From assembly GCA_003116975.1 (NCBI GenBank), contig BGKB01000013.1:620001-684000 (forward strand): DNA of 64,000 nt, in the 5' to 3' direction. How positions within the stretch are numbered: position 1 is the first letter of the stretch; each line of letters opens with the position of its first letter. The DNA comes from Aurantiochytrium sp. KH105. Lineage: Eukaryota > Sar > Bigyra > Thraustochytrida > Thraustochytriidae. Position numbers and translations under genes: made by a program. The notes beneath the pieces are model-generated. The model was not told the origin of the DNA, searched no databases, and saw nothing but the letters and a program-made list of their open reading frames with translations. Below, piece by piece: positions 1 through 64,000 of this stretch.

Positions 1-311
1 TGTTTGGCTGTTTTTTTGAAATTTTTTAGTGGATAAGCAGATGGATGTGCAAGTGTATTTGACTGTTCGACTCATCACAGGCGAAATTGACAGTGGCGGG
101 AGACAGTCAAGCTAAAGGCCTCATGGAGGGATGGCAAGTGCATGTGTATGGACCGATCAACTCACCGAGTACAGCCAGCACATCAGCGCAGTTGGACTGG
201 GTTGCTGGCTCGTTGCGGCTCCGACCCACGTTTATTGGGGTCTGACGAAGCTCGCTGCGCTGCGTGCTTGATCGATCGATCGAAGATAGGCTCAGAAAAA
301 GATAAAATCAA
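1..311. other. Intergenic, left edge
   Basis: No gene is supported here. The stretch lies downstream of the minus-strand GRWD1 gene and probably holds its 3' UTR and polyadenylation region. It contains a short GATC-rich stretch near 270-285. Confidence 0.5.
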
Positions 312-1961
312 TCATGCCTTGGTCTTGGCAGAGTCGTCGACAAGGTACTTGTTGAAGATGCCCTTGGGATCGAGCGGCTCGCAAATAAAGGCATGAAATC
401 CATCGTACGCTGTGGATCCAATGAGACCAGGGATTTGCGGATGAAAGTGCACCTCCTTGGGATCTGTCTGGCCCTGGTGCAGGAAGAGAAGCTGTGGCGG
501 AATGTCGAGCTTGGAACCGTCAGCCGCGAGGACCTCGCCCTGGAGCTTGGCGGCGCTGCTGGCCTGCTCAGGATCCTCCTCGAGACTAAAGTCCCACACA
601 GAGACTTGATTATCTGCGCCTGCGGCCGCAATAACAGTCTCGTCGTGCGGGTGCCACTCGAGCGAGGTGATGGGCGCCTTGTGCCACTGAAAGAAGCCGA
701 CTGGCTCGGGCTTGGACCCTGCGCCACCAGCGCCGCTGGGCTTGAGCATGCGGAGATCCCAGACCTTGAAAGAGCCATCGTCCGATCCGGAGGCAAGCAA
801 GTACGGCACACGTTTGTTCCAGGAGAGCACGTTGACGTCCTGGGTGTGAGCCTCTGCGAGGGAAATCATGGCGCGCTTGCGCTCGCGAATATCCCAAATG
901 CGCACGCTCAAGTCAACGGACCCAGAGGCGAGCACCGTTGGTTCGACAGGGCTCCACTGCAGGTCCTCTACGGAGCCCGTGTGACCCGGAAGAGGCGTCG
1001 AATCGACGACACAGCTTCCGTCGGCTTGGACCTGCCAGAGAAAAATGTCTCGGTAGCAGTCGCCGCTTGCCATGCGGCCCTCGTGTGCGAGCGACCAATC
1101 GAGCGCATAACCCTCGTCCTTGTGACCCTTGAAGGCAAAGATTGCGCCGTGGGCAGTGGGAGGTGCGTTCGCCTTGGCCAGACCAGCGTTTTTGTCCATG
1201 CCGGGCACGGTCGTGCGCATGGCCCGAAGCTCGGGGGCAAGGTCCCACATATACACGCGGCCGGCATCGGACCAGGTTGCCACGATATTAGGATGCTGGG
1301 GCATCGAGCGAACGCGGTTCACCGCGCCTGGGTGCTTGATAAAACGAGAGTTGATGACGGGGTCGTCGTCGAGGTCGTCGTCATCGTCATCGTCGTCATC
1401 GTCATCGTCGTCCGCGTCGCCGTCAGCGCGGTCCTTGCGGGTGCGGTGCATATCGCTAAGTTTCATGAGCACCAGACGGTTGTTTCGGGTTTCGTCGGCC
1501 TGAGTTCCGGCCACCATGAGCATGGAGGCAGGGAGTTTGATACGATCAGCGCCGAGACCATCCTTGAGAAAGTCAAAGCTCAGACAGGGCCACTCCATGT
1601 TGAGCTTGTGCAGCAAAATGTATGCGGAGTTGTCGTGCTCGAGCTCTTCGTCTTCACCCAGATCGTCGACGTCAGAGCGGAAGAGACGTTGTTGCTGTTG
1701 CTTTTGCTGCTTATTTTGGGCCGCTGCGCCGGCCTGGTCCTCGTCCTCCATGTCATCGGCGTCCCCAGCGTCCTCGTTTTCGAGCTCCTCGTCCTCTTCC
1801 TCGACCTCGTCCTCGAAATCATCCTCGAAGACGAGATCTCCTTCGGCGTCGCTACGCAGCGCGCCAGGCGCCTGGTTGCTGTTGCTGTCCCGCGTCGCCT
1901 TGCTTTGCTCCTCGCCCTCGCGATCGGGGCCGCCGCGTCGCTTGTTGGCTCGTGAGCTCAT
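312..1961 (-). CDS. GRWD1: Glutamate-rich WD-repeat protein 1 (GRWD1/Rrb1), ribosome-assembly chaperone
   Basis: The protein is 549 residues. In the family (yeast Rrb1, human GRWD1) it is a nuclear/nucleolar chaperone of ribosomal protein L3 that also binds histones. Visible features are an acidic N-terminus (about residues 40-80), the CAF1C/H4-binding segment (about 110-170, with a HKLNMEWPCLSFDF stretch), a poly-Asp linker (about 183-200) and WD40 repeats from about 205 to the end (WSDAGRVYMWD, SGSVDLSVRIWD, SGSDDGSFKVWD). The frame stays open upstream, but the start at 1961 (MSSRANKRR) is preferred: the 104 residues before it are Ser/Gln-rich and unlike the family. The poly-Asp tract is an imperfect GAC/GAT repeat and may vary in length. 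The assignment is firm; only the start is inferred. Confidence 0.93.
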   Translation of the reverse strand: MSSRANKRRGGPDREGEEQSKATRDSNSNQAPGALRSDAEGDLVFEDDFEDEVEEEDEELENEDAGDADDMEDEDQAGAAAQNKQQKQQQQRLFRSDVDDLGEDEELEHDNSAYILLHKLNMEWPCLSFDFLKDGLGADRIKLPASMLMVAGTQADETRNNRLVLMKLSDMHRTRKDRADGDADDDDDDDDDDDDDLDDDPVINSRFIKHPGAVNRVRSMPQHPNIVATWSDAGRVYMWDLAPELRAMRTTVPGMDKNAGLAKANAPPTAHGAIFAFKGHKDEGYALDWSLAHEGRMASGDCYRDIFLWQVQADGSCVVDSTPLPGHTGSVEDLQWSPVEPTVLASGSVDLSVRIWDIRERKRAMISLAEAHTQDVNVLSWNKRVPYLLASGSDDGSFKVWDLRMLKPSGAGGAGSKPEPVGFFQWHKAPITSLEWHPHDETVIAAAGADNQVSVWDFSLEEDPEQASSAAKLQGEVLAADGSKLDIPPQLLFLHQGQTDPKEVHFHPQIPGLIGSTAYDGFHAFICEPLDPKGIFNKYLVDDSAKTKA

Positions 1962-3556
1962 GCTTGCTTGTGTGTTGTTTTTCGACGTCGAGGAGGACGG
2001 CGACGACGATGACGAGCGCGTCGCGTCAGCCCACGAGACGCTCTCGTGCAGGAGCGTTCGGGAAACACGTGCGCCTCTCTGTGTCTCTTTGGCGATGCGT
2101 CTGCCGCTTCCGAGCGGGAGCGGCGCGTCGGGTTCACTCGAGTTTGGCTTGAGTCGAGAGACCTGCTGCTGGTGCTGCGCCCTTTGACTGGCGGCTTGGC
2201 TGGCTAGGAGCACCGCCTCGGCGATTCCCCACTTGGGCCAACGAACGCTCCACTTTTGTTTGGGCGATTGCAAGTGAGACCGCGCGCCTTCAAGTGGAGA
2301 ATCCGCTGGCCCTCGCGGCCTGCCCCTCCTCGTTGGTCCCTCGATATGGAGATTGGGGGTTATATCTGAGGTTTTGCCCCAGTATTGGCATCAGTAGCGG
2401 CCACGAGCGAAAGAGAACCCCGGACCAAATCAAACTATGCGGAGGCATTCCGACACAAGCAGATCAAAATGATTTGGGGCAATACATTTCATCGCGAAAC
2501 TATGCGGATGCATTCCGAAACAAGAAAATTAAAATGATTTGGGGCCATACATTTCATCGCGAAGTCGCGGGTTCGAAATTTGGGTTTTCGGAGAATATCA
2601 AGCCAGAAAACTTTGACGAGTTTTTAGTCCTCGCACGGCACGGGAGCGCGGGGCGAGTGTCAGCCTTGTAGATGCTGCGCCCGTCTCACCTCGGTAATAC
2701 CTGAAGTGCATAATGTTTTTCTGGAAATGCAGCCTCGTGGTCAAGGGATCTCAAATTGGAGATCGAAGTGCTGGGCACGATCGTTAAACAGAGCCTTCAG
2801 AAGCTCGAAGTTGACCGTGGACCACTCCAGAGTACACTTACACGATGGAAAAGCCTACGCAGGAAGCAATTAATGAGGACGGGCTCATGGACTGGCATTG
2901 GATTTGGAAAAAAGAAAAAGAAAAAGAAAAAGGAGACATGTTCGTCTGCACAGCTTTTCCTCTGTTTTCTTGGATGCACGAGCCGACTGAATTGAACGTG
3001 CAGCATTACGTCGAAACGCGGGACCTATAACGAAAAGAATCTCAAATTTGTATCGAGCTCACGTTGCTCTCAGATTGGCGATCCACAAAGCTTCATTTCT
3101 TGTATTTCCCCGTCCCATAACACATAAAGCAAACGAAACGATTCCGACGAGCGCTTCTTGGTCGAGGCACGCTGCTGTGGTGAAGGTGAAGTTGCAAAAG
3201 TTCATTCCGAGAATCCTGGAACTGAACATTCGGCGAGCACGGTCACGACGCTCATTCGCATGTTCCTCGGCGCTCGCGACGCCGTTTTCAAGGTTGACCA
3301 GGCAACTGCTTTTGCATTTGCGAGTCAGGTACGACAAGGTTGTCAAGTCTCCGTGAGGCAGATATTGGCGCGGTCACGACAACGACCACGTGAGAAACTT
3401 GGTGTTTGTTGTTTTGTGTGCGATAATGATTTGATTGATACAATGTGTACAGGCAGAGCGACAACGCGACAGAAGTGTAGCGTTGTGTCTGGGCAAAGGA
3501 GTCGCCAGAAAAAAGGAAAGTGACCGCTGCGCTGGAACGCGAGGGTGGGTGGGTCT
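1962..3556. other. Intergenic region with promoter of GRWD1
   Basis: No convincing gene is present. The first part is the GRWD1 5' UTR/promoter. It contains the 65-bp tandem duplication listed separately and an A-rich (AAAAAG)n run near 2910-2935. Short open frames on both strands lack recognisable domains and conserved features. Confidence 0.5.
2433..2562. repeat. 65-bp tandem duplication
   Basis: Two adjacent 65-bp copies (2433-2497 and 2498-2562) differ at only a handful of positions. Each begins AACTATGCGG and ends TTTCATCGCGA. The length is not a multiple of three, which argues against a coding role. Confidence 0.9.
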
Positions 3557-4759
3557 TCAGATTATATACATGAGCGCGCGACTGGCAAGCGTCGAACGGC
3601 CGACGACCACGCCAAAGGTGAGGACGCAAACATGGGACACGAAGAGAGGCGCAGAAAGGAACTCGAGAACGCGCGAGAGGGAGAGCCACCCGATCCAAAT
3701 GGCAGACTCGGGCACGACCTCGCCAAGCTTGGCGCGGCATTCTCTGCGCTGCCTCCTTCGTTCGCCTCTGTCGGACTTTTCGCCGCGTTGAAAGTGGGGC
3801 GAGGACACGATACTAGAAGATTCGCAGCGAAAGTCAAAGCACCTTCGCGAGCCCGAGGAAGATAGGGTTTCATCGTCAGAACCACGCGAGCGAACATATC
3901 TGCGGTTCGTGTGCGATTGGGTCTGCACCCAGCATGCGGAGTGAGCACCTCGAGGCGAGTGGGTCGAGGTACAGGCTGCAGCAGACCCTGAGCGTGGCCC
4001 GGACGGTGCAGCAGACGGCTGGACGGTGTCGGCCCCTCGCGGCGAGAGAGGCATCATGGACTCTGGGACGGTGACGCCCAAAAAGGGTGGTGGGTGCTCG
4101 GCAAATCCGAGACTGCGTGAGACGGCCGCTGCTGCAGCAGCAGCGTTGAGTTCGTCCTCACGAGAGACAGAAACGTCGGTGGCAACAGAGCACGGCGAAC
4201 CGAAACGACCAAGAGCACGCTCGCGGTGCAATGCCATGCCGAGCGAAGCCTCCGCTTGGGCGAGGGAATCGAAATAGGCGGCAGCATCTTGCTGATCAAA
4301 TTGGCGGGCGGCGGTGGCGGCGTCTGGCGTGCGACGGATGGGCAACATTTCGTGCGCATATCCCTCGGAGAAGTCACTGAGTTCGTGCTCGCTGGCTCGA
4401 GAGGAGGCTCGCGAGTAAGGTCCTCCTGTTTCGTCGAGGACGATCCATGAATCAGTTGTACGTGCGCCCATGCTTGCCCGACTGTGATCGCGCGGGATGG
4501 GACCACCAAAATCTCCAAAGCTCTGAGCGTGAATAATGTCGTGGATCTGCGCGGGGGTGAGCGACCTCTGGGCAAAATTGTCGTCCACGTCGGTGTCGGC
4601 TTCGGCTTCGGCTTCGGCGTCGGCCGCGATTTGCCAGGTTTCAGCACCTGAATTCGCCCTCGCTGCCGCCGCTGCTGCTGCTGCTGCGGCCGCGGCTACC
4701 GCAACGAGGCCCACGTCGAGGTCGTCCTCGTGCTGGGACATCTTTGTTTGCTTGCTCAT
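3557..4759 (-). CDS. Hypothetical Ala/Ser-rich protein with hydrophobic C-terminus
   Basis: A 400-residue uninterrupted frame that I do not recognise. It has an acidic start (MSKQTKMSQHEDDLDVG), poly-Ala runs at about 21-33 and 207-213, an Ala/Glu/Asp repeat, then a non-repetitive middle (about 60-200) with segments such as RTPDAATAARQFDQQDAAAY that look like real protein. The last ~50 residues are hydrophobic and could be one or two membrane segments. Alternatively, the tail could be intron read as coding. Repetitive Ala codons are frequent in GC-rich spurious frames, so coding status rests on the middle region. Function is unknown. Confidence 0.5.
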   Translation of the reverse strand: MSKQTKMSQHEDDLDVGLVAVAAAAAAAAAAAARANSGAETWQIAADAEAEAEADTDVDDNFAQRSLTPAQIHDIIHAQSFGDFGGPIPRDHSRASMGARTTDSWIVLDETGGPYSRASSRASEHELSDFSEGYAHEMLPIRRTPDAATAARQFDQQDAAAYFDSLAQAEASLGMALHRERALGRFGSPCSVATDVSVSREDELNAAAAAAAVSRSLGFAEHPPPFLGVTVPESMMPLSPRGADTVQPSAAPSGPRSGSAAACTSTHSPRGAHSACWVQTQSHTNRRYVRSRGSDDETLSSSGSRRCFDFRCESSSIVSSPHFQRGEKSDRGERRRQRRECRAKLGEVVPESAIWIGWLSLSRVLEFLSAPLFVSHVCVLTFGVVVGRSTLASRALMYII

Positions 4760-5614
4760 GGTTTTCGTTCGATTGCCGTTGGGTGCACAGGGCGTGACGC
4801 TCCTCCCGTCTATCTTTCTACTCCTCCCCTTCTTTCTCTCTTATCCGCCTTGACGGAACCGCGAACCGGGCGAGGAGGGCTGACCGAAGCCGAAGCCGGA
4901 GCCGGAGCCGCAACCGTCCCGCGGGCCTCGCTCGACGCGCGCGCGAGTCGACGGTGAGTTCCGGCCGCCGGGCCGCTGGGACCTCGCTCGCCCGAGCGCG
5001 CGAGCCGGCTGGCCGGCTGCTGAGAGCAGGCAGACCTGTTCCGGTTCCTGGTTCTCTCTCCGCGGCCGCTTCCTCGCGACGCGAAGGCGACGCGAAGGCG
5101 GGGCGGGGCGAGGCGAGCGAGGCGAAGAAGCGAGCGTCCGTCTTCCTCTCCAAGCGGGGGTTGCTTGCTTGCTTGCTCTGCTTGCTGGTTTAACCGACTG
5201 CTCTGCTGTGCTCTTCACGCGAGAGCGCGCACCAGCGACAGCGACCGACAGACGGGCGGCCGGGCTGACCGACAGGCAACTGTCAGTCCCCGCGCGACGG
5301 GCGAGGCCAGGCCAGGCCAGGCGAGGCGAGGTGTGGTGCCAGTCTGTAGGTCTGCCTGTCTGTCTGTCGCGCGCGGGCCGCGGTCTTGGTCTTGGTCTGC
5401 CTGTGAGGAGGGCGGGGAGAAGGCAGGCAGGCCGGAAGGGAGGGAGGGAGGGAGGGAGAAAGGCGCCAGGAGAAGTCCTGAGCGAAGGAGGGAGAGGAGG
5501 AAGGAAGGAAGGAGGGCGGGCAACGGGGCGCGCGCGGGCGGCGACGCGGCGGCGACGCGGCGGCGCGCAAAGGCTCGCGGCCTGCTGCTGTGCGAGGCGG
5601 CTCAGAAGGCGGGC

Positions 5615-5706
5615 GCGAGGGCAGGCAGGCAGGCAGGCAGGCAGACGGGCAGGCAGGCAGAGCGAGAGCGAGAAAGACAGACACACAGGCAGACAGACAG
5701 ACAGGC
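5615..5706. repeat. GGCA and CAGA tetranucleotide tracts
   Basis: Runs of GGCA (about 5617-5645) are followed by interrupted CAGA/CAGG units. These runs create the spurious Gly-Arg-Gln-Ala open frames on the plus strand and the Cys-Leu-Pro-Ala frames on the minus strand. Confidence 0.8.
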
Positions 5707-6288
5707 GCCGGAGGCTTGGCTTGTGTAGGAACGAGACGCTCGCTGTCACTGCCCAACGAGGACTGCGCGCTGCCGCGGTCGCACGCGAGACGAAGGCGGC
5801 TGACGCAGGCGCAGGCGCAGGCGCAAGCGCAAGCGCGGGCTCAGGCGCAAGCGCGAGCGCAGGCACAGGCACAGGCGCGGGCACGGGCACGGGCGAGCCC
5901 AGCGAGAGCGCAGAAGAGGCGGGGGAACGGTCCTGGCAGGAGCAGAGACCGGATCAGTCAGATCAGTTCTGCTGACCACGCGCGGCGAAACTTCTTCGGT
6001 CACGCGCTCCTAATGGGGGTCTTTCTGCCTAGCTGGCGAGCGAGAATCCTGCGCGGCGGGGCGCGCGGAAAACACGCAGCAGAAGGCCAGGCGGGCAGAA
6101 GGCGCGCGAAGGAGGACGCGGCGGGGCGGAGACGGCCAGCGTCGCCGATTTGAATTTGGTTTTTTTCTTCCTTCCTTCCTTCTGCAGTGCCGGCGAGACT
6201 GCTAGTAGCTAGCCGGTAGGTCGCCTTACTGCTACCACCTTGCTATCCCGAACTGCTAGAAGTCGGCCAGAGAGTGAGTGATGTTGGA

Positions 6289-6291
<3 letters not shown>

Positions 6292-6322
<31 letters not shown>
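6292..6322. repeat. (GATT)n microsatellite
   Basis: About eight uninterrupted GATT units. On the minus strand they read as Asn-Gln-Ser repeats, so the open frame across them is not evidence of a gene. Confidence 0.95.
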
Positions 6323-6323
<1 letters not shown>

Positions 6324-7435
6324 TGATATGCCATGGTGGCCGATTGGCTGGTGTGATTGCCATTGGTTGAATTGATGGAGCGGCCAATCACCTCGCTGCA
6401 CTTGCGCCCAGAAACCGGCCGTCGGGCTTCCTCGCCAGCTTCTCCGGTCTACGATGCAAGGCAGAGCAGCCAGTTGAGCGCTGCTCCAGCCAGGAGGAAA
6501 GTAACAGTCACAGTCGGGAGACAGTGAGTCTAACGGCGGCCAGCTGCCACTGCAGCCAGCAGCCAGGGGAAATGTCTCCGTCGTCAGCCACAGCCCCAGG
6601 CAAGTCGCACTCGCGCCGCGGAGCCTCGGCTCAAAGCAGCGCTCGACCGAGACCCGCCACTGGCCGCTGCCGAGGCAGGGGTGCCTCGCAGCCCGGCCCA
6701 GCAAAGCCCGGCCCAGCAAAGCCCAGCCAGCCCAGCAAGTGCTGGATGCTGCACAGCACGGCTCTCTCTCTGCACAGCGCCCGCACACGCGACGCTTTGC
6801 GCGCGACGCTGAGCTCGCAGTCACACGTAGACGGCGGCCGGCGCGGAATGCGCCCCGCCCGAGTAGAGCAGAGCACAGCAGCAGCAGAGCACAGCAGGCT
6901 CCGCAGCCTCGGTTCGATCACGTCGCGGCTCCTCGCGGCTGTTCGCGTCGCGTCGCGTCGCGTCGCGTTGCGTCGCGTGCCGTGCCGTCCCGTACCGCCC
7001 GTTGGGCCGCGACGAGACGTGCCAGTGCGCAGAGAGGATGAGAGACAGAGTGAGGGAGAGGGAGAGGGGCGGAGAGGGAGAGGGAGGGGCTCGGATCCGA
7101 GTCGTCGTGGTCGACGATCTATTTCTATATCTAATCTTGCCGTCGGCAGGATCGCACGTAGCCTCGCCGCAGCCGCACAGAGCGACGTCAGAGACTTGCT
7201 GCCAGCGGCACGGCAGCTGGCTGCAGCAGCATTGCAGGTCGGGGGCCACTTGCAGTGCAGGCTGCCGCATCGCGTGATACAGGCGAGGGACCATGCCAGA
7301 CAGACAGAAGAGGCCGTCGGGACGGTGACTGGCCGGTGGCTTGCTTTGGAGCTGACGTCGAGACGATCGAGCGGTGCAGCCGCCGGCCCGAATGACCGGG
7401 TCTACGCGTGACGGACGCCAGTACAAGATGCGTTG

Positions 7436-7492
7436 CGTGCTATGCATGCTTGGCATACTCGGCATGCTTGGCATGCTCGGCATGCTTGGCAA
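7436..7492. repeat. 18-bp GGCATGCTT-type tandem repeat
   Basis: About three copies of an 18-bp unit containing the palindromic core GGCATGC. The copies differ at one or two positions each. Confidence 0.8.
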
Positions 7493-8371
7493 GGTGGCCG
7501 TGCCTTGGCGGTCCGGTCTGGCATTGATTGCCTCAGAATCTGCAGAGGTGATTCTTCTACGTTTTCGTGATGAAGATGGCATAGTAGTACTGCGCGGACT
7601 TCGCGCACGGTGAACAACTTTCAAGTTGTTTGGGTCGCATTCTTCCCTGGTCCCAGACCCGAAGTGGTCGCGGTTGCGCAGCGTCAGAGCGGCCAGCAGG
7701 CGTCTTCTCGTTGCGATTGTTTGTGATGAGGCTGCGCTGATGGATAGATATAGATCGACCGGGGTTGGGACGCCCGCAGCTGCAGCGGCCCGGGGCTTTG
7801 GATTGTTTGCTTGTGTTGTGGTCGCTGGCACAAGATACTATATCAACTGCAATCGCCTGCGCCTGGCACTGTCCGAATGATTCCAATTGGCTACAGACAG
7901 TGCAGACTGATAGACCGATCGATCGACCAATCGATCGATCTACAGATCGACAGATCGACTGACAGACCGACCGATCGACCGACTGACATAGGGATCGATC
8001 TCGATCGATCTGCAGCTGCTGCTACCAGTCGCGTCCTCCTCGCCCGCCCTCATTTTCACCGTGGCCGCTGCCACTATCAGGCGGCGGCCGCTGGCGCCTG
8101 CCAATCCAACGGGATTTGCACCGGTGCCTCCACAGTCTCTGCGAGCTGTGGGAGGTGTGTGCGTCCGCCCCTCGCCCCCGCGCGACGTCGACGTCGACGG
8201 GCTCCTTGTCGAGTGCTGTCTATCTGTATCTATCCATCTTCAGGTTGGCCTCCCTCTCTGCCAGTCGAAGGCCACCCGGCGAGCCAGCCCTCGCTCCAGC
8301 CGCCCAGCCAGCCAGCTGCAGCCAGGTGCAGCCAGCCAGCCAGCCCAGCCGCTGCTCAACAAACCGACGCC

Positions 8372-9112
8372 ATGCCGCCGCCAGCGCGCGTTCTCGTCAC
8401 GCATGCCACCGAGTTTCTTGGCAAGGCCACCACGAGCGCCTTGCTGCAGAGCCTGCCGGCAAGCAAGCTCTTCTGCCAGGATGCCAGGTTCGCCGACGAG
8501 GGCGAGCGCAGCGCCTTTGTGGACGGCCTCGACGTAAGCGAAGACAGACTTGAGTTCATCTCGCACCAGGACGTTGGCAAGATTGCAGAGGCTGTCCAAT
8601 TCGACGTGGACATCCTCGTAAACAACACCGCGTACCCCGCCGTACGACGCAAGTTTCACGATATCCCGCGCGAGGAGTTTGTTCAGACCCTCGACGCGCT
8701 CACCGTCTTTCCCTTTGAACTCACCGCCAAGCTGCTCCCCGCCATGCGCGAACGTAAGCGCGGCAAAGTCATCTTCGTCACGAGTGCCACCGCCTTTCAT
8801 GGACTGCCCAACTACGCATCGTATGCCATTGCCCGCGGCGCCACCAACGCCATGGCTCTTACTCTCGCAAAGGAAGTTGGACCTGACAATATTTGCGTCA
8901 ACGCGGTTTGTCCCAACTTTGTCGAAAGCGAAACGTACTTTCCCAAACGGCTCCGAGACGATCCGAAGATTCTTGCAAAGATCACAAAACCAATCCCGCT
9001 TGGGCGACTTGCCAAGCCGCACGAGCCTGCCGACCTTATCGCCTTTTTAGCTTCATCCAAGGCGGACTACATTACGGGCCAAATTATGCCTTTTGCGGGC
9101 GGATGGGCTTGA
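8372..9112 (+). CDS. SDR-fold protein with halohydrin dehalogenase signatures
   Basis: The protein is 246 residues and its start (MPPPARVLVTH) begins the Rossmann-like strand. It has the SDR fold but lacks the TGxxxGxG cofactor motif; in its place is T10-x4-F15-x-G17. The catalytic residues are S138-x12-Y151-x3-R155, with Arg replacing the SDR lysine. These two patterns (T-x4-F/Y-x-G and S-x12-Y-x3-R) define halohydrin dehalogenases, which form epoxides from vicinal halohydrins without NAD(P) and catalyse the reverse ring opening with halide, cyanide, azide or nitrite. Length (HheC is 254) and the C-terminal IAFLASSKADYITGQ stretch also fit. No targeting peptide is obvious, so it is probably cytosolic. 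The substrate is unknown. The frame runs open upstream into repeat-derived sequence, which is not included. Convergent with the SLC35-like gene. Confidence 0.85.
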   Translation: MPPPARVLVTHATEFLGKATTSALLQSLPASKLFCQDARFADEGERSAFVDGLDVSEDRLEFISHQDVGKIAEAVQFDVDILVNNTAYPAVRRKFHDIPREEFVQTLDALTVFPFELTAKLLPAMRERKRGKVIFVTSATAFHGLPNYASYAIARGATNAMALTLAKEVGPDNICVNAVCPNFVESETYFPKRLRDDPKILAKITKPIPLGRLAKPHEPADLIAFLASSKADYITGQIMPFAGGWA

Positions 9113-9633
9113 TTCATCCATCGAATTCCCCACAAGAATCGTGTCACTTCTTGGAGTGCAGACAACGGGACCGACCAAGAAGCGTCTAATTCGTTCGAAA
9201 GTCACTGGTCTTTTCTTTGCTGCTCGTCATTGTTAATGTTGATGTTAATACCGTTGGGCGGGAGCAACGCTAGAAGATGGAGCGAAAGAATTGTCGTTTT
9301 TCAGAGACTCTCCTAGTCGAAATTGCGTCTCGCTGATTTCCCCCCTTTTCTTTATATAGACACAGATTTGACTTCAATTTTCAATCTTTCTATGATTCAC
9401 GATTTTATGGCAGAGTCTGCATGTACATTAGCGATACCGACACTAGGAACGAGTGGAAACAAAAAGGCAACCAACAATGCAAAGCGTCAATATTCCGCAC
9501 CTTTTCGGAGCAATCTGCAGCAGATGAGTACTGTAAGAAAGGTAACCTGTGATGTGAGTGAGGAAAAAGAACTTCTAAGTAGCATGCGCCAACGTCGGTT
9601 CCGAACGTGTGCAGGGAGCGAAGCTCAGGAAAC
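9113..9633. other. Intergenic between convergent genes
   Basis: This stretch holds the 3' UTRs of the SDR (+) and the transporter (-). It is more AT-rich than the genes. No gene or repeat is seen. Confidence 0.5.
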
Positions 9634-11313
9634 TTAGACCGCAAAAGCCCTTGAGGCTCGGATGTGCGCTCTCTTCTCCTGCTCCGATAGAGCACTCGAG
9701 TCCAATGGCGCAGAATGCAACGTCTTCTTGCTTCTTGCTCGAACCTTCGCTTGCGCCTCATCGTGCAATAGACGGAGCTGCAGGCAACATGCAGAGACTG
9801 TGATGAGTGCAAGCGCCGCTCCATGGGCCGACGTGAACGGTTTCGGGAAAACAAGCACGCTTATTGCAAACGTAATGCACTTGCGCACCGTGACGACAAT
9901 TGTGGCACTCGTTGATCCAAACGTCTGGGCCATGCGCAGTACGCAGCGTTGGCCCACCGATGTGATCAAAAGAATAAAGACCTCTTCCAAGAGCAGACGT
10001 CGCGGTGCATGTGCAAAAAAGGTCAACCCCTTGCGTAGATCGCCACTCGCAATGACCCCAACTCCCAGAATTCCAAGCGTGATACCATTGGTGAAGATAA
10101 TGAGCTCATCGCGCGCGCGAAGGGCAGCATCTTCCGCACCATGCTCCCGGCTTCGCTCTTGCGGCAGCAAGGAAGCCGCACTTGTCTCGTGGACGCGCAT
10201 TGGACAGCGCAAGACTTTCAGAACCGTCTCGCCAAGTCCTCTTAAAAGCTTGCGCACGTGCACGCCTCCAGGACTATTCAACGTCTTGCCCTGCAGAACA
10301 GCCTCTTGCACGATGGCGTGCGCCCCAATGCATACCATTGCAACGAACATAACAGAAAACCCCCAGAGCCTTCCTGCGACGGATCCTGGTTTCCCCAAAG
10401 CGCGCGCCTTTGATGGCAAGGTTTCCGGAAGTGCAGCGACAACGCCCCCACCACTGGCAACGTCTTTCATTGATATTGCGCTGCTGCCGCTGCTATCCCT
10501 ACTGTCGCTTTCATCGCTAGCGTTGTGGCGGAGGTCCGCCTGAGACAATATGTACAGGCCCACGACGAGCAACATGCAATAAATGACCGCGCGCAGCGAG
10601 TACCTGCGACGGAGTAACAACGTGCTACCTGCCATGACAAAGGCGATTTTCGAAGCCTTGAAGAGCTGGACTGTGTTAAAGGCGACATAAAATGTTGCAT
10701 GATTGTTGCACACCTGGAAGAGCACCGCGGTCAGGCTGCACGCAAAGTACTCCCAGCGGTATCGCTGCAACAGCCTTGCGCCTCGAAACGCGCCTTTTGA
10801 TCTTGGCTCGGCGGCGTGCGCGCCAGATCGCTGTTGCTGCTGCTGCGAAAGCGAGATGCTCGCCAGCAAAAGCTGGCTGCCCGTATTGAGCAGGCTCATG
10901 AACCAGCTCACGTTCACGTTCGCGCTGTTCATAGTCAGGCTAATGTCTTCTGCGAAGATGGCCTGCAGCAAGTAGAGCCCGACGATTTGCGTGGCGAGCA
11001 CCCAGAAGGCCCATCTTTGCCCCGCCGCATCCGCTTTGACATCTGGCCGTCCATGCCCTGGGCTCTGCTTTTGCTGTGCTTGCTGCCTGGTCTCCGCGTG
11101 CCGTTCGAGACCGCCGCCGCCGCTGCCACCGCGGCCCCCGGCTTTCGAAAGGCCGAGGTGCCCGTTGCCTTGGTCCCAGCTCGGCGCGGCAGGAGCCGCC
11201 GTCCCGCGCCACGTCGCGTCCCAGCGCCTCGCCGCCGCGCGCAGCGAGGCCGCAACGGCCCGCATGCCGCCGGCGTCGCGCCTCGGCCCGCGAGCGCGAG
11301 CGCGCCCTCCCAC
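9634..11313 (-). CDS. SLC35B-like (UAA family) nucleotide-sugar/PAPS transporter
   Basis: A predicted multi-pass membrane protein of up to 559 residues. Hydrophobic segments begin near residue 105 (AFWVLATQIVGLYLLQAIF). A central FNTVQLFKASKIAFVM stretch and the late TSATIVVTVRKCITFAISVLVF stretch match the conserved Lys-containing helices of SLC35B/UAA transporters, which exchange nucleotide-activated sugars or sulfate across Golgi/ER membranes. Two hydrophilic insertions (about residues 270-320 and 360-410) make it longer than usual. The first ~100 residues are Arg/Gly/Ala-rich, so the true start may be an internal Met (for example at 11265). Family membership is fairly sure; the substrate cannot be told. 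Divergent from ERCC1. Confidence 0.8.
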   Translation of the reverse strand: MGGRARARGPRRDAGGMRAVAASLRAAARRWDATWRGTAAPAAPSWDQGNGHLGLSKAGGRGGSGGGGLERHAETRQQAQQKQSPGHGRPDVKADAAGQRWAFWVLATQIVGLYLLQAIFAEDISLTMNSANVNVSWFMSLLNTGSQLLLASISLSQQQQQRSGAHAAEPRSKGAFRGARLLQRYRWEYFACSLTAVLFQVCNNHATFYVAFNTVQLFKASKIAFVMAGSTLLLRRRYSLRAVIYCMLLVVGLYILSQADLRHNASDESDSRDSSGSSAISMKDVASGGGVVAALPETLPSKARALGKPGSVAGRLWGFSVMFVAMVCIGAHAIVQEAVLQGKTLNSPGGVHVRKLLRGLGETVLKVLRCPMRVHETSAASLLPQERSREHGAEDAALRARDELIIFTNGITLGILGVGVIASGDLRKGLTFFAHAPRRLLLEEVFILLITSVGQRCVLRMAQTFGSTSATIVVTVRKCITFAISVLVFPKPFTSAHGAALALITVSACCLQLRLLHDEAQAKVRARSKKTLHSAPLDSSALSEQEKRAHIRASRAFAV

Positions 11314-11783
11314 GCGCCCGTTCGGGGACTGCCTCCTCCTGCGCTGGCGCGGCGCGGCGCGGCTGGCCTCCCTCCCTGTCTCGCCCTCGCTCCGCGTGGA
11401 CCAGACCAGACAGCCAGAAGAGACGCCGCGAGGAGACCAGCAGAGCAGACCGGCTGCGACTCTCTGGAGCGAGTCGAGGCCAGCGAGACGTGGCGCCGAG
11501 CAAGACTCTCTTTCCCCAGCCGAGCCACGCTTCAGCCAGCTCCTCCTGGCCTTCTCCGCGAGGCCGGGCGACGGCCAGGCTGAGATTGGCTGGCGGGGCA
11601 GAGAGACAAGCCCAGCCTGGGCCGGTCTCAGCCCCTGCCGGCCTGCAGCGCTGCAGGGCAGGCACCTCGTTCCCCTTTACTTGCGCCCGCGGCCGTGCGA
11701 GAGCGAGCGGGAGAGCGAGCGGGAGAGCGAGCGAGCGAGCAGGCAAGCAAGCAAGCAAGCGAGCAGGCAAGCAAGCAAGCAAG
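11314..11783. promoter_or_regulatory. Divergent promoter region, SLC35-like / ERCC1
   Basis: About 470 bp separate the two divergent starts, so the genes probably share this promoter region. The right end, just before the ERCC1 ATG, is a GCGA/GCAA repeat (about 11718-11783), presumably in the ERCC1 5' UTR. No specific factor site is assigned. Confidence 0.45.
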
Positions 11784-12449
11784 ATGGCGGCCTCCTCGAG
11801 CTCTGCAGCCGCTGGGGCGTCAGCAGCTGGGACCGCTTCGACCTCGGGCGCGGCCTCGGCATCCATCCTAGTGGGGCTGCGACAAAAGAAGAATCCGGTG
11901 CTGGATCTGATTGAAAACGTGCCGTGGAAGTTTGTCGACATGGCTCCAGACTTTATCCTGGGAGAGTCCACGTGCGCCTTGTACCTGAGCATGCGATACC
12001 ATCTGTTGCATCCTGACTACTTGTATTCACGCATCTCTGAGCTCAAGCGCGACTTCAAGTTGCGCCTTGTCTTTTGCGTGGTCGACATTCAGAATTGCCA
12101 GACCCCTTTGATGATGCTGACCTCGCTGGCGTCTGCAAACGAGTTCACTGTTATTCTCTGCTGGAGCCAGCAAGAATGTGCGCGCTACCTCGAGACTTTT
12201 AAGCTTTACGAGCGCAAAGCGCCCAAAGCCATCCAAGAGAGAGTCGAATCTGGCTACATGCCTAAACTCGAGGATGCCCTTACTGTCATTCGCTCCGTCA
12301 ACCGCACCGACGTCAAGGTGCTCTCCACGAACTTTGGATCCTTGCGCAACATTATGAGCGCATCCATGGAGGAGATGTCCCTCTGTCAAGGCATCGGCGA
12401 CAAAAAGTTACGAAGACTCTACGCCACATTTAACGAGCCCTTTCTGTGA
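11784..12449 (+). CDS. ERCC1: ERCC1/Rad10, non-catalytic subunit of XPF-ERCC1 endonuclease
   Basis: The protein is 221 residues. The central nuclease-like domain, about residues 30-155 (NPVLDLIENVPWKFVDMAPDF, then LRLVFCVVDIQNCQTPLMML), lacks the active-site GDXnERKX3D motif, as expected for ERCC1. A C-terminal helix-hairpin-helix region, about residues 170-221 (LSTNFGSLRNIM, CQGIGDKKLRRLY), binds XPF and DNA. The complex cuts 5' of lesions in nucleotide excision repair and acts in crosslink repair. The start (MAASSSSAAAG) leaves only a ~30-residue Ala/Ser-rich leader, so the protein is shorter than human ERCC1 (297) and lacks most of the N-terminal XPA-binding region. Upstream in-frame sequence is repeat-derived and excluded. 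Confidence 0.93.
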   Translation: MAASSSSAAAGASAAGTASTSGAASASILVGLRQKKNPVLDLIENVPWKFVDMAPDFILGESTCALYLSMRYHLLHPDYLYSRISELKRDFKLRLVFCVVDIQNCQTPLMMLTSLASANEFTVILCWSQQECARYLETFKLYERKAPKAIQERVESGYMPKLEDALTVIRSVNRTDVKVLSTNFGSLRNIMSASMEEMSLCQGIGDKKLRRLYATFNEPFL

Positions 12450-12665
12450 ACCCTTGTATTTTCTTACCTATTCTTTGTTTTCAGCGAGTCAACCTGTTTC
12501 ACTCTTTCTCCTCACGCGCCAACTGCTTTACAAACTCTGGATTGATAAAATTGGAGAAATGATTCTGAAAATAAGAGTCCTTGGCCAAAAGATGCATGCA
12601 TGCATGCATGCATATGAGTGAGCGATAGACACCCTCAAGCAAGGAACATGGACACTTGTCACATT
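12450..12665. other. Short convergent intergenic region
   Basis: This holds the 3' ends of ERCC1 (+) and the aromatic amino acid fusion gene (-). An (ATGC)n tract lies near 12592-12613. Confidence 0.6.
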
Positions 12666-15600
12666 TTACTGGGACTGCTCTGCCAGAAGCTCCTCGAGAC
12701 CAGCCCTGAAGCGCGTCACCGCCTTGTCGATCTCGCTCTGTGCTGCTGCGTATGAAAAACGAACTCCATAGGCAGCGCCAAAGGCATCGCCCGGAGGCAG
12801 AGCGAGGCCATGGTCTTGGATAAGGTAGCTGCACAAGTCTGTGGCAGACGAGATGGCACGACCGCTCTTGGACTTGAAGCCCTTGGACAGGTAGTAAGAC
12901 ACGTCCGGGAAAACATAGAAAGCACCACGCGGAACGGGGCAGACGACATGCGGGATGTCACGGAGCGCCGAGACGATGCTATCGCGCTTAACACGAAGCT
13001 GATCATACAGAGGCACAAGCATCTCATCAGGTACTTGAGTGAGTGCAGCAATGCCCGCAAATTGAGAAATTGACGACGCGCAGGAGTTAAGCTGTGACTG
13101 CAGCTTGAGCGCAGCCGACATGATGCGCTCGTCTGGGGATGCCAGGTACGCCAGACGAAAGCCAGTCATGGCATAGCCCTTGGAAAAACCATTGACGATC
13201 ATGGTGCGCTCGAACATGCCGGGGATCGAGGCAAACGATTTGTGCTCCAGACCGTCGTACGTGAGCCGTTCGTAAATCTCATCGCTGAGCACGAGCACGT
13301 GGCGAAATTGGGGCTCGCGAAGAACGGCGGCAAGACCTTCGAGCTCCGCTTCCGTGTACGTGCACCCCGTTGGGTTGCACGGGTTGCAGAGAATGAGGAT
13401 GCGCGTCCGCGGTGAGAGAGCCGCCCGAAGATCCTCGGGCGATAGAATGTAGTCCTTGGACGGCTGACGATCAACAATGATGGGCTTGGCCCCGCTAAGA
13501 CGGACAATCTCGGGGTACGACACCCAGTAAGGCGCAGGCACAACCACCTCGTCGCCAGCGTCACAAAGACCCATGATGGCACAAAAGAGAGCCTGCTTGC
13601 CGCCATGCGTAATGAGCACGTGCTTGCCTGCTTCGTATTGCACGCCCTTGCGTCGAGCATAGTCGTTGCAGATGGCCTCCTTGAGCTCATACCAGCCCCC
13701 AACGGGAGTGTAGCGCGTTTTGCCCGTCTTTGCGGCCTCAACAACGGCGTCGAGGACGGGCTGCGGCGGGTCAAAGTCGGGCTCGCCCACGGTAAGCGTC
13801 GTGACGATGTCGCGCCCCTGACGCTGAAGCTCGAGTGCCAATGCGTGCGTCTCCGAGGTCTTGGATGGCTGAATGCGCCCCACAAAGCGGCTGAGACGCG
13901 TTTTCGCAGCGGCACCAGAAGCATCCTCCGTCGTGGGCTGGTTGCGGAGTTGGTCCATGATGTGGTGCATTGCGTTCTCCAGTCCCTCGAGCTGCGCCGA
14001 AGAGTTCGGATTGCACTTGTACAGCGCGCTGAACAAATCAAATGAGTCCTTGCAAGTGTTGTTCACCAAGGAGAGCAGGGTCTCAAAACCCTTGGTATTG
14101 ATCGGCGTCGATCGGAGCTGCAGCTCTGCCAGCATACGACCTGTAAAATGAGTGACGAATTGGCTTCCTGCAGCAGCCTCGTCGTGCATCTCGCATGACA
14201 TGTCGACCATCCGGCACCCGGCGCGGCGAAAGATGTCCAGGAAAATCTCACACCGGCGATCCGCCTGCACCAGGCCACGAGAGGTGCTGCCGTTTACGCG
14301 CACCTTTTCGTACACGAGAGGCAAGCCGCGCCACGAGTACTTGCCCGATTCGGGGCCGAACATCGGGTGCGTGCACAGGATATCAGCGTCCTCGGGAAGC
14401 AAGACCTGCAAGACGTTTTTCGGCAGGGTCTTGACCGACAGCACATCCACAACGAGGACGCCCTTGAGAAGGTGGCTCGGGATGAGACGCACAACTTTTT
14501 CAAAGGAAAGGATTGAGACGGAAATGACCAAGCAGTCAAGACCTTGCGCGGCGCGGAACATGTCTTCTACCGAAGTACAGTACGTGGCGCCAATCTCCTT
14601 GGCCTCGGCAGAGTAGTCGGCGCGCGAGCATCCGAATACAGAGTGATGACGCGCAAAGGTTTTGGCGAGGAACTGGCCAAAATTGCCAAATCCAAGAATA
14701 CCAATCTTGAGTCGCTTGTTGGCACTCGACATTGAGGCGCTCGCGTTCGAGACAACGGAAGAGCTCGAAGATCCGACCGCTGCCTCACGGAGAGGAGGCG
14801 TCGCGCTCCGGTGCGCAGTCATGGTCGTGCCGGCAGGGACGCCCACAGCCTCTGCAACGTAGTCGGTCAGCACGGCGTCCTTGGGGTACGAACCTAGCAC
14901 GCGAAGGTAGCGCGCCAGCTCAGAGACGTGGCGAATCGCGTTCTGAACCTTGGCATCCGACAATGACCCAATGCAGTCGACATAAAAGATGAATTGAAAC
15001 TTTCCATCTCCCTCGACTGCGCCACCCAGACCTTGGACATCAGTCGCTCCGGATCCGCTAGCATGAGCATCCGCAGGCCCGGTCACATCAGCTCCAGCGG
15101 ATCGGAGACGCTCCAGGAGCTCACGGTCCTCGGAAGGAATGAGTTGTTCGTCAGCCTTGCCCTCGACGACGACTTCGAGTCCCTGCAGACGGAGCTTGTC
15201 CGGGCGTGACTCAAGCTTGGTCAAACTGATATCGCGAAAGCTGAACGCGGAGAGCGCACGCACCAACACCCCCGGGTAGTTGACGAGCGAGAACACGAGG
15301 GAGGTTTTCCAAGGGTACGATGGGGCGGAGTGCATTGGGCGCGGAGGCAGCGGAAGCCAACGCTTGGATAAGAGCAGAAAACGGGTGTAGTTGTCCTCAT
15401 CGTCCTCGATGCCAGAGTCCAGCAGCTCCAAGCCGTAGCGATCTGCAGCAAGCGTCGACGCGATCGCCGCGCAGTCGTGGAGGTTCTCGGTGGCAATGAT
15501 CTTGGCGCTACCCGCCGTGTCATAGCTCGACTCGCCCTTGAGCCCGTGACTGCGCAGAAAGCCATCGCACTGTGCAAGTGCCTGGGGGTGGCTCATGACC

Positions 15601-15917
15601 TTGCGGATCTGGTCCATTGTCACTCCCGGAAGCACCATGAGTGAATGTCTCACACGAAAGTTGTGCTCTGCTACCGAGAAGAACTTGTTCCGAAGCTGCA
15701 AGTCATAGTTGGCATGGATACTGCCGCCGAGCGAGTTCTCGATGGGCACCACGGCAAAGTCTGCATCTCCCTTTGAGACGGCTTCGAAGACGGCGTCAAA
15801 GGACGTCAGACCTTGCGTCTGGATTGACGATCCAAGCAGCTCCAAGGCCGCCTGCTCGCTGTACGCGCCAGGCTCCCCTTGGTACGCCACGCGCGGCCCG
15901 CTCATGGCTGCGACCAC
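12666..15917 (-). CDS. Trifunctional prephenate/arogenate dehydratase - ACT - arogenate dehydrogenase - prephenate aminotransferase
   Basis: A single uninterrupted frame of 1083 residues with four modules. (1) Dehydratase, about 8-190: GEPGAYS, PIENSLGGSI, and the catalytic TRF motif at 178-180. (2) ACT regulatory domain, about 203-350, with the Phe-binding-type ESRP motif at 236-239. (3) TyrA, about 402-660: plant-type GILGFGNFGQFLA at 406-418 and THPMFGPESG at 516-525. (4) Class I PLP aminotransferase, about 680-1083: NPCNPTG at 845-851, SDE with Asp879, Schiff-base Lys913 in GFSKGYAMTGFR, and the substrate-carboxylate Arg1053. Together these could transaminate prephenate to arogenate, then dehydrate it to Phe or oxidise it to Tyr. 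No chorismate mutase domain is seen. No transit peptide is obvious, so it is probably cytosolic. The start at 15917 could also be Met5. Dehydratase preference for prephenate or arogenate is not decidable by eye. Confidence 0.93.
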   Translation of the reverse strand: MVAAMSGPRVAYQGEPGAYSEQAALELLGSSIQTQGLTSFDAVFEAVSKGDADFAVVPIENSLGGSIHANYDLQLRNKFFSVAEHNFRVRHSLMVLPGVTMDQIRKVMSHPQALAQCDGFLRSHGLKGESSYDTAGSAKIIATENLHDCAAIASTLAADRYGLELLDSGIEDDEDNYTRFLLLSKRWLPLPPRPMHSAPSYPWKTSLVFSLVNYPGVLVRALSAFSFRDISLTKLESRPDKLRLQGLEVVVEGKADEQLIPSEDRELLERLRSAGADVTGPADAHASGSGATDVQGLGGAVEGDGKFQFIFYVDCIGSLSDAKVQNAIRHVSELARYLRVLGSYPKDAVLTDYVAEAVGVPAGTTMTAHRSATPPLREAAVGSSSSSVVSNASASMSSANKRLKIGILGFGNFGQFLAKTFARHHSVFGCSRADYSAEAKEIGATYCTSVEDMFRAAQGLDCLVISVSILSFEKVVRLIPSHLLKGVLVVDVLSVKTLPKNVLQVLLPEDADILCTHPMFGPESGKYSWRGLPLVYEKVRVNGSTSRGLVQADRRCEIFLDIFRRAGCRMVDMSCEMHDEAAAGSQFVTHFTGRMLAELQLRSTPINTKGFETLLSLVNNTCKDSFDLFSALYKCNPNSSAQLEGLENAMHHIMDQLRNQPTTEDASGAAAKTRLSRFVGRIQPSKTSETHALALELQRQGRDIVTTLTVGEPDFDPPQPVLDAVVEAAKTGKTRYTPVGGWYELKEAICNDYARRKGVQYEAGKHVLITHGGKQALFCAIMGLCDAGDEVVVPAPYWVSYPEIVRLSGAKPIIVDRQPSKDYILSPEDLRAALSPRTRILILCNPCNPTGCTYTEAELEGLAAVLREPQFRHVLVLSDEIYERLTYDGLEHKSFASIPGMFERTMIVNGFSKGYAMTGFRLAYLASPDERIMSAALKLQSQLNSCASSISQFAGIAALTQVPDEMLVPLYDQLRVKRDSIVSALRDIPHVVCPVPRGAFYVFPDVSYYLSKGFKSKSGRAISSATDLCSYLIQDHGLALPPGDAFGAAYGVRFSYAAAQSEIDKAVTRFRAGLEELLAEQSQ

Positions 15918-16529
15918 AGACGACGACGGCTGGGCTGCCTTTTCTTTCTTCTCGACGAGCTGTGTGCGTGCGCGGACACACGCGGACGACCGTGCGTGCT
16001 CGTGTGCCGTGTGCTCGTGTGCTCGTGTGCTTGCCTGTCTGCCTGCCTAGGCAGCCTGCCTGTACGTGCGCTTGCTTGCTTGCTTGCTTGCGTGCGTGCA
16101 AAGGTTGCCTTTGCAAGACTGCTTGCTGCCTGCTGCTGCTGCTGCTGCTTCTGCGCGCATGAGTGATCTATTTGAGAGAGAAAGAGAGAGAGAGAGACTT
16201 AGAGGGAGGGGGAGCCGCACATTCTCCGAACGAAGACGACGACAACATGGGAGTGGGGTGCCCGGTTCTCGCGCGCTTTGCTGTCATTGCTATCCGTGTG
16301 CGGCGGCCGTACCACTTACTGCACGAATGCGAATTACAAGCGAGCGGGACGGGCGGCGCGTCCGAACCGAGCAAGCGGAGTGGATTGACTGGACTGACTG
16401 ACTGACTGATTGACGTCTATGTAGTGAGTGAACCTGCGAGCAAGAGTGAACCTGCGCGCAAAAAAGTCGCTAAAGCAGGCCAGAAGATGGCGGGTGGCAC
16501 GCACGCACGCACGGCCAGTATCTGACGAT

Positions 16530-18400
16530 TATTTGAAATTGATTTTCACGAAATCTTAACTATGGTTGGCTTCTTCGTTATCTGCATGCACATGTTCATC
16601 TGCAAGAGACACTAAAGGAGAAAGAGAGAGAGGTTACTATAGTATAGTTCAATTCAAATCATTAGGAAGAGGAAACGTAAAAGGTCTTGCTGATTGAAGC
16701 AAAATAAATAAATTGGAAAGGATAAATGAATGAATCTCTTGTAGGAAGGAGCTTTGCAGGGGCTTCCTGTCACGACTGATTAGTGTGATGATAGTGTTAG
16801 CGCTCACAATAACATTTAATGGGCTAGTCGGTGACACAGATGCACTTTTTTCTCTTTGCAGTCCCAAACAAAGCTGATTGATTGTTGATGACGAAAGTGG
16901 ATAAGATAAGATAAATAAAGTTCACCGGATCGAATCAGATATCCTAACTCTGGCTCGGGTCAACAAAATTATTGATGGAAGCCTTTGCTTTCTTTCCTTC
17001 CTATATTATGCCCCATTTCCTTTACATTCTCCTATTCATTTGGTTATTGTAGTGTAGTTAGTAGATAGCATGACTGATTTCTTTTCAAAATGCGCTCCAA
17101 AATCTAAATCGTGTTCTGACAGATTGAGATAAAATTTTGATAAATATAAGTCATAAAATTGACAAATTATTGATATTTGCCAAAATACTATATTTTACTT
17201 GTAAATAATAGAGCACAAAAGACATATAATATGAAAAATTTGTTATAATTTAGACATTTTTAATATTTTGTAGTCTATTTATTGAATTTTTGATAGTTAC
17301 TTCCATATTCCTCTCCAAATGTGGAGAAGAACACAAAGCGCAATTTAAAATTACAAAAGTTCACAGAATATGCAGCATAGATGCGCGCATGAATAGAAAA
17401 GGAATGTACCAACATCTATGCGCGAGGATACTTATTCTATACCTGGACACATTTTGATCCGTATATCCTTTATACCTAGTGTGCGCGAGTCTTCGGCTCA
17501 CGTGCGCGTGCGATAAAAACCCGGCCTATTCAACCAGGTATCGATTGCCTGGTGCGCACACCCCGACAAGGAAAAATCTATCAATAGGCTGATATTATGA
17601 TCAGTTAGTTCTTTGAAAATTTATGATAAATCAAGCTCGAAATTACATTCACGAAGCTGACAGGCATGAATTATGATTGATAGCCATGAAGAATACTACC
17701 CGGGTCATCATTCATTCAGTCCGGCAATATAATATCTCCCTCCCCCTCGCTCTTTCTCATTCCCCGTCGCATTGGTAGTTTGCTGTTGTACGTCTTCTTT
17801 CATGAAGCTCACGAGATCTTCCTTTTATGGCTCGGTAGCCAGGATCGTGAGCGGACAAACATTCAAGCTCGATTTGCTGGTATGGACGTCTTTTTCATTT
17901 GCAGACATGTGATACATACTGCAGGTGAAATGAAATGGGAGTACTTGTCGAGTCGAGTTTCTTTTTCCACTTTTTTTCAAAGCCATGGCCGGATCGGATT
18001 CAAGATCCACCGATTGTACATAACATATTCTCTTGTTTCCTTGCTTTGTCTTCCGAAAATGAACGGTGCTTTTTTTCTGGCTTCTTCTAAGTGCATACAA
18101 TCCGGCATCTTGACTTCGCTAATTTGGCGTGGTCAAATACACGTTTTTTACTTCAGTCTATTGCACGCACGTGTAGAGAGAGAGAAATGACCGACAGATG
18201 AATCGATGACTGAATCGGCCTCAGGGGCAACTCTTTCTGTGCGCGAGTCGAAAGTGACGGCAGACAAATCTGATTCAATCAAGTCATCTCATCTTAATCA
18301 ACAATATGTCTCCGGCTAAAGTGCTTTTTGTGCGTCATATCAGACAGATGAGGTGGAGAGCGAGCTTGCGCTCGCTATCATGAAAAAAGGAGGCCAATCA
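16530..18400. other. AT-rich compositional island
   Basis: This is markedly AT-richer than the rest of the window; 17,090-17,320 is the extreme, with long runs of A/T. A small GC-rich pocket at about 17,480-17,570 includes a 6-bp-stem hairpin (ACCAGG...CCTGGT, 17533-17553). I cannot identify a gene, RNA or transposon in it. Confidence 0.6.
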
Positions 18401-18414
18401 ACGAGCCAGGGACT

Positions 18415-18903
18415 TCAAGAAATCGTCCGTTCATCGACCGCAGCAAAGAATGACGCGTCGTGGCTCCGCAATGCCTGTGGCCACTGCTGATATATACAGA
18501 ATGAGATGACCTTCACAAGGGCTGGAAAAAAGATTTCTTTCTGACTGCGAATGCATGTGTTGGGAAATGGAAATGACGTGAGCAGACAGCAGCGCCACAG
18601 AAGTGGTGAAGTTAACTTGGCACCCATGGGAAGTCTACTGTAGACTTGCCGTGCCAACGGATATCCAATCTCAGCAGCCACTAGTTCGTGCGACATTAAG
18701 GTAAGTCTAACATCGCTCAGAACACGAACTAGCACGGCCAAAAGATTTGTGATCATCAAGCTCTTCACTACATCCTCGAGACGACATTTAAGGTGGGGAG
18801 AAACACCGCTCTTCACCACCAGACAAATTCGTCTCAGCAGACCCGAAACTCCCCAGACATTTCTAGCGTACTTAGGCATACTAGCAATCCATTTCATAAG
18901 CAT
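18415..18903 (-). CDS. Doubtful hypothetical protein
   Basis: An open frame of 162 codons starting MLMKWIASMPKY, with predicted helical stretches (for example SLMITNLLAVLVRVLSDVRL). No domain is recognised. It lies beside the AT-rich island and could be an exon of an unresolved gene, a relic or chance. Confidence 0.2.
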   Translation of the reverse strand: MLMKWIASMPKYARNVWGVSGLLRRICLVVKSGVSPHLKCRLEDVVKSLMITNLLAVLVRVLSDVRLTLMSHELVAAEIGYPLARQVYSRLPMGAKLTSPLLWRCCLLTSFPFPNTCIRSQKEIFFPALVKVISFCIYQQWPQALRSHDASFFAAVDERTIS

Positions 18904-19423
18904 GTAAGATGTTGATCGATAAATGAATCAATTGTGACTAGTGGACATGACTGGCAAGGTTGACGAGATGCTGCGAGTCTGCAAAGAGGGCTGGCTGGCT
19001 GGTTGACTGTGAGCCGTCAAGCACGTCCAGGAGATGCGGTAGGCGACGAGCAAGGCGTAGGTAGGTAGATCTATCTAGTGGCCAAATACGTCTTTATTCT
19101 GGCAAAGACAGAACAAAGACAGATCGAACGAATGCAATGAATGCTGTATCACAGACATACAACAGTCCGTCTTGATAGGATGGAAAGGACGCTCGCTCTG
19201 CCTTGTCTCGCGAAACAATGCCAAAGCGGTGAGGAGATATCTCGGTCAGACGCATAGATCCGAACGTACGCAAGAGCGCGCGTCACGAACGTATGAACAT
19301 GGGCATTTATGGCCTTACCGGAGTCTTTCTGGAAAACATCGCGATGGTCTTTGAATCAAGACATGCGTGCGGTGCGCGTGGCGTCTTTGACCTTGCCGGT
19401 GCAAAGATGGCCAGACATTCCAT

Positions 19424-19426
19424 ATA

Positions 19427-19456
<30 letters not shown>
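19424..19456. repeat. (CT)n microsatellite at the 3' end of RPAC1
   Basis: A dinucleotide CT run abutting the RPAC1 stop codon region. Confidence 0.9.
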
Positions 19457-19457
<1 letters not shown>

Positions 19458-20401
19458 GAGGTTGCCTGGAGGCTATGAAGATGGCGCTTCCAGGCGACAG
19501 CCTTGGCCTTGAGGACAAGGATGGCGCGACGAACAATCTCGAGAGGAGGCAAGGAGCCGACGCTTTCTACGGAAAAGATAAAGTGGTCCGAGACGCGGTA
19601 AAGCTCCACGCAGCCCTTGAACTCGTCGAGGCGCACGCATTCGCGACACATGGTGCATCGGCGTGGGTCCGTCGCGACGAGCGCACCCGAGTCCTCAATG
19701 TCAAAAACGTCGCGAGGACAAGCCTGCTTGATTGCCTGAGCGAGCTCGCCGTTTGCGCGGGCCGTGTTTACGTCCACCTTGGGCATAATACGATACGTAG
19801 CGGTGGCGACGGGGGACCACTTTGCATGGTCCTGCCCCTTGCCGACAGTGCAGACTGCACGCAAATGAATTTGCTGGCCGGGCAGCAATTTGGCGAGCAA
19901 GATGTCGCTGTGCACGGGCCGCGGGTTGAACTTGGACCAGTATTCCTTTTGGTCCGGGAATGCTGCAGTCTGGCTCTCGTCGGGCTGGAAGAGAAGATCC
20001 CGCGAGTAGACATTTTGCGGCTTGCCCTTGCAGGTGATGGTGAGCTCAAAAAACAGAGCTTCGCCCTTGCGAACGTGACGCGGGTCGACGGCTAACGGTA
20101 CCATGGCCACACGGTGCACAAGGACCTCATCGGGAATGATCGACGTATTTTGCATCATACCGATTTGGTCCACGGCCACCGTCTCAACCTCGGCAATCAT
20201 GATGCGTCGCAGGGCATTGGCGATGGCCGGGTCAGTGTTGCGGAGTTCGAAGCGGACACGCAATTTCTTTTCCTCCTCCGCTACGAGTTCGTCTTCATCA
20301 AAGGGCGGCACGAAGTCCACGCGCACCTCGTCGAGACCCTTGAACTCTTGCTCGTGGCGTCCGAACAGCCGATGCGGCGCATCGTCGTCCACGCGAAACA
20401 T
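19454..20401 (-). CDS. POLR1C: RNA polymerase I/III subunit RPAC1 (AC40)
   Basis: The protein is 315 residues, an alpha-like subunit shared by RNA polymerases I and III. The N-terminal dimerisation domain has DPAIANALRRIMIAEVETVAV and DEVLVHRVAMVPL. The insert domain has the AC40-specific NPRPVHSDILLAKLLPGQ and GQDHAKWSPVATATYR stretches, which favour AC40 over the Pol II subunit RPB3. Cysteines at 228 and 249/252/255 (C-P, then C-x2-C-x2-C) match the spacing of the archaeal Rpo3 ferredoxin-like 4Fe-4S site, so a cluster may be bound. A further Cys is at 264. The C-terminus (DHFIFSVESVGSLPP) is typical. The start at 20401 gives the expected length. Confidence 0.93.
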
Positions 20402-21160
20402 GCTGTTGATCTAGCTTCTGCTCCTGCTCCTGCTGCTGCTACTCGACCCGACTGCACGTAGCAGCGAAGTCTCGGACCTTGCTTGCCTCTGCCCTTGCCA
20501 CTGCCACTGCCGCCGCCGCCGCTGCTGCAGGTGGTGCTGCGCGTCCCCCCGCTCGCCACTCGCCGCTCGCCTTGCGTCCGTGCCGGCCCGATCGAGCTCT
20601 GTGAGTGGCTGGCTGGCCTGGCTGGCTGGCTGGCCCTTCCTTGGCTTGGCTGGCCTTTGCTTTGCTTTGGCCGTGGCTTGGCTTGGCTGACTTGCTCTTG
20701 CTTGCCTGATTGACTGGCTGGCTGGTTGGCCCAGTCAGTCAGTCAGTCAGTCAATCATTCGTTCACTGTGTGGCCGCCGTGAAGATGACGAGGGGTCTGT
20801 CTGCCACAGTCTGATTCTTGCTTGACAACGGTGATGACAGGCCTACAAGGAGCGCACGCGGCGGGTGCAGCTCCTGAAAAAAGTCAAAGCGTGCGTCATG
20901 GCTGGTCATCAGGCAGACAACGTATTATTTACCATCGTCGGCGTTATCATCATTCATCAACCAAGATCACTGGCACCCGGCAAGCAACAACGAAAAATCG
21001 TTCCTTGAAGTTCGTTTGTTTGTAAAAGGTTTCATATTTCTTTCTTGGCATTCGTTCTCATGCGTGCAGTGCTGTGGATGTGCAACGTTTTACTTTGCTG
21101 GCGTCACTGAAGACAACAGAGAATCTGCACGGCAATGCCCTCATGTCAACCCATGCATTC
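20402..21160. other. Intergenic region
   Basis: The left part is the RPAC1 promoter/5' UTR, GC-rich with TGCTG and GGCT repeats (about 20420-20760). The right part is the 3' flank of the secreted-protein gene. No gene is seen. Confidence 0.5.
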
Positions 21161-22015
21161 TCAAAAGAGAAAGAGGGAAAGAAGCGCGACCACAGCGGCG
21201 AGCGACGGCAAGGCGAGCGATGCGCTGCTCGGTGGGCGCGTCACGGTATTGGGTGCAACTTCGTCGCACTTGTCGGCGATCGCGAAAAACTCTTCGAGCT
21301 CAGCACTCACCATATCTTCCTCTGTAAGCCCCGTGCTGTCGTCTGCACTGGACTTCTCGTCAGACTCTCCGTCGTACAAGTCTTCATCCTCTCCGTCCTC
21401 GCTAGTTTCCTGAAGAAAGCGACGAGTACTGCTGCCCATACTCTCGTCTTGCATGCTTTGCTCCGCACACGCTTCCGTCATATTGAGCCCAGACTCTCCA
21501 TCCATAGAGGCAGCCATAAACTCGGCAAGATCGCTGCACTCGTCGACACCCGAAAAATTGGCCTGAAGGCCAAGTCCAAAGGCCTGCAAGGTCTCCGTGC
21601 TAAGGTAGAAGACGCACTGGAGGGCGTCGTAGCCAACAAAAGCCTCGGTGCACGTGTCGACGGTCATGTCACTGACATTGTAGTGTTCAGTAATATTCTC
21701 CATACGCACTGCGCCCATCTCCGGAGCAAGGCTGGCATCGTTCTCGGACAACAGCTCCATGTAAGCGGTGTAGTTTTCTGGAATGCGTTGGAGCTCACAA
21801 ATTACGTATTCATTGAGTCCATAGGCCTCAAGGCAGCGACCGAGAAAACTCTGTTCGTAGAGGGAGATGATCTGCTCGGTTGTCAGTTCGATGTTGACGC
21901 TAGCTCCAAGGTGTCTTTGGAGATATTGCACATTCACGGTGGGAACATTGAGACTCGTGCGCGCTGAGACGGTGGTGGCCAAAATGGCCAGAAGAGCAAG
22001 ACCAAAAACCTTCAT
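21161..22015 (-). CDS. Secreted seven-cysteine protein, probably GPI-anchored (paralogue 1)
   Basis: The protein is 284 residues and of unknown function. A signal peptide (MKVFGLALLAILATTVSA) is followed by an ectodomain with seven cysteines in fixed contexts (GRCL, CEL, DTCTEAF, LQCVF, DECSDL, EACAEQ, DKCDEVAPN), several N-glycosylation sequons (NYT, NIT, NVS, NFS, NMT), an acidic Ser-rich stalk, and a C-terminal hydrophobic tail after APNTVTRPPSSASLALPSL. The last resembles a GPI-attachment signal. It is clearly paralogous to the genes at 29847-30722 and 31308-32180. All three are on the minus strand and flank the LRR-ROCO-TIR gene. I recognise no named family. Coding status is well supported by conservation among the paralogues. 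Confidence 0.85.
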   Translation of the reverse strand: MKVFGLALLAILATTVSARTSLNVPTVNVQYLQRHLGASVNIELTTEQIISLYEQSFLGRCLEAYGLNEYVICELQRIPENYTAYMELLSENDASLAPEMGAVRMENITEHYNVSDMTVDTCTEAFVGYDALQCVFYLSTETLQAFGLGLQANFSGVDECSDLAEFMAASMDGESGLNMTEACAEQSMQDESMGSSTRRFLQETSEDGEDEDLYDGESDEKSSADDSTGLTEEDMVSAELEEFFAIADKCDEVAPNTVTRPPSSASLALPSLAAVVALLSLFLF

Positions 22016-23375
22016 GTTTGCTTTCTTCTTTTCTTGCTTGCTTCTTTGCTGTCTCCTCCAACTCGTCGAATCGTTCAGACTTTGCCACGTGCTGAGTCTT
22101 ATCTTGATCTTCGTTTCGGAACTGCTTCATCTTTGTTCTTTGCCATGATTTCTTGTCCTTAGACTCTGTCGTAAACACAACGGGTCCAGGACAAAACAAA
22201 ATTGGAAAAAAAAGAGATTAGACTTTTAGAGTGCAGCACAACGCAGCGCAGTACAGCTTGGCGCGGCGCAGTGCAACGCGGTGCAATGGGGGCGTTGCTG
22301 AAGCCGTCAGGAATGTCCTTCAACGGACTCCTGCATTTCTCAAGATCACCAGACGAACAACCGTCCGCATCTCTGCCAGAACTACGGTCCTGCTCGATGT
22401 TCTTTACTGTTCGATACATCAGGCGCAAAGTTAGCTTGCCTGGCTGCAGCTGCGGGATCGGCGGCCCGGACGCTGGCTCCGGATGCCCTGTAGTGCTCGC
22501 GGCGCCGCCTTAACGGATCATAGGAACTTCTTTTTTCTTTCTTTTTTTCCATGGTGTATGACTTATCCTGTCCCTCAACCCACCCCGTCCCACCAGCCGG
22601 CAGGTCCACTGAGCGCTGTGTTCCACAAGTAAAAGTGACACCCTAACTTCTAGGTGGGAGGGAACTGGACCCAGGTATGGAACTCCAAGGCAGATTGCAA
22701 GAAATGCATGCAGCACTTCTTCACGCGCTCCGTGAGCATGTCTTGACGAAAGACAGACCACGCGCATAAAGACCGTGTGACACACATGTCAATTGATGAA
22801 GACATGCTTTGAAAGAATGATGCTAGGCCTATGTGACTCAGCTGCTAAAGACGTGCTTTGGGAGGATTTGCACGGAAGTGCTAACGCGAAAGCGAGACAA
22901 ATCGCCAACTAACGAAATTCCAGGACAGTCGGGTCTCAAAATTCCCGCCGCGGTCTGCACAACGCATTTCAATTGTCGTTTCAAAGTTCGAACAATCATT
23001 GCGAACAATCGACGGGGATACGATTGAATGCAAAGCCGTGGAAGGGCTGCAAGTGCTGCTGGAGTTTCCAACTTGCCTGTCTCGCTGTCCGCACGCTGCG
23101 CCAGATCGGCTGCGAGGCCGTAGTTTGCGCCGTACACGTACACGTGACACACCTGACCTCACGACTTCGAGACAGAACTGACTGCTTGGCGTCGTGGCCG
23201 ATCGCGACCACGCCGAGGTACTTCAAGCCCCTTTGTACCTCTGGGTGACTACCAAGGTCGCGGGGCAAGCCAAAAGATTGTCAGCGCGTCAGACTAATCC
23301 TTCATCGCTACTTCACGCCTCACGCCACATTATTTCTCTGCGCAAGGCCGAACGCATGAAGAAGCGATCGAGACA
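22016..23375. other. Intergenic region upstream of the LRR-ROCO-TIR gene
   Basis: About 1.36 kb containing the promoter of secreted paralogue 1 (left) and the probable promoter of the LRR gene (right). An imperfect GCAGCACAACGCAGCGCAG-type repeat lies near 22231-22290. Additional 5' exons of the LRR gene could hide here, because its frame is open from 23297 with no other ATG. Confidence 0.4.
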
Positions 23376-26300
23376 ATGTCTGCGGCCGGGATTGAGGATG
23401 CGATCACATTACTGTCCGAGGGTACCAAGCATTTGAGGTACGTCAACAGCAGCAAGTGGTCGAGAGATGTGATTTGGGCTGACCGATAAATGAATGCTCT
23501 ACACGGCCCGATTGGCGCTATCTTTGGTGACTTTCCACAACCCCTTAACTTTTTTACCTCATTATCCATGATGCACAAGCGCAGTCTTCGGGGTAGAAAA
23601 ATCGGCGACGATGGCGCAAAGGCGCTGGCAGATGTGCTTGCGGAGAACTCGTCGCTGCAGACGCTAAAGTAAGTATTGTCAAGGGTAAAAGGCCTGTACG
23701 CAGAAAGCAAGAACGACTGACCAGACACCACAATTTTGTCTCATCGCACCAAACGAATGCGCAACGCTGCTGTCAATCGCTGTCATTCTGCGCTACGCAT
23801 GTTTGCTTCGCCGTCTCTACCACGATGCACGAGCGCAGTCTTTGGGAAAACAACATTGGCTCTGATGGCACAAAACCACTGGCAGCTGCGCTCACGAAGA
23901 ATTCGTCGCTGCTGACGCTCGAGTAAGTATCAGTGAGGAAAGAAGGACTGCACGAAAGGATCAAACCATGCTGACCAGCAGCTACGCTGTAATGAGCAAC
24001 TGACTTGTCGCACCAACCGTATGTACATCCCCGTCAATGATTCTTACATCACGATATGCACGTTTTGATTCGCAAATTTGTCCATTATTCGCAAACCCAG
24101 GCTTAATTACAATGAAATCAACGATGATGGCGCAAAGTCGCTAGCAGATGTTCTCGCAGAGAATACGTCGCTGTTGACGCTAGAGTAAGTGGTGATGAGG
24201 AATGAGGGGCTGTGCGCAAGGGGCAAAACGACTAATCAACAAGAACGGTACAATGAACATATTACACTATACGGATGCAACATGCTGCCGTCAATGATCC
24301 TCACATGACGCTATTCCCGTCTACCTCACCACATTGTCCATGATACAAAAGCTCAGTCTTGAGGAAAATGGAATCGGTAATGGTGCCGCAAAGGCGCTAG
24401 CTGGTGCCCTTGCAAAGACTTCATCGCTGCAGACGCTCAAGTAAGTGACAGGGAGCAACGAGGAACTCACCACGTGTCAGGATCAAGAACGACTGACCAG
24501 CAAGAATTTTGGAATGAATCTATCGCACCAAACGGATCCGCATCGCTGCCGTCAATCGTTGTTGTTTTCATTCAAATCATGTTGCTATTCACGTGTGTTT
24601 CATGACGTCGTCCCATGATTCATGAGCGTAGGCTTCACCGGAACAAGATCAGCTATGAAGGCGCAAAGGCGCTGGCAGATGCGCTCGTGAAGAACTCGTC
24701 GCTGCAGACGCTAAAGTAAGTAGCAGTGAGGAGAGAAAAAATGTGCACAAGGAGCAAGAACGACTGACCAGCAAGCACGTTTCGTCTTATTCTATAAACT
24801 TGTCGCACAAAACAAACGATCAACGCTGCCTTCAATCGCTTTCACACTGCACTGTGCACGTTTGTTTTCGCTGCTTTGTCCATGATGCACAAGCGCAGGC
24901 TTCACCGAAACTTTATCGGCGATGATGGCGCAAGTGTACTTGCAGATGCGCTTGTGATGAACTCATCGCTGCAGGCGCTAGAGTAAGTAGCAGTGAGCAG
25001 TGAGAAGTGAGAAAAGAAGGCTTGTCCGCAATGACCAAGATCGACTGACCAAAAAGCATGTTGCAAATGAAAATTGTCGCACCAAACGTATGCAAACGCT
25101 GCCGTCAATCGTTATTACACTCTGCCATCAACGTCGTCTTTATCACATTGTCCGTGCTGCACGAACGTAGTCTCGGGGTTAACAACATTGGCGATGGTGG
25201 CGCAAATGCACTAGCAGATGCGCTTGTGAAGAATTCGTCGCTGCAGATTTTAGAGTAAGTTACAGCAAGGAATACAGCAAGAAAAGTAAGGGGCATCCAC
25301 AAGGAAACAAGAATAACTGATCAGCGAACACATTGCAATTCAACTGTCGCACCAAACGTTTGCAAACGCTACCGAAAATCGCTTTTACACTGCGCTATGC
25401 ATGTCTGCTTCACTACATTGTCTATAATGCACATGCCCAGTCTCGGGGACAACAAAATTGGCCCGGGTGGCGCAAAGGTGCTTGCAGATGCGCTCACTAT
25501 GAACTCGTCTCTGCAAGTACTGGAGTAAGTAACAGAGAGAAAAGAAGGATCGTGCGCAAGAAAAAAGAACGACTTACCAGCGAGCACGTTACAATTTGAA
25601 CTGTCGCACCCAATGTCTGTGCAACACCGCCATCGATCATTCTAACACTGTGCTATGCGCGTTCGCTTCACTGCATCGTCCATAATTCACAAGTACAGGC
25701 TTCAGAATAACCATATCGGTGCCGAAGGCGCAAAGGCGCTGGCGGATGCGCTTATGGAGAATAAGTCACTGGTGGTGCTAGTGTAAGTAACAGTGGAGAA
25801 CAAAGAAGAAGTACCGTGCGCATCGAGCAAGAACGACTGACCAGCAAGCACGTTGCTGCTTCACAACACTGTCCATGTTACGCAAACGCGCAGGCTTTGG
25901 CGGAATGGGATTGGTGATGATGGCGCCAAGGTGCTAGCAGATGCGCTTGCGAAGAACCGGTGGCTACAGACGCTGGAGTAGGTGCAAATGGAAAACAAGG
26001 ATTGTACGCAGCGGCAACAATGACTAACCAGCAACCACGTTGCAATGCTCATCTTGCATCCGAATGGATGCAAAATGCCCACCGTCAATGTGTTTCACAC
26101 TGTGCCATTCATATTTTGATTCACTACATGGTTCCATGTTGCGCAAGGGCAGGCTTGGGTATAACGAAATCAGCCCAGCTGGCGCGAAGGCGCTAGCAGA
26201 TGTGCTCGCCAACAACAAGTCGCTGTTGTCTTATCTTGAGTACGTTGCAGAAAGACTCGGCACGGCAAGTTCTGTTCTCCGTTGACGTGCGATTCTCCAA

Positions 26301-29063
26301 TCTACAGCTTAAGCGGATATAAAATTGGTGACGCGGGAGCGGAGGCTTTAGCGATTGCACTGGAGAGCAATGATATTCTTAAAAAGCTAGGGTACGTTCG
26401 GTGATACCATACCACCACTTTTTGAAAAAGGTGACCATTGAAAGCTCACAAGCCGTATTTTAAACAGACTCTCTCGTCACCTTATCTCACCCAGCATCCT
26501 AACTCGTATTGAGACCCAAGTGAAGCTCGTGAATGACGAACTAAACGCTCTTAGCGCAGCCGCGCAAGAAGCTCTCGAGGCTGATGAAAAGGTACGCTGG
26601 GGTCGCGCCAAGCTCATGGTCGTGGGCAAGGGCGCCGCAGGCAAGACATCAACGATTCGCACGCTTCTAGGTCAACCGTACAATCCTGATCACGACTCGA
26701 CAATCGGGGTGGATCTTAAGTTGATGCGCACGCGTGACTGGGAAGAGCGCAAACATGTCGGCGGCGCAGATCTTGGCGAGCAATTTGCAAAGTACAAGTA
26801 CCGGCAGCAAGACGTTGCCAAGGATCCCTCCCGACACTCGTCAAATGATGTGGTGAGCCCCCCTCAATCTCTGGGGAATAAGTCTACCTCGACTAGTGCG
26901 TCGATGGCGTCGTTTGGCGACAAGGAGATTGCCAAAGCCGTCAGTACACCACTTCGTCTTCATATAAAACAGCAAGCCGACAAGCCAGACGAGGAGATCA
27001 GTTTCACAATCTGGGATTATGGTGGGCAGGAGGTCTTTTACGCTCTGCACCATTTGTTCTTGACGCAATACGGCATCTACATGCTGGTTTTCGACATGCG
27101 CGAGGTGCTGGGCAAGGAACGTTTCAGGGAAAAGCTCGACGAGAAAGAGTACGCAAAGCTCGCCTCGCAAGAAGATTCTTTGGAGACGCTTCGCTTCTGG
27201 ATTGACTCCATTCGTCTGCACGCACCGGATGCAAGTATTATTCTCGTGGGGACACATCTGGACCAGGTAACGGGCTCTGAGGAGCATGAGGAGATCGAAG
27301 ACACCTTAGAAACGAAGGTTCTAGACAGGCGTGGTGTGGAGTCACTCGAGATACGGAACTACAAGGCGCATCTCTGTTTCTTCCCGATCGACAACACTCA
27401 CCGGGATTTCAAGGACAACTGCATCTTGTCACTTCGTGAGTCGCTTTTGAAGGCTGCTGCAGACAAAGACTTTGTCCAAAAGAAGGTACCATTACGGTGG
27501 TCCTACTGTTTGGAAAAGCTGCTCTTGCAAGACAAGGATTACTTGTCGCTAAATGCGGTAGAGGAGTTGGCAATAACAAATTGCCACGTCTCGAAAGAAG
27601 ACGTGTCCAAGATGCTCGAGTACATGCACGAACTCGGCGTGCTTGTGCACCTGACGACAGGCCAACATGACGTGCTTCGACAGATTGTCGTGATCCGTCC
27701 GCAGTGGCTGCTGGAAAACCTATCGCGTGTTATTTGTGACTCCTTTCATATGAAAAGACACAAGAGGAAGCTGTTGTATCAAAAACAACTGCCGAGAAGA
27801 CTCAAAGTTGCGCTCAATGCCTGGTCACAGCGTGGAGTTGCCAGTCGGGAACTACTCGAGTGGCTATGGCAATGGGAACCAGTCGACTACCTTGTTGAGC
27901 TGATGCACGCAATGCTGTTGGCGTGCCCAAGTCCATGGATCGATGACATCGACGAGGAGGGCGATTTCGTCGACGAGGAGGGCGCTCTTCTAATTCCAAG
28001 TCTTTTGCAACCTGTGAAAGATTCTGTAAGGGAAGAGGCTTTGAAAGGTCTAAAGGGACCACGCGCCTTGGCTTTTGTCAGCTTCAAGATCCTTCCCAAA
28101 GGTGTGTTTCAGCGCTTCATTACCAGTCTCATACAGAGTCTGCCGGACCTCGTGGGCGTGAGAAATGGTGTTGTATTCTCAAACTTTGCGAGTCTTGCCT
28201 TTGACAATGTGGACGTGATTCTGGAAACGAGTGGCAGGCGCATAATGCTTCACTTTGAGACACTCGCGAACAAAAGTCTGAAGAATCACGTCAAGATTAT
28301 TCAGCATTGTCTCAGGAGCATCGATTCGTGTTTCATGAGGGGAAATCTTGGACCAAAGCTCTTTCTGAGCTCTGACGGCTCCGATTGCAAGGAAGCGTGT
28401 GCTTCTGTCGACGCACTTGCAGATGCTACAAAGAAAGGAGTTTCTTCGTTGCAAAGGGGAAAGCGGCTTCCTTTGGAACGGTTTTCACCATTTGTGGAGG
28501 ATGGTGAGGCCGCGCGGGGCCTACATGCATCTGTCACGAGTGACGTCAAGCCCTTCGATGTCTTCTTGTCGCATGCCTGGGGTGAGAACAGAGGAGTTCA
28601 CGAAAAGGTGAAGGCTGTTGCGGGCGCACTTGAAAGTCGCGGAATTCGCTGCTGGCTCGATGAGAAAGATATCGGCATGGAGGTTCTCGATTCGATGGCG
28701 GATGGTATTGACCGGTGCAAAGCGGTTGTGGTCTTCGTGACCCGAGAGTACATGAGGAAGGTCAACAAGGGAAGGATGGAGCTCGACAACTGTCGAAACG
28801 AGTTCTGTTATGCTCTACAGCGCGTAAAGCCAGCGAGTATGATTCCATGTGTATTGGAAAAAGAGATGGAGGACATGGGCATGTGGGGGGGTCGTTTCGG
28901 GATATCGTGGAGTGGCAATCCATTGTATGTCCGAATGTTGAATGGGGGCAAACTAGACGAGGTGGAAGCTCTTGTGTGGTCAATTAGACAAGCTATTGGT
29001 TTGCAAGAGGATGCCGCGAAGTCTTCTGGAGCAGCTGAACATTTTCATGAGGAAGACGCTTAG
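23376..29063 (+). CDS. LRR-Roc-COR-TIR protein (ROCO family with TIR domain), 14 exons
   Basis: Predicted exons: 23376-23437, 23585-23668, 23839-23922, 24101-24184, 24357-24440, 24632-24715, 24899-24982, 25171-25254, 25441-25524, 25699-25782, 25894-25977, 26153-26239, 26308-26391, 26468-29063. All 13 introns are GT-AG and phase 2, giving 1222 residues. Exons 2-13 each encode one ribonuclease-inhibitor-type LRR (28 residues; 29 in exon 12; consensus near NxIGDDGAKALADAL). The intronless last exon holds a Roc GTPase (P-loop GKGAAGKTS 411-419, DYGGQE 541-546, THLD 620-623), a COR dimerisation region (about 695-1035) and a TIR domain (about 1053-1175, starting FDVFLSHAWGE). TIR Glu1136 (RNEFCYAL) aligns with the SARM1 catalytic Glu, so NADase activity is possible. 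It is probably a cytosolic sensor or signalling GTPase. The start is tentative: the frame is open upstream and a 5' exon is possible. Confidence 0.88.
23585..26391 (+). repeat. Tandem array of LRR exon-intron units
   Basis: Twelve successive exons of 84 bp (one of 87) recur at mostly 254-275 bp spacing (195 and 155 bp near the 3' end). The introns are related too: most carry recognisable versions of GAACGACTGACCAGCAAGCA after the donor, a TGTCGCACCAAACG-like segment mid-intron, and TTGTCCATGATGCACAAGCGCAG before the exon. The unit that duplicated was therefore exon plus intron. Intron lengths are 147, 170, 178, 172, 191, 183, 188, 186, 174, 111, 175, 68 and 76 bp. Confidence 0.9.
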
Positions 29064-29366
29064 GACGTTGAGGTGACGTCGATAGCGACAGGGATGGGAG
29101 TCACGAGCACAAGCGCATCGAGCAAATCTGACGATAAGAACGAGAGCAACGTCGACTCAGCAGAGAACGAGATTGATGACGAGAGGGACGAGAATATAGC
29201 TGGAGCATGTGGAGAGCGGAGAAGGATTGCCCAAGAAGGTGACCAAGATGTCGTTGAGCCGTACAGCATGGACAGTGACAATGATGAGGAGAAGACGAGA
29301 TGGGTGAATAATTATGCGGACGCGAAGGCTAGAGATGTGGACCTTTCAACTTGCAAGCCGGAGTAA
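29064..29366 (+). other. In-frame open extension after the TIR gene stop codon
   Basis: Directly after the TAG at 29061-29063 the same frame stays open for about 100 codons, to a TAA ending at 29366. It encodes an acidic Ser/Asp/Glu-rich stretch (for example NEIDDERDENIAG). This could be a former C-terminal tail cut off by a nonsense change, a read-through extension, or 3' UTR that is open by chance. Confidence 0.35.
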
Positions 29367-29846
29367 ATATAATCGTGACAATAAGGTACAATTGGCATCT
29401 TCCGTTTGTGGACACCGATGGAGTCTTTGACTTCAACAAGTTCCAAGGCAAGAACACTGATGTAAATTTTCCTTGCAAACTTGTTTCAAATTCTACTTTC
29501 CTTGTTTCCTTGCCAAAGCATCTACAACCAAAATGCAACGCGTCCTTTCTTGTTGCCCCGTACCGATCGTGTTCAGATTCAGATGGGAAGCCTCGTCTCA
29601 AATTGTGTTTTGTCTTGATCTTGTTTAAAAACTTCGGCATCTGGGGACCAGCGCATCAAGCTTATTATTTCATCGCGCCCATTGCCCGAGCCATCTTCGA
29701 GGACAGCTGTAAAGAAAATTAATAGCAGGGATCTTGACGAATGTCAATATGTATTATCAGAGTGACCAGACGATGGCGAACAATCATGGCACAAATTGAT
29801 GAGGTGTAGGCAGCTTCAGCAGCGGCTCGCAGCGACTTATCTTCAA
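29367..29846. other. Intergenic region
   Basis: No confident gene. An open frame at 29351-29722 (+, 123 codons) has no recognised domain and overlaps the end of the preceding extension in another frame. A minus-strand frame covers the same bases. Confidence 0.4.
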
Positions 29847-30722
29847 TTACTGGACAGAAACGGCAAGCAAAAGCGCTGCCACAAGAGAAATGAGTGACGG
29901 CAAAGCCAGGGAGGCGCTGCTCGGCGGACGCGTCACGGTGTTGGGCGCGACCTCATCGCATTTATCGGCAATTGCAAAGAACTGCTCAAGTTCGTCAGGC
30001 GCTTCGTTACTCTCAACAAGCCCGGCGCTGTCATCCGCAGTCGAAAGCTCCCCAGAATCCTCGCTGTACTCGTCCAAAGCGTTTCCCTCGTTGACCTCTT
30101 TGATCTCCTCGAGCACACGACGCGTGTTCGCGTTCGAGCTGTCTTCCAGACTCTGTGTTGTGCACGCCGCTGTGACGTCTTCTTCCGAGCTTTCGGGATC
30201 GGTTGCAACCTTCATGATGGCGACGAGGTCGTTGCAGGCATCAACGCCAGAAAAGTTGGACGCGATGCCAGCTGCAAAGTTCTGCAGGATTTCAGCGTTC
30301 AGATAGAAGATGCACTGAAGAGCCTCGTGACCAACAAAGACCTCTGTGCACGAGTCTACGGTCATGCTGTCCGCAGTATAGTGGGCCGTAATGTTTGCCA
30401 TCTGCATGGCGCCCATATCGGGAGGTGAGTCTGGCAAGTTGAGGTCGCTTGATGCCATTGCAGAAACATCGGTATAGTTTTCCGGAATGCGTTCAAGTTC
30501 GCAGACAATGTAGTCGTTGAGTCCATATGCCGCGAGGCAGCGGCCGACAAAGCTGCTCTCGTACATGGCAATGAGCTGCTCGGGCGTCAACTCCGACGTC
30601 GTGCTACCTTGCAAATGCCTCTTGAGGAGTCGCAGGTTCACGTCAGGAACCTTGAGGCTCGTGCGCGCCGACACGGTAGCGACCGAAAGGGCCAAAAGGA
30701 CCCCAGCCCAAACTGCCTTCAT
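29847..30722 (-). CDS. Secreted seven-cysteine protein, probably GPI-anchored (paralogue 2)
   Basis: The protein is 291 residues. A signal peptide (MKAVWAGVLLALSVATVSA) precedes an ectodomain with the same seven cysteine contexts as paralogue 1 (GRCLAAYGLNDY, CELERIPENYT, DSCTEVF, LQCIF, DACNDL, AACTTQ, DKCDEVAPNTV). Sequons NYT, NIT and NFS are present. An acidic stalk leads to a hydrophobic tail. The stretch DKCDEVAPNTVTRPPSSASL is identical to paralogue 1, pointing to recent duplication or gene conversion, or to strong constraint on the GPI-signal region. Function is unknown. Confidence 0.87.
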   Translation of the reverse strand: MKAVWAGVLLALSVATVSARTSLKVPDVNLRLLKRHLQGSTTSELTPEQLIAMYESSFVGRCLAAYGLNDYIVCELERIPENYTDVSAMASSDLNLPDSPPDMGAMQMANITAHYTADSMTVDSCTEVFVGHEALQCIFYLNAEILQNFAAGIASNFSGVDACNDLVAIMKVATDPESSEEDVTAACTTQSLEDSSNANTRRVLEEIKEVNEGNALDEYSEDSGELSTADDSAGLVESNEAPDELEQFFAIADKCDEVAPNTVTRPPSSASLALPSLISLVAALLLAVSVQ

Positions 30723-31307
30723 TCTTGCTCACTTTGTTTGCTTGTTCGCCTGTCTTTTCTTGGTTTTGTTTGTTTGTTTTGATGCGGGTGACTATGATGC
30801 AACCTTTTGCAAACTTGGGAACTCTTTCCACTCTTCGTTGTGGATTTGTTTGTTCGGCTTGCTACACTCCGCGTCTCTTTTGCTGATCCCAAGGAAGCTA
30901 GCTGTAAATGCCATACCAGGGTCGGATCATCCCTTTTTTGACCTCGTCCCGCAAATTTGGTTTGATGTGCATGTTCAAAATAGTCAGTGGCTCGGCGTAA
31001 GGTTTTGAGTGTCGTACAACCTCTGCAGCGGACCATCATGGCATCTCCTCCTCCTCCCCACTCCCTTCTCGCCCCTCTAAATGCGTGGGTGGGTCTGTCT
31101 GGCTGGCTTGTTCACGATGACGGTGCAGGACGAACTTGAATGGACAATTTATTTTATTTATTTTATTTCTAAGGCCAGGTAAAGCTCTTTTTCGACATTT
31201 CAAGATCACCACGACTCGGATCCTGAAGACATATGCATGCTCTACAGGGTGCAGAATGCGCGAATGTCTTTATTTCTGAAAAGTACAAGACCTTCATCAA
31301 AGTGAGC
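30723..31307. other. Intergenic between secreted paralogues 2 and 3
   Basis: This holds the promoter and 5' UTR of paralogue 2, with a TTTG-rich stretch near 30755-30780, and the 3' flank of paralogue 3. No gene is seen. Confidence 0.5.
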
Positions 31308-32180
31308 TTACTGGGCAAAGGCGGACAGCAAGAGAGCAGCCGCCACAGTAATGAGGGACGGCATTGTGAGCGAAGCAGGGCTCGGGGGCCGGGCGACGGT
31401 GTTGGGGGCCACCTCATCGCAACGGTCGGCAATATCGTTGTACTCTTCAAGGAATACAGTCATCGCGCTCGTCTCGTTGAACATTTCCTCAAGACCAGCG
31501 GTAGAGTCAGCAAAAGAGTTCTCAGATTCATCTCCGTCTTGGAGAGCACGGCGCTGCTGAACCGAGGTGCTGTCTTCGGAACACTGCGCGGTAAGCTCTG
31601 TGTTAAAGGATTCGTCCTTCGTCATACCCAAGATGATCAGGTTCTGGAGGTCTTGGCACGCCTCGACGTCGCCGAAGGGCACATCAAGTTGAATGTCAGC
31701 GACGAAGGCTTGAAGATCGGCCGTATCAATGAGGAAGGGGCACTGGAGCATCGGCTTATTGAGGAAGGCGTTTTGGCATGTGTCAAAGTCCATGTCCGAG
31801 ATATCGTAGGTGAGGGTGATGTTGAGAGCGACGGCGAGACCAATATCTCCAGAGAGCTCGCTCGCGTCAACGTCAACGTCTCCGCCAGCGATGATGGAAG
31901 CGCTAGCCTCACCGGCGATGTCGAACACTACGTCGGGGAAGTTATTGATCTCGCACAGAAAGTAATCTGCCAGGTCGTAATGTTTGAGGCAGCGACCAAC
32001 GAAGCTTGCTTCGAAGAGCTTGGCGACGTGATCAGCATCGAGCGTGACATCCGAGTCGCTTCCCTGCAGCGCACGCTTCATGAGACCGCGCTTCAGAGTC
32101 GTCAACGAGTTGTCGAATGGCAGAGCCGCGGTCGTTGATGCCGCCATGGCAGCGAGCGAAAGTGCGGTGAAGACCTTCAT
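31308..32180 (-). CDS. Secreted seven-cysteine protein, probably GPI-anchored (paralogue 3)
   Basis: The protein is 290 residues. A signal peptide (MKVFTALSLAAMAASTTA) is followed by the same seven-cysteine scaffold (GRCLKHYDLADY, CEINNFPD, DTCQNAF, LQCPF, EACQDL, AQCSED, DRCDEVAPNTV). It has a stalk and the conserved RPPSPASLTMPSL lead-in to a hydrophobic C-terminus. It is the most diverged of the three, with fewer sequons (NIT). It sits in tandem with paralogue 2, about 0.6 kb upstream of it on the minus strand. Function is unknown. Confidence 0.86.
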   Translation of the reverse strand: MKVFTALSLAAMAASTTAALPFDNSLTTLKRGLMKRALQGSDSDVTLDADHVAKLFEASFVGRCLKHYDLADYFLCEINNFPDVVFDIAGEASASIIAGGDVDVDASELSGDIGLAVALNITLTYDISDMDFDTCQNAFLNKPMLQCPFLIDTADLQAFVADIQLDVPFGDVEACQDLQNLIILGMTKDESFNTELTAQCSEDSTSVQQRRALQDGDESENSFADSTAGLEEMFNETSAMTVFLEEYNDIADRCDEVAPNTVARPPSPASLTMPSLITVAAALLLSAFAQ

Positions 32181-33896
32181 CTTGATTCCTTTGACGGAGA
32201 CGTTTTACTACCTTCCTTGGCTAGTTTCTTGTTTTTCACTCTTGGGGACACGTGCAGCGTTTGCGGTTTGCCTCGCGGTTTGCCTTGCGGCTTGCCTTGC
32301 CTTTTGCTGCACATCGCGAACGTCAGGCAGTAATTAGCCTAGCAAATAGGCTAGTAGAAAGTACAAACAGTCGCCCGTCTCGGGCTGGCTTCCTAGTTCA
32401 ACCCCGGCCAGGCAGTGCACACGAAGGTACGAAGTGCACGGAGTCCCCGACCAGAGCGGGCCGGATCTCGCCCGCCCTGCCCTACCTATACCATGGATGG
32501 CTACTGCAGCTGCAGCAGCTGCTGCTGCAGGCGGTGCAGCTGCCACGACTGGGCCGGCCGGCCGCTGGCCGCGCGCACGCACACACGCTCGCACACACGC
32601 ACGCACCCGCGCACACAAGCGCTCTAGCTCGCTTGCTGCCTCCCTCGGCCTGGCTGTTTGGCCGTGGACACCGTGGCTGTGCGGAGCGGCAGCGGCAAAG
32701 CTGGAGCTGGCGGCAGGCTTTGGGGCGAGGGGGGCTGGCACGGCACGGCACGTGCGCCACCGCCCAAATGTACCTTCCCCACATTAGGCTGTCCGGATCA
32801 TCGCCCAAACTAACAGTAACATGTATGTGTTAGGTTTGCGCGAACCCAACTCGGAGCAGGCGCGACATCGTGGCGAGGCGTGGGGTGCTTGATCAATACC
32901 TTGGGGCTGCAGCCGCGGGGCGCGCCGCGTCGCACCGGCTTAGGGGTGCTCATCGAGGGACGCGAGACAGAACCAGTGCCAACAGGCAGGCCCCTGCGCA
33001 GGCCAGGCTGCAAAGCACAGAACAGGGTGCGCAGGGCAGGGCAGGGCGCAGGCGAGCGAGCGAGGGAGGGACGGGGGGGGGAATTCGAAGGCACGCAATT
33101 ACCCGAACATCCAGCGCAGAGGAACCCAAATGGCCGAGCGCCGTGAGTGGGCTAAGTTCGAACTCCCAATCCTACTTTCTCCTGTACAATTGGCAAACTC
33201 ATGAAGAACGAGAGATTTCATTTACAAGCTAAGGAAGTTGAGCGTGCTTGTACCGAAGTTTCGCTTGGAGCCGCGTGCTTCAAGCTCGCAAATACTTGTT
33301 CCAATGTTTCGCTTGAAGCTGCGTGCTTGAAGCTGCGTGCTTGAAGCTGCGTGCTTGAAGCTCGCTATTGCATGTTCCAAAGTTCCGCTTGGATCCGCGT
33401 GCCTCAAGCTCGCTATTACATGTTCCAAAGATTCGCTTGAAGCTGCGTGCTTGAAGCTCGCCAATACTTGTTCCAATGTTTCTCTTGGAGCTGCGTGCTT
33501 CAACCTCGCAATTGCTTGTTCCAATGTTACTCTTTGGAGCCCCTTTTTTTGGATTTTGCGACAGGTTCTTTCTCGAAGAGGAGTCGTTGCCTGTACGACG
33601 CAAGTGGTACAAGGTGAAAGAAGCTTTTTCCATCGAACTGATTCGCCGATGTTTTGAACTTGACTGAAAAATGAACTTCGTTCGGTATGATCGCAGGCTG
33701 GGATAGCAAGACTGAACAAGGTCTCTTGGCATGCATAAAAGGTATTAGGCCCACTCCTCGTCCAACTCGAAATACTTCAGATCATGTTTCCACTTTCTCC
33801 GTCGAATAGGAGCTAATTTGGCTCGAAAGTCCGCTACCCGCATTAGATCCATTGTCAAGGTATTTCTTTACTTAATGGCCTGTACATAATATTGAT
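32181..33896. other. Intergenic region with 48-bp minisatellite
   Basis: The left part contains GCTTGCC and CTGCAG/ACGC repeats and the promoter of secreted paralogue 3. The right part contains the minisatellite at 33241-33531. Frames across the minisatellite are open on both strands, so no gene is called. Confidence 0.5.
33241..33531. repeat. 48-bp minisatellite
   Basis: Copies are at 33264-33311, 33312-33387 (expanded by two extra 14-bp TGCGTGCTTGAAGC units), 33388-33435, 33436-33483 and 33484-33531, after a partial copy at 33241-33263. The period of 48 bp is 16 codons, so both strands show 16-residue repeats (for example LEAACLKLANTCSNVS on plus). Confidence 0.9.
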
Positions 33897-36710
33897 TCAA
33901 AGAGCAACGCGTGGACTTTGCAGCAAATTGCAGGGGGATGCAACACGAACATCCTGACCATGTCGCGTTGCTTCGAGCATCGTGTTCTGTCGCGCTTGCG
34001 GATGGCGCGCGAGCTGCTCGGGTCGGTTAATGGTCGTGTACCAGAGATCGACCTCTGCAGCACGCTTGCGAAAGGTGGCGAGATCCAAATGCGATGCGGA
34101 CGCGTGCAAGATATCGTTCACGACAAGCAAAAAGGGCCTTGCGCGATCCAGGTTCGTGGGCGCGCCGCGATTCGGCAGCACATCGGTCGCGAGGCACCAG
34201 AAAAGACGCCACCATGCCATGTAAGGTGCCTGCAAGGCCCGCAGTGTGCGCGAGAGGTGCTCGGCGGTGTCCACGCCCAAAAGCTGAATCCAGGTCCCAT
34301 CCTTGAGCCGAAGGGGCCCGCAACACGGCAAGGCAAAGAGCGAATCGTACTCGGAAGATTTTAACATGACAAGTGGTGTCATGCGCGCATCGCGGTGCAC
34401 GACGCTACTCGCGCCCTGGATGGTCCAGTGACCAATGTTATCCAGGTAAACATGCACAAATTGGCCCTCGTTTGTGCGCTTCAAGTGAAAGTACGCTAAT
34501 GTCAGAGCCGCAGATAGGTGCAAGGACGCGACAAGGTCGACACAGTGTCGCGGAGGCGCCTGAATCGAGCTCGGGGCCGCCCCGCCCACAAGGTGGGCAA
34601 ATCCCGTGCCGGCAAAGAGGGCACCAAAGACGCCCTTGTCCGTCTCGCGGCCTCGACTTTCGTGGAGGCTCACCACGACAAGGTTCGCACACCTCGAAGA
34701 CAGCGAGGCAGCATCAAGGTCGAGATGCCGCAAATCGTCTTGGGCGAAATCTGTGACAAAAATGGATGCGCGCGTTTCGAGAAGTCGCTGAAGTTCCGTG
34801 TTGCCTTCCATCGAAAGATTTCCCACGTGCACAACCTCCTTGCCGCCATTGTAGTGCTCGTAAAGAGCAGGGTCTCGCGTGCGGAGGGGGTCTCCGCCAC
34901 GAGGTTCGATGCGCAGCACCGTCGCACCACGCTCCACGAGGACGCGACAGGCTGCAGAGACACAAACGGAGGGCTCCGGCCCACCAAAGTCCACGAGTTC
35001 CACCACCACACATCCAGCTAGAGGGGGCGAAAGAGTACCCTCAAAGGCGGCCGTTGCCCGAGGAAGCAGTGCGGCTTCCTGTCGTGGTAACCAACCGCGT
35101 TCCTTTACATCTTGTGTATGCGCACCCTTCGAAGGCGCAAAAGCCTCCCTTGGACCGTGTGCTTGGCTGCACGAGAACTCAAGAGGCATACGGACCCCGA
35201 ATCGCATGTCTGAAACGCGTTTGGACAGTGGAATCAGAGACCCGAGCAATCCTTTTCGTTCTTCGCTTTCTTCCTGCGCAGCTGCTGCGATAGCAGCTGC
35301 AGACGGCTTGATGATTTTGGTTGGCAACGCACCCTCAGCATTGGACGTGGTCGTTGCCGTCGTTGCCGTCGCCGTCGCCGCCGCTGCTGCTGCTGCCACA
35401 GAATTGGGATTCCATCCCGCTATGCTATCTTGATCATTGTCTTCGGCAACCCAGGCCCAGACCTCGCGCAGATCACGTACACGTTGATATGCGATGCCTC
35501 CACTCTTGAGCAAGTCCGAGGCCTGAGAGGCCGTAAGGGAAGCGATGCGACGCTCTGCGGCACTGATAACATTCGTAGCCGCAGGTCCTGGTGGGCCATC
35601 AAGGCCTAGTGCTTCACGTAGTGCGCGTTCCCCTGCCATGGTGGACGTTTCGTTCGGGCTAATCTTGCGTCGACGGTGGCCACACACGGCCAGTTGGACG
35701 CCGTCGCCCGTGCGATATACGTGACGCAAGGGATCCTTGGCCAATGTGTCGCTGCGAGCGCGTCCGTTCACAGTCACGTACGGGCCCACGCACCAGCCGC
35801 CTGCGTGTAAGAGAGACGTGTCGACGAGCTGACCGCGACCTGTTTCTGCACGTTGCACGAGCGCCATTGCAATACCAGTCACGAGCGCCTGCGCTGTAGT
35901 GGCGTCGCCCGCGCCTTGAGGAAGAGATGCAAAGAGATTGTCGCGCTCGTGAAAGAGCATTGCTAACCCAGACGCAGCCCAAAAGGCGCCGAGGTCAGAC
36001 CCAGACAATGCGCGTCCGGCGCCATGGGCGCCCCAGGCCGAAACTTGTGCGTAAATGAGATGCGGGAACGCCGTCAAAAGCGCACTTGGGTCCAGCTGTG
36101 CAGCGCGCAGACTCCCAGGCTGTGCGTTGGTGATGAACACATCTGCGTCGCGCAAGAGGCCACGCAAATGCGCGAGACCTTGTTCCGTGCTGGTATCGAC
36201 GCATATGGAGGCCTTGCCGAGATTTGCCACCTCGAATACGGCGCTTGGACTTCGTCCGTCAGCGCGGGCTTCCTCGAGAAGTCCAAATCCGTCGCGGAGA
36301 GTGTCTCCCTCCGGAGCCTCCACCTTGATTACCTCCGCGCCCAGCTCGCCGAGCAGGCGAGCGGCAAGGGGTCCCGCGAGTTGCGAAGAGAGTTCTACTA
36401 CGCGCACGCCGTGCAAGAGAGGTGCGCCGCGACCAGGTCCCAGTGTTGCGCGCTCTGCGTCCTCGCTGCGCGTTTCCTGGGACGCCAGTTTGCGTTTCTG
36501 CGCGGTCGCCCGCCGCGCGCGTCGACGTGCGAGTGCCGTCGCAACAACACCTGCACAGACGGCTGCGAACCCAAGTCCGGCTAAACGCAGGGCAACATGC
36601 AGCACGGCCGCGGCAGTGTCTCCCTGCGCGCCGCCACCATCACCGCTGCCCTCGGGTTGGCTCGCCTGCTGCGGGTAGTGTTGCGCGCGCGTCAGACGTA
36701 CGCTCGCCAT
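33897..36710 (-). CDS. Tandem CaiB/BaiF (family III) CoA-transferase-like protein with N-terminal membrane anchor
   Basis: The protein is 937 residues from MASVRLTRAQ; the open frame extends upstream but that part is not protein-like. A hydrophobic segment at about 35-60 followed by ARRRARR suggests a membrane anchor. The first CaiB/BaiF domain (about 98-430) has GVRVVELSSQLAGPLAARLLGELGAEVIKVE and an Asp at 269 in PQGAGDATTAQA, equivalent to the family nucleophile. The second, more diverged domain (about 590-900) has GCVVVELVDFGG, GATVLRIEPRGGDPLR and a candidate Asp in HCVDLVASLHLSAALTLAY. Family members transfer CoA between carboxylic acids or racemise acyl-CoAs. Ala/Thr repeats lie in the linker. 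The substrate is unknown, and the second domain may be structural. Confidence 0.85.
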   Translation of the reverse strand: MASVRLTRAQHYPQQASQPEGSGDGGGAQGDTAAAVLHVALRLAGLGFAAVCAGVVATALARRRARRATAQKRKLASQETRSEDAERATLGPGRGAPLLHGVRVVELSSQLAGPLAARLLGELGAEVIKVEAPEGDTLRDGFGLLEEARADGRSPSAVFEVANLGKASICVDTSTEQGLAHLRGLLRDADVFITNAQPGSLRAAQLDPSALLTAFPHLIYAQVSAWGAHGAGRALSGSDLGAFWAASGLAMLFHERDNLFASLPQGAGDATTAQALVTGIAMALVQRAETGRGQLVDTSLLHAGGWCVGPYVTVNGRARSDTLAKDPLRHVYRTGDGVQLAVCGHRRRKISPNETSTMAGERALREALGLDGPPGPAATNVISAAERRIASLTASQASDLLKSGGIAYQRVRDLREVWAWVAEDNDQDSIAGWNPNSVAAAAAAATATATTATTTSNAEGALPTKIIKPSAAAIAAAAQEESEERKGLLGSLIPLSKRVSDMRFGVRMPLEFSCSQAHGPREAFAPSKGAHTQDVKERGWLPRQEAALLPRATAAFEGTLSPPLAGCVVVELVDFGGPEPSVCVSAACRVLVERGATVLRIEPRGGDPLRTRDPALYEHYNGGKEVVHVGNLSMEGNTELQRLLETRASIFVTDFAQDDLRHLDLDAASLSSRCANLVVVSLHESRGRETDKGVFGALFAGTGFAHLVGGAAPSSIQAPPRHCVDLVASLHLSAALTLAYFHLKRTNEGQFVHVYLDNIGHWTIQGASSVVHRDARMTPLVMLKSSEYDSLFALPCCGPLRLKDGTWIQLLGVDTAEHLSRTLRALQAPYMAWWRLFWCLATDVLPNRGAPTNLDRARPFLLVVNDILHASASHLDLATFRKRAAEVDLWYTTINRPEQLARHPQARQNTMLEATRHGQDVRVASPCNLLQSPRVAL

Positions 36711-37169
36711 CTTGGCGCAGCTTGTGCGAAGTTTCGATTTTGCTGATTTTGATCTGGAACCGAAATCATTGAACCGAGACGAGCCGAGATGAGACGCGAC
36801 GTTCGCAATCAATCCAGGCAGGCAATCAGAGCAAGAGGGGAGCGGGGGCGGGGGAGAGAAAGGAGGCAAAGAAGAAATGCAAACCAAGGTCTGCGTGCGC
36901 CATTCATTGCAAGCCGCAAACGATGGACAAAACATCCAATTGTAAGAGTTCGAACTTTTGAACATGTACAAGGGTGAATCCAAGGTGTCAAAGGCATCAC
37001 AAATGTGAATACGAAGGTTCGCACAAATTGGTGTGGAACCCAAGTTCAAGTCATACAGTATGCCAAAGATGATGAACGCATTCTATCATACCAATGTCTT
37101 GGCTTCTATCACAATGACTCAAGTTGGAACTAAATCGCACGCACGCACGCACATCGGTTACTCACTCAT
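36711..37169. other. Intergenic region
   Basis: Promoter/5' UTR of the CaiB-like gene (-) and 3' flank of PSMG1 (-). A short (CGCA)n tract lies near 37138-37152. No gene is seen. Confidence 0.5.
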
Positions 37170-38155
37170 TCACATGTAGAGAAGTCCTCGATCTGCAGCA
37201 CGGCGCTCGCGAATAACACCACAGGCATTTCGTACCGTCTCGACGTCACGTAAAAAGGTAGAGTCCAAAGATGCGGAAATGGGTTCCAGCAGGCCCAGCA
37301 GGGGTCCGACCAAGGCCAGCAGCGTCTCGGCGCCAAGCTGAGACTCCCGAAGGCTCAAGAACGCGAGACAGCCGTTGGCCGGTGCCGCAAAGGTACACTC
37401 GCCGAGAATAGCTGCAGTCAGACCTGTGACGAGGTTGCCTGATTCGAGCACGTCAACACCAAGAGAAATGCACGAGGCGCGTGCCTTTGCGCTTGAGGCG
37501 AGACCTCGCACAAGAGGGGGCTCCTCGTGGCGTCCACCCTCGCTGAGAAACTCGTACGTGAACATGGCGTCAACTACACAAACGTGTGACGGACTTCCGA
37601 GAGCCTCGATCGTTGCCTTGGCCCACGACCAGAGTGCGCGTTCCTCAATTCCCTCGATTGATTCCAGCGCAACCCAGGAGACCTTTCCAGACGAGATAGA
37701 TCGCACAACTGCGCGATGCGGACCCACTTCAAGCGTGCCAACTTCTTCGGCGCTCCCTTCGACGAAGCATGCTTCGACAAAGGAGCTGAGCTCGGGCCCA
37801 ACTGAAACAATACCTACATCGGCACCCTGGGGCAGCGTTTTGTCCGCGTGAACCTGCGTGCCAGTATTACGTCAGTCATCATTTCGCTTCATAATGCATT
37901 CTTTCGTGTTTTGAGGCAAGAGCGGCAAGCTCAATGCGCGACTTAATTCGTGCTGCAGATAAGAAGGGGATTGCTTTGCTTTGCTTTGCTTTGCTTTGCT
38001 TGACCTTATGCGATGACGTAACGTACCGTGAGCTTGGGGACCTCGAGTGGCTTTGCTTGCAATGCGATGCGCGCTTCCTCCTCCTCCTCCTCGTCCAGAG
38101 TGTTACGCGAACGGGGGGCGTCGCGCTCCGTCACCCTCTCCACAAGGCCCGCCAT
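37170..38155 (-). CDS. PSMG1: Proteasome assembly chaperone 1 (PSMG1/PAC1/Pba1), two exons
   Basis: Predicted exons are 38155-38027 and 37853-37170 (minus strand). The intron is 173 bp, GT-AG and phase 0, and contains an AAGCA repeat. The product is 270 residues. Exon 1 gives MAGLVERVTERDAPRSRN plus an acidic run, as in human PSMG1. Exon 2 has VGIVSVGPELSSFVEACF, an LVRGLASS stretch and LVTGLTAAILGECTFAAPA, matching the family core. The C-terminus is LYM, a hydrophobic-Tyr-X (HbYX) motif that PAC1/Pba1 uses to dock into alpha-ring pockets. With PAC2 it guides assembly of the 20S proteasome alpha ring. Without exon 1 the frame has no ATG. Divergent from RBM28. Confidence 0.85.
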
Positions 38156-38937
38156 GGCGACAGCAAGGTCGTTGCCTTTCGGACTTCGACCTCACAAAGA
38201 AGTCTTTGACACGTGCGGCAACAAAGGGCGCCTTGCGTCTGTCCGCGCGCACTGCACAGCCCTCCACCTAAGTCGAGCGAGCGAGCGAGCGAGCAAGCGA
38301 GCAAGCAAGCGAGCGAGCGAGCACGCAAAGTTGGTCTGGTCGAGAAAGCGAAGCTTCCGCTCATCATGAATGCTGCCGCTCGCTCCACTGCTGTTGCGGA
38401 GGGGCCTCTTTGCCTGTTCAGGCGGCCTGCTTGCTGCTCGAGCAAAGTGAAGGGAAGGAGACGTGAACGGGATCGCAATCGAGCATGAGCACGAACAAAC
38501 TCTTTTCCAGTGCACGATTCTGGCAGGCATTTCATCGGGCCCGCGCCGCAGAGCAGATCCCTCCCCTCCTCCCCCCCCCAAAGTCATCGCGGCGCCGGCG
38601 CTGTAGTCGGCGGGCGCTCAGCCGCCGCCCTGCTGCCGGTCCCGCCCTAGTATATCCTTGTTTATGAGACAAAGCGAGGATATTCTCCGGAACCCTGGCG
38701 TCCACCACATACTGGTATGCATACTGGTGGTAGTAGGAGACAGCAGTGAGTGGTGGGTGGCCGTGCAGCAGACGCGGACTCGACGTCGCGCGAAGGACTC
38801 GCGCTCGCGGACGCGCTGGAGGACGTGCAACGAGCGCGCACGAGCTGCGCGGAAAGAGAGCCCGCCGATAAAGAGACCTTCTTGCCTCGTCGGCGCGGAA
38901 TCGTTCGGCAGAGTCTGTGGTCCAGCAGACGGCCAAG
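38156..38937. promoter_or_regulatory. Divergent promoter region, PSMG1 / RBM28
   Basis: About 780 bp separate the two starts. A (GAGC/AAGC)n tract lies at about 38276-38322. Other elements are not assigned. Confidence 0.4.
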
Positions 38938-41900
38938 ATGGACGAGGAATCAGACACGGTCTTTGTACGCGGGCTGCAGCCTGGGACGCACGACGACGAG
39001 CTTAACGAGGCATTTTCGGAGATTGGCCCCGTTAAATCAGCATTTATTGTCGTGGAAAAAGATGGACCTCGAAAGGGCCAGAGCCGAGGTTTTGGTTTTG
39101 TGCAGTTCGCTCTTCCCGAGGATGCCGCTGCAGCCGTGGAAAAGTTGCGTGGTACACAAATTGCCGGCAGCACCATCAAACTTGCGCTTGCTCAGAAGCG
39201 GGGCTATCGCCATCAAGGTCCGAGTGGCCGTACTGCCAACGCGACGCAGAATGCTGCTGCGTCTTCTGTTCTTGCTGACAAGCCCGGAGGAGTCAGACCG
39301 CAGCATCAAGTCGATGGTCATGGTGACGAATCAGATGATTCAAATGATGACAGCGGTGACAGCGATGACGAGAATGGCGACGAGGACAAGGACAACGAGC
39401 AAGATAGTGGAAACGATGACAAAGGCGAGGAGGCCGGACTTTCGACACGGTCGCACCGCCGTGCTCCAGACAACTTTTTCCGGCGCCTTGCACGGGATGC
39501 TGTGGTTAGGAGCGCCGCGCCCAAGTCCAAATCGGGTAAGGACAAGCCAGCTTCACAGGATGAGGAGGCCCGCATCGATCGTACCGAAGAGCTTCTGCGT
39601 GACTCGTCGACGATTCTCTTCAACCTGCCTCCCGGGACCTCTGCCGCGCAGGTGCGTCGCAAGGCGGGAAAGGCTGGCAAAGTCAACATGGTCGAGTATC
39701 CTCTGACCTCATTGAGCCTCGATATTGATGGGTCCAACATGGCCCTCGTTGTCTTCACCAAGAAGACGAGCGCTGCTATGGCGCTGCGCAAGCTTGACGG
39801 CAAGTCTTGGGTCGCCGATGAACCCAAGGGCAAGAAGAAGAGCAAGAAGAATGCCGCCAACACGCAGCAGGCAGGAGGCGCCTCGAGCCAGATCGCATGT
39901 CGTCGGATCAAGCAGATCGCCTTCGATAGTCGGACACGCACGACTCGGTGCCGTCTCATCGTGCGCAATCTCAATTTCTCCACGCGGGAAAAACATTTAC
40001 GTGCTACCTTCGAGTCATTTGGCCCTGTGCTTCAGGTTTTTCTTGCCAAAGACAAGGAGTCGAAGTCCAACAAGAATTCTATGGGTTATGCTTTTGTTCA
40101 GTTTGCTTGCCGTCTCGACGCGCAAAAGGCACTCGAAAGTGTCAACGGAAACAAGATTAATGGCCGCGTTGTAGCTGTCGATTGGACCCTCGACAAGCGT
40201 GACTATGAGCGTCTCCAGGCCGAGGCTCGCGACGGCGAGGGCGAAGAAGACGCTCAAGAGAACGAAGCCGTCGAGGAAAAAGACGACAGTCAAGACGACG
40301 ACGAAGCAGAAGACGAAGAGGAAGACGAAGACGAAGTCGATAGTGATGACGATGATGACGAAGGCGAAGACGAAGACGGAGACGAGAGTGACGACAACGA
40401 AGATGAGAGCGATGACGATGACGAGGAGGCGGAGGAGGAGGAAGAGGAAGAGGAAGAGGAAAGTACCACACAAGGAACGAAGAACGTCTCGCAGAGAGAA
40501 CGTTTCCAGGAAGAAAAGCTCAACACGCTGTTTCTCCGCAATGTTCTGTTTGAAACAACAGAAGAAGATCTGTACGAGACTTTCCGGAAATTTGGAGGCG
40601 TGCGCTATGTCCGCGTTGTCAAGGGTCCTGATGGGCGTAGTCGCGGCACCGCCTTTGTCAACTTTTACAACCAAGCTTCCACCCAACGAGCCTTGGCCAA
40701 GGCAGCCGAGGTGCCAGTCGTGCAAAAAACTCTCAAGCGCAAGCAAAGAGATGCGCAAGAGGCTGCAGCCCCAGTCGGCGGCTCGGGTATTATGTGCGCG
40801 GGTCGACCGCTCCTCGTGACCCCGGCAGTGAATCCAGATGACGCGAAGGCGCTGATCGAGGCGCGAGAGAAGGCTAAAACCGAAAAGGTTGACCGCCGGC
40901 ACCTCTATTTGGCGCGCGAAGGCAGGGTTTACGAAGGCGATGGTGTGCAGATTCCAGAACAGGATCTTCAGAAACGCCAGCGGGCTGAGCGCGAAAAGCA
41001 GACTAAGCTGCGCAGCCCCATGTTTTTCGTATCTCCGACTCGATTGTCGGTTCGCAACCTTTTCCGCGGCGGCCTCGGCGAGGACGCGGCGTACCCGGAG
41101 CCCACGGAGAAGAGCCTGACTAAGATCTTCCGCCGCGCTGCACGCAAGGGTCTGGAGGCGGGCCTCGTTGCCACCGTGGATGGTGACGAGTCGCTCTTCC
41201 CGAAAGGCTGGCCTGATCAGTCGCAAATGCAGCCTGTTTCGGTCAAGTATGCTCGCGTTATGCGCGAGGAAGCTCCTGTGATCCAGAGTTCGGACGTCGA
41301 CACTAGCATGTCCACAAGCACGCAGCAGCCATCGACTTTAGCAAAAGGTGCCGGGGACAGTGACGCTGCAGAGGGTTCTCAGAACAAGGGTGGAAAAGTC
41401 ACGCGAAACAAGCAAAAGGTTCTTGGCCGGTCCACAGGCTTTGCCTTTGTGGAGTTTGCCGAGCACGTGCATGCCCTCGCGGCACTGCGCATTCTCAACA
41501 ATAATCCTGCCTACGCGTATGTGGCTGCCGGCGGCCCACGGTCCATGAGTATTCGTGAGCAAGATCGCTCGAGGCTCATCGTTGAGTTTGCTGTGGAGAA
41601 TGCGGCCAAAATTCGCGCTCGTGAGCAGCGACTTGAAAAGCAGCGCAAGGGTAGCACTATGCAAAGGAATGCCAAGCTTGCCGCTTCGCTTGCTGCCAGT
41701 GCCACCGAAACTTCTGGAGACCGCGGGGCTTCTTCTTCGGCGGTTGCATCGCCCCAAAACAGCAAGAAGCGATCGCTTCCCTCAGGTCAGGCAAACGGAC
41801 CAGCCAAGGGCCCAACTGCGTTCAAGTCAGGTCCCAGTTCCGATGCCCCACAACGTAAGCAACGTCGTGCCGATGGAAGAAACGGCAAGTTTGGTAGCAG

Positions 41901-41934
<34 letters not shown>

Positions 41935-42144
41935 AAGGGCGGCCGTGCAATGAGCGAACGGGCCGCCAAGAAGGCGAAATTGCAGCATCACCCAGCGGTT
42001 GTCAACAATGCCGAGGTGAGCAAGGTCAGTTCGGCCGATTTCCGCAAGCTCGTGGACCAGTACAAGGCAGGTATGAAGAGCAGTGGAGCCAAGGCCGCCA
42101 AGGACACTTCTGGCAAGAAACAACGCTGGTTCGACGTAGCGTAA
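38938..42144 (+). CDS. RBM28: RBM28/Nop4-like multi-RRM ribosome-biogenesis protein
   Basis: The protein is 1068 residues from MDEESDTVFV (ATG with A at -3). RRM1 is at about 7-85 (RNP2 VFVRGL, RNP1 SRGFGFVQF). A degenerate RRM2 is at about 224-290, RRM3 at about 337-415 (RLIVRNLNF, GYAFVQF) and RRM4 at about 530-605 (TLFLRNVLF, SRGTAFVNF), after a long Asp/Glu tract (about 435-520). A final RRM (about 702-895) is split: TRLSVRNLF is separated from TGFAFVEF by a ~110-residue insertion. The C-terminus is Lys/Gln-rich, including a polyQ run encoded by CAG at about 41904-41935, and ends QRWFDVA. The family (yeast Nop4) acts in nucleolar 60S subunit maturation. RRM order and the inserted last RRM fit RBM28. 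Confidence 0.9.
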
Positions 42145-42209
42145 ATTCACAACGTTGGTCGACGTAGCATATAGATTCACGACGCTGGTTTGACGAAGTG
42201 TAAATTCAC
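42121..42209. repeat. 30-bp repeat spanning the RBM28 stop codon
   Basis: Three tandem copies are at 42121-42150, 42151-42180 and 42181-42209. Copy 1 contains the last RBM28 codons (QRWFDVA) and the TAA. Copies 2 and 3 are diverged versions in the 3' UTR. Confidence 0.88.
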
Positions 42210-42381
42210 GTTGTTTGTTGAGGATCCTTAAAAAGAAAAGCAAAGAAAGAAACATTCTAATGAAAGAGATGCATTGTCTCTGACCAAACACGCCCTTACC
42301 CCCCTTCTTGGCCCTTTTTCGTGTGCGCTTCTCTCTGTAAGGATCAAAACAGCGAAAAGAAAAATGTAGACCAATACATAT

Positions 42382-43012
42382 TCATGCCGTCCGCTTGATG
42401 ATGTGAAAACCGCTGTCAGATTGGATGATGCCACTGATTTCATTGACTGCCAAGTGAAAGGCTGCGTCTTCGAAGGGCTTTTGCATCATGCCGCGGCCAA
42501 ATTTGCCAAGATCGCCACCTCGCTTGAAACTGCTGTCATCGCTCTCTGCCTGTGCGATGTCTTCGAATTTGGAGGGGTCCTCCGCGAGCTTGGCTTGGAT
42601 GCTTTCAAGACCAGCAATGGCCTCTTCCGGGGTGCGTGAAATTCTTTCGTTCGTCCTTCGGCTTACGGGGTTTCGCGAGCCGGTATGCTTGTACAAAATG
42701 TGAGACGCTCTCACTTGGGTGGGCAGCGCGGCATCCTCAGCCGTTGGCTTTTCCCATCGAGAAGTGCGAGAGAACTCGTTGAAGAAGTAAATGCTTCCGG
42801 GATGCGATCTGTGAAACGCGGCATCAAAAAGCACGTCATCACCATTTATTGGACGAAGCGTGCACGGCGTGTTAGTTGAGATGCTGCGCTGCGCTGTGCT
42901 GCGCTGTGCTGCGCTGCGATGTTGAAAAGTCTATGGCTTGAGGGAAGTGGCTAACTTACGAGCTTTCCCGAGCGACCCAGCCCGGCGGCAGCGAGAGCTG
43001 CTCGGTCGTCAT
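42382..43012 (-). CDS. PIN1: Pin1-type peptidyl-prolyl isomerase (WW + parvulin), two exons
   Basis: Predicted exons are 43012-42960 and 42808-42382 (minus strand). The 151-bp intron is GT-AG and phase 2, and splits the WW domain. The product is 159 residues (human Pin1 163). The WW domain is at residues 8-39 (LPPGW, then YFFNEFSRTSRWEKP; Trp12 and Trp36). The parvulin domain runs from about 50 to the end: SHILYKH, RGGDLGKFGRGMMQKPFEDAAF, GFHIIKRT. The phosphate-binding Lys58 and Arg63 are conserved, but the second Arg of the Pin1 pair is Asn64. The active-site Cys113 of human Pin1 is Asp109 here, as in non-Pin1 parvulins. Pin1 isomerises phospho-Ser/Thr-Pro bonds. The single-frame version lacking exon 1 would miss half of the WW domain. 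Confidence 0.92.
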
Positions 43013-43500
43013 GGTCAACCAACTTTATGAACGCGGGGCACGCAGTGGTCGATTATCTACTGCGTAACGGCGGAGGCACAGTCGCGCAACGGCGCTAGGA
43101 CGATAGCGCGGCCGAACGCGGCGTGGATGACGCGGCTCCTAAGGCGAGCGATCCGATCGACCTTGCTGGCTGACGTGCTGCCGCCGTGCAGTACTACTTT
43201 GGACGAGCGTAGGCTATGTGTCTTGCCGTGCTGCGCGCAGCCTCACCAAAGACCCTTTTTTTTTTTTTTTTTTTTTTGCGACGCGCTTTTTTGCCTCCTT
43301 GTCAGTCAGTCACCAAGTGCACGAAGACAGCTCAGCTAGCCTTGCGCCATCCGCCACCGAGTCTTTTTACGTGGGCAATCGTGGGCAACCTTAACTTTTT
43401 TACTAAATATATACGTACATCGAGCAGTAGGCCTATGACCCATCTCTGACGGGCGACGATCGCATTTCCGTACCTGTGCCTTGGTGGCTTAACGTGGCGT
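43013..43500. other. Intergenic region
   Basis: Promoter/5' UTR of Pin1 (-) and 3' flank of the EF-hand gene (-). A poly-T run of more than 20 bases lies at about 43254-43277. No gene is seen. Confidence 0.5.
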
Positions 43501-44583
43501 TTAGCGCGACTCACGCGGGGCACTGTCAGGAAACTCGTCAGCATTTTCGTCACCAAAATCGAAATGGGCACGCTTGCTTTCCTGCCTTTTGTTGCGAGGA
43601 GACTGCGCAAATTCCTCGGCGATGCGACGCTCAAGGGCTTCGCGAGCGGCCTGGCGAGAACGCTCGAGCCGAATATTTGAGGACTCAATGAAAAGCGGCG
43701 GCGGCTCGTTGCCTGATTTGCGGCCTCGGAGCTGGGAAAGCTCGACAGACTTTTCCTCTTGCAGCGAGCGATCGAAGTCGGGCGTTTGCGCCGCGCGGCG
43801 TGAGCGCTGGTTTGTTTTCTCCGATTTCTTCGGTTTTCGGCGCTGCTTCAAGGGCGGAACCTGGGTACCCCGAAGTTTGCCCTTTTCTTGGAGCGCCTCG
43901 ATGGCCCGCGAATGATCGATATCGAGCAGCGTTTTATCGTGGGTGTCAAGCCGGTATTTAAGCCTTCTGATACGCCGAATGTGACCCATACGAGCATCAG
44001 CGGACATCTGAAAAGCTTCGTCGCGCTGGCGGATGGATGCTGCAAAGAGGTGCGCATGGGTCTTGTCTGCAGCTTTGACAAGAAGCCTCCAACCAAGCCG
44101 CACCAAACTAAAGGTGGGCGGATCGATGTAGTCGTCTGGGATGTCGATACCCGCGGCTTCGAGGTCCTTGCGTCTGTGTGCATGAACAATGGATCCTTTA
44201 GTCATGATGTGAACCCAGCGGTCAAATTCTGCGTCCAGCACATCCTCAAAGGCATCAATTTGCATCTGAATGTACTTTCTTCGTTTCACGTTGCCATCTT
44301 TGTCAGGTTTGAGCAAAACAAATGCTCCGCGAGCTGCCTCGATTTCATCTGGGGTGAGCTTTTCAACCTGGGTGAGAAATTCTGCAAAGGAAATCGATCC
44401 ATTTCCGCCCACGTCCAGACGGTCAAAGACGCTGGCAACCTTTTTATATCTGTAGTGTCTCAAGAGCTGATCCTCTTCCTCCTCTTCCTCCTCTTCCTCG
44501 TTGTCGGCGTCATCGTCTTTGTTGTTGGCTTTACTGTCCTCTCCAGCATCGCCTTTACCGCTTGAACCTTTTCCTCGCGGCAT
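43501..44583 (-). CDS. EF-hand protein of unknown function
   Basis: The protein is 360 residues. An acidic start with a Glu run (about 29-37) is followed by FDRLDVGGNGSISFAEFLTQV, a recognisable EF-hand with a non-canonical loop (Asp, Gly, Asn, Ser at calcium positions and the terminal Glu). A weaker candidate (LKPDKDGNVKRRKYI) follows about 37 residues later. The middle is Arg/His-rich and helical (MGHIRRIRRLKYRLDTHDK), and the C-terminus is basic and charged (about 225-345). No enzyme domain is seen. It could be a calcium-responsive or purely structural EF-hand protein. Start MPRGKGSSGK is the first Met in frame. Confidence 0.78.
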   Translation of the reverse strand: MPRGKGSSGKGDAGEDSKANNKDDDADNEEEEEEEEEDQLLRHYRYKKVASVFDRLDVGGNGSISFAEFLTQVEKLTPDEIEAARGAFVLLKPDKDGNVKRRKYIQMQIDAFEDVLDAEFDRWVHIMTKGSIVHAHRRKDLEAAGIDIPDDYIDPPTFSLVRLGWRLLVKAADKTHAHLFAASIRQRDEAFQMSADARMGHIRRIRRLKYRLDTHDKTLLDIDHSRAIEALQEKGKLRGTQVPPLKQRRKPKKSEKTNQRSRRAAQTPDFDRSLQEEKSVELSQLRGRKSGNEPPPLFIESSNIRLERSRQAAREALERRIAEEFAQSPRNKRQESKRAHFDFGDENADEFPDSAPRESR

Positions 44584-45535
44584 TTCGGCACAAGCGCCCT
44601 CTTCGTTAACTTGAGCGAAACAACGACTGTGCAGCTACGCATGCATGCACGACCTTTGCTCGTTCCTCTGGGCGTGCATCGCAGAGGTCCGGCCAGAGGC
44701 CTCTCGCACGAATCTGACTTGATTGAACGCAGACGCGCGGCGCGCGGCTCGTGCCCGCCGCAGGTCTTGCGAGAACCTCACCTTGAACAAAACCAGTGGA
44801 ACTTTGAAAGTAGCCGTTGGAACAAACAAGAATATCCTCTTTTAATCAGTCCGTATTCCATGATATTCCACTGCCTCGGGTCTGTCCGCTCACCGCTCTG
44901 GAGAGGCAGAGGGCCTCTTTGAGCTCGCGCGGACTGCGCGGGCGACCGACTGCGACCGACTGCGCGCGCAGCTGCAGCAGCTGCAGCGCCTGCGGCCAGT
45001 GTCTCCCACTCGTGTGCATGTCTGTTTTGGACAAGCCGCGAGAATCGCGGAGAATGCTGCGCTGCTGGAATCGGAAGCGGCTTTTTCAGCAGGGTTGCTC
45101 TGCGACGGCCCCTCGCACAATCTTCTTCTTGTGAAGAGCAATCAAACAAGAGGCAAGATACTACTACAACAAGAAGAGCTTCAGAAGATGGAGAGCGAGA
45201 GAGAGAGAGAGAGAGAGAGAGAGTGAGAGAGAGAGAGAGCGAGAGAGGAGAAAGATTGAGGCTGGCAGCTGGAGCTGCCGAGAGCAAAACCAGAATCGCA
45301 AGGCAAGAAGGCACTGCACCGCCAGAACTAGCCTTGTAGGAGCAGGTTGGAGCACCTCCGCCAGCGCCGCCTCGGCCGCCGCCCAGCGCCGCCGCCGCTG
45401 CTGCAGTTGCAGCTGCTGCTGATACTGGTACCGCCCGCACCTTGTCGTGTCCCTTCTCTGCACTCCTGTATCACGGGCCTCGGGGACGGCACGTAAGACG
45501 AGGTCACAGGTCTCGTGGGATCAAGTCTTGCAAGC
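44584..45535. promoter_or_regulatory. Divergent intergenic region, EF-hand / iron-alcohol dehydrogenase
   Basis: About 950 bp between two divergent genes, presumably holding both promoters. It contains a (GA)n tract at about 45191-45246 and CTGCAG/GCC-rich sequence near 45365-45425. No gene is supported. Confidence 0.4.
45191..45246. repeat. (GA)n microsatellite
   Basis: A purine GA run with a few interruptions. Confidence 0.9.
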
Positions 45536-46708
45536 ATGAAGGCAGCCTCGTCGTTCCTCTTTCAGAGCACCAAGAGCATCTGGTGCGAGCTCGGGTCCGC
45601 AGGCCATGTCGGGCGCATCCTAAGCGAAGAACTTATGATCAAGAGCAAGCAAAGTGGTTCTGTGGTTGTGGTCTCGGATAAGGGAATCACGAGCCGCGGT
45701 CTTGAGCTCAAGAGCTTTGAAAATCTGTCAGAGCATGGTTACGATGTGGTCATGTTCGATGACGTCGTCGCTGACCCGCCTGAGAGCGTAGTTCTCGATG
45801 CTGTGGAACTGGCCAAGAGCGTGGACGCCTCGTGCGTCGTGGGCTTTGGCGGCGGCTCCTCGCTCGATGTGGCCAAGCTGGTGGCCTTTTTGGCCCACCC
45901 CGGAAGCAAGCAGACGATCAAGGACATTTATGGTGTCGGCAACTGTTTTGGGCCTCGTCTGCCATTGGTGCAGATTCCCACCACGGCAGGTACTGGCTCG
46001 GAGGTGACGCCGATTTCCATCATCACGACGGGAGAAAACGAAAAGCAAGGCGTTGTCTCGCCGCTTCTCTTGCCCGACGTGGCCGTTCTAGACGGTGAAT
46101 TGACCACATCGCTCCCGGCTCCTGTAACGGCTGCGACAGGCGTAGACGCCATGGTGCACGCCATTGAAGCGTACACGAGCAAATTCAAAAAGAACCCGCT
46201 TTCGGACTTGCTTGCTCGCGAGGCGCTCAATCTTCTCGGCGCCAACATTCGCACCGTTTGCAAGGATCCAAAGAATGTCGACGCGCGCTCCAACATGCTG
46301 CTGGGATCGACGTATGCGGGAATGTCCTTTGCCAACTCTCCGGTAGCGGCCGTGCACGCTCTTGCGTATCCGATTGGTTCTCACTTTCACGTTCCGCACG
46401 GACTTTCGAATGCACTGATGTTGCCTCATGTACTGCGTTTCAATATGGACGCGGCCCGCGACCAGTACGCAGAGCTGGCCCCGATTATCTTTCCTGGTTC
46501 TCCGGCCCGCGCAGAGGCACTTGTCGAAGGCATTGAGCAACTGATTGACGATCTCGAAATGGAGAGCCGTCTTGAGCAAGTGGGTATCGCCGAGTCTGAT
46601 CTCGAGATGCTCGCGCAGTTGGCCATGAAGCAAACACGCCTCTTGCCCAACAACCCGCGCGAGGTGACCGAGTCTGATGCCTTTGCGCTCTATCGACAGG
46701 CGCTTTAG
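45536..46708 (+). CDS. Iron-dependent (group III) alcohol dehydrogenase
   Basis: The protein is 390 residues. The ATG at 45536 (MKAASSFLFQSTKS) is chosen; the frame opens slightly earlier without an ATG. Conserved features are the nucleotide-binding GGGSSLD (105-111), PTTAGTGSEVTPI (148-160) and the metal ligands Asp204, His208, His274 and His288 (GVDAMVHAIEAYTS, AVHALAYPIGSHFHVPHG). All four ligands are present, so the enzyme should be active with Fe2+ or Zn2+ and NAD(P). Members reduce or oxidise alcohols, lactaldehyde, 1,3-propanediol or hydroxyacids. The substrate cannot be assigned by eye. No clear targeting signal is seen. Confidence 0.92.
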   Translation: MKAASSFLFQSTKSIWCELGSAGHVGRILSEELMIKSKQSGSVVVVSDKGITSRGLELKSFENLSEHGYDVVMFDDVVADPPESVVLDAVELAKSVDASCVVGFGGGSSLDVAKLVAFLAHPGSKQTIKDIYGVGNCFGPRLPLVQIPTTAGTGSEVTPISIITTGENEKQGVVSPLLLPDVAVLDGELTTSLPAPVTAATGVDAMVHAIEAYTSKFKKNPLSDLLAREALNLLGANIRTVCKDPKNVDARSNMLLGSTYAGMSFANSPVAAVHALAYPIGSHFHVPHGLSNALMLPHVLRFNMDAARDQYAELAPIIFPGSPARAEALVEGIEQLIDDLEMESRLEQVGIAESDLEMLAQLAMKQTRLLPNNPREVTESDAFALYRQAL

Positions 46709-46895
46709 CAAGCTTGCGTGTGCGTGTTTAGGATGCGGGCGGTGTTGAAAGGTGGGAAAGACCCGTAGTCCTGCTCAGACACATTTCTTGCTCAATTCTT
46801 TGCAATACAATACATACAATTTTTAATTTACAGGGTACTATCACACTTTTTTGGGGGATCAGCTGCGCGATTGAGCGCCGCTTTTTTCGTGTACA

Positions 46896-49800
46896 TCAAA
46901 AGTCAAAGTCGGAGTCGTCATCGTCGCTAAAGGCTCGAATACCGATGCGAGAAGGGTTACGCGGCGATGAGGACGACGCCTCGTTGGCAGCATTGTGTTG
47001 CTTTGGCCCGTGCACGGGTGGTGTCGATGCACTTTGCGTGGGATCGTCGTCGTGGCTGCGGGTCCCGGCAGGGTCTGAATCACCCTTGCCGCTACCTCTC
47101 GAGTCCGTTCCGTCGCCAAGCTCGGCCACTGTATCATGATAGGCATGCTCGTCGTCGTCGTCGTCGTCGTCGTCATCATCATCATCATCGACGAGGGAAA
47201 AGCGCGGCGGTGTCCTGCCAGTTTTGCCCTTGCGGGATTGTTCTTTATGCCTGGAAGTAGATTCCTCAGCTGGTGACGTGGTTTGGTTTGCGGGGACTGG
47301 CTTTGCAATTTTGTGATGCTTCGATTCGGTCTCGGTTCCACTCTCGTATTCGCTCTCATTATCATCGTCGATGAGTGTAAAGCGTGGAGGGTTCCTGGAG
47401 TATTTCTTCGGAAGAGACTTTGCGTCGACCTTGCTCTTAGATATGGGTGAATTCCTCACGGCTTTTGTTGCCTGACCACGCTCGCGATCTTGATTTTCGT
47501 CGTTGTGTCCACTTGCTCTCTCTTTCCTGACCACCGGCTGTTTCTTCCCACCATTAGTATCGTCCTCATCTTCATTTTCGTCATCTTCGTCCTCATCATC
47601 GACGAGAGTGAAGCTAGGAAAGTTGGATCGTTTGCCCACAGACCGTGCAGGTGACTTGATTTTGACATGGTGCTCGGCGGCGCGTCCCGTGCCCGAGTCG
47701 CGATTATCCTCTTCGACATCACTGTCGAGAGCGAAGCTGGGCGGTCTTTGCGAAACGTGCGATTTCGATCGAGAACGAAAAGGACTCTTACTACCACCAC
47801 TCTTTTGCTGAACGAGATCATCATCATCGCCATCTTCATCCTCAAACTTGTCATCTTCGATGAGACGGTCGTCATGGTCGTTGTCCAGGCTTTGTGCATC
47901 GAGGGCGTCGTCCAGCCACTCGTTGGCGGCAGCATCCTCATCGGTACTGCTCTCATCATCGCTGGCGTCGCGTTTGGATCCTGGTTTCCTCAAGGATTTC
48001 GCGCGTTTGGTATTCCTCTTTTTCTGGGCCGTGGATGTTGCCGAGGAGCGTGAGCGTTTCCTCTTTGTTTTTGGCGGCGTGGATTTGGTCGCGCTTGCTG
48101 GGTTGCAAGATTCGTTTGTGCTAGGAATATGATACCTGACTTTGAAGGTGCTGTTCAGAAGTGACGAGGCGTAGACCCCCGGCTCAAGGTACGCATTTGT
48201 CTTGTAGCTAGAAGAGCGCCATTTGATTTGCAGGACTGAACAAAGAAGAAGCTGCATACAGAGTTGTTCACCTTCCTGCACTGACCATGACTTGCCAGCC
48301 TTGGTTTTCGGCTTGCAGTCTTTGCGCCAGGCTTGCAAAAGCTTCGTCATGGTGACATTTGCCTGCTTGGCGGGCCCGCGCAAGAGGCTTCGCAGCGTGG
48401 CGAGGAGTGAGGCGGCGTGAGCAGATGCGTCGAAAAGCTCGTACGAAGGGCTGTTACCGTGAGCAGAGGCTGCGCAAACATCGCATTTGCCTTGACAGAG
48501 TTTTTCCTTGTCAAAAGGCTCGCCAAATACACTGGCCATGAATTGGCGACGGCAATTCACGACGTTTTCACAGTAGCGCACGATCTCGAGGAGCTTTTGG
48601 TCGCCGTTCGCGGTGTCTGACACGAGAGCGCTGACGCGAAGTACATCGGGGCGGCGGTAGTAAAGCACGCAGTGGGCTTTGTTTCCGTCGCGGCCTGCAC
48701 GGCCGGACTCTTGGCAGTAGGCTTCCATATTTTTCGGAATGGAAAGGTGCACGACGAAGCGGACGTCGGGTTTGTCAATGCCCATACCAAAGGCAGAGGT
48801 GGCGCAAATGAGCTGGACCTGACTTGTTCCGCGTGGGGCCTTGGGGGCCGATGCGGCGGCAGCACTGTAGGTGCTCCACTTTTGGTGAATGAGTTCTTTG
48901 GTGGATGCGTCGAGGTCTGCGTGGTACGGAGCTGCGCCGATGCCCTCGCGAACGAGGGCCTTGGCAGTTTCTTCAGTGTCCTTGCGAGAGAAGCAATAGA
49001 CGATTCCGCACTGGCGTGGAAAGCGGGCCTTGATCATGTCGGCGAGTTCGCGGAACTGGTCATTTGCGGCAGAGGACTTGGCGACGACTTCGTAGACTAG
49101 GTTTGGGCGATTGAAGGTGGAGCGGAAGCGGACCCAACTGTGTCGCGCGGATGCGGCGCTGCCGAGAAGGGTCTCGCAGACTGATTTTTCGACGCGAGCC
49201 GTGGCGGTGGCCGTGACGGCGAGAATGGGCGTTTGAGGAAAGCGTTGTTTGAGAATATGAAGCTTGCGGTAGTCGGGGCGAAAGTCGTGGCCCATGGTGG
49301 AGCAGCAGTGGGCCTCGTCGACGACGAAGCGACCGAGAGCGTCGCGTTCGTAGAGATTTTCAAGAGCGCTCATGAGCTGTTTGCTTTTTGTGATTTTTTC
49401 GGGAGTGACGTAGAGGAGGCGAAGTTGAAGGGCACGGATGGCGTGGAGGGTGTCTCGTGCGTCTTCGCGGGAGGTTTCGCCGCAGAGCATGGTGGCGGCA
49501 ATATTTTTCTTGAGGAGAGACATGACCTGGTCGCGGCTGAGACTGAGAAGCGGGGAGATGACGACGGTGAGTTTGCGCGGTTCAAAGACGGCAGGGAGCT
49601 GGTAGATGAGGCTCTTGCCCGCGCCGGTTGGCATGACGACGAAGGTGTCGACGCCAGAGAGAGTGGCGTTGATGGCGCATAGTTGTAGCGAGCGAAAATT
49701 GTGGAAGCCGAATGTTTCGCGAAGGACGCGGCGAATGCCGGGTGAGTGGTTAAAGTCTTCGGATTCCCAGCGTTTGGAGCGTGCGGCGCCGTGGGCCTGG

Positions 49801-50189
49801 CGCTGCATGTCACGGAGTTCCTCTTCGCAAGCGGAGCGTTTGGCCTCGAGGTTGCGTAGTCTGGTATCGAGGAGTTCGCGTTCGCGTTGTAGCGAGGTGA
49901 TTTCGTGCGTGAGTTTGTTGAGTTCATCCTGTTTGAGGTTGCGTTGTTTGGCGAGGGCTTGGATGGCGCTGTTTGTTTGTGCTGATGCTGATGCTCTTGC
50001 TGATGACGAGGACGAGGACGAGGACGAGAACGAGGTCGACGCCGTTTTGTCGCGGGAGAGTGTGAGGGCTCCGTTCCTTGCGGGCCGTGCAGCCGACCGA
50101 TGTTGCCGGTGCTGGTGGTTTTGTCGGTCCTCAACGTCTTCCTCGCGCTCGCCGTCGGAGCAGAGATCGATGGCCCCGGGAGGGCTCAT
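46896..50189 (-). CDS. RecQ family DNA helicase (RECQ1-like)
   Basis: The protein is 1097 residues. An N-terminal Ser/Asp-rich tail is followed by a coiled coil (about 75-135), as in RECQ1. The helicase core is at about 150-500: Walker A PTGAGKS 187-193, DEAH 291-294, SAT-like TATAT, and motif VI QESGRAGRDG. The RecQ-Ct zinc site (CRRQF...CQGKCDVC) and an RQC winged helix (about 640-720, SYKTNAYLEPGVYASSLL) follow. The aromatic-rich loop reads CCSTMGHDFRPDY, with Met where RecQ proteins normally have Trp. The C-terminal ~350 residues are disordered and acidic, with four copies of a PxF-S/T/A-L-x-D-D motif and an ending of DDDDSDFDF. RecQ1 unwinds forks and Holliday junctions. No HRDC domain is seen. 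Confidence 0.92.
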   Translation of the reverse strand: MSPPGAIDLCSDGEREEDVEDRQNHQHRQHRSAARPARNGALTLSRDKTASTSFSSSSSSSSSARASASAQTNSAIQALAKQRNLKQDELNKLTHEITSLQRERELLDTRLRNLEAKRSACEEELRDMQRQAHGAARSKRWESEDFNHSPGIRRVLRETFGFHNFRSLQLCAINATLSGVDTFVVMPTGAGKSLIYQLPAVFEPRKLTVVISPLLSLSRDQVMSLLKKNIAATMLCGETSREDARDTLHAIRALQLRLLYVTPEKITKSKQLMSALENLYERDALGRFVVDEAHCCSTMGHDFRPDYRKLHILKQRFPQTPILAVTATATARVEKSVCETLLGSAASARHSWVRFRSTFNRPNLVYEVVAKSSAANDQFRELADMIKARFPRQCGIVYCFSRKDTEETAKALVREGIGAAPYHADLDASTKELIHQKWSTYSAAAASAPKAPRGTSQVQLICATSAFGMGIDKPDVRFVVHLSIPKNMEAYCQESGRAGRDGNKAHCVLYYRRPDVLRVSALVSDTANGDQKLLEIVRYCENVVNCRRQFMASVFGEPFDKEKLCQGKCDVCAASAHGNSPSYELFDASAHAASLLATLRSLLRGPAKQANVTMTKLLQAWRKDCKPKTKAGKSWSVQEGEQLCMQLLLCSVLQIKWRSSSYKTNAYLEPGVYASSLLNSTFKVRYHIPSTNESCNPASATKSTPPKTKRKRSRSSATSTAQKKRNTKRAKSLRKPGSKRDASDDESSTDEDAAANEWLDDALDAQSLDNDHDDRLIEDDKFEDEDGDDDDLVQQKSGGSKSPFRSRSKSHVSQRPPSFALDSDVEEDNRDSGTGRAAEHHVKIKSPARSVGKRSNFPSFTLVDDEDEDDENEDEDDTNGGKKQPVVRKERASGHNDENQDRERGQATKAVRNSPISKSKVDAKSLPKKYSRNPPRFTLIDDDNESEYESGTETESKHHKIAKPVPANQTTSPAEESTSRHKEQSRKGKTGRTPPRFSLVDDDDDDDDDDDDDEHAYHDTVAELGDGTDSRGSGKGDSDPAGTRSHDDDPTQSASTPPVHGPKQHNAANEASSSSPRNPSRIGIRAFSDDDDSDFDF

Positions 50190-50662
50190 TATTGTAACGC
50201 CGCGCGCCGCTCCGACTCTGGCTTCGGCTCCGGCGCCAACTCCGATTCCGGCCCTCGGCCCTGGCTCCGGCCCCGGCCCGGACTGGCCTAGGTTGGTCGC
50301 TCGGTCGCTCGCTCGGTCGCTCGCTCAGGCTGATTGATGTCTAGCGATGTGGTGCTTGGCTTGGAATCGTGGTTAGATGCCTGTGCGATATCGTAGCACG
50401 GAACGAGTACGGTATTGGACGAAGGACGCCCAGCGCAAAATCGCAAACTATAGCCGTCCCGGGTTTGCTTGCTGCTGACGTGCGCCGGGACGCGAGAGAC
50501 GCGAGGGAAGGGCAGGCAGCGTTGCGTCTGCCTTTGCCGGTCCTGGGTGTCGTAACCCAGGTGCAGCTGCTGCTGCTGCAGCGTGCAGCGCAGGCCGGAG
50601 GATCAGCTCAGCTCAGCTCAGCTCAGCTCAGCCTAGCCTAGCCCAAAGGGAGAGCGTCCGTC
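50190..50662. promoter_or_regulatory. Divergent intergenic region, RecQ / small membrane protein
   Basis: About 470 bp. It contains GGCTCC-type repeats (50215-50285), CGCTCGGT repeats (50297-50325) and a GCTCA repeat (about 50606-50632) just before the plus-strand gene. Probably both promoters are here. Confidence 0.4.
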
Positions 50663-51043
50663 ATGAGCGTCCCCAGTGCACCACGCGCGATGGCGCAGAC
50701 GTGTGGGCTCGTGCTGCTCGTGCTCGTGCCCGTGAGCGCTGTGTTCGCGCTGCTGTCGAGGGTTCGCTTCTTTACGAACTCGTCGGGCAACCTGGACGCG
50801 GAGTGGGAGGACGTTGGCCTTGGCGCAAAAAGATACGAGTTGTACCCAAGTCAGACGCCGACGAGGATTGCTCGGGCGCGGACGTTGACGCCCAAGCAGC
50901 TCTTTGTGCGAGGCATTCGAGACCCAATGCTCGACCTGGAGCCCTGGGAAGCTCTGGTCCTCGCGGCGCTCTTCGGGGCTTGCTTTCTCTTGTACTTGCG
51001 ATGTTGCTGCACGGCGCCGCGTCCCAAGCTCAAGGCGACATGA
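50663..51043 (+). CDS. Small two-TM protein, unknown
   Basis: The protein is 126 residues (or 117 from the second Met). A hydrophobic N-terminus (GLVLLVLVPVSAVFALL) may be a signal anchor. It is followed by a ~60-residue polar domain with non-repetitive sequence (AEWEDVGLGAKRYELYPSQTP) and a second hydrophobic helix (PWEALVLAALFGACFLLYL) ending in CCC, a possible palmitoylation site. The composition is protein-like, unlike nearby repeat-derived frames. No family is recognised. Confidence 0.55.
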   Translation: MSVPSAPRAMAQTCGLVLLVLVPVSAVFALLSRVRFFTNSSGNLDAEWEDVGLGAKRYELYPSQTPTRIARARTLTPKQLFVRGIRDPMLDLEPWEALVLAALFGACFLLYLRCCCTAPRPKLKAT

Positions 51044-51052
51044 TCATTAAAC

Positions 51053-51131
51053 CAATGAATGAATGAATGAATGAATGAATGAATGAATGAATGAATGAAT
51101 GAAACAGAAACAGAAACAGAAACAGAACAGA
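51053..51131. repeat. (TGAA)n and (ACAGAA)n tracts
   Basis: About twelve TGAA units are followed by about four hexamers, directly downstream of the small membrane protein stop codon. Confidence 0.9.
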
Positions 51132-51886
51132 ACAATCAATTTTTCTTTCAATGTTTTTATTTTATTTCATTTCATTTCGTTTTTAATTTTTTTTTGCTCA
51201 AGTGCAGAAAAAGCTCAGGGGGCTTCCCTGGGACTAACGGGCCAGCCTTCGCTCGCGGGTCTCTCTGCTGCTCTCCCTATGTCTCTCTCTGCCTTCTGTG
51301 CTGGCATTCATTCATTCATTCATTCATCCATCGCTGCCATGACAAAACAACTTCTCGGCGTGGCCGCAGCGCCTGCCTCTGGCCGCGGCAGGAGTCGCTG
51401 GTCGCCTCGGTTCGCCACCTGCGCCATTGCCCACTGCAGGCTGGTCGCTTCGACGACGGTCCTGCGGTGCCGCGATCTTCGCGGATGCGGCTCTCCAACT
51501 CGGATCGCTCTGCGGGTTACGCTAGGGTAGTGCAGTGGCGGATCGGCGGCCAGCAACCATGGCAACGCAGGCGGAAAGGTTGCGGCAAGCGACGTCATGG
51601 CAGGCAGGCTGGGCAGGCTGGCTCTGGCAGGCAGGCTGCCGAGCACCGCCCGATCACCTGGCTGGATGCGCACTTCACTTCGCTCCTCCGCTCTCCTCTC
51701 TCGCTCGCACGCAAGCATGCGCACGACCTGGCTCCCGCTCGCCCCGCCCCGCCTCGCTCTCTCCGAGCAGTGTGTCGTCTCAGAGTCAGTCAGGTACGCC
51801 GGCCGTCCCGGGACGCGCGTCCCTCGAGCCATGATTTGATGACACGCTCGTCCGGCGGCCCCGTCCCCTGCGCGGGCTCGCTCTCC

Positions 51887-51994
<108 letters not shown>

Positions 51995-52773
51995 CCTTCT
52001 CCTCCGCCCTCTCTCTCGGCCGTGCTCGGCGGCGGCTGCGGCTCGCACGGCCGACGCACGACCTTCCTTCCCTCCCTTTCTCCTGCCTGCCGTGGCTCGC
52101 CCTCGCCGAGAATCTGTCCCCTGGCCGTGCGCGCGCCGACGCATGACATGGCACGGCATGACATGACATGACTGCCTGCCTGCCTGCCTGACTGACCCGG
52201 CCGGCGTGCGTGCCCACGCGTCCCGCCCTCCCTCCCTTTCCTGGCTCTGCTTGACAGCCAGCCAGCCAGGTGGCGCGTGAGCGAGTGCCCGCCTGCGTCG
52301 AGTTCTCTCCGCGTGTCCCGGCGCGAGCGGGCGGCGCGTGCCTGCGCGTCCCTCCCTGCCGCAGCCGAGCGCGGCCTCTCTCCGCTGCAGCCCGCGAGCT
52401 GCACGCACGCGCCGCGAGGCAACATCGTGACCGCGGCCAGCACAGCTCGCGGCGAGGGCGAGGGCGGACGGGCGCGGTTTGCGGTCGCTGTGCAAGTGCC
52501 GACGGTGATGGCGTGGCGTGGCAGGCAGGGCACCAAGGCGGCGCGTCAGACGAGCGCGGCCTCGTCGATGCAGCCGCTCCGCGCTGTCTGAAAGGATCGA
52601 GCGAAGAAAAGAAAAAGAAAGAAAGAAAGGGGCTGAGAGGAGAGGAGAGGAGAGGAGCGGAAGCGCGGCCCGAGCGGAGCGGCGGGACCGCGCTGCAGCT
52701 GGCAGGCTGACGGCCGGAGATGGGATGGGACGGGCAGCCCGCCGGCCAGCCAGCCCTGGTAGGTGTGGCGGCG

Positions 52774-52806
<33 letters not shown>

Positions 52807-53239
52807 AGGGAGGGCGGCGGACGAGGTCGGGGTTCTGTCTTGCTCGCGCGAGGCCGGGCGGGATGATGGGATGGATGATGGTCGGTCGGCGTGGCCGCTC
52901 GCAGTCGGCCGGACTCTGCCGCCGTGGAGGGAGGAAGGGAGGGAGGACTGGGAGGATGCGGGGGGAGGGGACGTAGAGCAGAGCTGCCAGCAGCTGCAGG
53001 CGGAGTGGGACGCGCGGCGGGCAGGCACTCCGGCGATCTTCTTTTTTATTTATCTAAAAAATAAATACTAACTTGTTAATTTCCACCTTTTCGCTTCTTC
53101 TTTGGCTTCTTCTTGATCAGCCAGCACAAGTGGTCGCTGTCGACAGTGGCGAGCGTGGCGAATCCAAGCAAAGCCAAACAAGCGAAGCCACGTCCAAGAC
53201 AGAAAAAGCAGCAAAGTTGAAGCCATGGTAGCCATGACA

Positions 53240-53261
53240 GGAAGGCAGGCAGGCAGGCAGG

Positions 53262-53302
<41 letters not shown>
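53240..53302. repeat. Abutting (GGCA)n and (GCCA)n tracts
   Basis: About six GGCA units switch directly to about ten GCCA units. Confidence 0.9.
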
Positions 53303-53303
<1 letters not shown>

Positions 53304-54533
53304 CCTCCGCATCGAGTGTTTTTTTTTCTTTTGTTTCATTTCAGGTTTGCTACGAAGGCCCTAATGCGGGCACGGCGGTGCACGCGCCGCGTCGCCTCGC
53401 TCGCTCTTCTGGGACGCGCGGCCTCGCCGTCGTGCTATCTTTCGCCAGCCAGACGAGCGCTCTGGCTTACATGGCCGAAGCCAGACGCAGCGCAAGAGAC
53501 GAGGCGAGATAACGAGAGAGAGAGAGAGAGAGGAGAAGCGAGGCGCCGCTCGCGAGCAGTGGCAGCTGCGGCAAGAGTCTGCAGGACTGGGACGCTACTG
53601 ATAGCGACAGCGAGGGACTACTTGAAAAGTAAAAGAAAGAAAGAAAGAAAGGAAGGAAGAAAGGAAAGAAAGAGGAAGGAAGAAAGGATGAGAAAAGAAG
53701 CGGTCGAGGAGCTCGGAAGTCCTCGGAAAACAAATCTTGGCCGCCGCTCCGCAGCCGCGCCGCGCCGCGCCGCGCCGCGCCGCCTCGCCTCGCTGATTCC
53801 TCTGCTCTGCTCTGGCTAACTGACTGACTGACTTGGGCCCAACTGCGGAGCTGCAGCTGCCGCTGCTGGTTGCTGTTGCAGTCGCTTGCTTGCTTGATTG
53901 ATTGATTGGTGCGATGATTTGCAAAATAAATGAAAGAGGGATTGAACGATCGCTGCAGCGGTCTGGATGGCTCTAATCGACTCGCAGTCGACTCGATCTG
54001 ACTCGACTCGACGCGGCTCGTGAGTCGCTACACGTGAAGAGGGGTGGCAGTGTGGCTGACACCGGCGATCGAATGATTTCACTGTCCGCGCAAAGATCAA
54101 CCCGTCAATCAGCACCTAGGTGTAGAGAACGAACGATGAGTCCCGAGTCGGACCGTGGACTCTCTCTCTCTCTCTCTCACTCTCAAGCCGCGCGATCCTT
54201 GCCTCCCTGTCGTCTGTCTCGTCTCGTCTCGTCTCGTCTCGTCTCGTCCCGCCCCTTTGCCGCACCGCGCACGGTTCTCCTCTCCTCCACGTCGCCGACC
54301 GGCCAACCAAGTGAAAGACGATACGAGGCAGCAAGAGACGGGGAGGGAGGAGACAGAGAAGTCACTTACTCCTTAGAGTAGGGGCCTATGGGCCTGTTCT
54401 GTAGTGCAGATAAGTGATCGCTGCCATACCATGAATAGCGAGGTGGGTGATGGAGTGGGCCTATGGCCACAGTGACAGCCTCGTCGTCCGCGCGCCACTG
54501 GAAAGAAAGCCCGCCAGAGAGAAAAGAAAAGAA

Positions 54534-54539
54534 ACAGAA

Positions 54540-54570
<31 letters not shown>

Positions 54571-54571
54571 T

Positions 54572-54612
<41 letters not shown>

Positions 54613-54613
54613 C
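54534..54613. repeat. (GAAA)n microsatellite
   Basis: A purine tract of about 80 bp with one TAAG interruption. It is the same motif as the CTTT tract at 51.9 kb but on the opposite strand. Confidence 0.92.
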
Positions 54614-56108
54614 GCGCCTGCGCAGGCGTCATCGGTGTCGCGCCGCGCCCGAGCTGCCCTGCTCCAACCCCGACCGCGGCGGCGGCGCGGCGAGCACCAC
54701 GCAGAATCATCATCGCCGCAGCAGCCAGCTGGAGGCGGGCAGGCAGGCAGCATGGCCGCCGGCGCGTCCCAGCACCAGCAGCACCAGCACCAGCGCCAGC
54801 GCCAGCGGCAGTGACAGCGCGGGCGGGAGAGAGCGAGGGACGCGGCGGCGGGCCAACGGGGCCCAAATCGAGGCTCGCGAAGGAAGCGTCACTTCGCAGG
54901 CCCGGCACAACAACTCGCGCGACCTGCACGCCGGCTGCCCGCCCGCGGCGGCGGCGACGGCGCGCCAAGCAGGCGGGAGAGGGCGAGCAGGCAGCCCGGG
55001 GGGGCACGGGCCGACTGCGGCGCCCGCAGAAGCGTACCCGCGGCCCTGATCTGCCCTGCTCTGAGCAGCCCAGCCTGAGTGGTGTTTCTGTTCATTCACT
55101 TTCACACACACACACGCGCAGACTGAGCTGAGACAGGCCATGGAGGCAGACAGACAGACAGACAGGCGGCCAGGGAGGCGCCGAGCAGAGGAACGCGGAG
55201 ACGCCCGGCAGCTGCCCTGCCTGCCGCCGCGACTGCCGCTGCCGCTGCTTGGCAAGAAGCCGCCCGTCCCAGCCGGCTGTTGTTCGCTTGCCTGCCTGCC
55301 TGCTTGCCTGGCGGCTGCGCGTGCGCGTGCTCGGCTGCAGGTCAGCGAGCGAGCGAGCGAGCGGCGGGTGTGCGTGCATGCGTGGCCTTGGCGGATGTGC
55401 GCAAATGCATTGGTGGCAAAGAGAGGGCCAGGTTGGTTGTTGTGTTGGGTGCACGCGGCAGGGCGAGCAACCATGGCAAGCGACACGACACAACACGACA
55501 CGGGTTCTTCTTACCTTCGCTGCCGCCTACGTACGTACGATGGACGGAGGCTGCCCGTGCGGCGGCGATGACGACGGCGATGATGATGCACGCTCGCACG
55601 CACGCACGCACAGGATGCGGCGATGTAAGTAGGTGAAGCCTGCGAGCGACCCAAGAGCCAAGAAAGGAAAGGATCGGGCCATCCAGGCTCCAGCCCTCAG
55701 GTTCCTTCCCGCTCCCTTCCTCTTGGCACAGAGAGAGAGGCCTTCCATCCTTCGCGGCGGCCTGCTGCTGCCTGCGCTGGCTGGCTGCCGCAGCTGTAGG
55801 CCGTCTCCTCTGGCCCTCTGCCTGGCCCCTCTGTCTGTCTGTCTCCCTGTCTGTCTGTCTGCTGTCTGCTTGTCTGGGAACTTGGAGAGGGGGCAGAGGG
55901 GACAAAGAGGCAGTGAGCCTCCCTTTCTTTCTTTCCTTCTTTCTTTCTTTCTTCTTTCTTTTTTATTCTGCCACCACTGTTCTTTCCTCGGGTCGATATC
56001 GCAGCTGCGCGCGCGTAGTATACATATACTCTGTCGGCGAGCGGGGAGAGAGCGGGGGAGCGGCGGTGGTAGACGACGATGGGATCGCGAGGTATAAAAG
56101 ATCAGCCA

Positions 56109-56150
56109 GATGGGATGGGATGGGATGGGATGGGGTGGGATGGGATGGGA
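56109..56150. repeat. (TGGGA)n tract
   Basis: About eight pentamer units with one variant (TGGGG). G-run spacing could permit G-quadruplex formation, which is an inference only. Confidence 0.88.
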
Positions 56151-56595
56151 CGAAATGAGGCGGCGCGGATGACATGACACATGATACGAGGAAGGAGAGA
56201 GACCAACTAAAAAACAAAAAAAGGAAGAAAGGAAGGAGGGGTCGAAAACAAAAGAAAAAAAAAGAAAAAAGAAAAAAGCAAAACCCCATCCGGCGTCACC
56301 GCCGTCGTCACCGCGCACCGTCGCCGTGGCCCCCGCGAGCGAGCCCTGGCTGGCCTTGCCAAGCCGTCCCGCCCGAGCGGACCGAGCGGACGACAGACAG
56401 CAGACTGCAGACAGCGGACGCCGACGAGGCGAGCCCCCCCGCGCGCGGCAGAGCGGCAGAGCGAGCAAGAGGCATCGCGCATTGCGCATTGCGCATCGCG
56501 CATCGAGCCAAGCCGCGCGTCCCACGCGTCAAAGACGCCCCAGCCAGCCCGCACGGACACACGCGGGACGAAGACCAATCCTTGGGACCGAGACC

Positions 56596-58752
56596 ATGAC
56601 GGTCGCAGTGCTCGCGAGCAGCGAGTCGGCTGACGCATGGAATGGCGTCAAGCAAGAGCAGCAGCAGCAGGAGCAGCAACAGGGGACGCAAGTTCACGGA
56701 AGTAACGACGGTGACCACGAGCTTGCGCGCGGTGAAAAACGCACATTCCACGGCGGCCTCAAACGCCTCAGCGAGTCCGAGCAGCAGGCCGTCGGCGTGC
56801 TGCAGGCGCTCCTGCCCAGCACAAGCGCATTCACCGTCCGCTCGCAGCTACTCCACAATCTGGCCCATCTCCACAATGTCCAGGTCGACGAGACCTCCGC
56901 TCACGAAGAACACCACGACGAGGACGAGGATGGAGACGAGGACGCCGCCAGCGGCATCGACAGCGACGAAGGAACCGCGCGCGCGAGCAAGATTGCCCGC
57001 TTACACTCGGCCACAGACAGCGTAGGCACCGCGTCGAGCGCCGCCAGTGCCGCCGCACTCTCTGCCAAGTCGCGCGCAAACCGGAAAAAGTCCTCCTCAC
57101 GAGGTTACTCCACCGCCTGGCGGCGTAAGAGCAATTGCCACTATTGCGAGCCGCTCGGGGAAAATTGTGGTCTCGTCGCAGGCAAGTGTCCTAACCGTCC
57201 CTGCAAGACCTGCAACAACCGCCATCGCCTCGGACGCTGCCGCAAGCAGGCATCCTCTTCCTCCTCCTCCTCCTCTTCGTCTTCCTCGGCCTCGTCCGTC
57301 TCGTCCACCTCCTCGTCCTCGTCCTCCTCAAAGCGTCGCGGCCAATCCGCAAGTCCCACACCCGAAAAGCTCTCGCCGGCTCTTGCACTTGAACGAGCAA
57401 GAGCAGATGCTGCATCAACCGCGCCAAAGGCAAAGGCCAAGGCCAAGGCAACTGTAAAGGTACTCAATGAAAATGAGGCCACCTCTCTCGAGACCGTCGC
57501 TGCCGAGGCCCTCGTCCTCGGCGGACAGAAACCGAGCACCAACTTTACCTTTGGCGCGCTCAAAAGCTTGGACGCCTCAGCCCGTACTCCATCCTCTCCT
57601 GTACCTTCCAACACCACAGAGAAGCAGGCCAGCGACTGTGACATAAATTATTCGCGCTCCCCGAGCCCTTCGACGGCCTCCGCGGGGACCGCCTCGCTGC
57701 CTCCTCCCCTCTCTTCTTCCAACGCAAACACCACCGCTGCAGCCACAACTACTTTGGCACACCTCTCCAACTGTGACCCGAACACCTCGGCAACCATGCC
57801 CGCTTCCTTTACAATGCAACCTCCGCGGCCTTCTTCATTCGATATCTCCGACACGAGCTCGCTGTCCATGATGCAGCAGGCCATGCTGTCGCAACTTCGC
57901 ATGGGCTTTGCCCAGCCACCGCAGTGCCGATCCACCAACACCGACGTCTCCGCTATCATCCAAGAGCAGCTGCGCCAGCTCAGTGAAAACAACCCGGTCA
58001 CCGGCGGCGCTCGGAACGATACCACGGCAAACGCCACGAACCCACCCACAGTCGCCACCAACCTCAACATGAATACCCACGCGAATCCTTCCCAAAATGG
58101 TACTGGTACCGATGGACGCGTGTGGAACATGATCAGGGACATCCAACAGGATCGAGTGCCCAATGCGTCATTCCCCACCGTCAACAACAAGACACCAGAG
58201 CCGCTCTCCCTCCTCGAAGGTTTCATGCCTTCGTCAGCCCAAATGCCTTGGGCCTCCTCTACGGCGCTTCGCACACCCACGGCCCTCGCAAACCCTTACA
58301 ATCTCAACACGAGGAACAACAACCCTCCCGCGCCAAGTGCCATTTCGCCCAAGAGCTCTCGCAGCGCACGGCGGGCCGTGCGCGACGTCGAGTCCTCTTC
58401 TTTTGCCTCGTCCTCTACCTCCTCGTCCACATCTTCCACCCCCTCCCCTCTCATTTCTGGCCACGCAACAAAATCGGCGGCATCCAAGGGTACCGATGCC
58501 TCTGCAGTCACCTCGCCCAAACGGGAGGCAGCACGCAAACAGGCACAACCGCAGTCGCAGCAGCGCCAGTACACCATGATGCGCAAGCGCAGCGAGTGCC
58601 ACTTTTGCAAGCAGATTGGCCAAAACTGCGGACGGGTAGCCGGCAAATGCCCCAACCGGCCTTGCAACGACTGTGGCGGTCGCCACCGCCATGGTCGGTG
58701 CCGTCTCAAGCGCGCGGCCCGTGTTTTTGCGAAAAGCGCCGCATCCAGCTAG
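56596..58752 (+). CDS. Protein with two copies of an unfamiliar Cys7His module
   Basis: The protein is 718 residues from MTVAVLASSES; the frame opens upstream in repeat sequence, which is excluded. Two modules about 490 residues apart share exact spacing C-x2-C-x6-C-x6-C-x4-C-x2-C-x3-H-x4-C: Cys181/184/191/198/203/206, His210, Cys215, and Cys668/671/678/685/690/693, His697, Cys702. Both contain the constant core VAGKCPNRPC and are flanked by basic residues (RRKS, RKRS before; RLKR after). Eight ligands would suit two zinc ions. The rest is low complexity: Gln-rich start, acidic block (about 104-125), poly-Ser (about 220-250) and a long Ser/Pro/Thr/Asn-rich middle. Nuclear nucleic-acid binding or transcriptional regulation is plausible but inferred. 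I do not recognise the module as a named zinc finger. Confidence 0.8.
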   Translation: MTVAVLASSESADAWNGVKQEQQQQEQQQGTQVHGSNDGDHELARGEKRTFHGGLKRLSESEQQAVGVLQALLPSTSAFTVRSQLLHNLAHLHNVQVDETSAHEEHHDEDEDGDEDAASGIDSDEGTARASKIARLHSATDSVGTASSAASAAALSAKSRANRKKSSSRGYSTAWRRKSNCHYCEPLGENCGLVAGKCPNRPCKTCNNRHRLGRCRKQASSSSSSSSSSSSASSVSSTSSSSSSSKRRGQSASPTPEKLSPALALERARADAASTAPKAKAKAKATVKVLNENEATSLETVAAEALVLGGQKPSTNFTFGALKSLDASARTPSSPVPSNTTEKQASDCDINYSRSPSPSTASAGTASLPPPLSSSNANTTAAATTTLAHLSNCDPNTSATMPASFTMQPPRPSSFDISDTSSLSMMQQAMLSQLRMGFAQPPQCRSTNTDVSAIIQEQLRQLSENNPVTGGARNDTTANATNPPTVATNLNMNTHANPSQNGTGTDGRVWNMIRDIQQDRVPNASFPTVNNKTPEPLSLLEGFMPSSAQMPWASSTALRTPTALANPYNLNTRNNNPPAPSAISPKSSRSARRAVRDVESSSFASSSTSSSTSSTPSPLISGHATKSAASKGTDASAVTSPKREAARKQAQPQSQQRQYTMMRKRSECHFCKQIGQNCGRVAGKCPNRPCNDCGGRHRHGRCRLKRAARVFAKSAASS

Positions 58753-59140
58753 CCAGCTGCGGGGCCGTCCTGTCTCTATTTCTTTCTCTCTTTCTCTCTC
58801 TCTTCCTCATTTTTAATCCCCTTCTAGATCCACAATCTATCCACAACTCTTCTGAACACCTCCCCTTCACCCAACTCTTTTCCCTCTTCATGTACGTAGG
58901 GTCAAGGGAAGCTGCCTTCTCTGACCGTCAACACAAAACATTTGCCTTCCCTTTTTCCTTTTCATACTCTTCTGCCACTTGGGTTCCAGCGACGAAACTA
59001 AACTTGTTCACGAGCAATGCTAGAGAGGCAAGTCCCCTCGCAATCCTTTCTGTCATCGACATTTGTGATTTACCAGTGACCCTTGGGATTCATTCCTTCA
59101 TTCATCAAACATGTGTATCATGGGAACAAAACGTCCTCTT
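58753..59140. other. Intergenic between convergent genes
   Basis: This holds the 3' UTRs of the Cys/His-module gene (+) and LTN1 (-), with a CT-rich stretch just after 58770. No gene is seen. Confidence 0.55.
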
Positions 59141-62100
59141 CTATTCAAACTCAAAAGGCTGCTTGCACATTGGACACTCGTTCTTGTGCGAGGTCCTGAA
59201 CCACTTGACCAAGCATCTCGAATGGTAAGCATTCTTGCACACTGAACACTTGAGTCGCGGAAAAGATTGATCGTTCGCGTGCACCACAGCATAGCAAATC
59301 GGACAAGGCTCCATCCCCTCCAATTCCTTGTCCATGTTCAGCTTCCATAGCAAAAGCGCGTCCAAAAGCGTACCGTCTTGACTGGTCAGCAGTGTGTTGA
59401 TCTGCATAACCCATCGGCGCCATCGATCACGCGAAATACCCACCTGGCCCACGCACTCGACCTGCACGTTCTCAAGCGGAAAGCAAAGAGGAATACGCAC
59501 CTCCATCTCCACAGAGCAATCCTCCTTTTCGTATAACGCCGTCACCATACGCGCGCCGGCGCTCGCGCGCACCGTGATCTGACCAAAATCTTCCAGATCC
59601 TCCTCAGTCCCGGCGTTCTCCCCTCGCTGACTCACTTCGTTCACAGCATCAAATGCGTGCTCACGATTCGCCTTTACAATGTCAGCCACCTCGATGGCCA
59701 CAATCTTCGGAGTGATGAACTTGGACATGAGCGCACGTACACGCGCATACTCGGCACGATTTACAAGAGTACTGTCGGTAAACCACTTGCGCGAAAGTGC
59801 GGGCAAGACACGCATCGTCTGCGCCCCAACCCTTTGGCGCAAAGCGTCCGGAGTGCTTCCGGACGTCTCGTCAAGCAAGCTCCAGCGCAACGCCTCGGCA
59901 ACGAGCCCACGGCTCTCTAGAATTTGCTTTGTCGCTTCACGCTCATCCGCGTCTGCACCTCGCATCTCCCGTATCAAAGCCACCAGGGCCCGCCAGCAAG
60001 ATACGGGGAAGTCGCCTTTGCCATCTGCCACGCGTCCGGCCTGTAAACCTTCCAGGAGCACCTCACGCTGCGACCACCATTTTCTAGCGAGGTCTCCTTC
60101 TTCCGCAGCAACTTTCTCCACGACGTCGGCCAACGCAGACGCAATTTCGTCATTAGCCCCATCGCGAGCCAAAGCGATGCGCTCCAAGATGCCTTGCATA
60201 CGCTCATCGCTCTGCATCAACAGCGAAAAGGGCGCGCGTTTCACGAGATCGAGAGCCTCAAGAGGCACAGTGCCCGCGAAACTTTGGCCAGCACCGTGAG
60301 GTCCCGCAAGAACAAGGTCAATGGCCTTGTCGACAATGCGCTCTGCGTCCTCATCCTCGGCATCCAAATGCGCTGCGGTGCGCATAGTCGCCTGCACGAG
60401 CGCTGCATCAACCCCCCCATGCAAGGCGCACGTCACGAGCACACGTGATACGTACTCGTGTAGGGACGCGGGCAGCGCCGTCGACGGCACATTTTGCAGC
60501 AAGCTTTGCAAGACGTGAATCGCCGCGAGCAACACATTGTGAAAAGATGGTGCTGCCTGTTGTGCATTCGGCTGCCGGAGATGAGCCGCGACTCCACGAG
60601 GCGCCGCCACAGCCTCCAGGGCAGCACTCACAAAAAGCAAATTTCGAAGCTCTTCGCGTCCAAGACGCGCGCCCCGACCGGGACCCGTCAACACACCAAA
60701 CTGCTCCAGCGCACGACACAAGCTCACGTCCATGACCTTGCTCGTCACACCAACGTTGTTCTCTTCCGTGTCCTCACCAGCGGCCCCATCGAGCTTGGCG
60801 CCCGATCGAGCTCCTTGCCGGGTCGAACTCGACCCCGATTGGCCTCCTTGTCGCCGCGCCTGAGCCTGTGCCATTTGCTCCAGGGCGCGTTGACGTCGCG
60901 CTTTGCTCGCCGCCAGCGCTTCGCGACGTTGCATCTCCGAATCTACCGGCTTGGGGGTCAGACTGGGCAACAACTTCATCAATCGCAGAGACTCCTTGTG
61001 GTCACCCGCGCGCCGCGCCTGCGCCAAAAGTCCATTCAATTCGGCCAACGTCTCCGGCACATAGTATTTCGCCTTCAAATGCCGTTCAATGGTCTGCACC
61101 TCGCGTCCCTCCAGAACAACCGTGTAGTAAGGCTCGCTAGGATCATCCAAATGGACCTTGCTGACGATGCCAGCAACGGGCGCCCCAGGAGTCTTCATAT
61201 ACAAAATCTCCTCGCCTTCAGAAAATGCCGGCGCCTTTAATGCTGGTGCGGTCGAGGTAGTCTCAAGGTCTGCCCTCACGCCCGTGCCTGCCTCCCCCAG
61301 AGTCGCCCCTTCCTGGTCGATATTCTTGTTGACCTCACCCTCTTCTTCGTCTTGCCCTCCGCTTTCTAGTCCAGAGTCCCCGTCCTCGTGATCTTTCATG
61401 ACGGTAATGAAGGCATCTGCCGTTCCCGCGGCCTCGTCCCGTGCAGCTGCTGGCACGTGCTGCAGCACGGCAGTGGCACAACGTTCCACCAAGGCATCAA
61501 ACTTCAAACCTAGCTCTTGCAGTAGAGGCGACATTGTCTGCACCAAGGTGCGCAAGGCCGGAAGTGAAAGCTGCAAGCCCTCCATTGCAGGCACAATCTG
61601 GTCTTTTACCGTCTCACGGACCTCCTGCGCGTCCGATGCAACCGCATAAGACGAAAGTGCCGAGGCGCTCGCGAAAACCTCTACAACAGCCGCCTCTTCC
61701 ATGACAGCTTGCAGCGCTTCGTCCTCGAGCGCTGCGTGTACAAAGTCTCCAAATCGTGCCTGCACAATGTACGGCACAAGAATCGCTTCACGCCATTCTG
61801 GATGATATCCCGCGTGGGTGACAAGGGTCCACAGAAGCGGAGCTGGCTCGTGGAATCCAAGACATCCGTCTTCGACCTCCTCGCTCACGTACATGGCCAC
61901 GTCGACGAGCCGTTCAGGCTGGCGTGTGCTCGACAAACGCGAAAAGACATTCTTGCCGCGGTCGCCTTGGCGCACGAGATGCGCCCACGCGTGTTCGGCT
62001 CGCTCGCCCCACAAAAGACTGTCCGCCGGACGATCAAACACGCGCACGAGCCAGTCTCGCAACCAAGACTCTGTCTCTGACGCGACGGCATCCACGTGTT

Positions 62101-64000
62101 CCGTACGAGGTTGCAAAAGAGCTTCGCAAATCATGGCAAGCGCTCCAATCTCGGGACGCGTGCTTGCCCCAAGGATTGCAAGTACACCAGCCATTGCACG
62201 CAGCGCGCTCTCCTCGGGAAGGTCCGACGTAAAGGGCTTCTCCAAGCCAAAGTCGCTCACTTCTCCCGACTCTTGTCCAAAGTGCATCGCTGCGAAACGA
62301 GCCAGCGGCCCCGAGCACGATGCCTCTAACGTTGTTGCAGCGTCCTGGTCAAGCCAGCCCAGCCTCCGTACAGCACTCACTGCTGACGGTACAGGCCAGT
62401 CGAGCACCGCCTGCACAATTCCTTGAACAGGAGTTGGGGCGTCCTCAGATGGCACTTGCAAAAGACCCTCTGCAAGAAGTGCTTGCGCGCGTGAGTCCTT
62501 TTCTAAACCTGCAAAAAACTGCGTCCAGTGACTTTCGCGCGTTTCCTGCGACAAGGAGCTACCCACACAGACCCGCACGGCCAGACGAAAGCTCGCAGCA
62601 GCTTCGTCACCGTCTCGTCGAAAACGAGCCACTTTCAAAAGAGCCTCTCCACGACCATCTGTGGCGCCAGAGACAGCCACGAGCGAGTCCAGGGCGCCGA
62701 GCGAGGGGCACCGACGCCCATCGTCGAGCGCCGCGTCGACCAAAGATCCCGCAAGATCAATGACGCCTTGTGTTCCACGCTTGGCGCCGGCATTCAAAAC
62801 TTCCCCCACGCGGTTTGCGCGGGTCGCATCCTCCATCAAGTGCTGAAAGAGACACTGGTGTACAGCAGCCCACCAAGCCGTGCCATCGGTTGGGACCTGA
62901 CCCAGAGCGAGCGCTAGAGTCGCAAGCAGGTCGTGCCCTAGCCGAAAGCGCCTCGTTTCGCAAATGTACGCATTCAAAGGACGCACAAGATGAGTCGGAT
63001 CGAATGCGCGCCCATGCTTGAGCAGAAAAGCAATGGACTCCAATTGTGCTTGCAGGAGCGCGGGACTCCCGTGAGGTCCGAGGTCCTCTTCTGCAGCCAT
63101 ACCACTCCACACTTCTTCGAGCCATTTATTCGCCAGTTCCTCGCTTCCAAGGTCCTCCCACACATGCGCTGGAATCAGCGAGAGCATGGGAAGCAGCATA
63201 GGATACGCGTAGCGGCCTGAGCCACGCGCTCCACGCCGCAAAAACGACCAGAGATTCGGGAAAAACGCCTTGCGGAATTCGCGCACCTGTTCAAAGAAAG
63301 AGGCGTTTTGCATTGTTGTTACAAGCGCCTCGACGACGCGCCCGACCAGTCGAGGCTCCTGCTCGCTAACAAGAGCTCGGGAAAGGAGTGTGCACGCATC
63401 TCCGCCCGCGACAGTAGAGTCCAAAATCCCTGCCTTGGCGAGCGTCCCCACGACTTCGTAGGCGGCTCCTCGCACAAGACTGCTCTCGCTGTTCAATAGA
63501 GGCTTCCACCGCACAGGTTGGCCTAGCGCCGCCCGTGCCAGAGGTCCCAAAAGATCATCGGCTTCGCCCGGGACAAGATCTGGAAGCTTACCAATCGCGC
63601 CGAGCGCACTCGCCTGAATTCTGTCCCGTATCTCCTCGTCCACGCCATCGGCGCCACGACTTGCCACACGTTTGGCGAGCACGGACGAGATACTCTCGAG
63701 ATGTTTCTGAAAAAGGCCGCGCAAACCATCATCACCAAGATGTTGATCCATGGAGCGCACAAGCTCGCTCGCAGCGCGGCTCACGTCTGCATTCGACGCA
63801 TCGCCCACGCAACACAGGGTCTCGCCGAGATACACACCTGCAAATCGGCTCACGAGCTTGGGAACTCGAGCCAGAATCACACCGAGCGTAGAGTTGGCGC
63901 GTTCGCGAACACGGTGATCGGCATCGCGAGAACACAGACGAAGATAGTGGTATAAAAAGTGCGGCAGAGCCTCGCGCGCGTCTTCGCGCGCTGACAGCGT
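59141..64000 (-). CDS. LTN1: Listerin (LTN1), RQC E3 ubiquitin ligase; 5' end beyond window
   Basis: At least 1619 codons; the frame is still open at the right edge, so the N-terminus is missing. The visible start of the protein (DADHRVRERANSTLG) matches the N-terminal HEAT region of listerin. A long helical-repeat body follows. The C-terminus has the RWD-like region (SVEMEVRIPLCFPLENVQVE) and the listerin RING: CPICYAVVHANDQSFPRLKCSVCKNAYHSRC, then CPMC. Listerin ubiquitinates nascent chains stalled on 60S subunits. An unusual segment (codons at about 61020-61220) reads EEILYMKTPGAPVAGIVSKV then DDPSEPYYTVVLEGREVQT. It resembles a small Tudor/SH3-like beta module found in many protist proteins and is followed by a basic coiled stretch. 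Acidic, low-complexity sequence precedes it. Confidence 0.93.
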   Translation of the reverse strand, partial: TLSAREDAREALPHFLYHYLRLCSRDADHRVRERANSTLGVILARVPKLVSRFAGVYLGETLCCVGDASNADVSRAASELVRSMDQHLGDDGLRGLFQKHLESISSVLAKRVASRGADGVDEEIRDRIQASALGAIGKLPDLVPGEADDLLGPLARAALGQPVRWKPLLNSESSLVRGAAYEVVGTLAKAGILDSTVAGGDACTLLSRALVSEQEPRLVGRVVEALVTTMQNASFFEQVREFRKAFFPNLWSFLRRGARGSGRYAYPMLLPMLSLIPAHVWEDLGSEELANKWLEEVWSGMAAEEDLGPHGSPALLQAQLESIAFLLKHGRAFDPTHLVRPLNAYICETRRFRLGHDLLATLALALGQVPTDGTAWWAAVHQCLFQHLMEDATRANRVGEVLNAGAKRGTQGVIDLAGSLVDAALDDGRRCPSLGALDSLVAVSGATDGRGEALLKVARFRRDGDEAAASFRLAVRVCVGSSLSQETRESHWTQFFAGLEKDSRAQALLAEGLLQVPSEDAPTPVQGIVQAVLDWPVPSAVSAVRRLGWLDQDAATTLEASCSGPLARFAAMHFGQESGEVSDFGLEKPFTSDLPEESALRAMAGVLAILGASTRPEIGALAMICEALLQPRTEHVDAVASETESWLRDWLVRVFDRPADSLLWGERAEHAWAHLVRQGDRGKNVFSRLSSTRQPERLVDVAMYVSEEVEDGCLGFHEPAPLLWTLVTHAGYHPEWREAILVPYIVQARFGDFVHAALEDEALQAVMEEAAVVEVFASASALSSYAVASDAQEVRETVKDQIVPAMEGLQLSLPALRTLVQTMSPLLQELGLKFDALVERCATAVLQHVPAAARDEAAGTADAFITVMKDHEDGDSGLESGGQDEEEGEVNKNIDQEGATLGEAGTGVRADLETTSTAPALKAPAFSEGEEILYMKTPGAPVAGIVSKVHLDDPSEPYYTVVLEGREVQTIERHLKAKYYVPETLAELNGLLAQARRAGDHKESLRLMKLLPSLTPKPVDSEMQRREALAASKARRQRALEQMAQAQARRQGGQSGSSSTRQGARSGAKLDGAAGEDTEENNVGVTSKVMDVSLCRALEQFGVLTGPGRGARLGREELRNLLFVSAALEAVAAPRGVAAHLRQPNAQQAAPSFHNVLLAAIHVLQSLLQNVPSTALPASLHEYVSRVLVTCALHGGVDAALVQATMRTAAHLDAEDEDAERIVDKAIDLVLAGPHGAGQSFAGTVPLEALDLVKRAPFSLLMQSDERMQGILERIALARDGANDEIASALADVVEKVAAEEGDLARKWWSQREVLLEGLQAGRVADGKGDFPVSCWRALVALIREMRGADADEREATKQILESRGLVAEALRWSLLDETSGSTPDALRQRVGAQTMRVLPALSRKWFTDSTLVNRAEYARVRALMSKFITPKIVAIEVADIVKANREHAFDAVNEVSQRGENAGTEEDLEDFGQITVRASAGARMVTALYEKEDCSVEMEVRIPLCFPLENVQVECVGQVGISRDRWRRWVMQINTLLTSQDGTLLDALLLWKLNMDKELEGMEPCPICYAVVHANDQSFPRLKCSVCKNAYHSRCLVKWFRTSHKNECPMCKQPFEFE

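Follow-up and report, generated by a model that had tools for sequence, protein, structure and literature searches.

We analysed a 64,000-nucleotide stretch of DNA, referred to here as the window, and rebuilt from its sequence the model of a forward-strand gene of 14 exons and 13 introns at positions 23376-29063. On protein identity, the source is a marine single-celled thraustochytrid, Hondaea fermentalgiana or a near relative. Its spliced frame of 3,669 nt, including the stop codon, has no internal stops and encodes 1,222 amino acids. Exon 1 (23376..23437; 62 bp), also present in the second haplotype described below, carries the start codon and ends in phase 2. It is followed by twelve LRR exons, each recovered by the rebuilt model, a profile scan and the second haplotype. 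The first ten are 84 bp long (23585..23668, 23839..23922, 24101..24184, 24357..24440, 24632..24715, 24899..24982, 25171..25254, 25441..25524, 25699..25782 and 25894..25977), the eleventh is 87 bp (26153..26239), and the terminal one, again of 84 bp (26308..26391), is unlike the interior exons in sequence. Roc, COR and TIR lie 3′ of the LRR exons in a single final exon of 2,596 bp (26468..29063), which was delimited by the rebuilt model, Pfam and the haplotype comparison and has the same frame length in both haplotypes. All 13 introns are GT-AG, in phase 2 and 68-191 bp long. The rebuilt model and Pfam thus confirm the original prediction of one exon per LRR, uniform phase-2 GT-AG introns and an intronless Roc-COR-TIR exon.

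As a control for chance, a profile was made from 11 of the gene's LRR exons and run on both strands with splice sites required. Across the 64-kb window it recovered the 12 LRR exons and nothing else, with no hit on the reverse strand. Joining an LRR exon to any later LRR exon of the gene never created a stop codon (0/66 joints, 11 of which are the real ones). It had been proposed that any LRR exon could be skipped, added or swapped without loss of frame; the frame is indeed kept, but not all exons are interchangeable, as the arrays of 22 out of 26 related loci end with an 87-bp exon followed by an 84-bp exon, here exons 11 and 12. Tandem Repeats Finder detected no array in the window gene, whereas in the related locus C149 it found a 266-bp unit in 8.3 copies, which indicates that the window array is old. 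The introns of the window gene show only a slight excess of mutual similarity (0.729 versus 0.672 when shuffled).

Four Pfam families scored above their curated cut-offs in the window protein: LRR_6 (173.7 bits), Roc (69.5), TIR_2 (58.6) and COR-A (42.8). The Roc GTPase domain lies at approximately 26610..27263, with the P-loop at 26625-26651 and the best Pfam stretch (residues 523-623) at 26961-27263; the P-loop and a DxxGQ-type motif can be read in the translation, GTP binding and hydrolysis being putative. COR-A (residues 701-805; 27495..27809) was also identified through a 76%-identical relative whose fold matches ROCO proteins, and Roc and COR stand in tandem, as in ROCO GTPases. A structure search with the same relative placed ROCO folds on top, although full-length superposition was poor (TM 0.3-0.4, rmsd >20 Å in most full-length rows). 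Thus, in the predicted models the single domains match ROCO structures, while their arrangement is only putative. No NACHT or NB-ARC ATPase was present among the 8 Pfam families found at E ≤ 0.001 in the window protein, which has Roc-COR instead.

The TIR_2 domain (residues 1056-1158; 28560..28868) was assigned by Pfam, its predicted fold and alignments, and the protein has a TIR fold. A glutamate codon at 28800..28802 corresponds to residue 91 of the TIR fragment, within helix 87-98 of the predicted model, between strands 3 and 4. A conserved glutamate in this helix has a role in TIR NADases. In an alignment of 27 rows, all but one of them picked from TIR-bearing homologues, 25 have glutamate here, as do 10/10 rows of a second alignment; in a profile alignment it coincides with a glutamate of Cat1. 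Adaptor TIRs (MyD88, MAL, IL-1RAcP) score as high as NADase TIRs do, so the fold is uninformative on activity. The joining of ROCO to TIR had been called uncommon, a description that does not hold here: at least 46 of 103 homologues have a TIR domain in precomputed Pfam annotation.

A second haplotype, C197, is syntenic with the window and carries the same 12 LRR exons in collinear order. Between the two, 36 of 1,011 LRR-exon bases differ, the 11 introns between LRR exons diverge by 4-9%, and all indels within the gene are intronic. The 12 LRR exons are held by purifying selection, with a dN/dS of 0.29; the final exon has 0.22. Residue 19 takes 6 of the 15 LRR amino-acid differences, residues 2 and 3 none, and residues 5 and 26 one each. 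The window gene is an old, stable member of its family.

The family set consisted of 26 related loci (126,924 bases), which were scanned with the LRR-exon profile. The scan admitted only phase-2 exons whose length was a multiple of three between 72 and 93 bp, which builds in phase and divisibility; the length peak was not imposed. On the sense strand 327 LRR exons were found, 286 of them of 84 bp, whereas the reverse strand of these bases gave none. Each locus yielded between 2 and 30 LRR exons, and only 13 of 2,400 joints from an LRR exon to a later one produce a stop codon. A single 1,448-codon frame at C204 holds matches to Roc, TIR and LRR and is apparently a gene of this type without introns. 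C52 carries an LRR array without a ROCO match that runs to its contig end; it was considered as a donor cassette, but since the array stops at the contig end a broken contig is favoured.

LRR number was compared between probable haplotype copies. Fragments C5:73704 and C21:611885, the C2 locus (49-52%) and all loci below 49% were left out before counting. C149/C72 was omitted because of a run of N inside the C72 array, and C90 and C342 were not paired; C342 contains N. C101/C303 was rejected as a haplotype pair and removed from the counts, since a probe 15 kb downstream of C303 matched C65 rather than C101. Three of the eight usable pairs have unequal LRR numbers. One is C16/C41, with 12 and 15 LRR exons and 97.5% identity across 5.8 kb of flank; no full copy of a probe taken 15 kb downstream of C16 turned up on C41 among the 40 of 85 candidates scored, so that the allelism of this pair stands on the 5.8 kb. 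Copies within the family also vary at the predicted binding face, so that gene copies differ both in array number and in predicted ligand-facing sequence, as those of a diversified immune receptor would. The suggestion that this layout could diversify a sensor array therefore fits the family, with its 2-30 exons per locus and three unequal pairs, and not the window haplotypes, which are collinear and equal in number.

Sequence differences between units are concentrated at LRR codons 2, 3, 5 and 26, which are predicted to face the ligand. In the youngest arrays these codons differ by 52-58% per nucleotide while the introns differ by 3-5%; in C72, the youngest, pi is 0.578 at the variable codons and 0.027 in the intron. 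Across all genes dS in the concave codons is also 0.71, giving an omega of 1.0 there. Older arrays show a small excess of concave codons over 4-fold scaffold sites (C254, 0.408 versus 0.389; C21, 0.422 versus 0.320). At the adjacent codons 1, 4 and 6, third positions vary more than those of the scaffold in C149 (0.17-0.30 versus 0.10) and C72 (0.29-0.57 versus 0.045), values that come from one to three units each and include a codon-4 change in C72 that is not silent. Among concave codons that share their first two bases, the 4-fold third position differs in 0/25 comparisons in C149, 1/20 in C20 and 17/33 in C41. The possibility that the variable codons re-assort as words was dropped, as incompatible 5′/3′ combinations within an exon numbered zero in 7/7 nested groupings; shuffling of half-strands thus finds no support. 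The codon 8-9 word and the 3′ word gave 1-3 incompatible combinations in 4/7 groupings, and one was seen across introns in 4/7.

The arrays are made of duplicated exon-plus-intron units, clearly so in young arrays and faintly in the window gene, and at the level of the family there is good support for diversification through the turnover of units. We propose, with a probability of about 0.6, that the window gene encodes a cytosolic LRR-Roc-COR-TIR receptor, a member of a lineage-expanded thraustochytrid family that works in an NLR-like manner. According to this model, a ligand on the LRR arc would alter the GTPase or dimer state of Roc-COR, which would bring TIR domains together and switch on TIR signalling, perhaps through NAD+ cleavage. 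Unequal crossing over or gene conversion among near-identical units, with introns as the joints, would shift repeat number and keep units alike, and selection would maintain differences at the concave codons. The phase-2 intron splits residue 28's codon midway along the β-strand, so that two exons contribute to a composite strand at each newly formed joint. Several findings weigh against this reading: the omega of 1.0 at the concave codons, the small excess in the older arrays, the slight likeness among the window introns, the lack of incompatible 5′/3′ combinations within exons, the collinear window haplotypes with 6 of 15 LRR changes on residue 19, the equally high scores of adaptor TIRs, the poor full-length superposition on ROCO structures and the 5.8-kb basis of the C16/C41 allelism.

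It could instead be that LRR units and their introns were duplicated passively and array length drifted neutrally, leaving ordinary ROCO GTPases without a recognition repertoire. The 12 exons shared by the window haplotypes and the equal counts in 5 of 9 probable haplotype pairs are consistent with such a relic, and the apparent lack of introns at C204 suggests that introns are dispensable. Nevertheless, we consider this unlikely, because neutral drift would not place a 52-58% difference on four codons beside 3-5% in the introns of the same units. Alternatively, diversity could arise mainly within one cell, through alternative splicing of its LRR exons; this has been proposed for the ROCO genes of Ectocarpus. 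The exons are frame-neutral, with no stop at any of the 66 window joints, brown-algal ROCO splice variants with different LRR sets are described (PMC11378527), and deposited Hondaea models leave out LRR exons while keeping the frame, as P0006 does when compared with C6. The Hondaea model of the window gene itself (P0001; 943 aa) retains three of the 12 LRRs, one incompletely, and has a different end. However, these models are AUGUSTUS predictions from a paper that makes no mention of RNA sequencing (PMC5854782); P0001 is therefore neutral on exon use, and the exon-skipping models were rejected as evidence of splicing. As splicing would also leave the hypervariable codons between units unexplained, we regard it as distinctly improbable.

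A third possibility is that the concave codons are diversified by targeted mutation or copying, beyond selection on point mutations. These codons are near saturation already in the youngest array, and the raised third positions of codons 1, 4 and 6 in C149 and C72, in their one to three units, point the same way. Against this, blind whole-codon mutation would alter 4-fold third positions, which are all but unchanged in C149 and C20 (yet often differ in C41), within an exon the sets of variable codons fit a tree, and the only putative donor array found, C52, is itself cut at a contig end. Moreover, concerted evolution of the remainder together with diversifying selection yields the same picture, and we judge a targeted process the least probable explanation of all. 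A germline, perhaps somatic, VLR-like repertoire, in which near-identical LRR cassettes acquire hypervariable codons by targeted copying or mutation and act through a TIR effector, is likewise very doubtful.

The shuffle-ready layout of one exon per LRR is already known from brown algae, ciliates and animal NOD receptors. Brown-algal LRR-ROCO genes are reportedly also the subject of Zambounis 2012. Like the window gene, these stramenopile ROCO GTPases have one LRR per exon, all in phase 2, variable arrays (4-49 LRRs) and positively selected sites on the concave face, with an immune role proposed only; in contrast, their exons are of 72 bp (23-24-residue LRRs) rather than 84/87 bp, the strand lies inside one exon by our reading of their consensus, LRR-ROC-COR is the sole arrangement found in brown algae, with no TIR or other further C-terminal domain, unlike the window gene, and the hosts are multicellular (PMC11378527). 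Tetrahymena, a unicellular protist, has tandem equal-length LRR exons with phase-2 introns and a split junction codon, T. thermophila having 1-51 exons per gene, for which ectopic recombination was proposed; its exons are of 90 bp in thousands of genes, and the part of its account at hand describes no Roc-COR-TIR portion. Animal NOD-type NLRs share the 28-residue LRR, one per exon, and the motif register (X, then L..N.L ... L..L) (PMC2747839). The predicted LRR arc fold matches NOD2 structures 5irm, 5irn and 5irl with 41-44% identity in the matched part. Animal NOD-type NLRs have a NACHT ATPase where the window gene has Roc-COR, and are not known to carry a C-terminal TIR. Roc-COR is joined to TIR in Chondrus crispus TPR-ROCO-TIR, but with other repeats (PMC11378527), and apparently in Trichoplax, judging from TIR in a figure legend (PMC4104024); the available parts of both papers describe no exon-per-LRR array.

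What is new here is the exon-per-LRR array in thraustochytrids and its coupling to a TIR signalling end, with LRR number varying between gene copies and differences lying mostly at the predicted binding surface. By analogy, the occurrence of this layout in thraustochytrids, in human NODs, in Tetrahymena with its 90-bp exons and in brown algae with theirs of 72 bp suggests that arrays of one exon per LRR have evolved several times where there is a need for recognition to diversify. Comparing introns with binding-face codons inside one array provides a direct measure of diversifying selection. A search of the thraustochytrid literature with LRR/immune or ROCO/TIR terms found no paper on this LRR-Roc-COR-TIR family, and "LRR" and "immun" were absent from the available text of a comparative-genomics paper (PMC12258536). 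ROCOs are, however, mentioned in Schizochytrium aggregatum in the brown-algal paper (PMC11378527). Hondaea was obtained as an axenic isolate and has a small published genome of 38.7 Mb (PMC5854782), so that a single-celled organism in culture could serve to test the long-discussed idea of such arrays as recognition repertoires.

Rebuilding the window gene (23376-29063, + strand) from sequence gave a 62-bp exon 1, twelve LRR exons (eleven of 84 bp and one of 87 bp) and a final exon of 2,596 bp, separated by 13 introns of 68-191 bp that are all GT-AG and phase 2. LRR_6, Roc, COR-A and TIR_2 exceed the Pfam cut-offs in the predicted 1,222-residue product. An LRR-exon profile built from 11 of the window LRR exons, with AG/GT borders compulsory, recovered all 12 in the 64-kb window and detected no further LRR exon there and none on the reverse strand. 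The anatomy of the original prediction, with one exon per LRR and phase-2 introns, was correct in every point checked by exon/intron rebuilding and Pfam.

The closest named proteins belong to Hondaea fermentalgiana (Stramenopiles, Labyrinthulomycetes, Thraustochytrida), one being 97.7% identical to the window final exon over 797 aligned residues. The haploid Hondaea genome was published at 38.7 Mb (PMC5854782), whereas the present assembly (G000) is 76 Mb and its top Roc matches occur in pairs, so that it looks to contain both haplotypes. A 1-kb probe from 9.5 kb downstream located the second haplotype of the window gene on contig C197 (97% identical, in the expected place). This copy has the same 12 LRR exons in unchanged order; 36 of 1,011 LRR-exon bases differ, the 11 inter-LRR introns differ by 4-9% and every indel within the gene is intronic. 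Omega is 0.29 for the LRR exons and 0.22 for the final exon, whose frame length is equal in both copies. Together, the low omega, the equal frame and the confinement of indels to introns indicate coding constraint on the predicted exons. Of the 15 LRR amino-acid differences between the haplotypes, 6 affect repeat residue 19, on the helix side (window 23839-25977; LRR exons 2, 5, 6, 8, 9 and 10).

The window final exon matches at least 62 places in the assembly (53 of 244 candidates scored). We analysed 26 loci, both haplotypes included, with final exons at least 51% identical to that of the window, omitting two fragments and the locus on contig C2. A scan that admitted only phase-2 exons with a length divisible by three between 72 and 93 bp found 327 LRR exons in the 126,924 bases of these loci, 286 of them 84 bp long; the reverse strand of that sequence gave none. 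Numbers per locus run from 2 (C342, interrupted by N) and 4 (C90) up to 30 (C20), the last being a minimum, as the array may extend beyond. In 22/26 loci the array ends with an 87-bp exon followed by an 84-bp exon. Loci C98 and C89 have additional 78-bp exons with a period of ~200 bp; within each gene the 84-bp block follows downstream of them (C98:105300-108300 and C89:32400-35450; fetched loci L048, L049), and both genes also have one 75-bp exon.

Introns of the same gene were more alike than shuffled partners in 11/11 genes (0.949 versus 0.648 in C149, but only 0.729 versus 0.672 in the window gene), indicating that each exon was duplicated together with an intron. Positions 2, 3, 5, 25 and 26 of the repeat had been preselected from the LxxLxLxxNxL motif. 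Among 441 within-gene exon pairs differing by at most 35%, dN at these codons was 0.71, against 0.13 elsewhere; dS there was also 0.71, giving an omega of 1.0, and set against all-codon dS the ratio was 1.8 overall and 3.6 in the C149 group. Position 25 varied little, and the set 2, 3, 5 and 26 was picked post hoc, once this was known; its pi was 0.41-0.64 in nine arrays with intron pi of 0.027-0.358. In the youngest arrays, C149 and C72, pi was 0.516 and 0.578 at these codons, 0.052 and 0.027 in introns and 0.086 and 0.033 at 4-fold scaffold sites; in the window gene it was 0.602 at these codons and 0.358 in introns. The variable codons exceeded 4-fold scaffold sites by a small margin in C254 (0.408 versus 0.389) and C21 (0.422 versus 0.320).

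Evidence from silent sites was mixed. In C149 and C72, on few units, codons 1, 4 and 6, which neighbour the variable codons, differed more at their third positions than scaffold codons did, and where the first two bases were equal, 4-fold third positions of variable codons differed in 0/25 cases in C149, 1/20 in C20 and 17/33 in C41. Shuffling of half-strands was unsupported, with no incompatible combinations within exons in 7/7 nested groupings; a few incompatible combinations involve the codon 8-9 word or span introns. The structure predicted for the protein P0004 has a strand at residues 26-28 of each repeat, which would place the variable residues on or adjoining the strand, and codon 28, split by the intron, within it. 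We take these residues to point toward the concave side, as in LRRs generally.

Flank homology gave nine probable haplotype pairs, most of them based on ~0.7-1.4 kb of flank on one side only. LRR number is the same in five (C13/C197, C21/C5, C138/C69, C43/C46 and C200/C97) and unequal in C16/C41 (12 versus 15), C98/C89 (14 versus 16) and C20/C254 (at least 30 versus 24); counts also differ in C149/C72, a pair unusable owing to N. C16/C41 is the best supported of the unequal pairs, with a flank collinear over 5.8 kb at 97.5% identity. Counting against the pairing, no full copy of a C16 probe lying 15 kb downstream was found on C41 among the 40 of 85 candidates scored. The LRR exons have best partners that are not in order, at 79-95% identity, and final-exon dS is 0.20, far higher than in the flank. 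Divergence is much higher in the gene and the flank close to it (90.5% identity over 1.25 kb) than in the next 5.8 kb (L011, L015, L068, L069), a contrast possibly due to balancing selection or to conversion from a paralogue.

The interpretation put forward in the original prediction is partly supported: diversification of the LRR array through unit turnover and change at the predicted binding face is supported for the family, and not for the window gene's two haplotypes. The exon-per-LRR layout is itself of a known kind. Brown algae have 111 ROCO genes, all of the arrangement LRR-ROC-COR, which (two small groups excepted) devote one 72-bp phase-2 exon to every LRR and for which splice variants and positive selection on the concave face are described (PMC11378527); Tetrahymena has arrays of 90-bp phase-2 LRR exons (PMC6564038); and human NODs have 28-residue LRRs, one per exon, in the same register as the window LRR exons (PMC2747839). 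A thraustochytrid ROCO form with 84-bp LRR exons and a TIR end was not found in the literature searched.

Loci C201, C6 and C43 are 99.2-99.6% identical to Hondaea proteins, and identity to the seven Hondaea proteins compared is lower for the rest of the loci (minimum ~62%). For the most homogeneous arrays (C149, C156 and C72), none of these seven matches above 65%, and the deposited models lack some of the LRR exons in the six genes compared; genes with homogeneous arrays may have been lost from the public Hondaea proteome through short-read assembly or gene prediction. The C-terminal residues of the Hondaea model P0001, read by eye, could be encoded by window 29064-29367, beyond the stop codon, given further splicing, and the C-terminus may be annotated differently in the two.

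A second ROCO-like group, 34-36% identical to the window final exon, occupies C84:297372-299564, C60:5437-7635 and 13 more places, with open frames of 835-1,369 codons and a terminal TIR_2 match in 15/15. Hondaea homologues such as P0016 combine WD40, Roc, COR and TIR. At C204:60636-64028, a single 1,448-codon frame holds LRR, Roc and TIR matches, apparently an intronless LRR-Roc-COR-TIR gene coexisting with the exon-array genes. LRR exon-like matches lie upstream of a 1,024-codon Roc and TIR frame at C54:206305-212997, and C117 carries a comparable one of 1,040 codons; these two probably represent an additional, more distant array subfamily outside the 26 loci.
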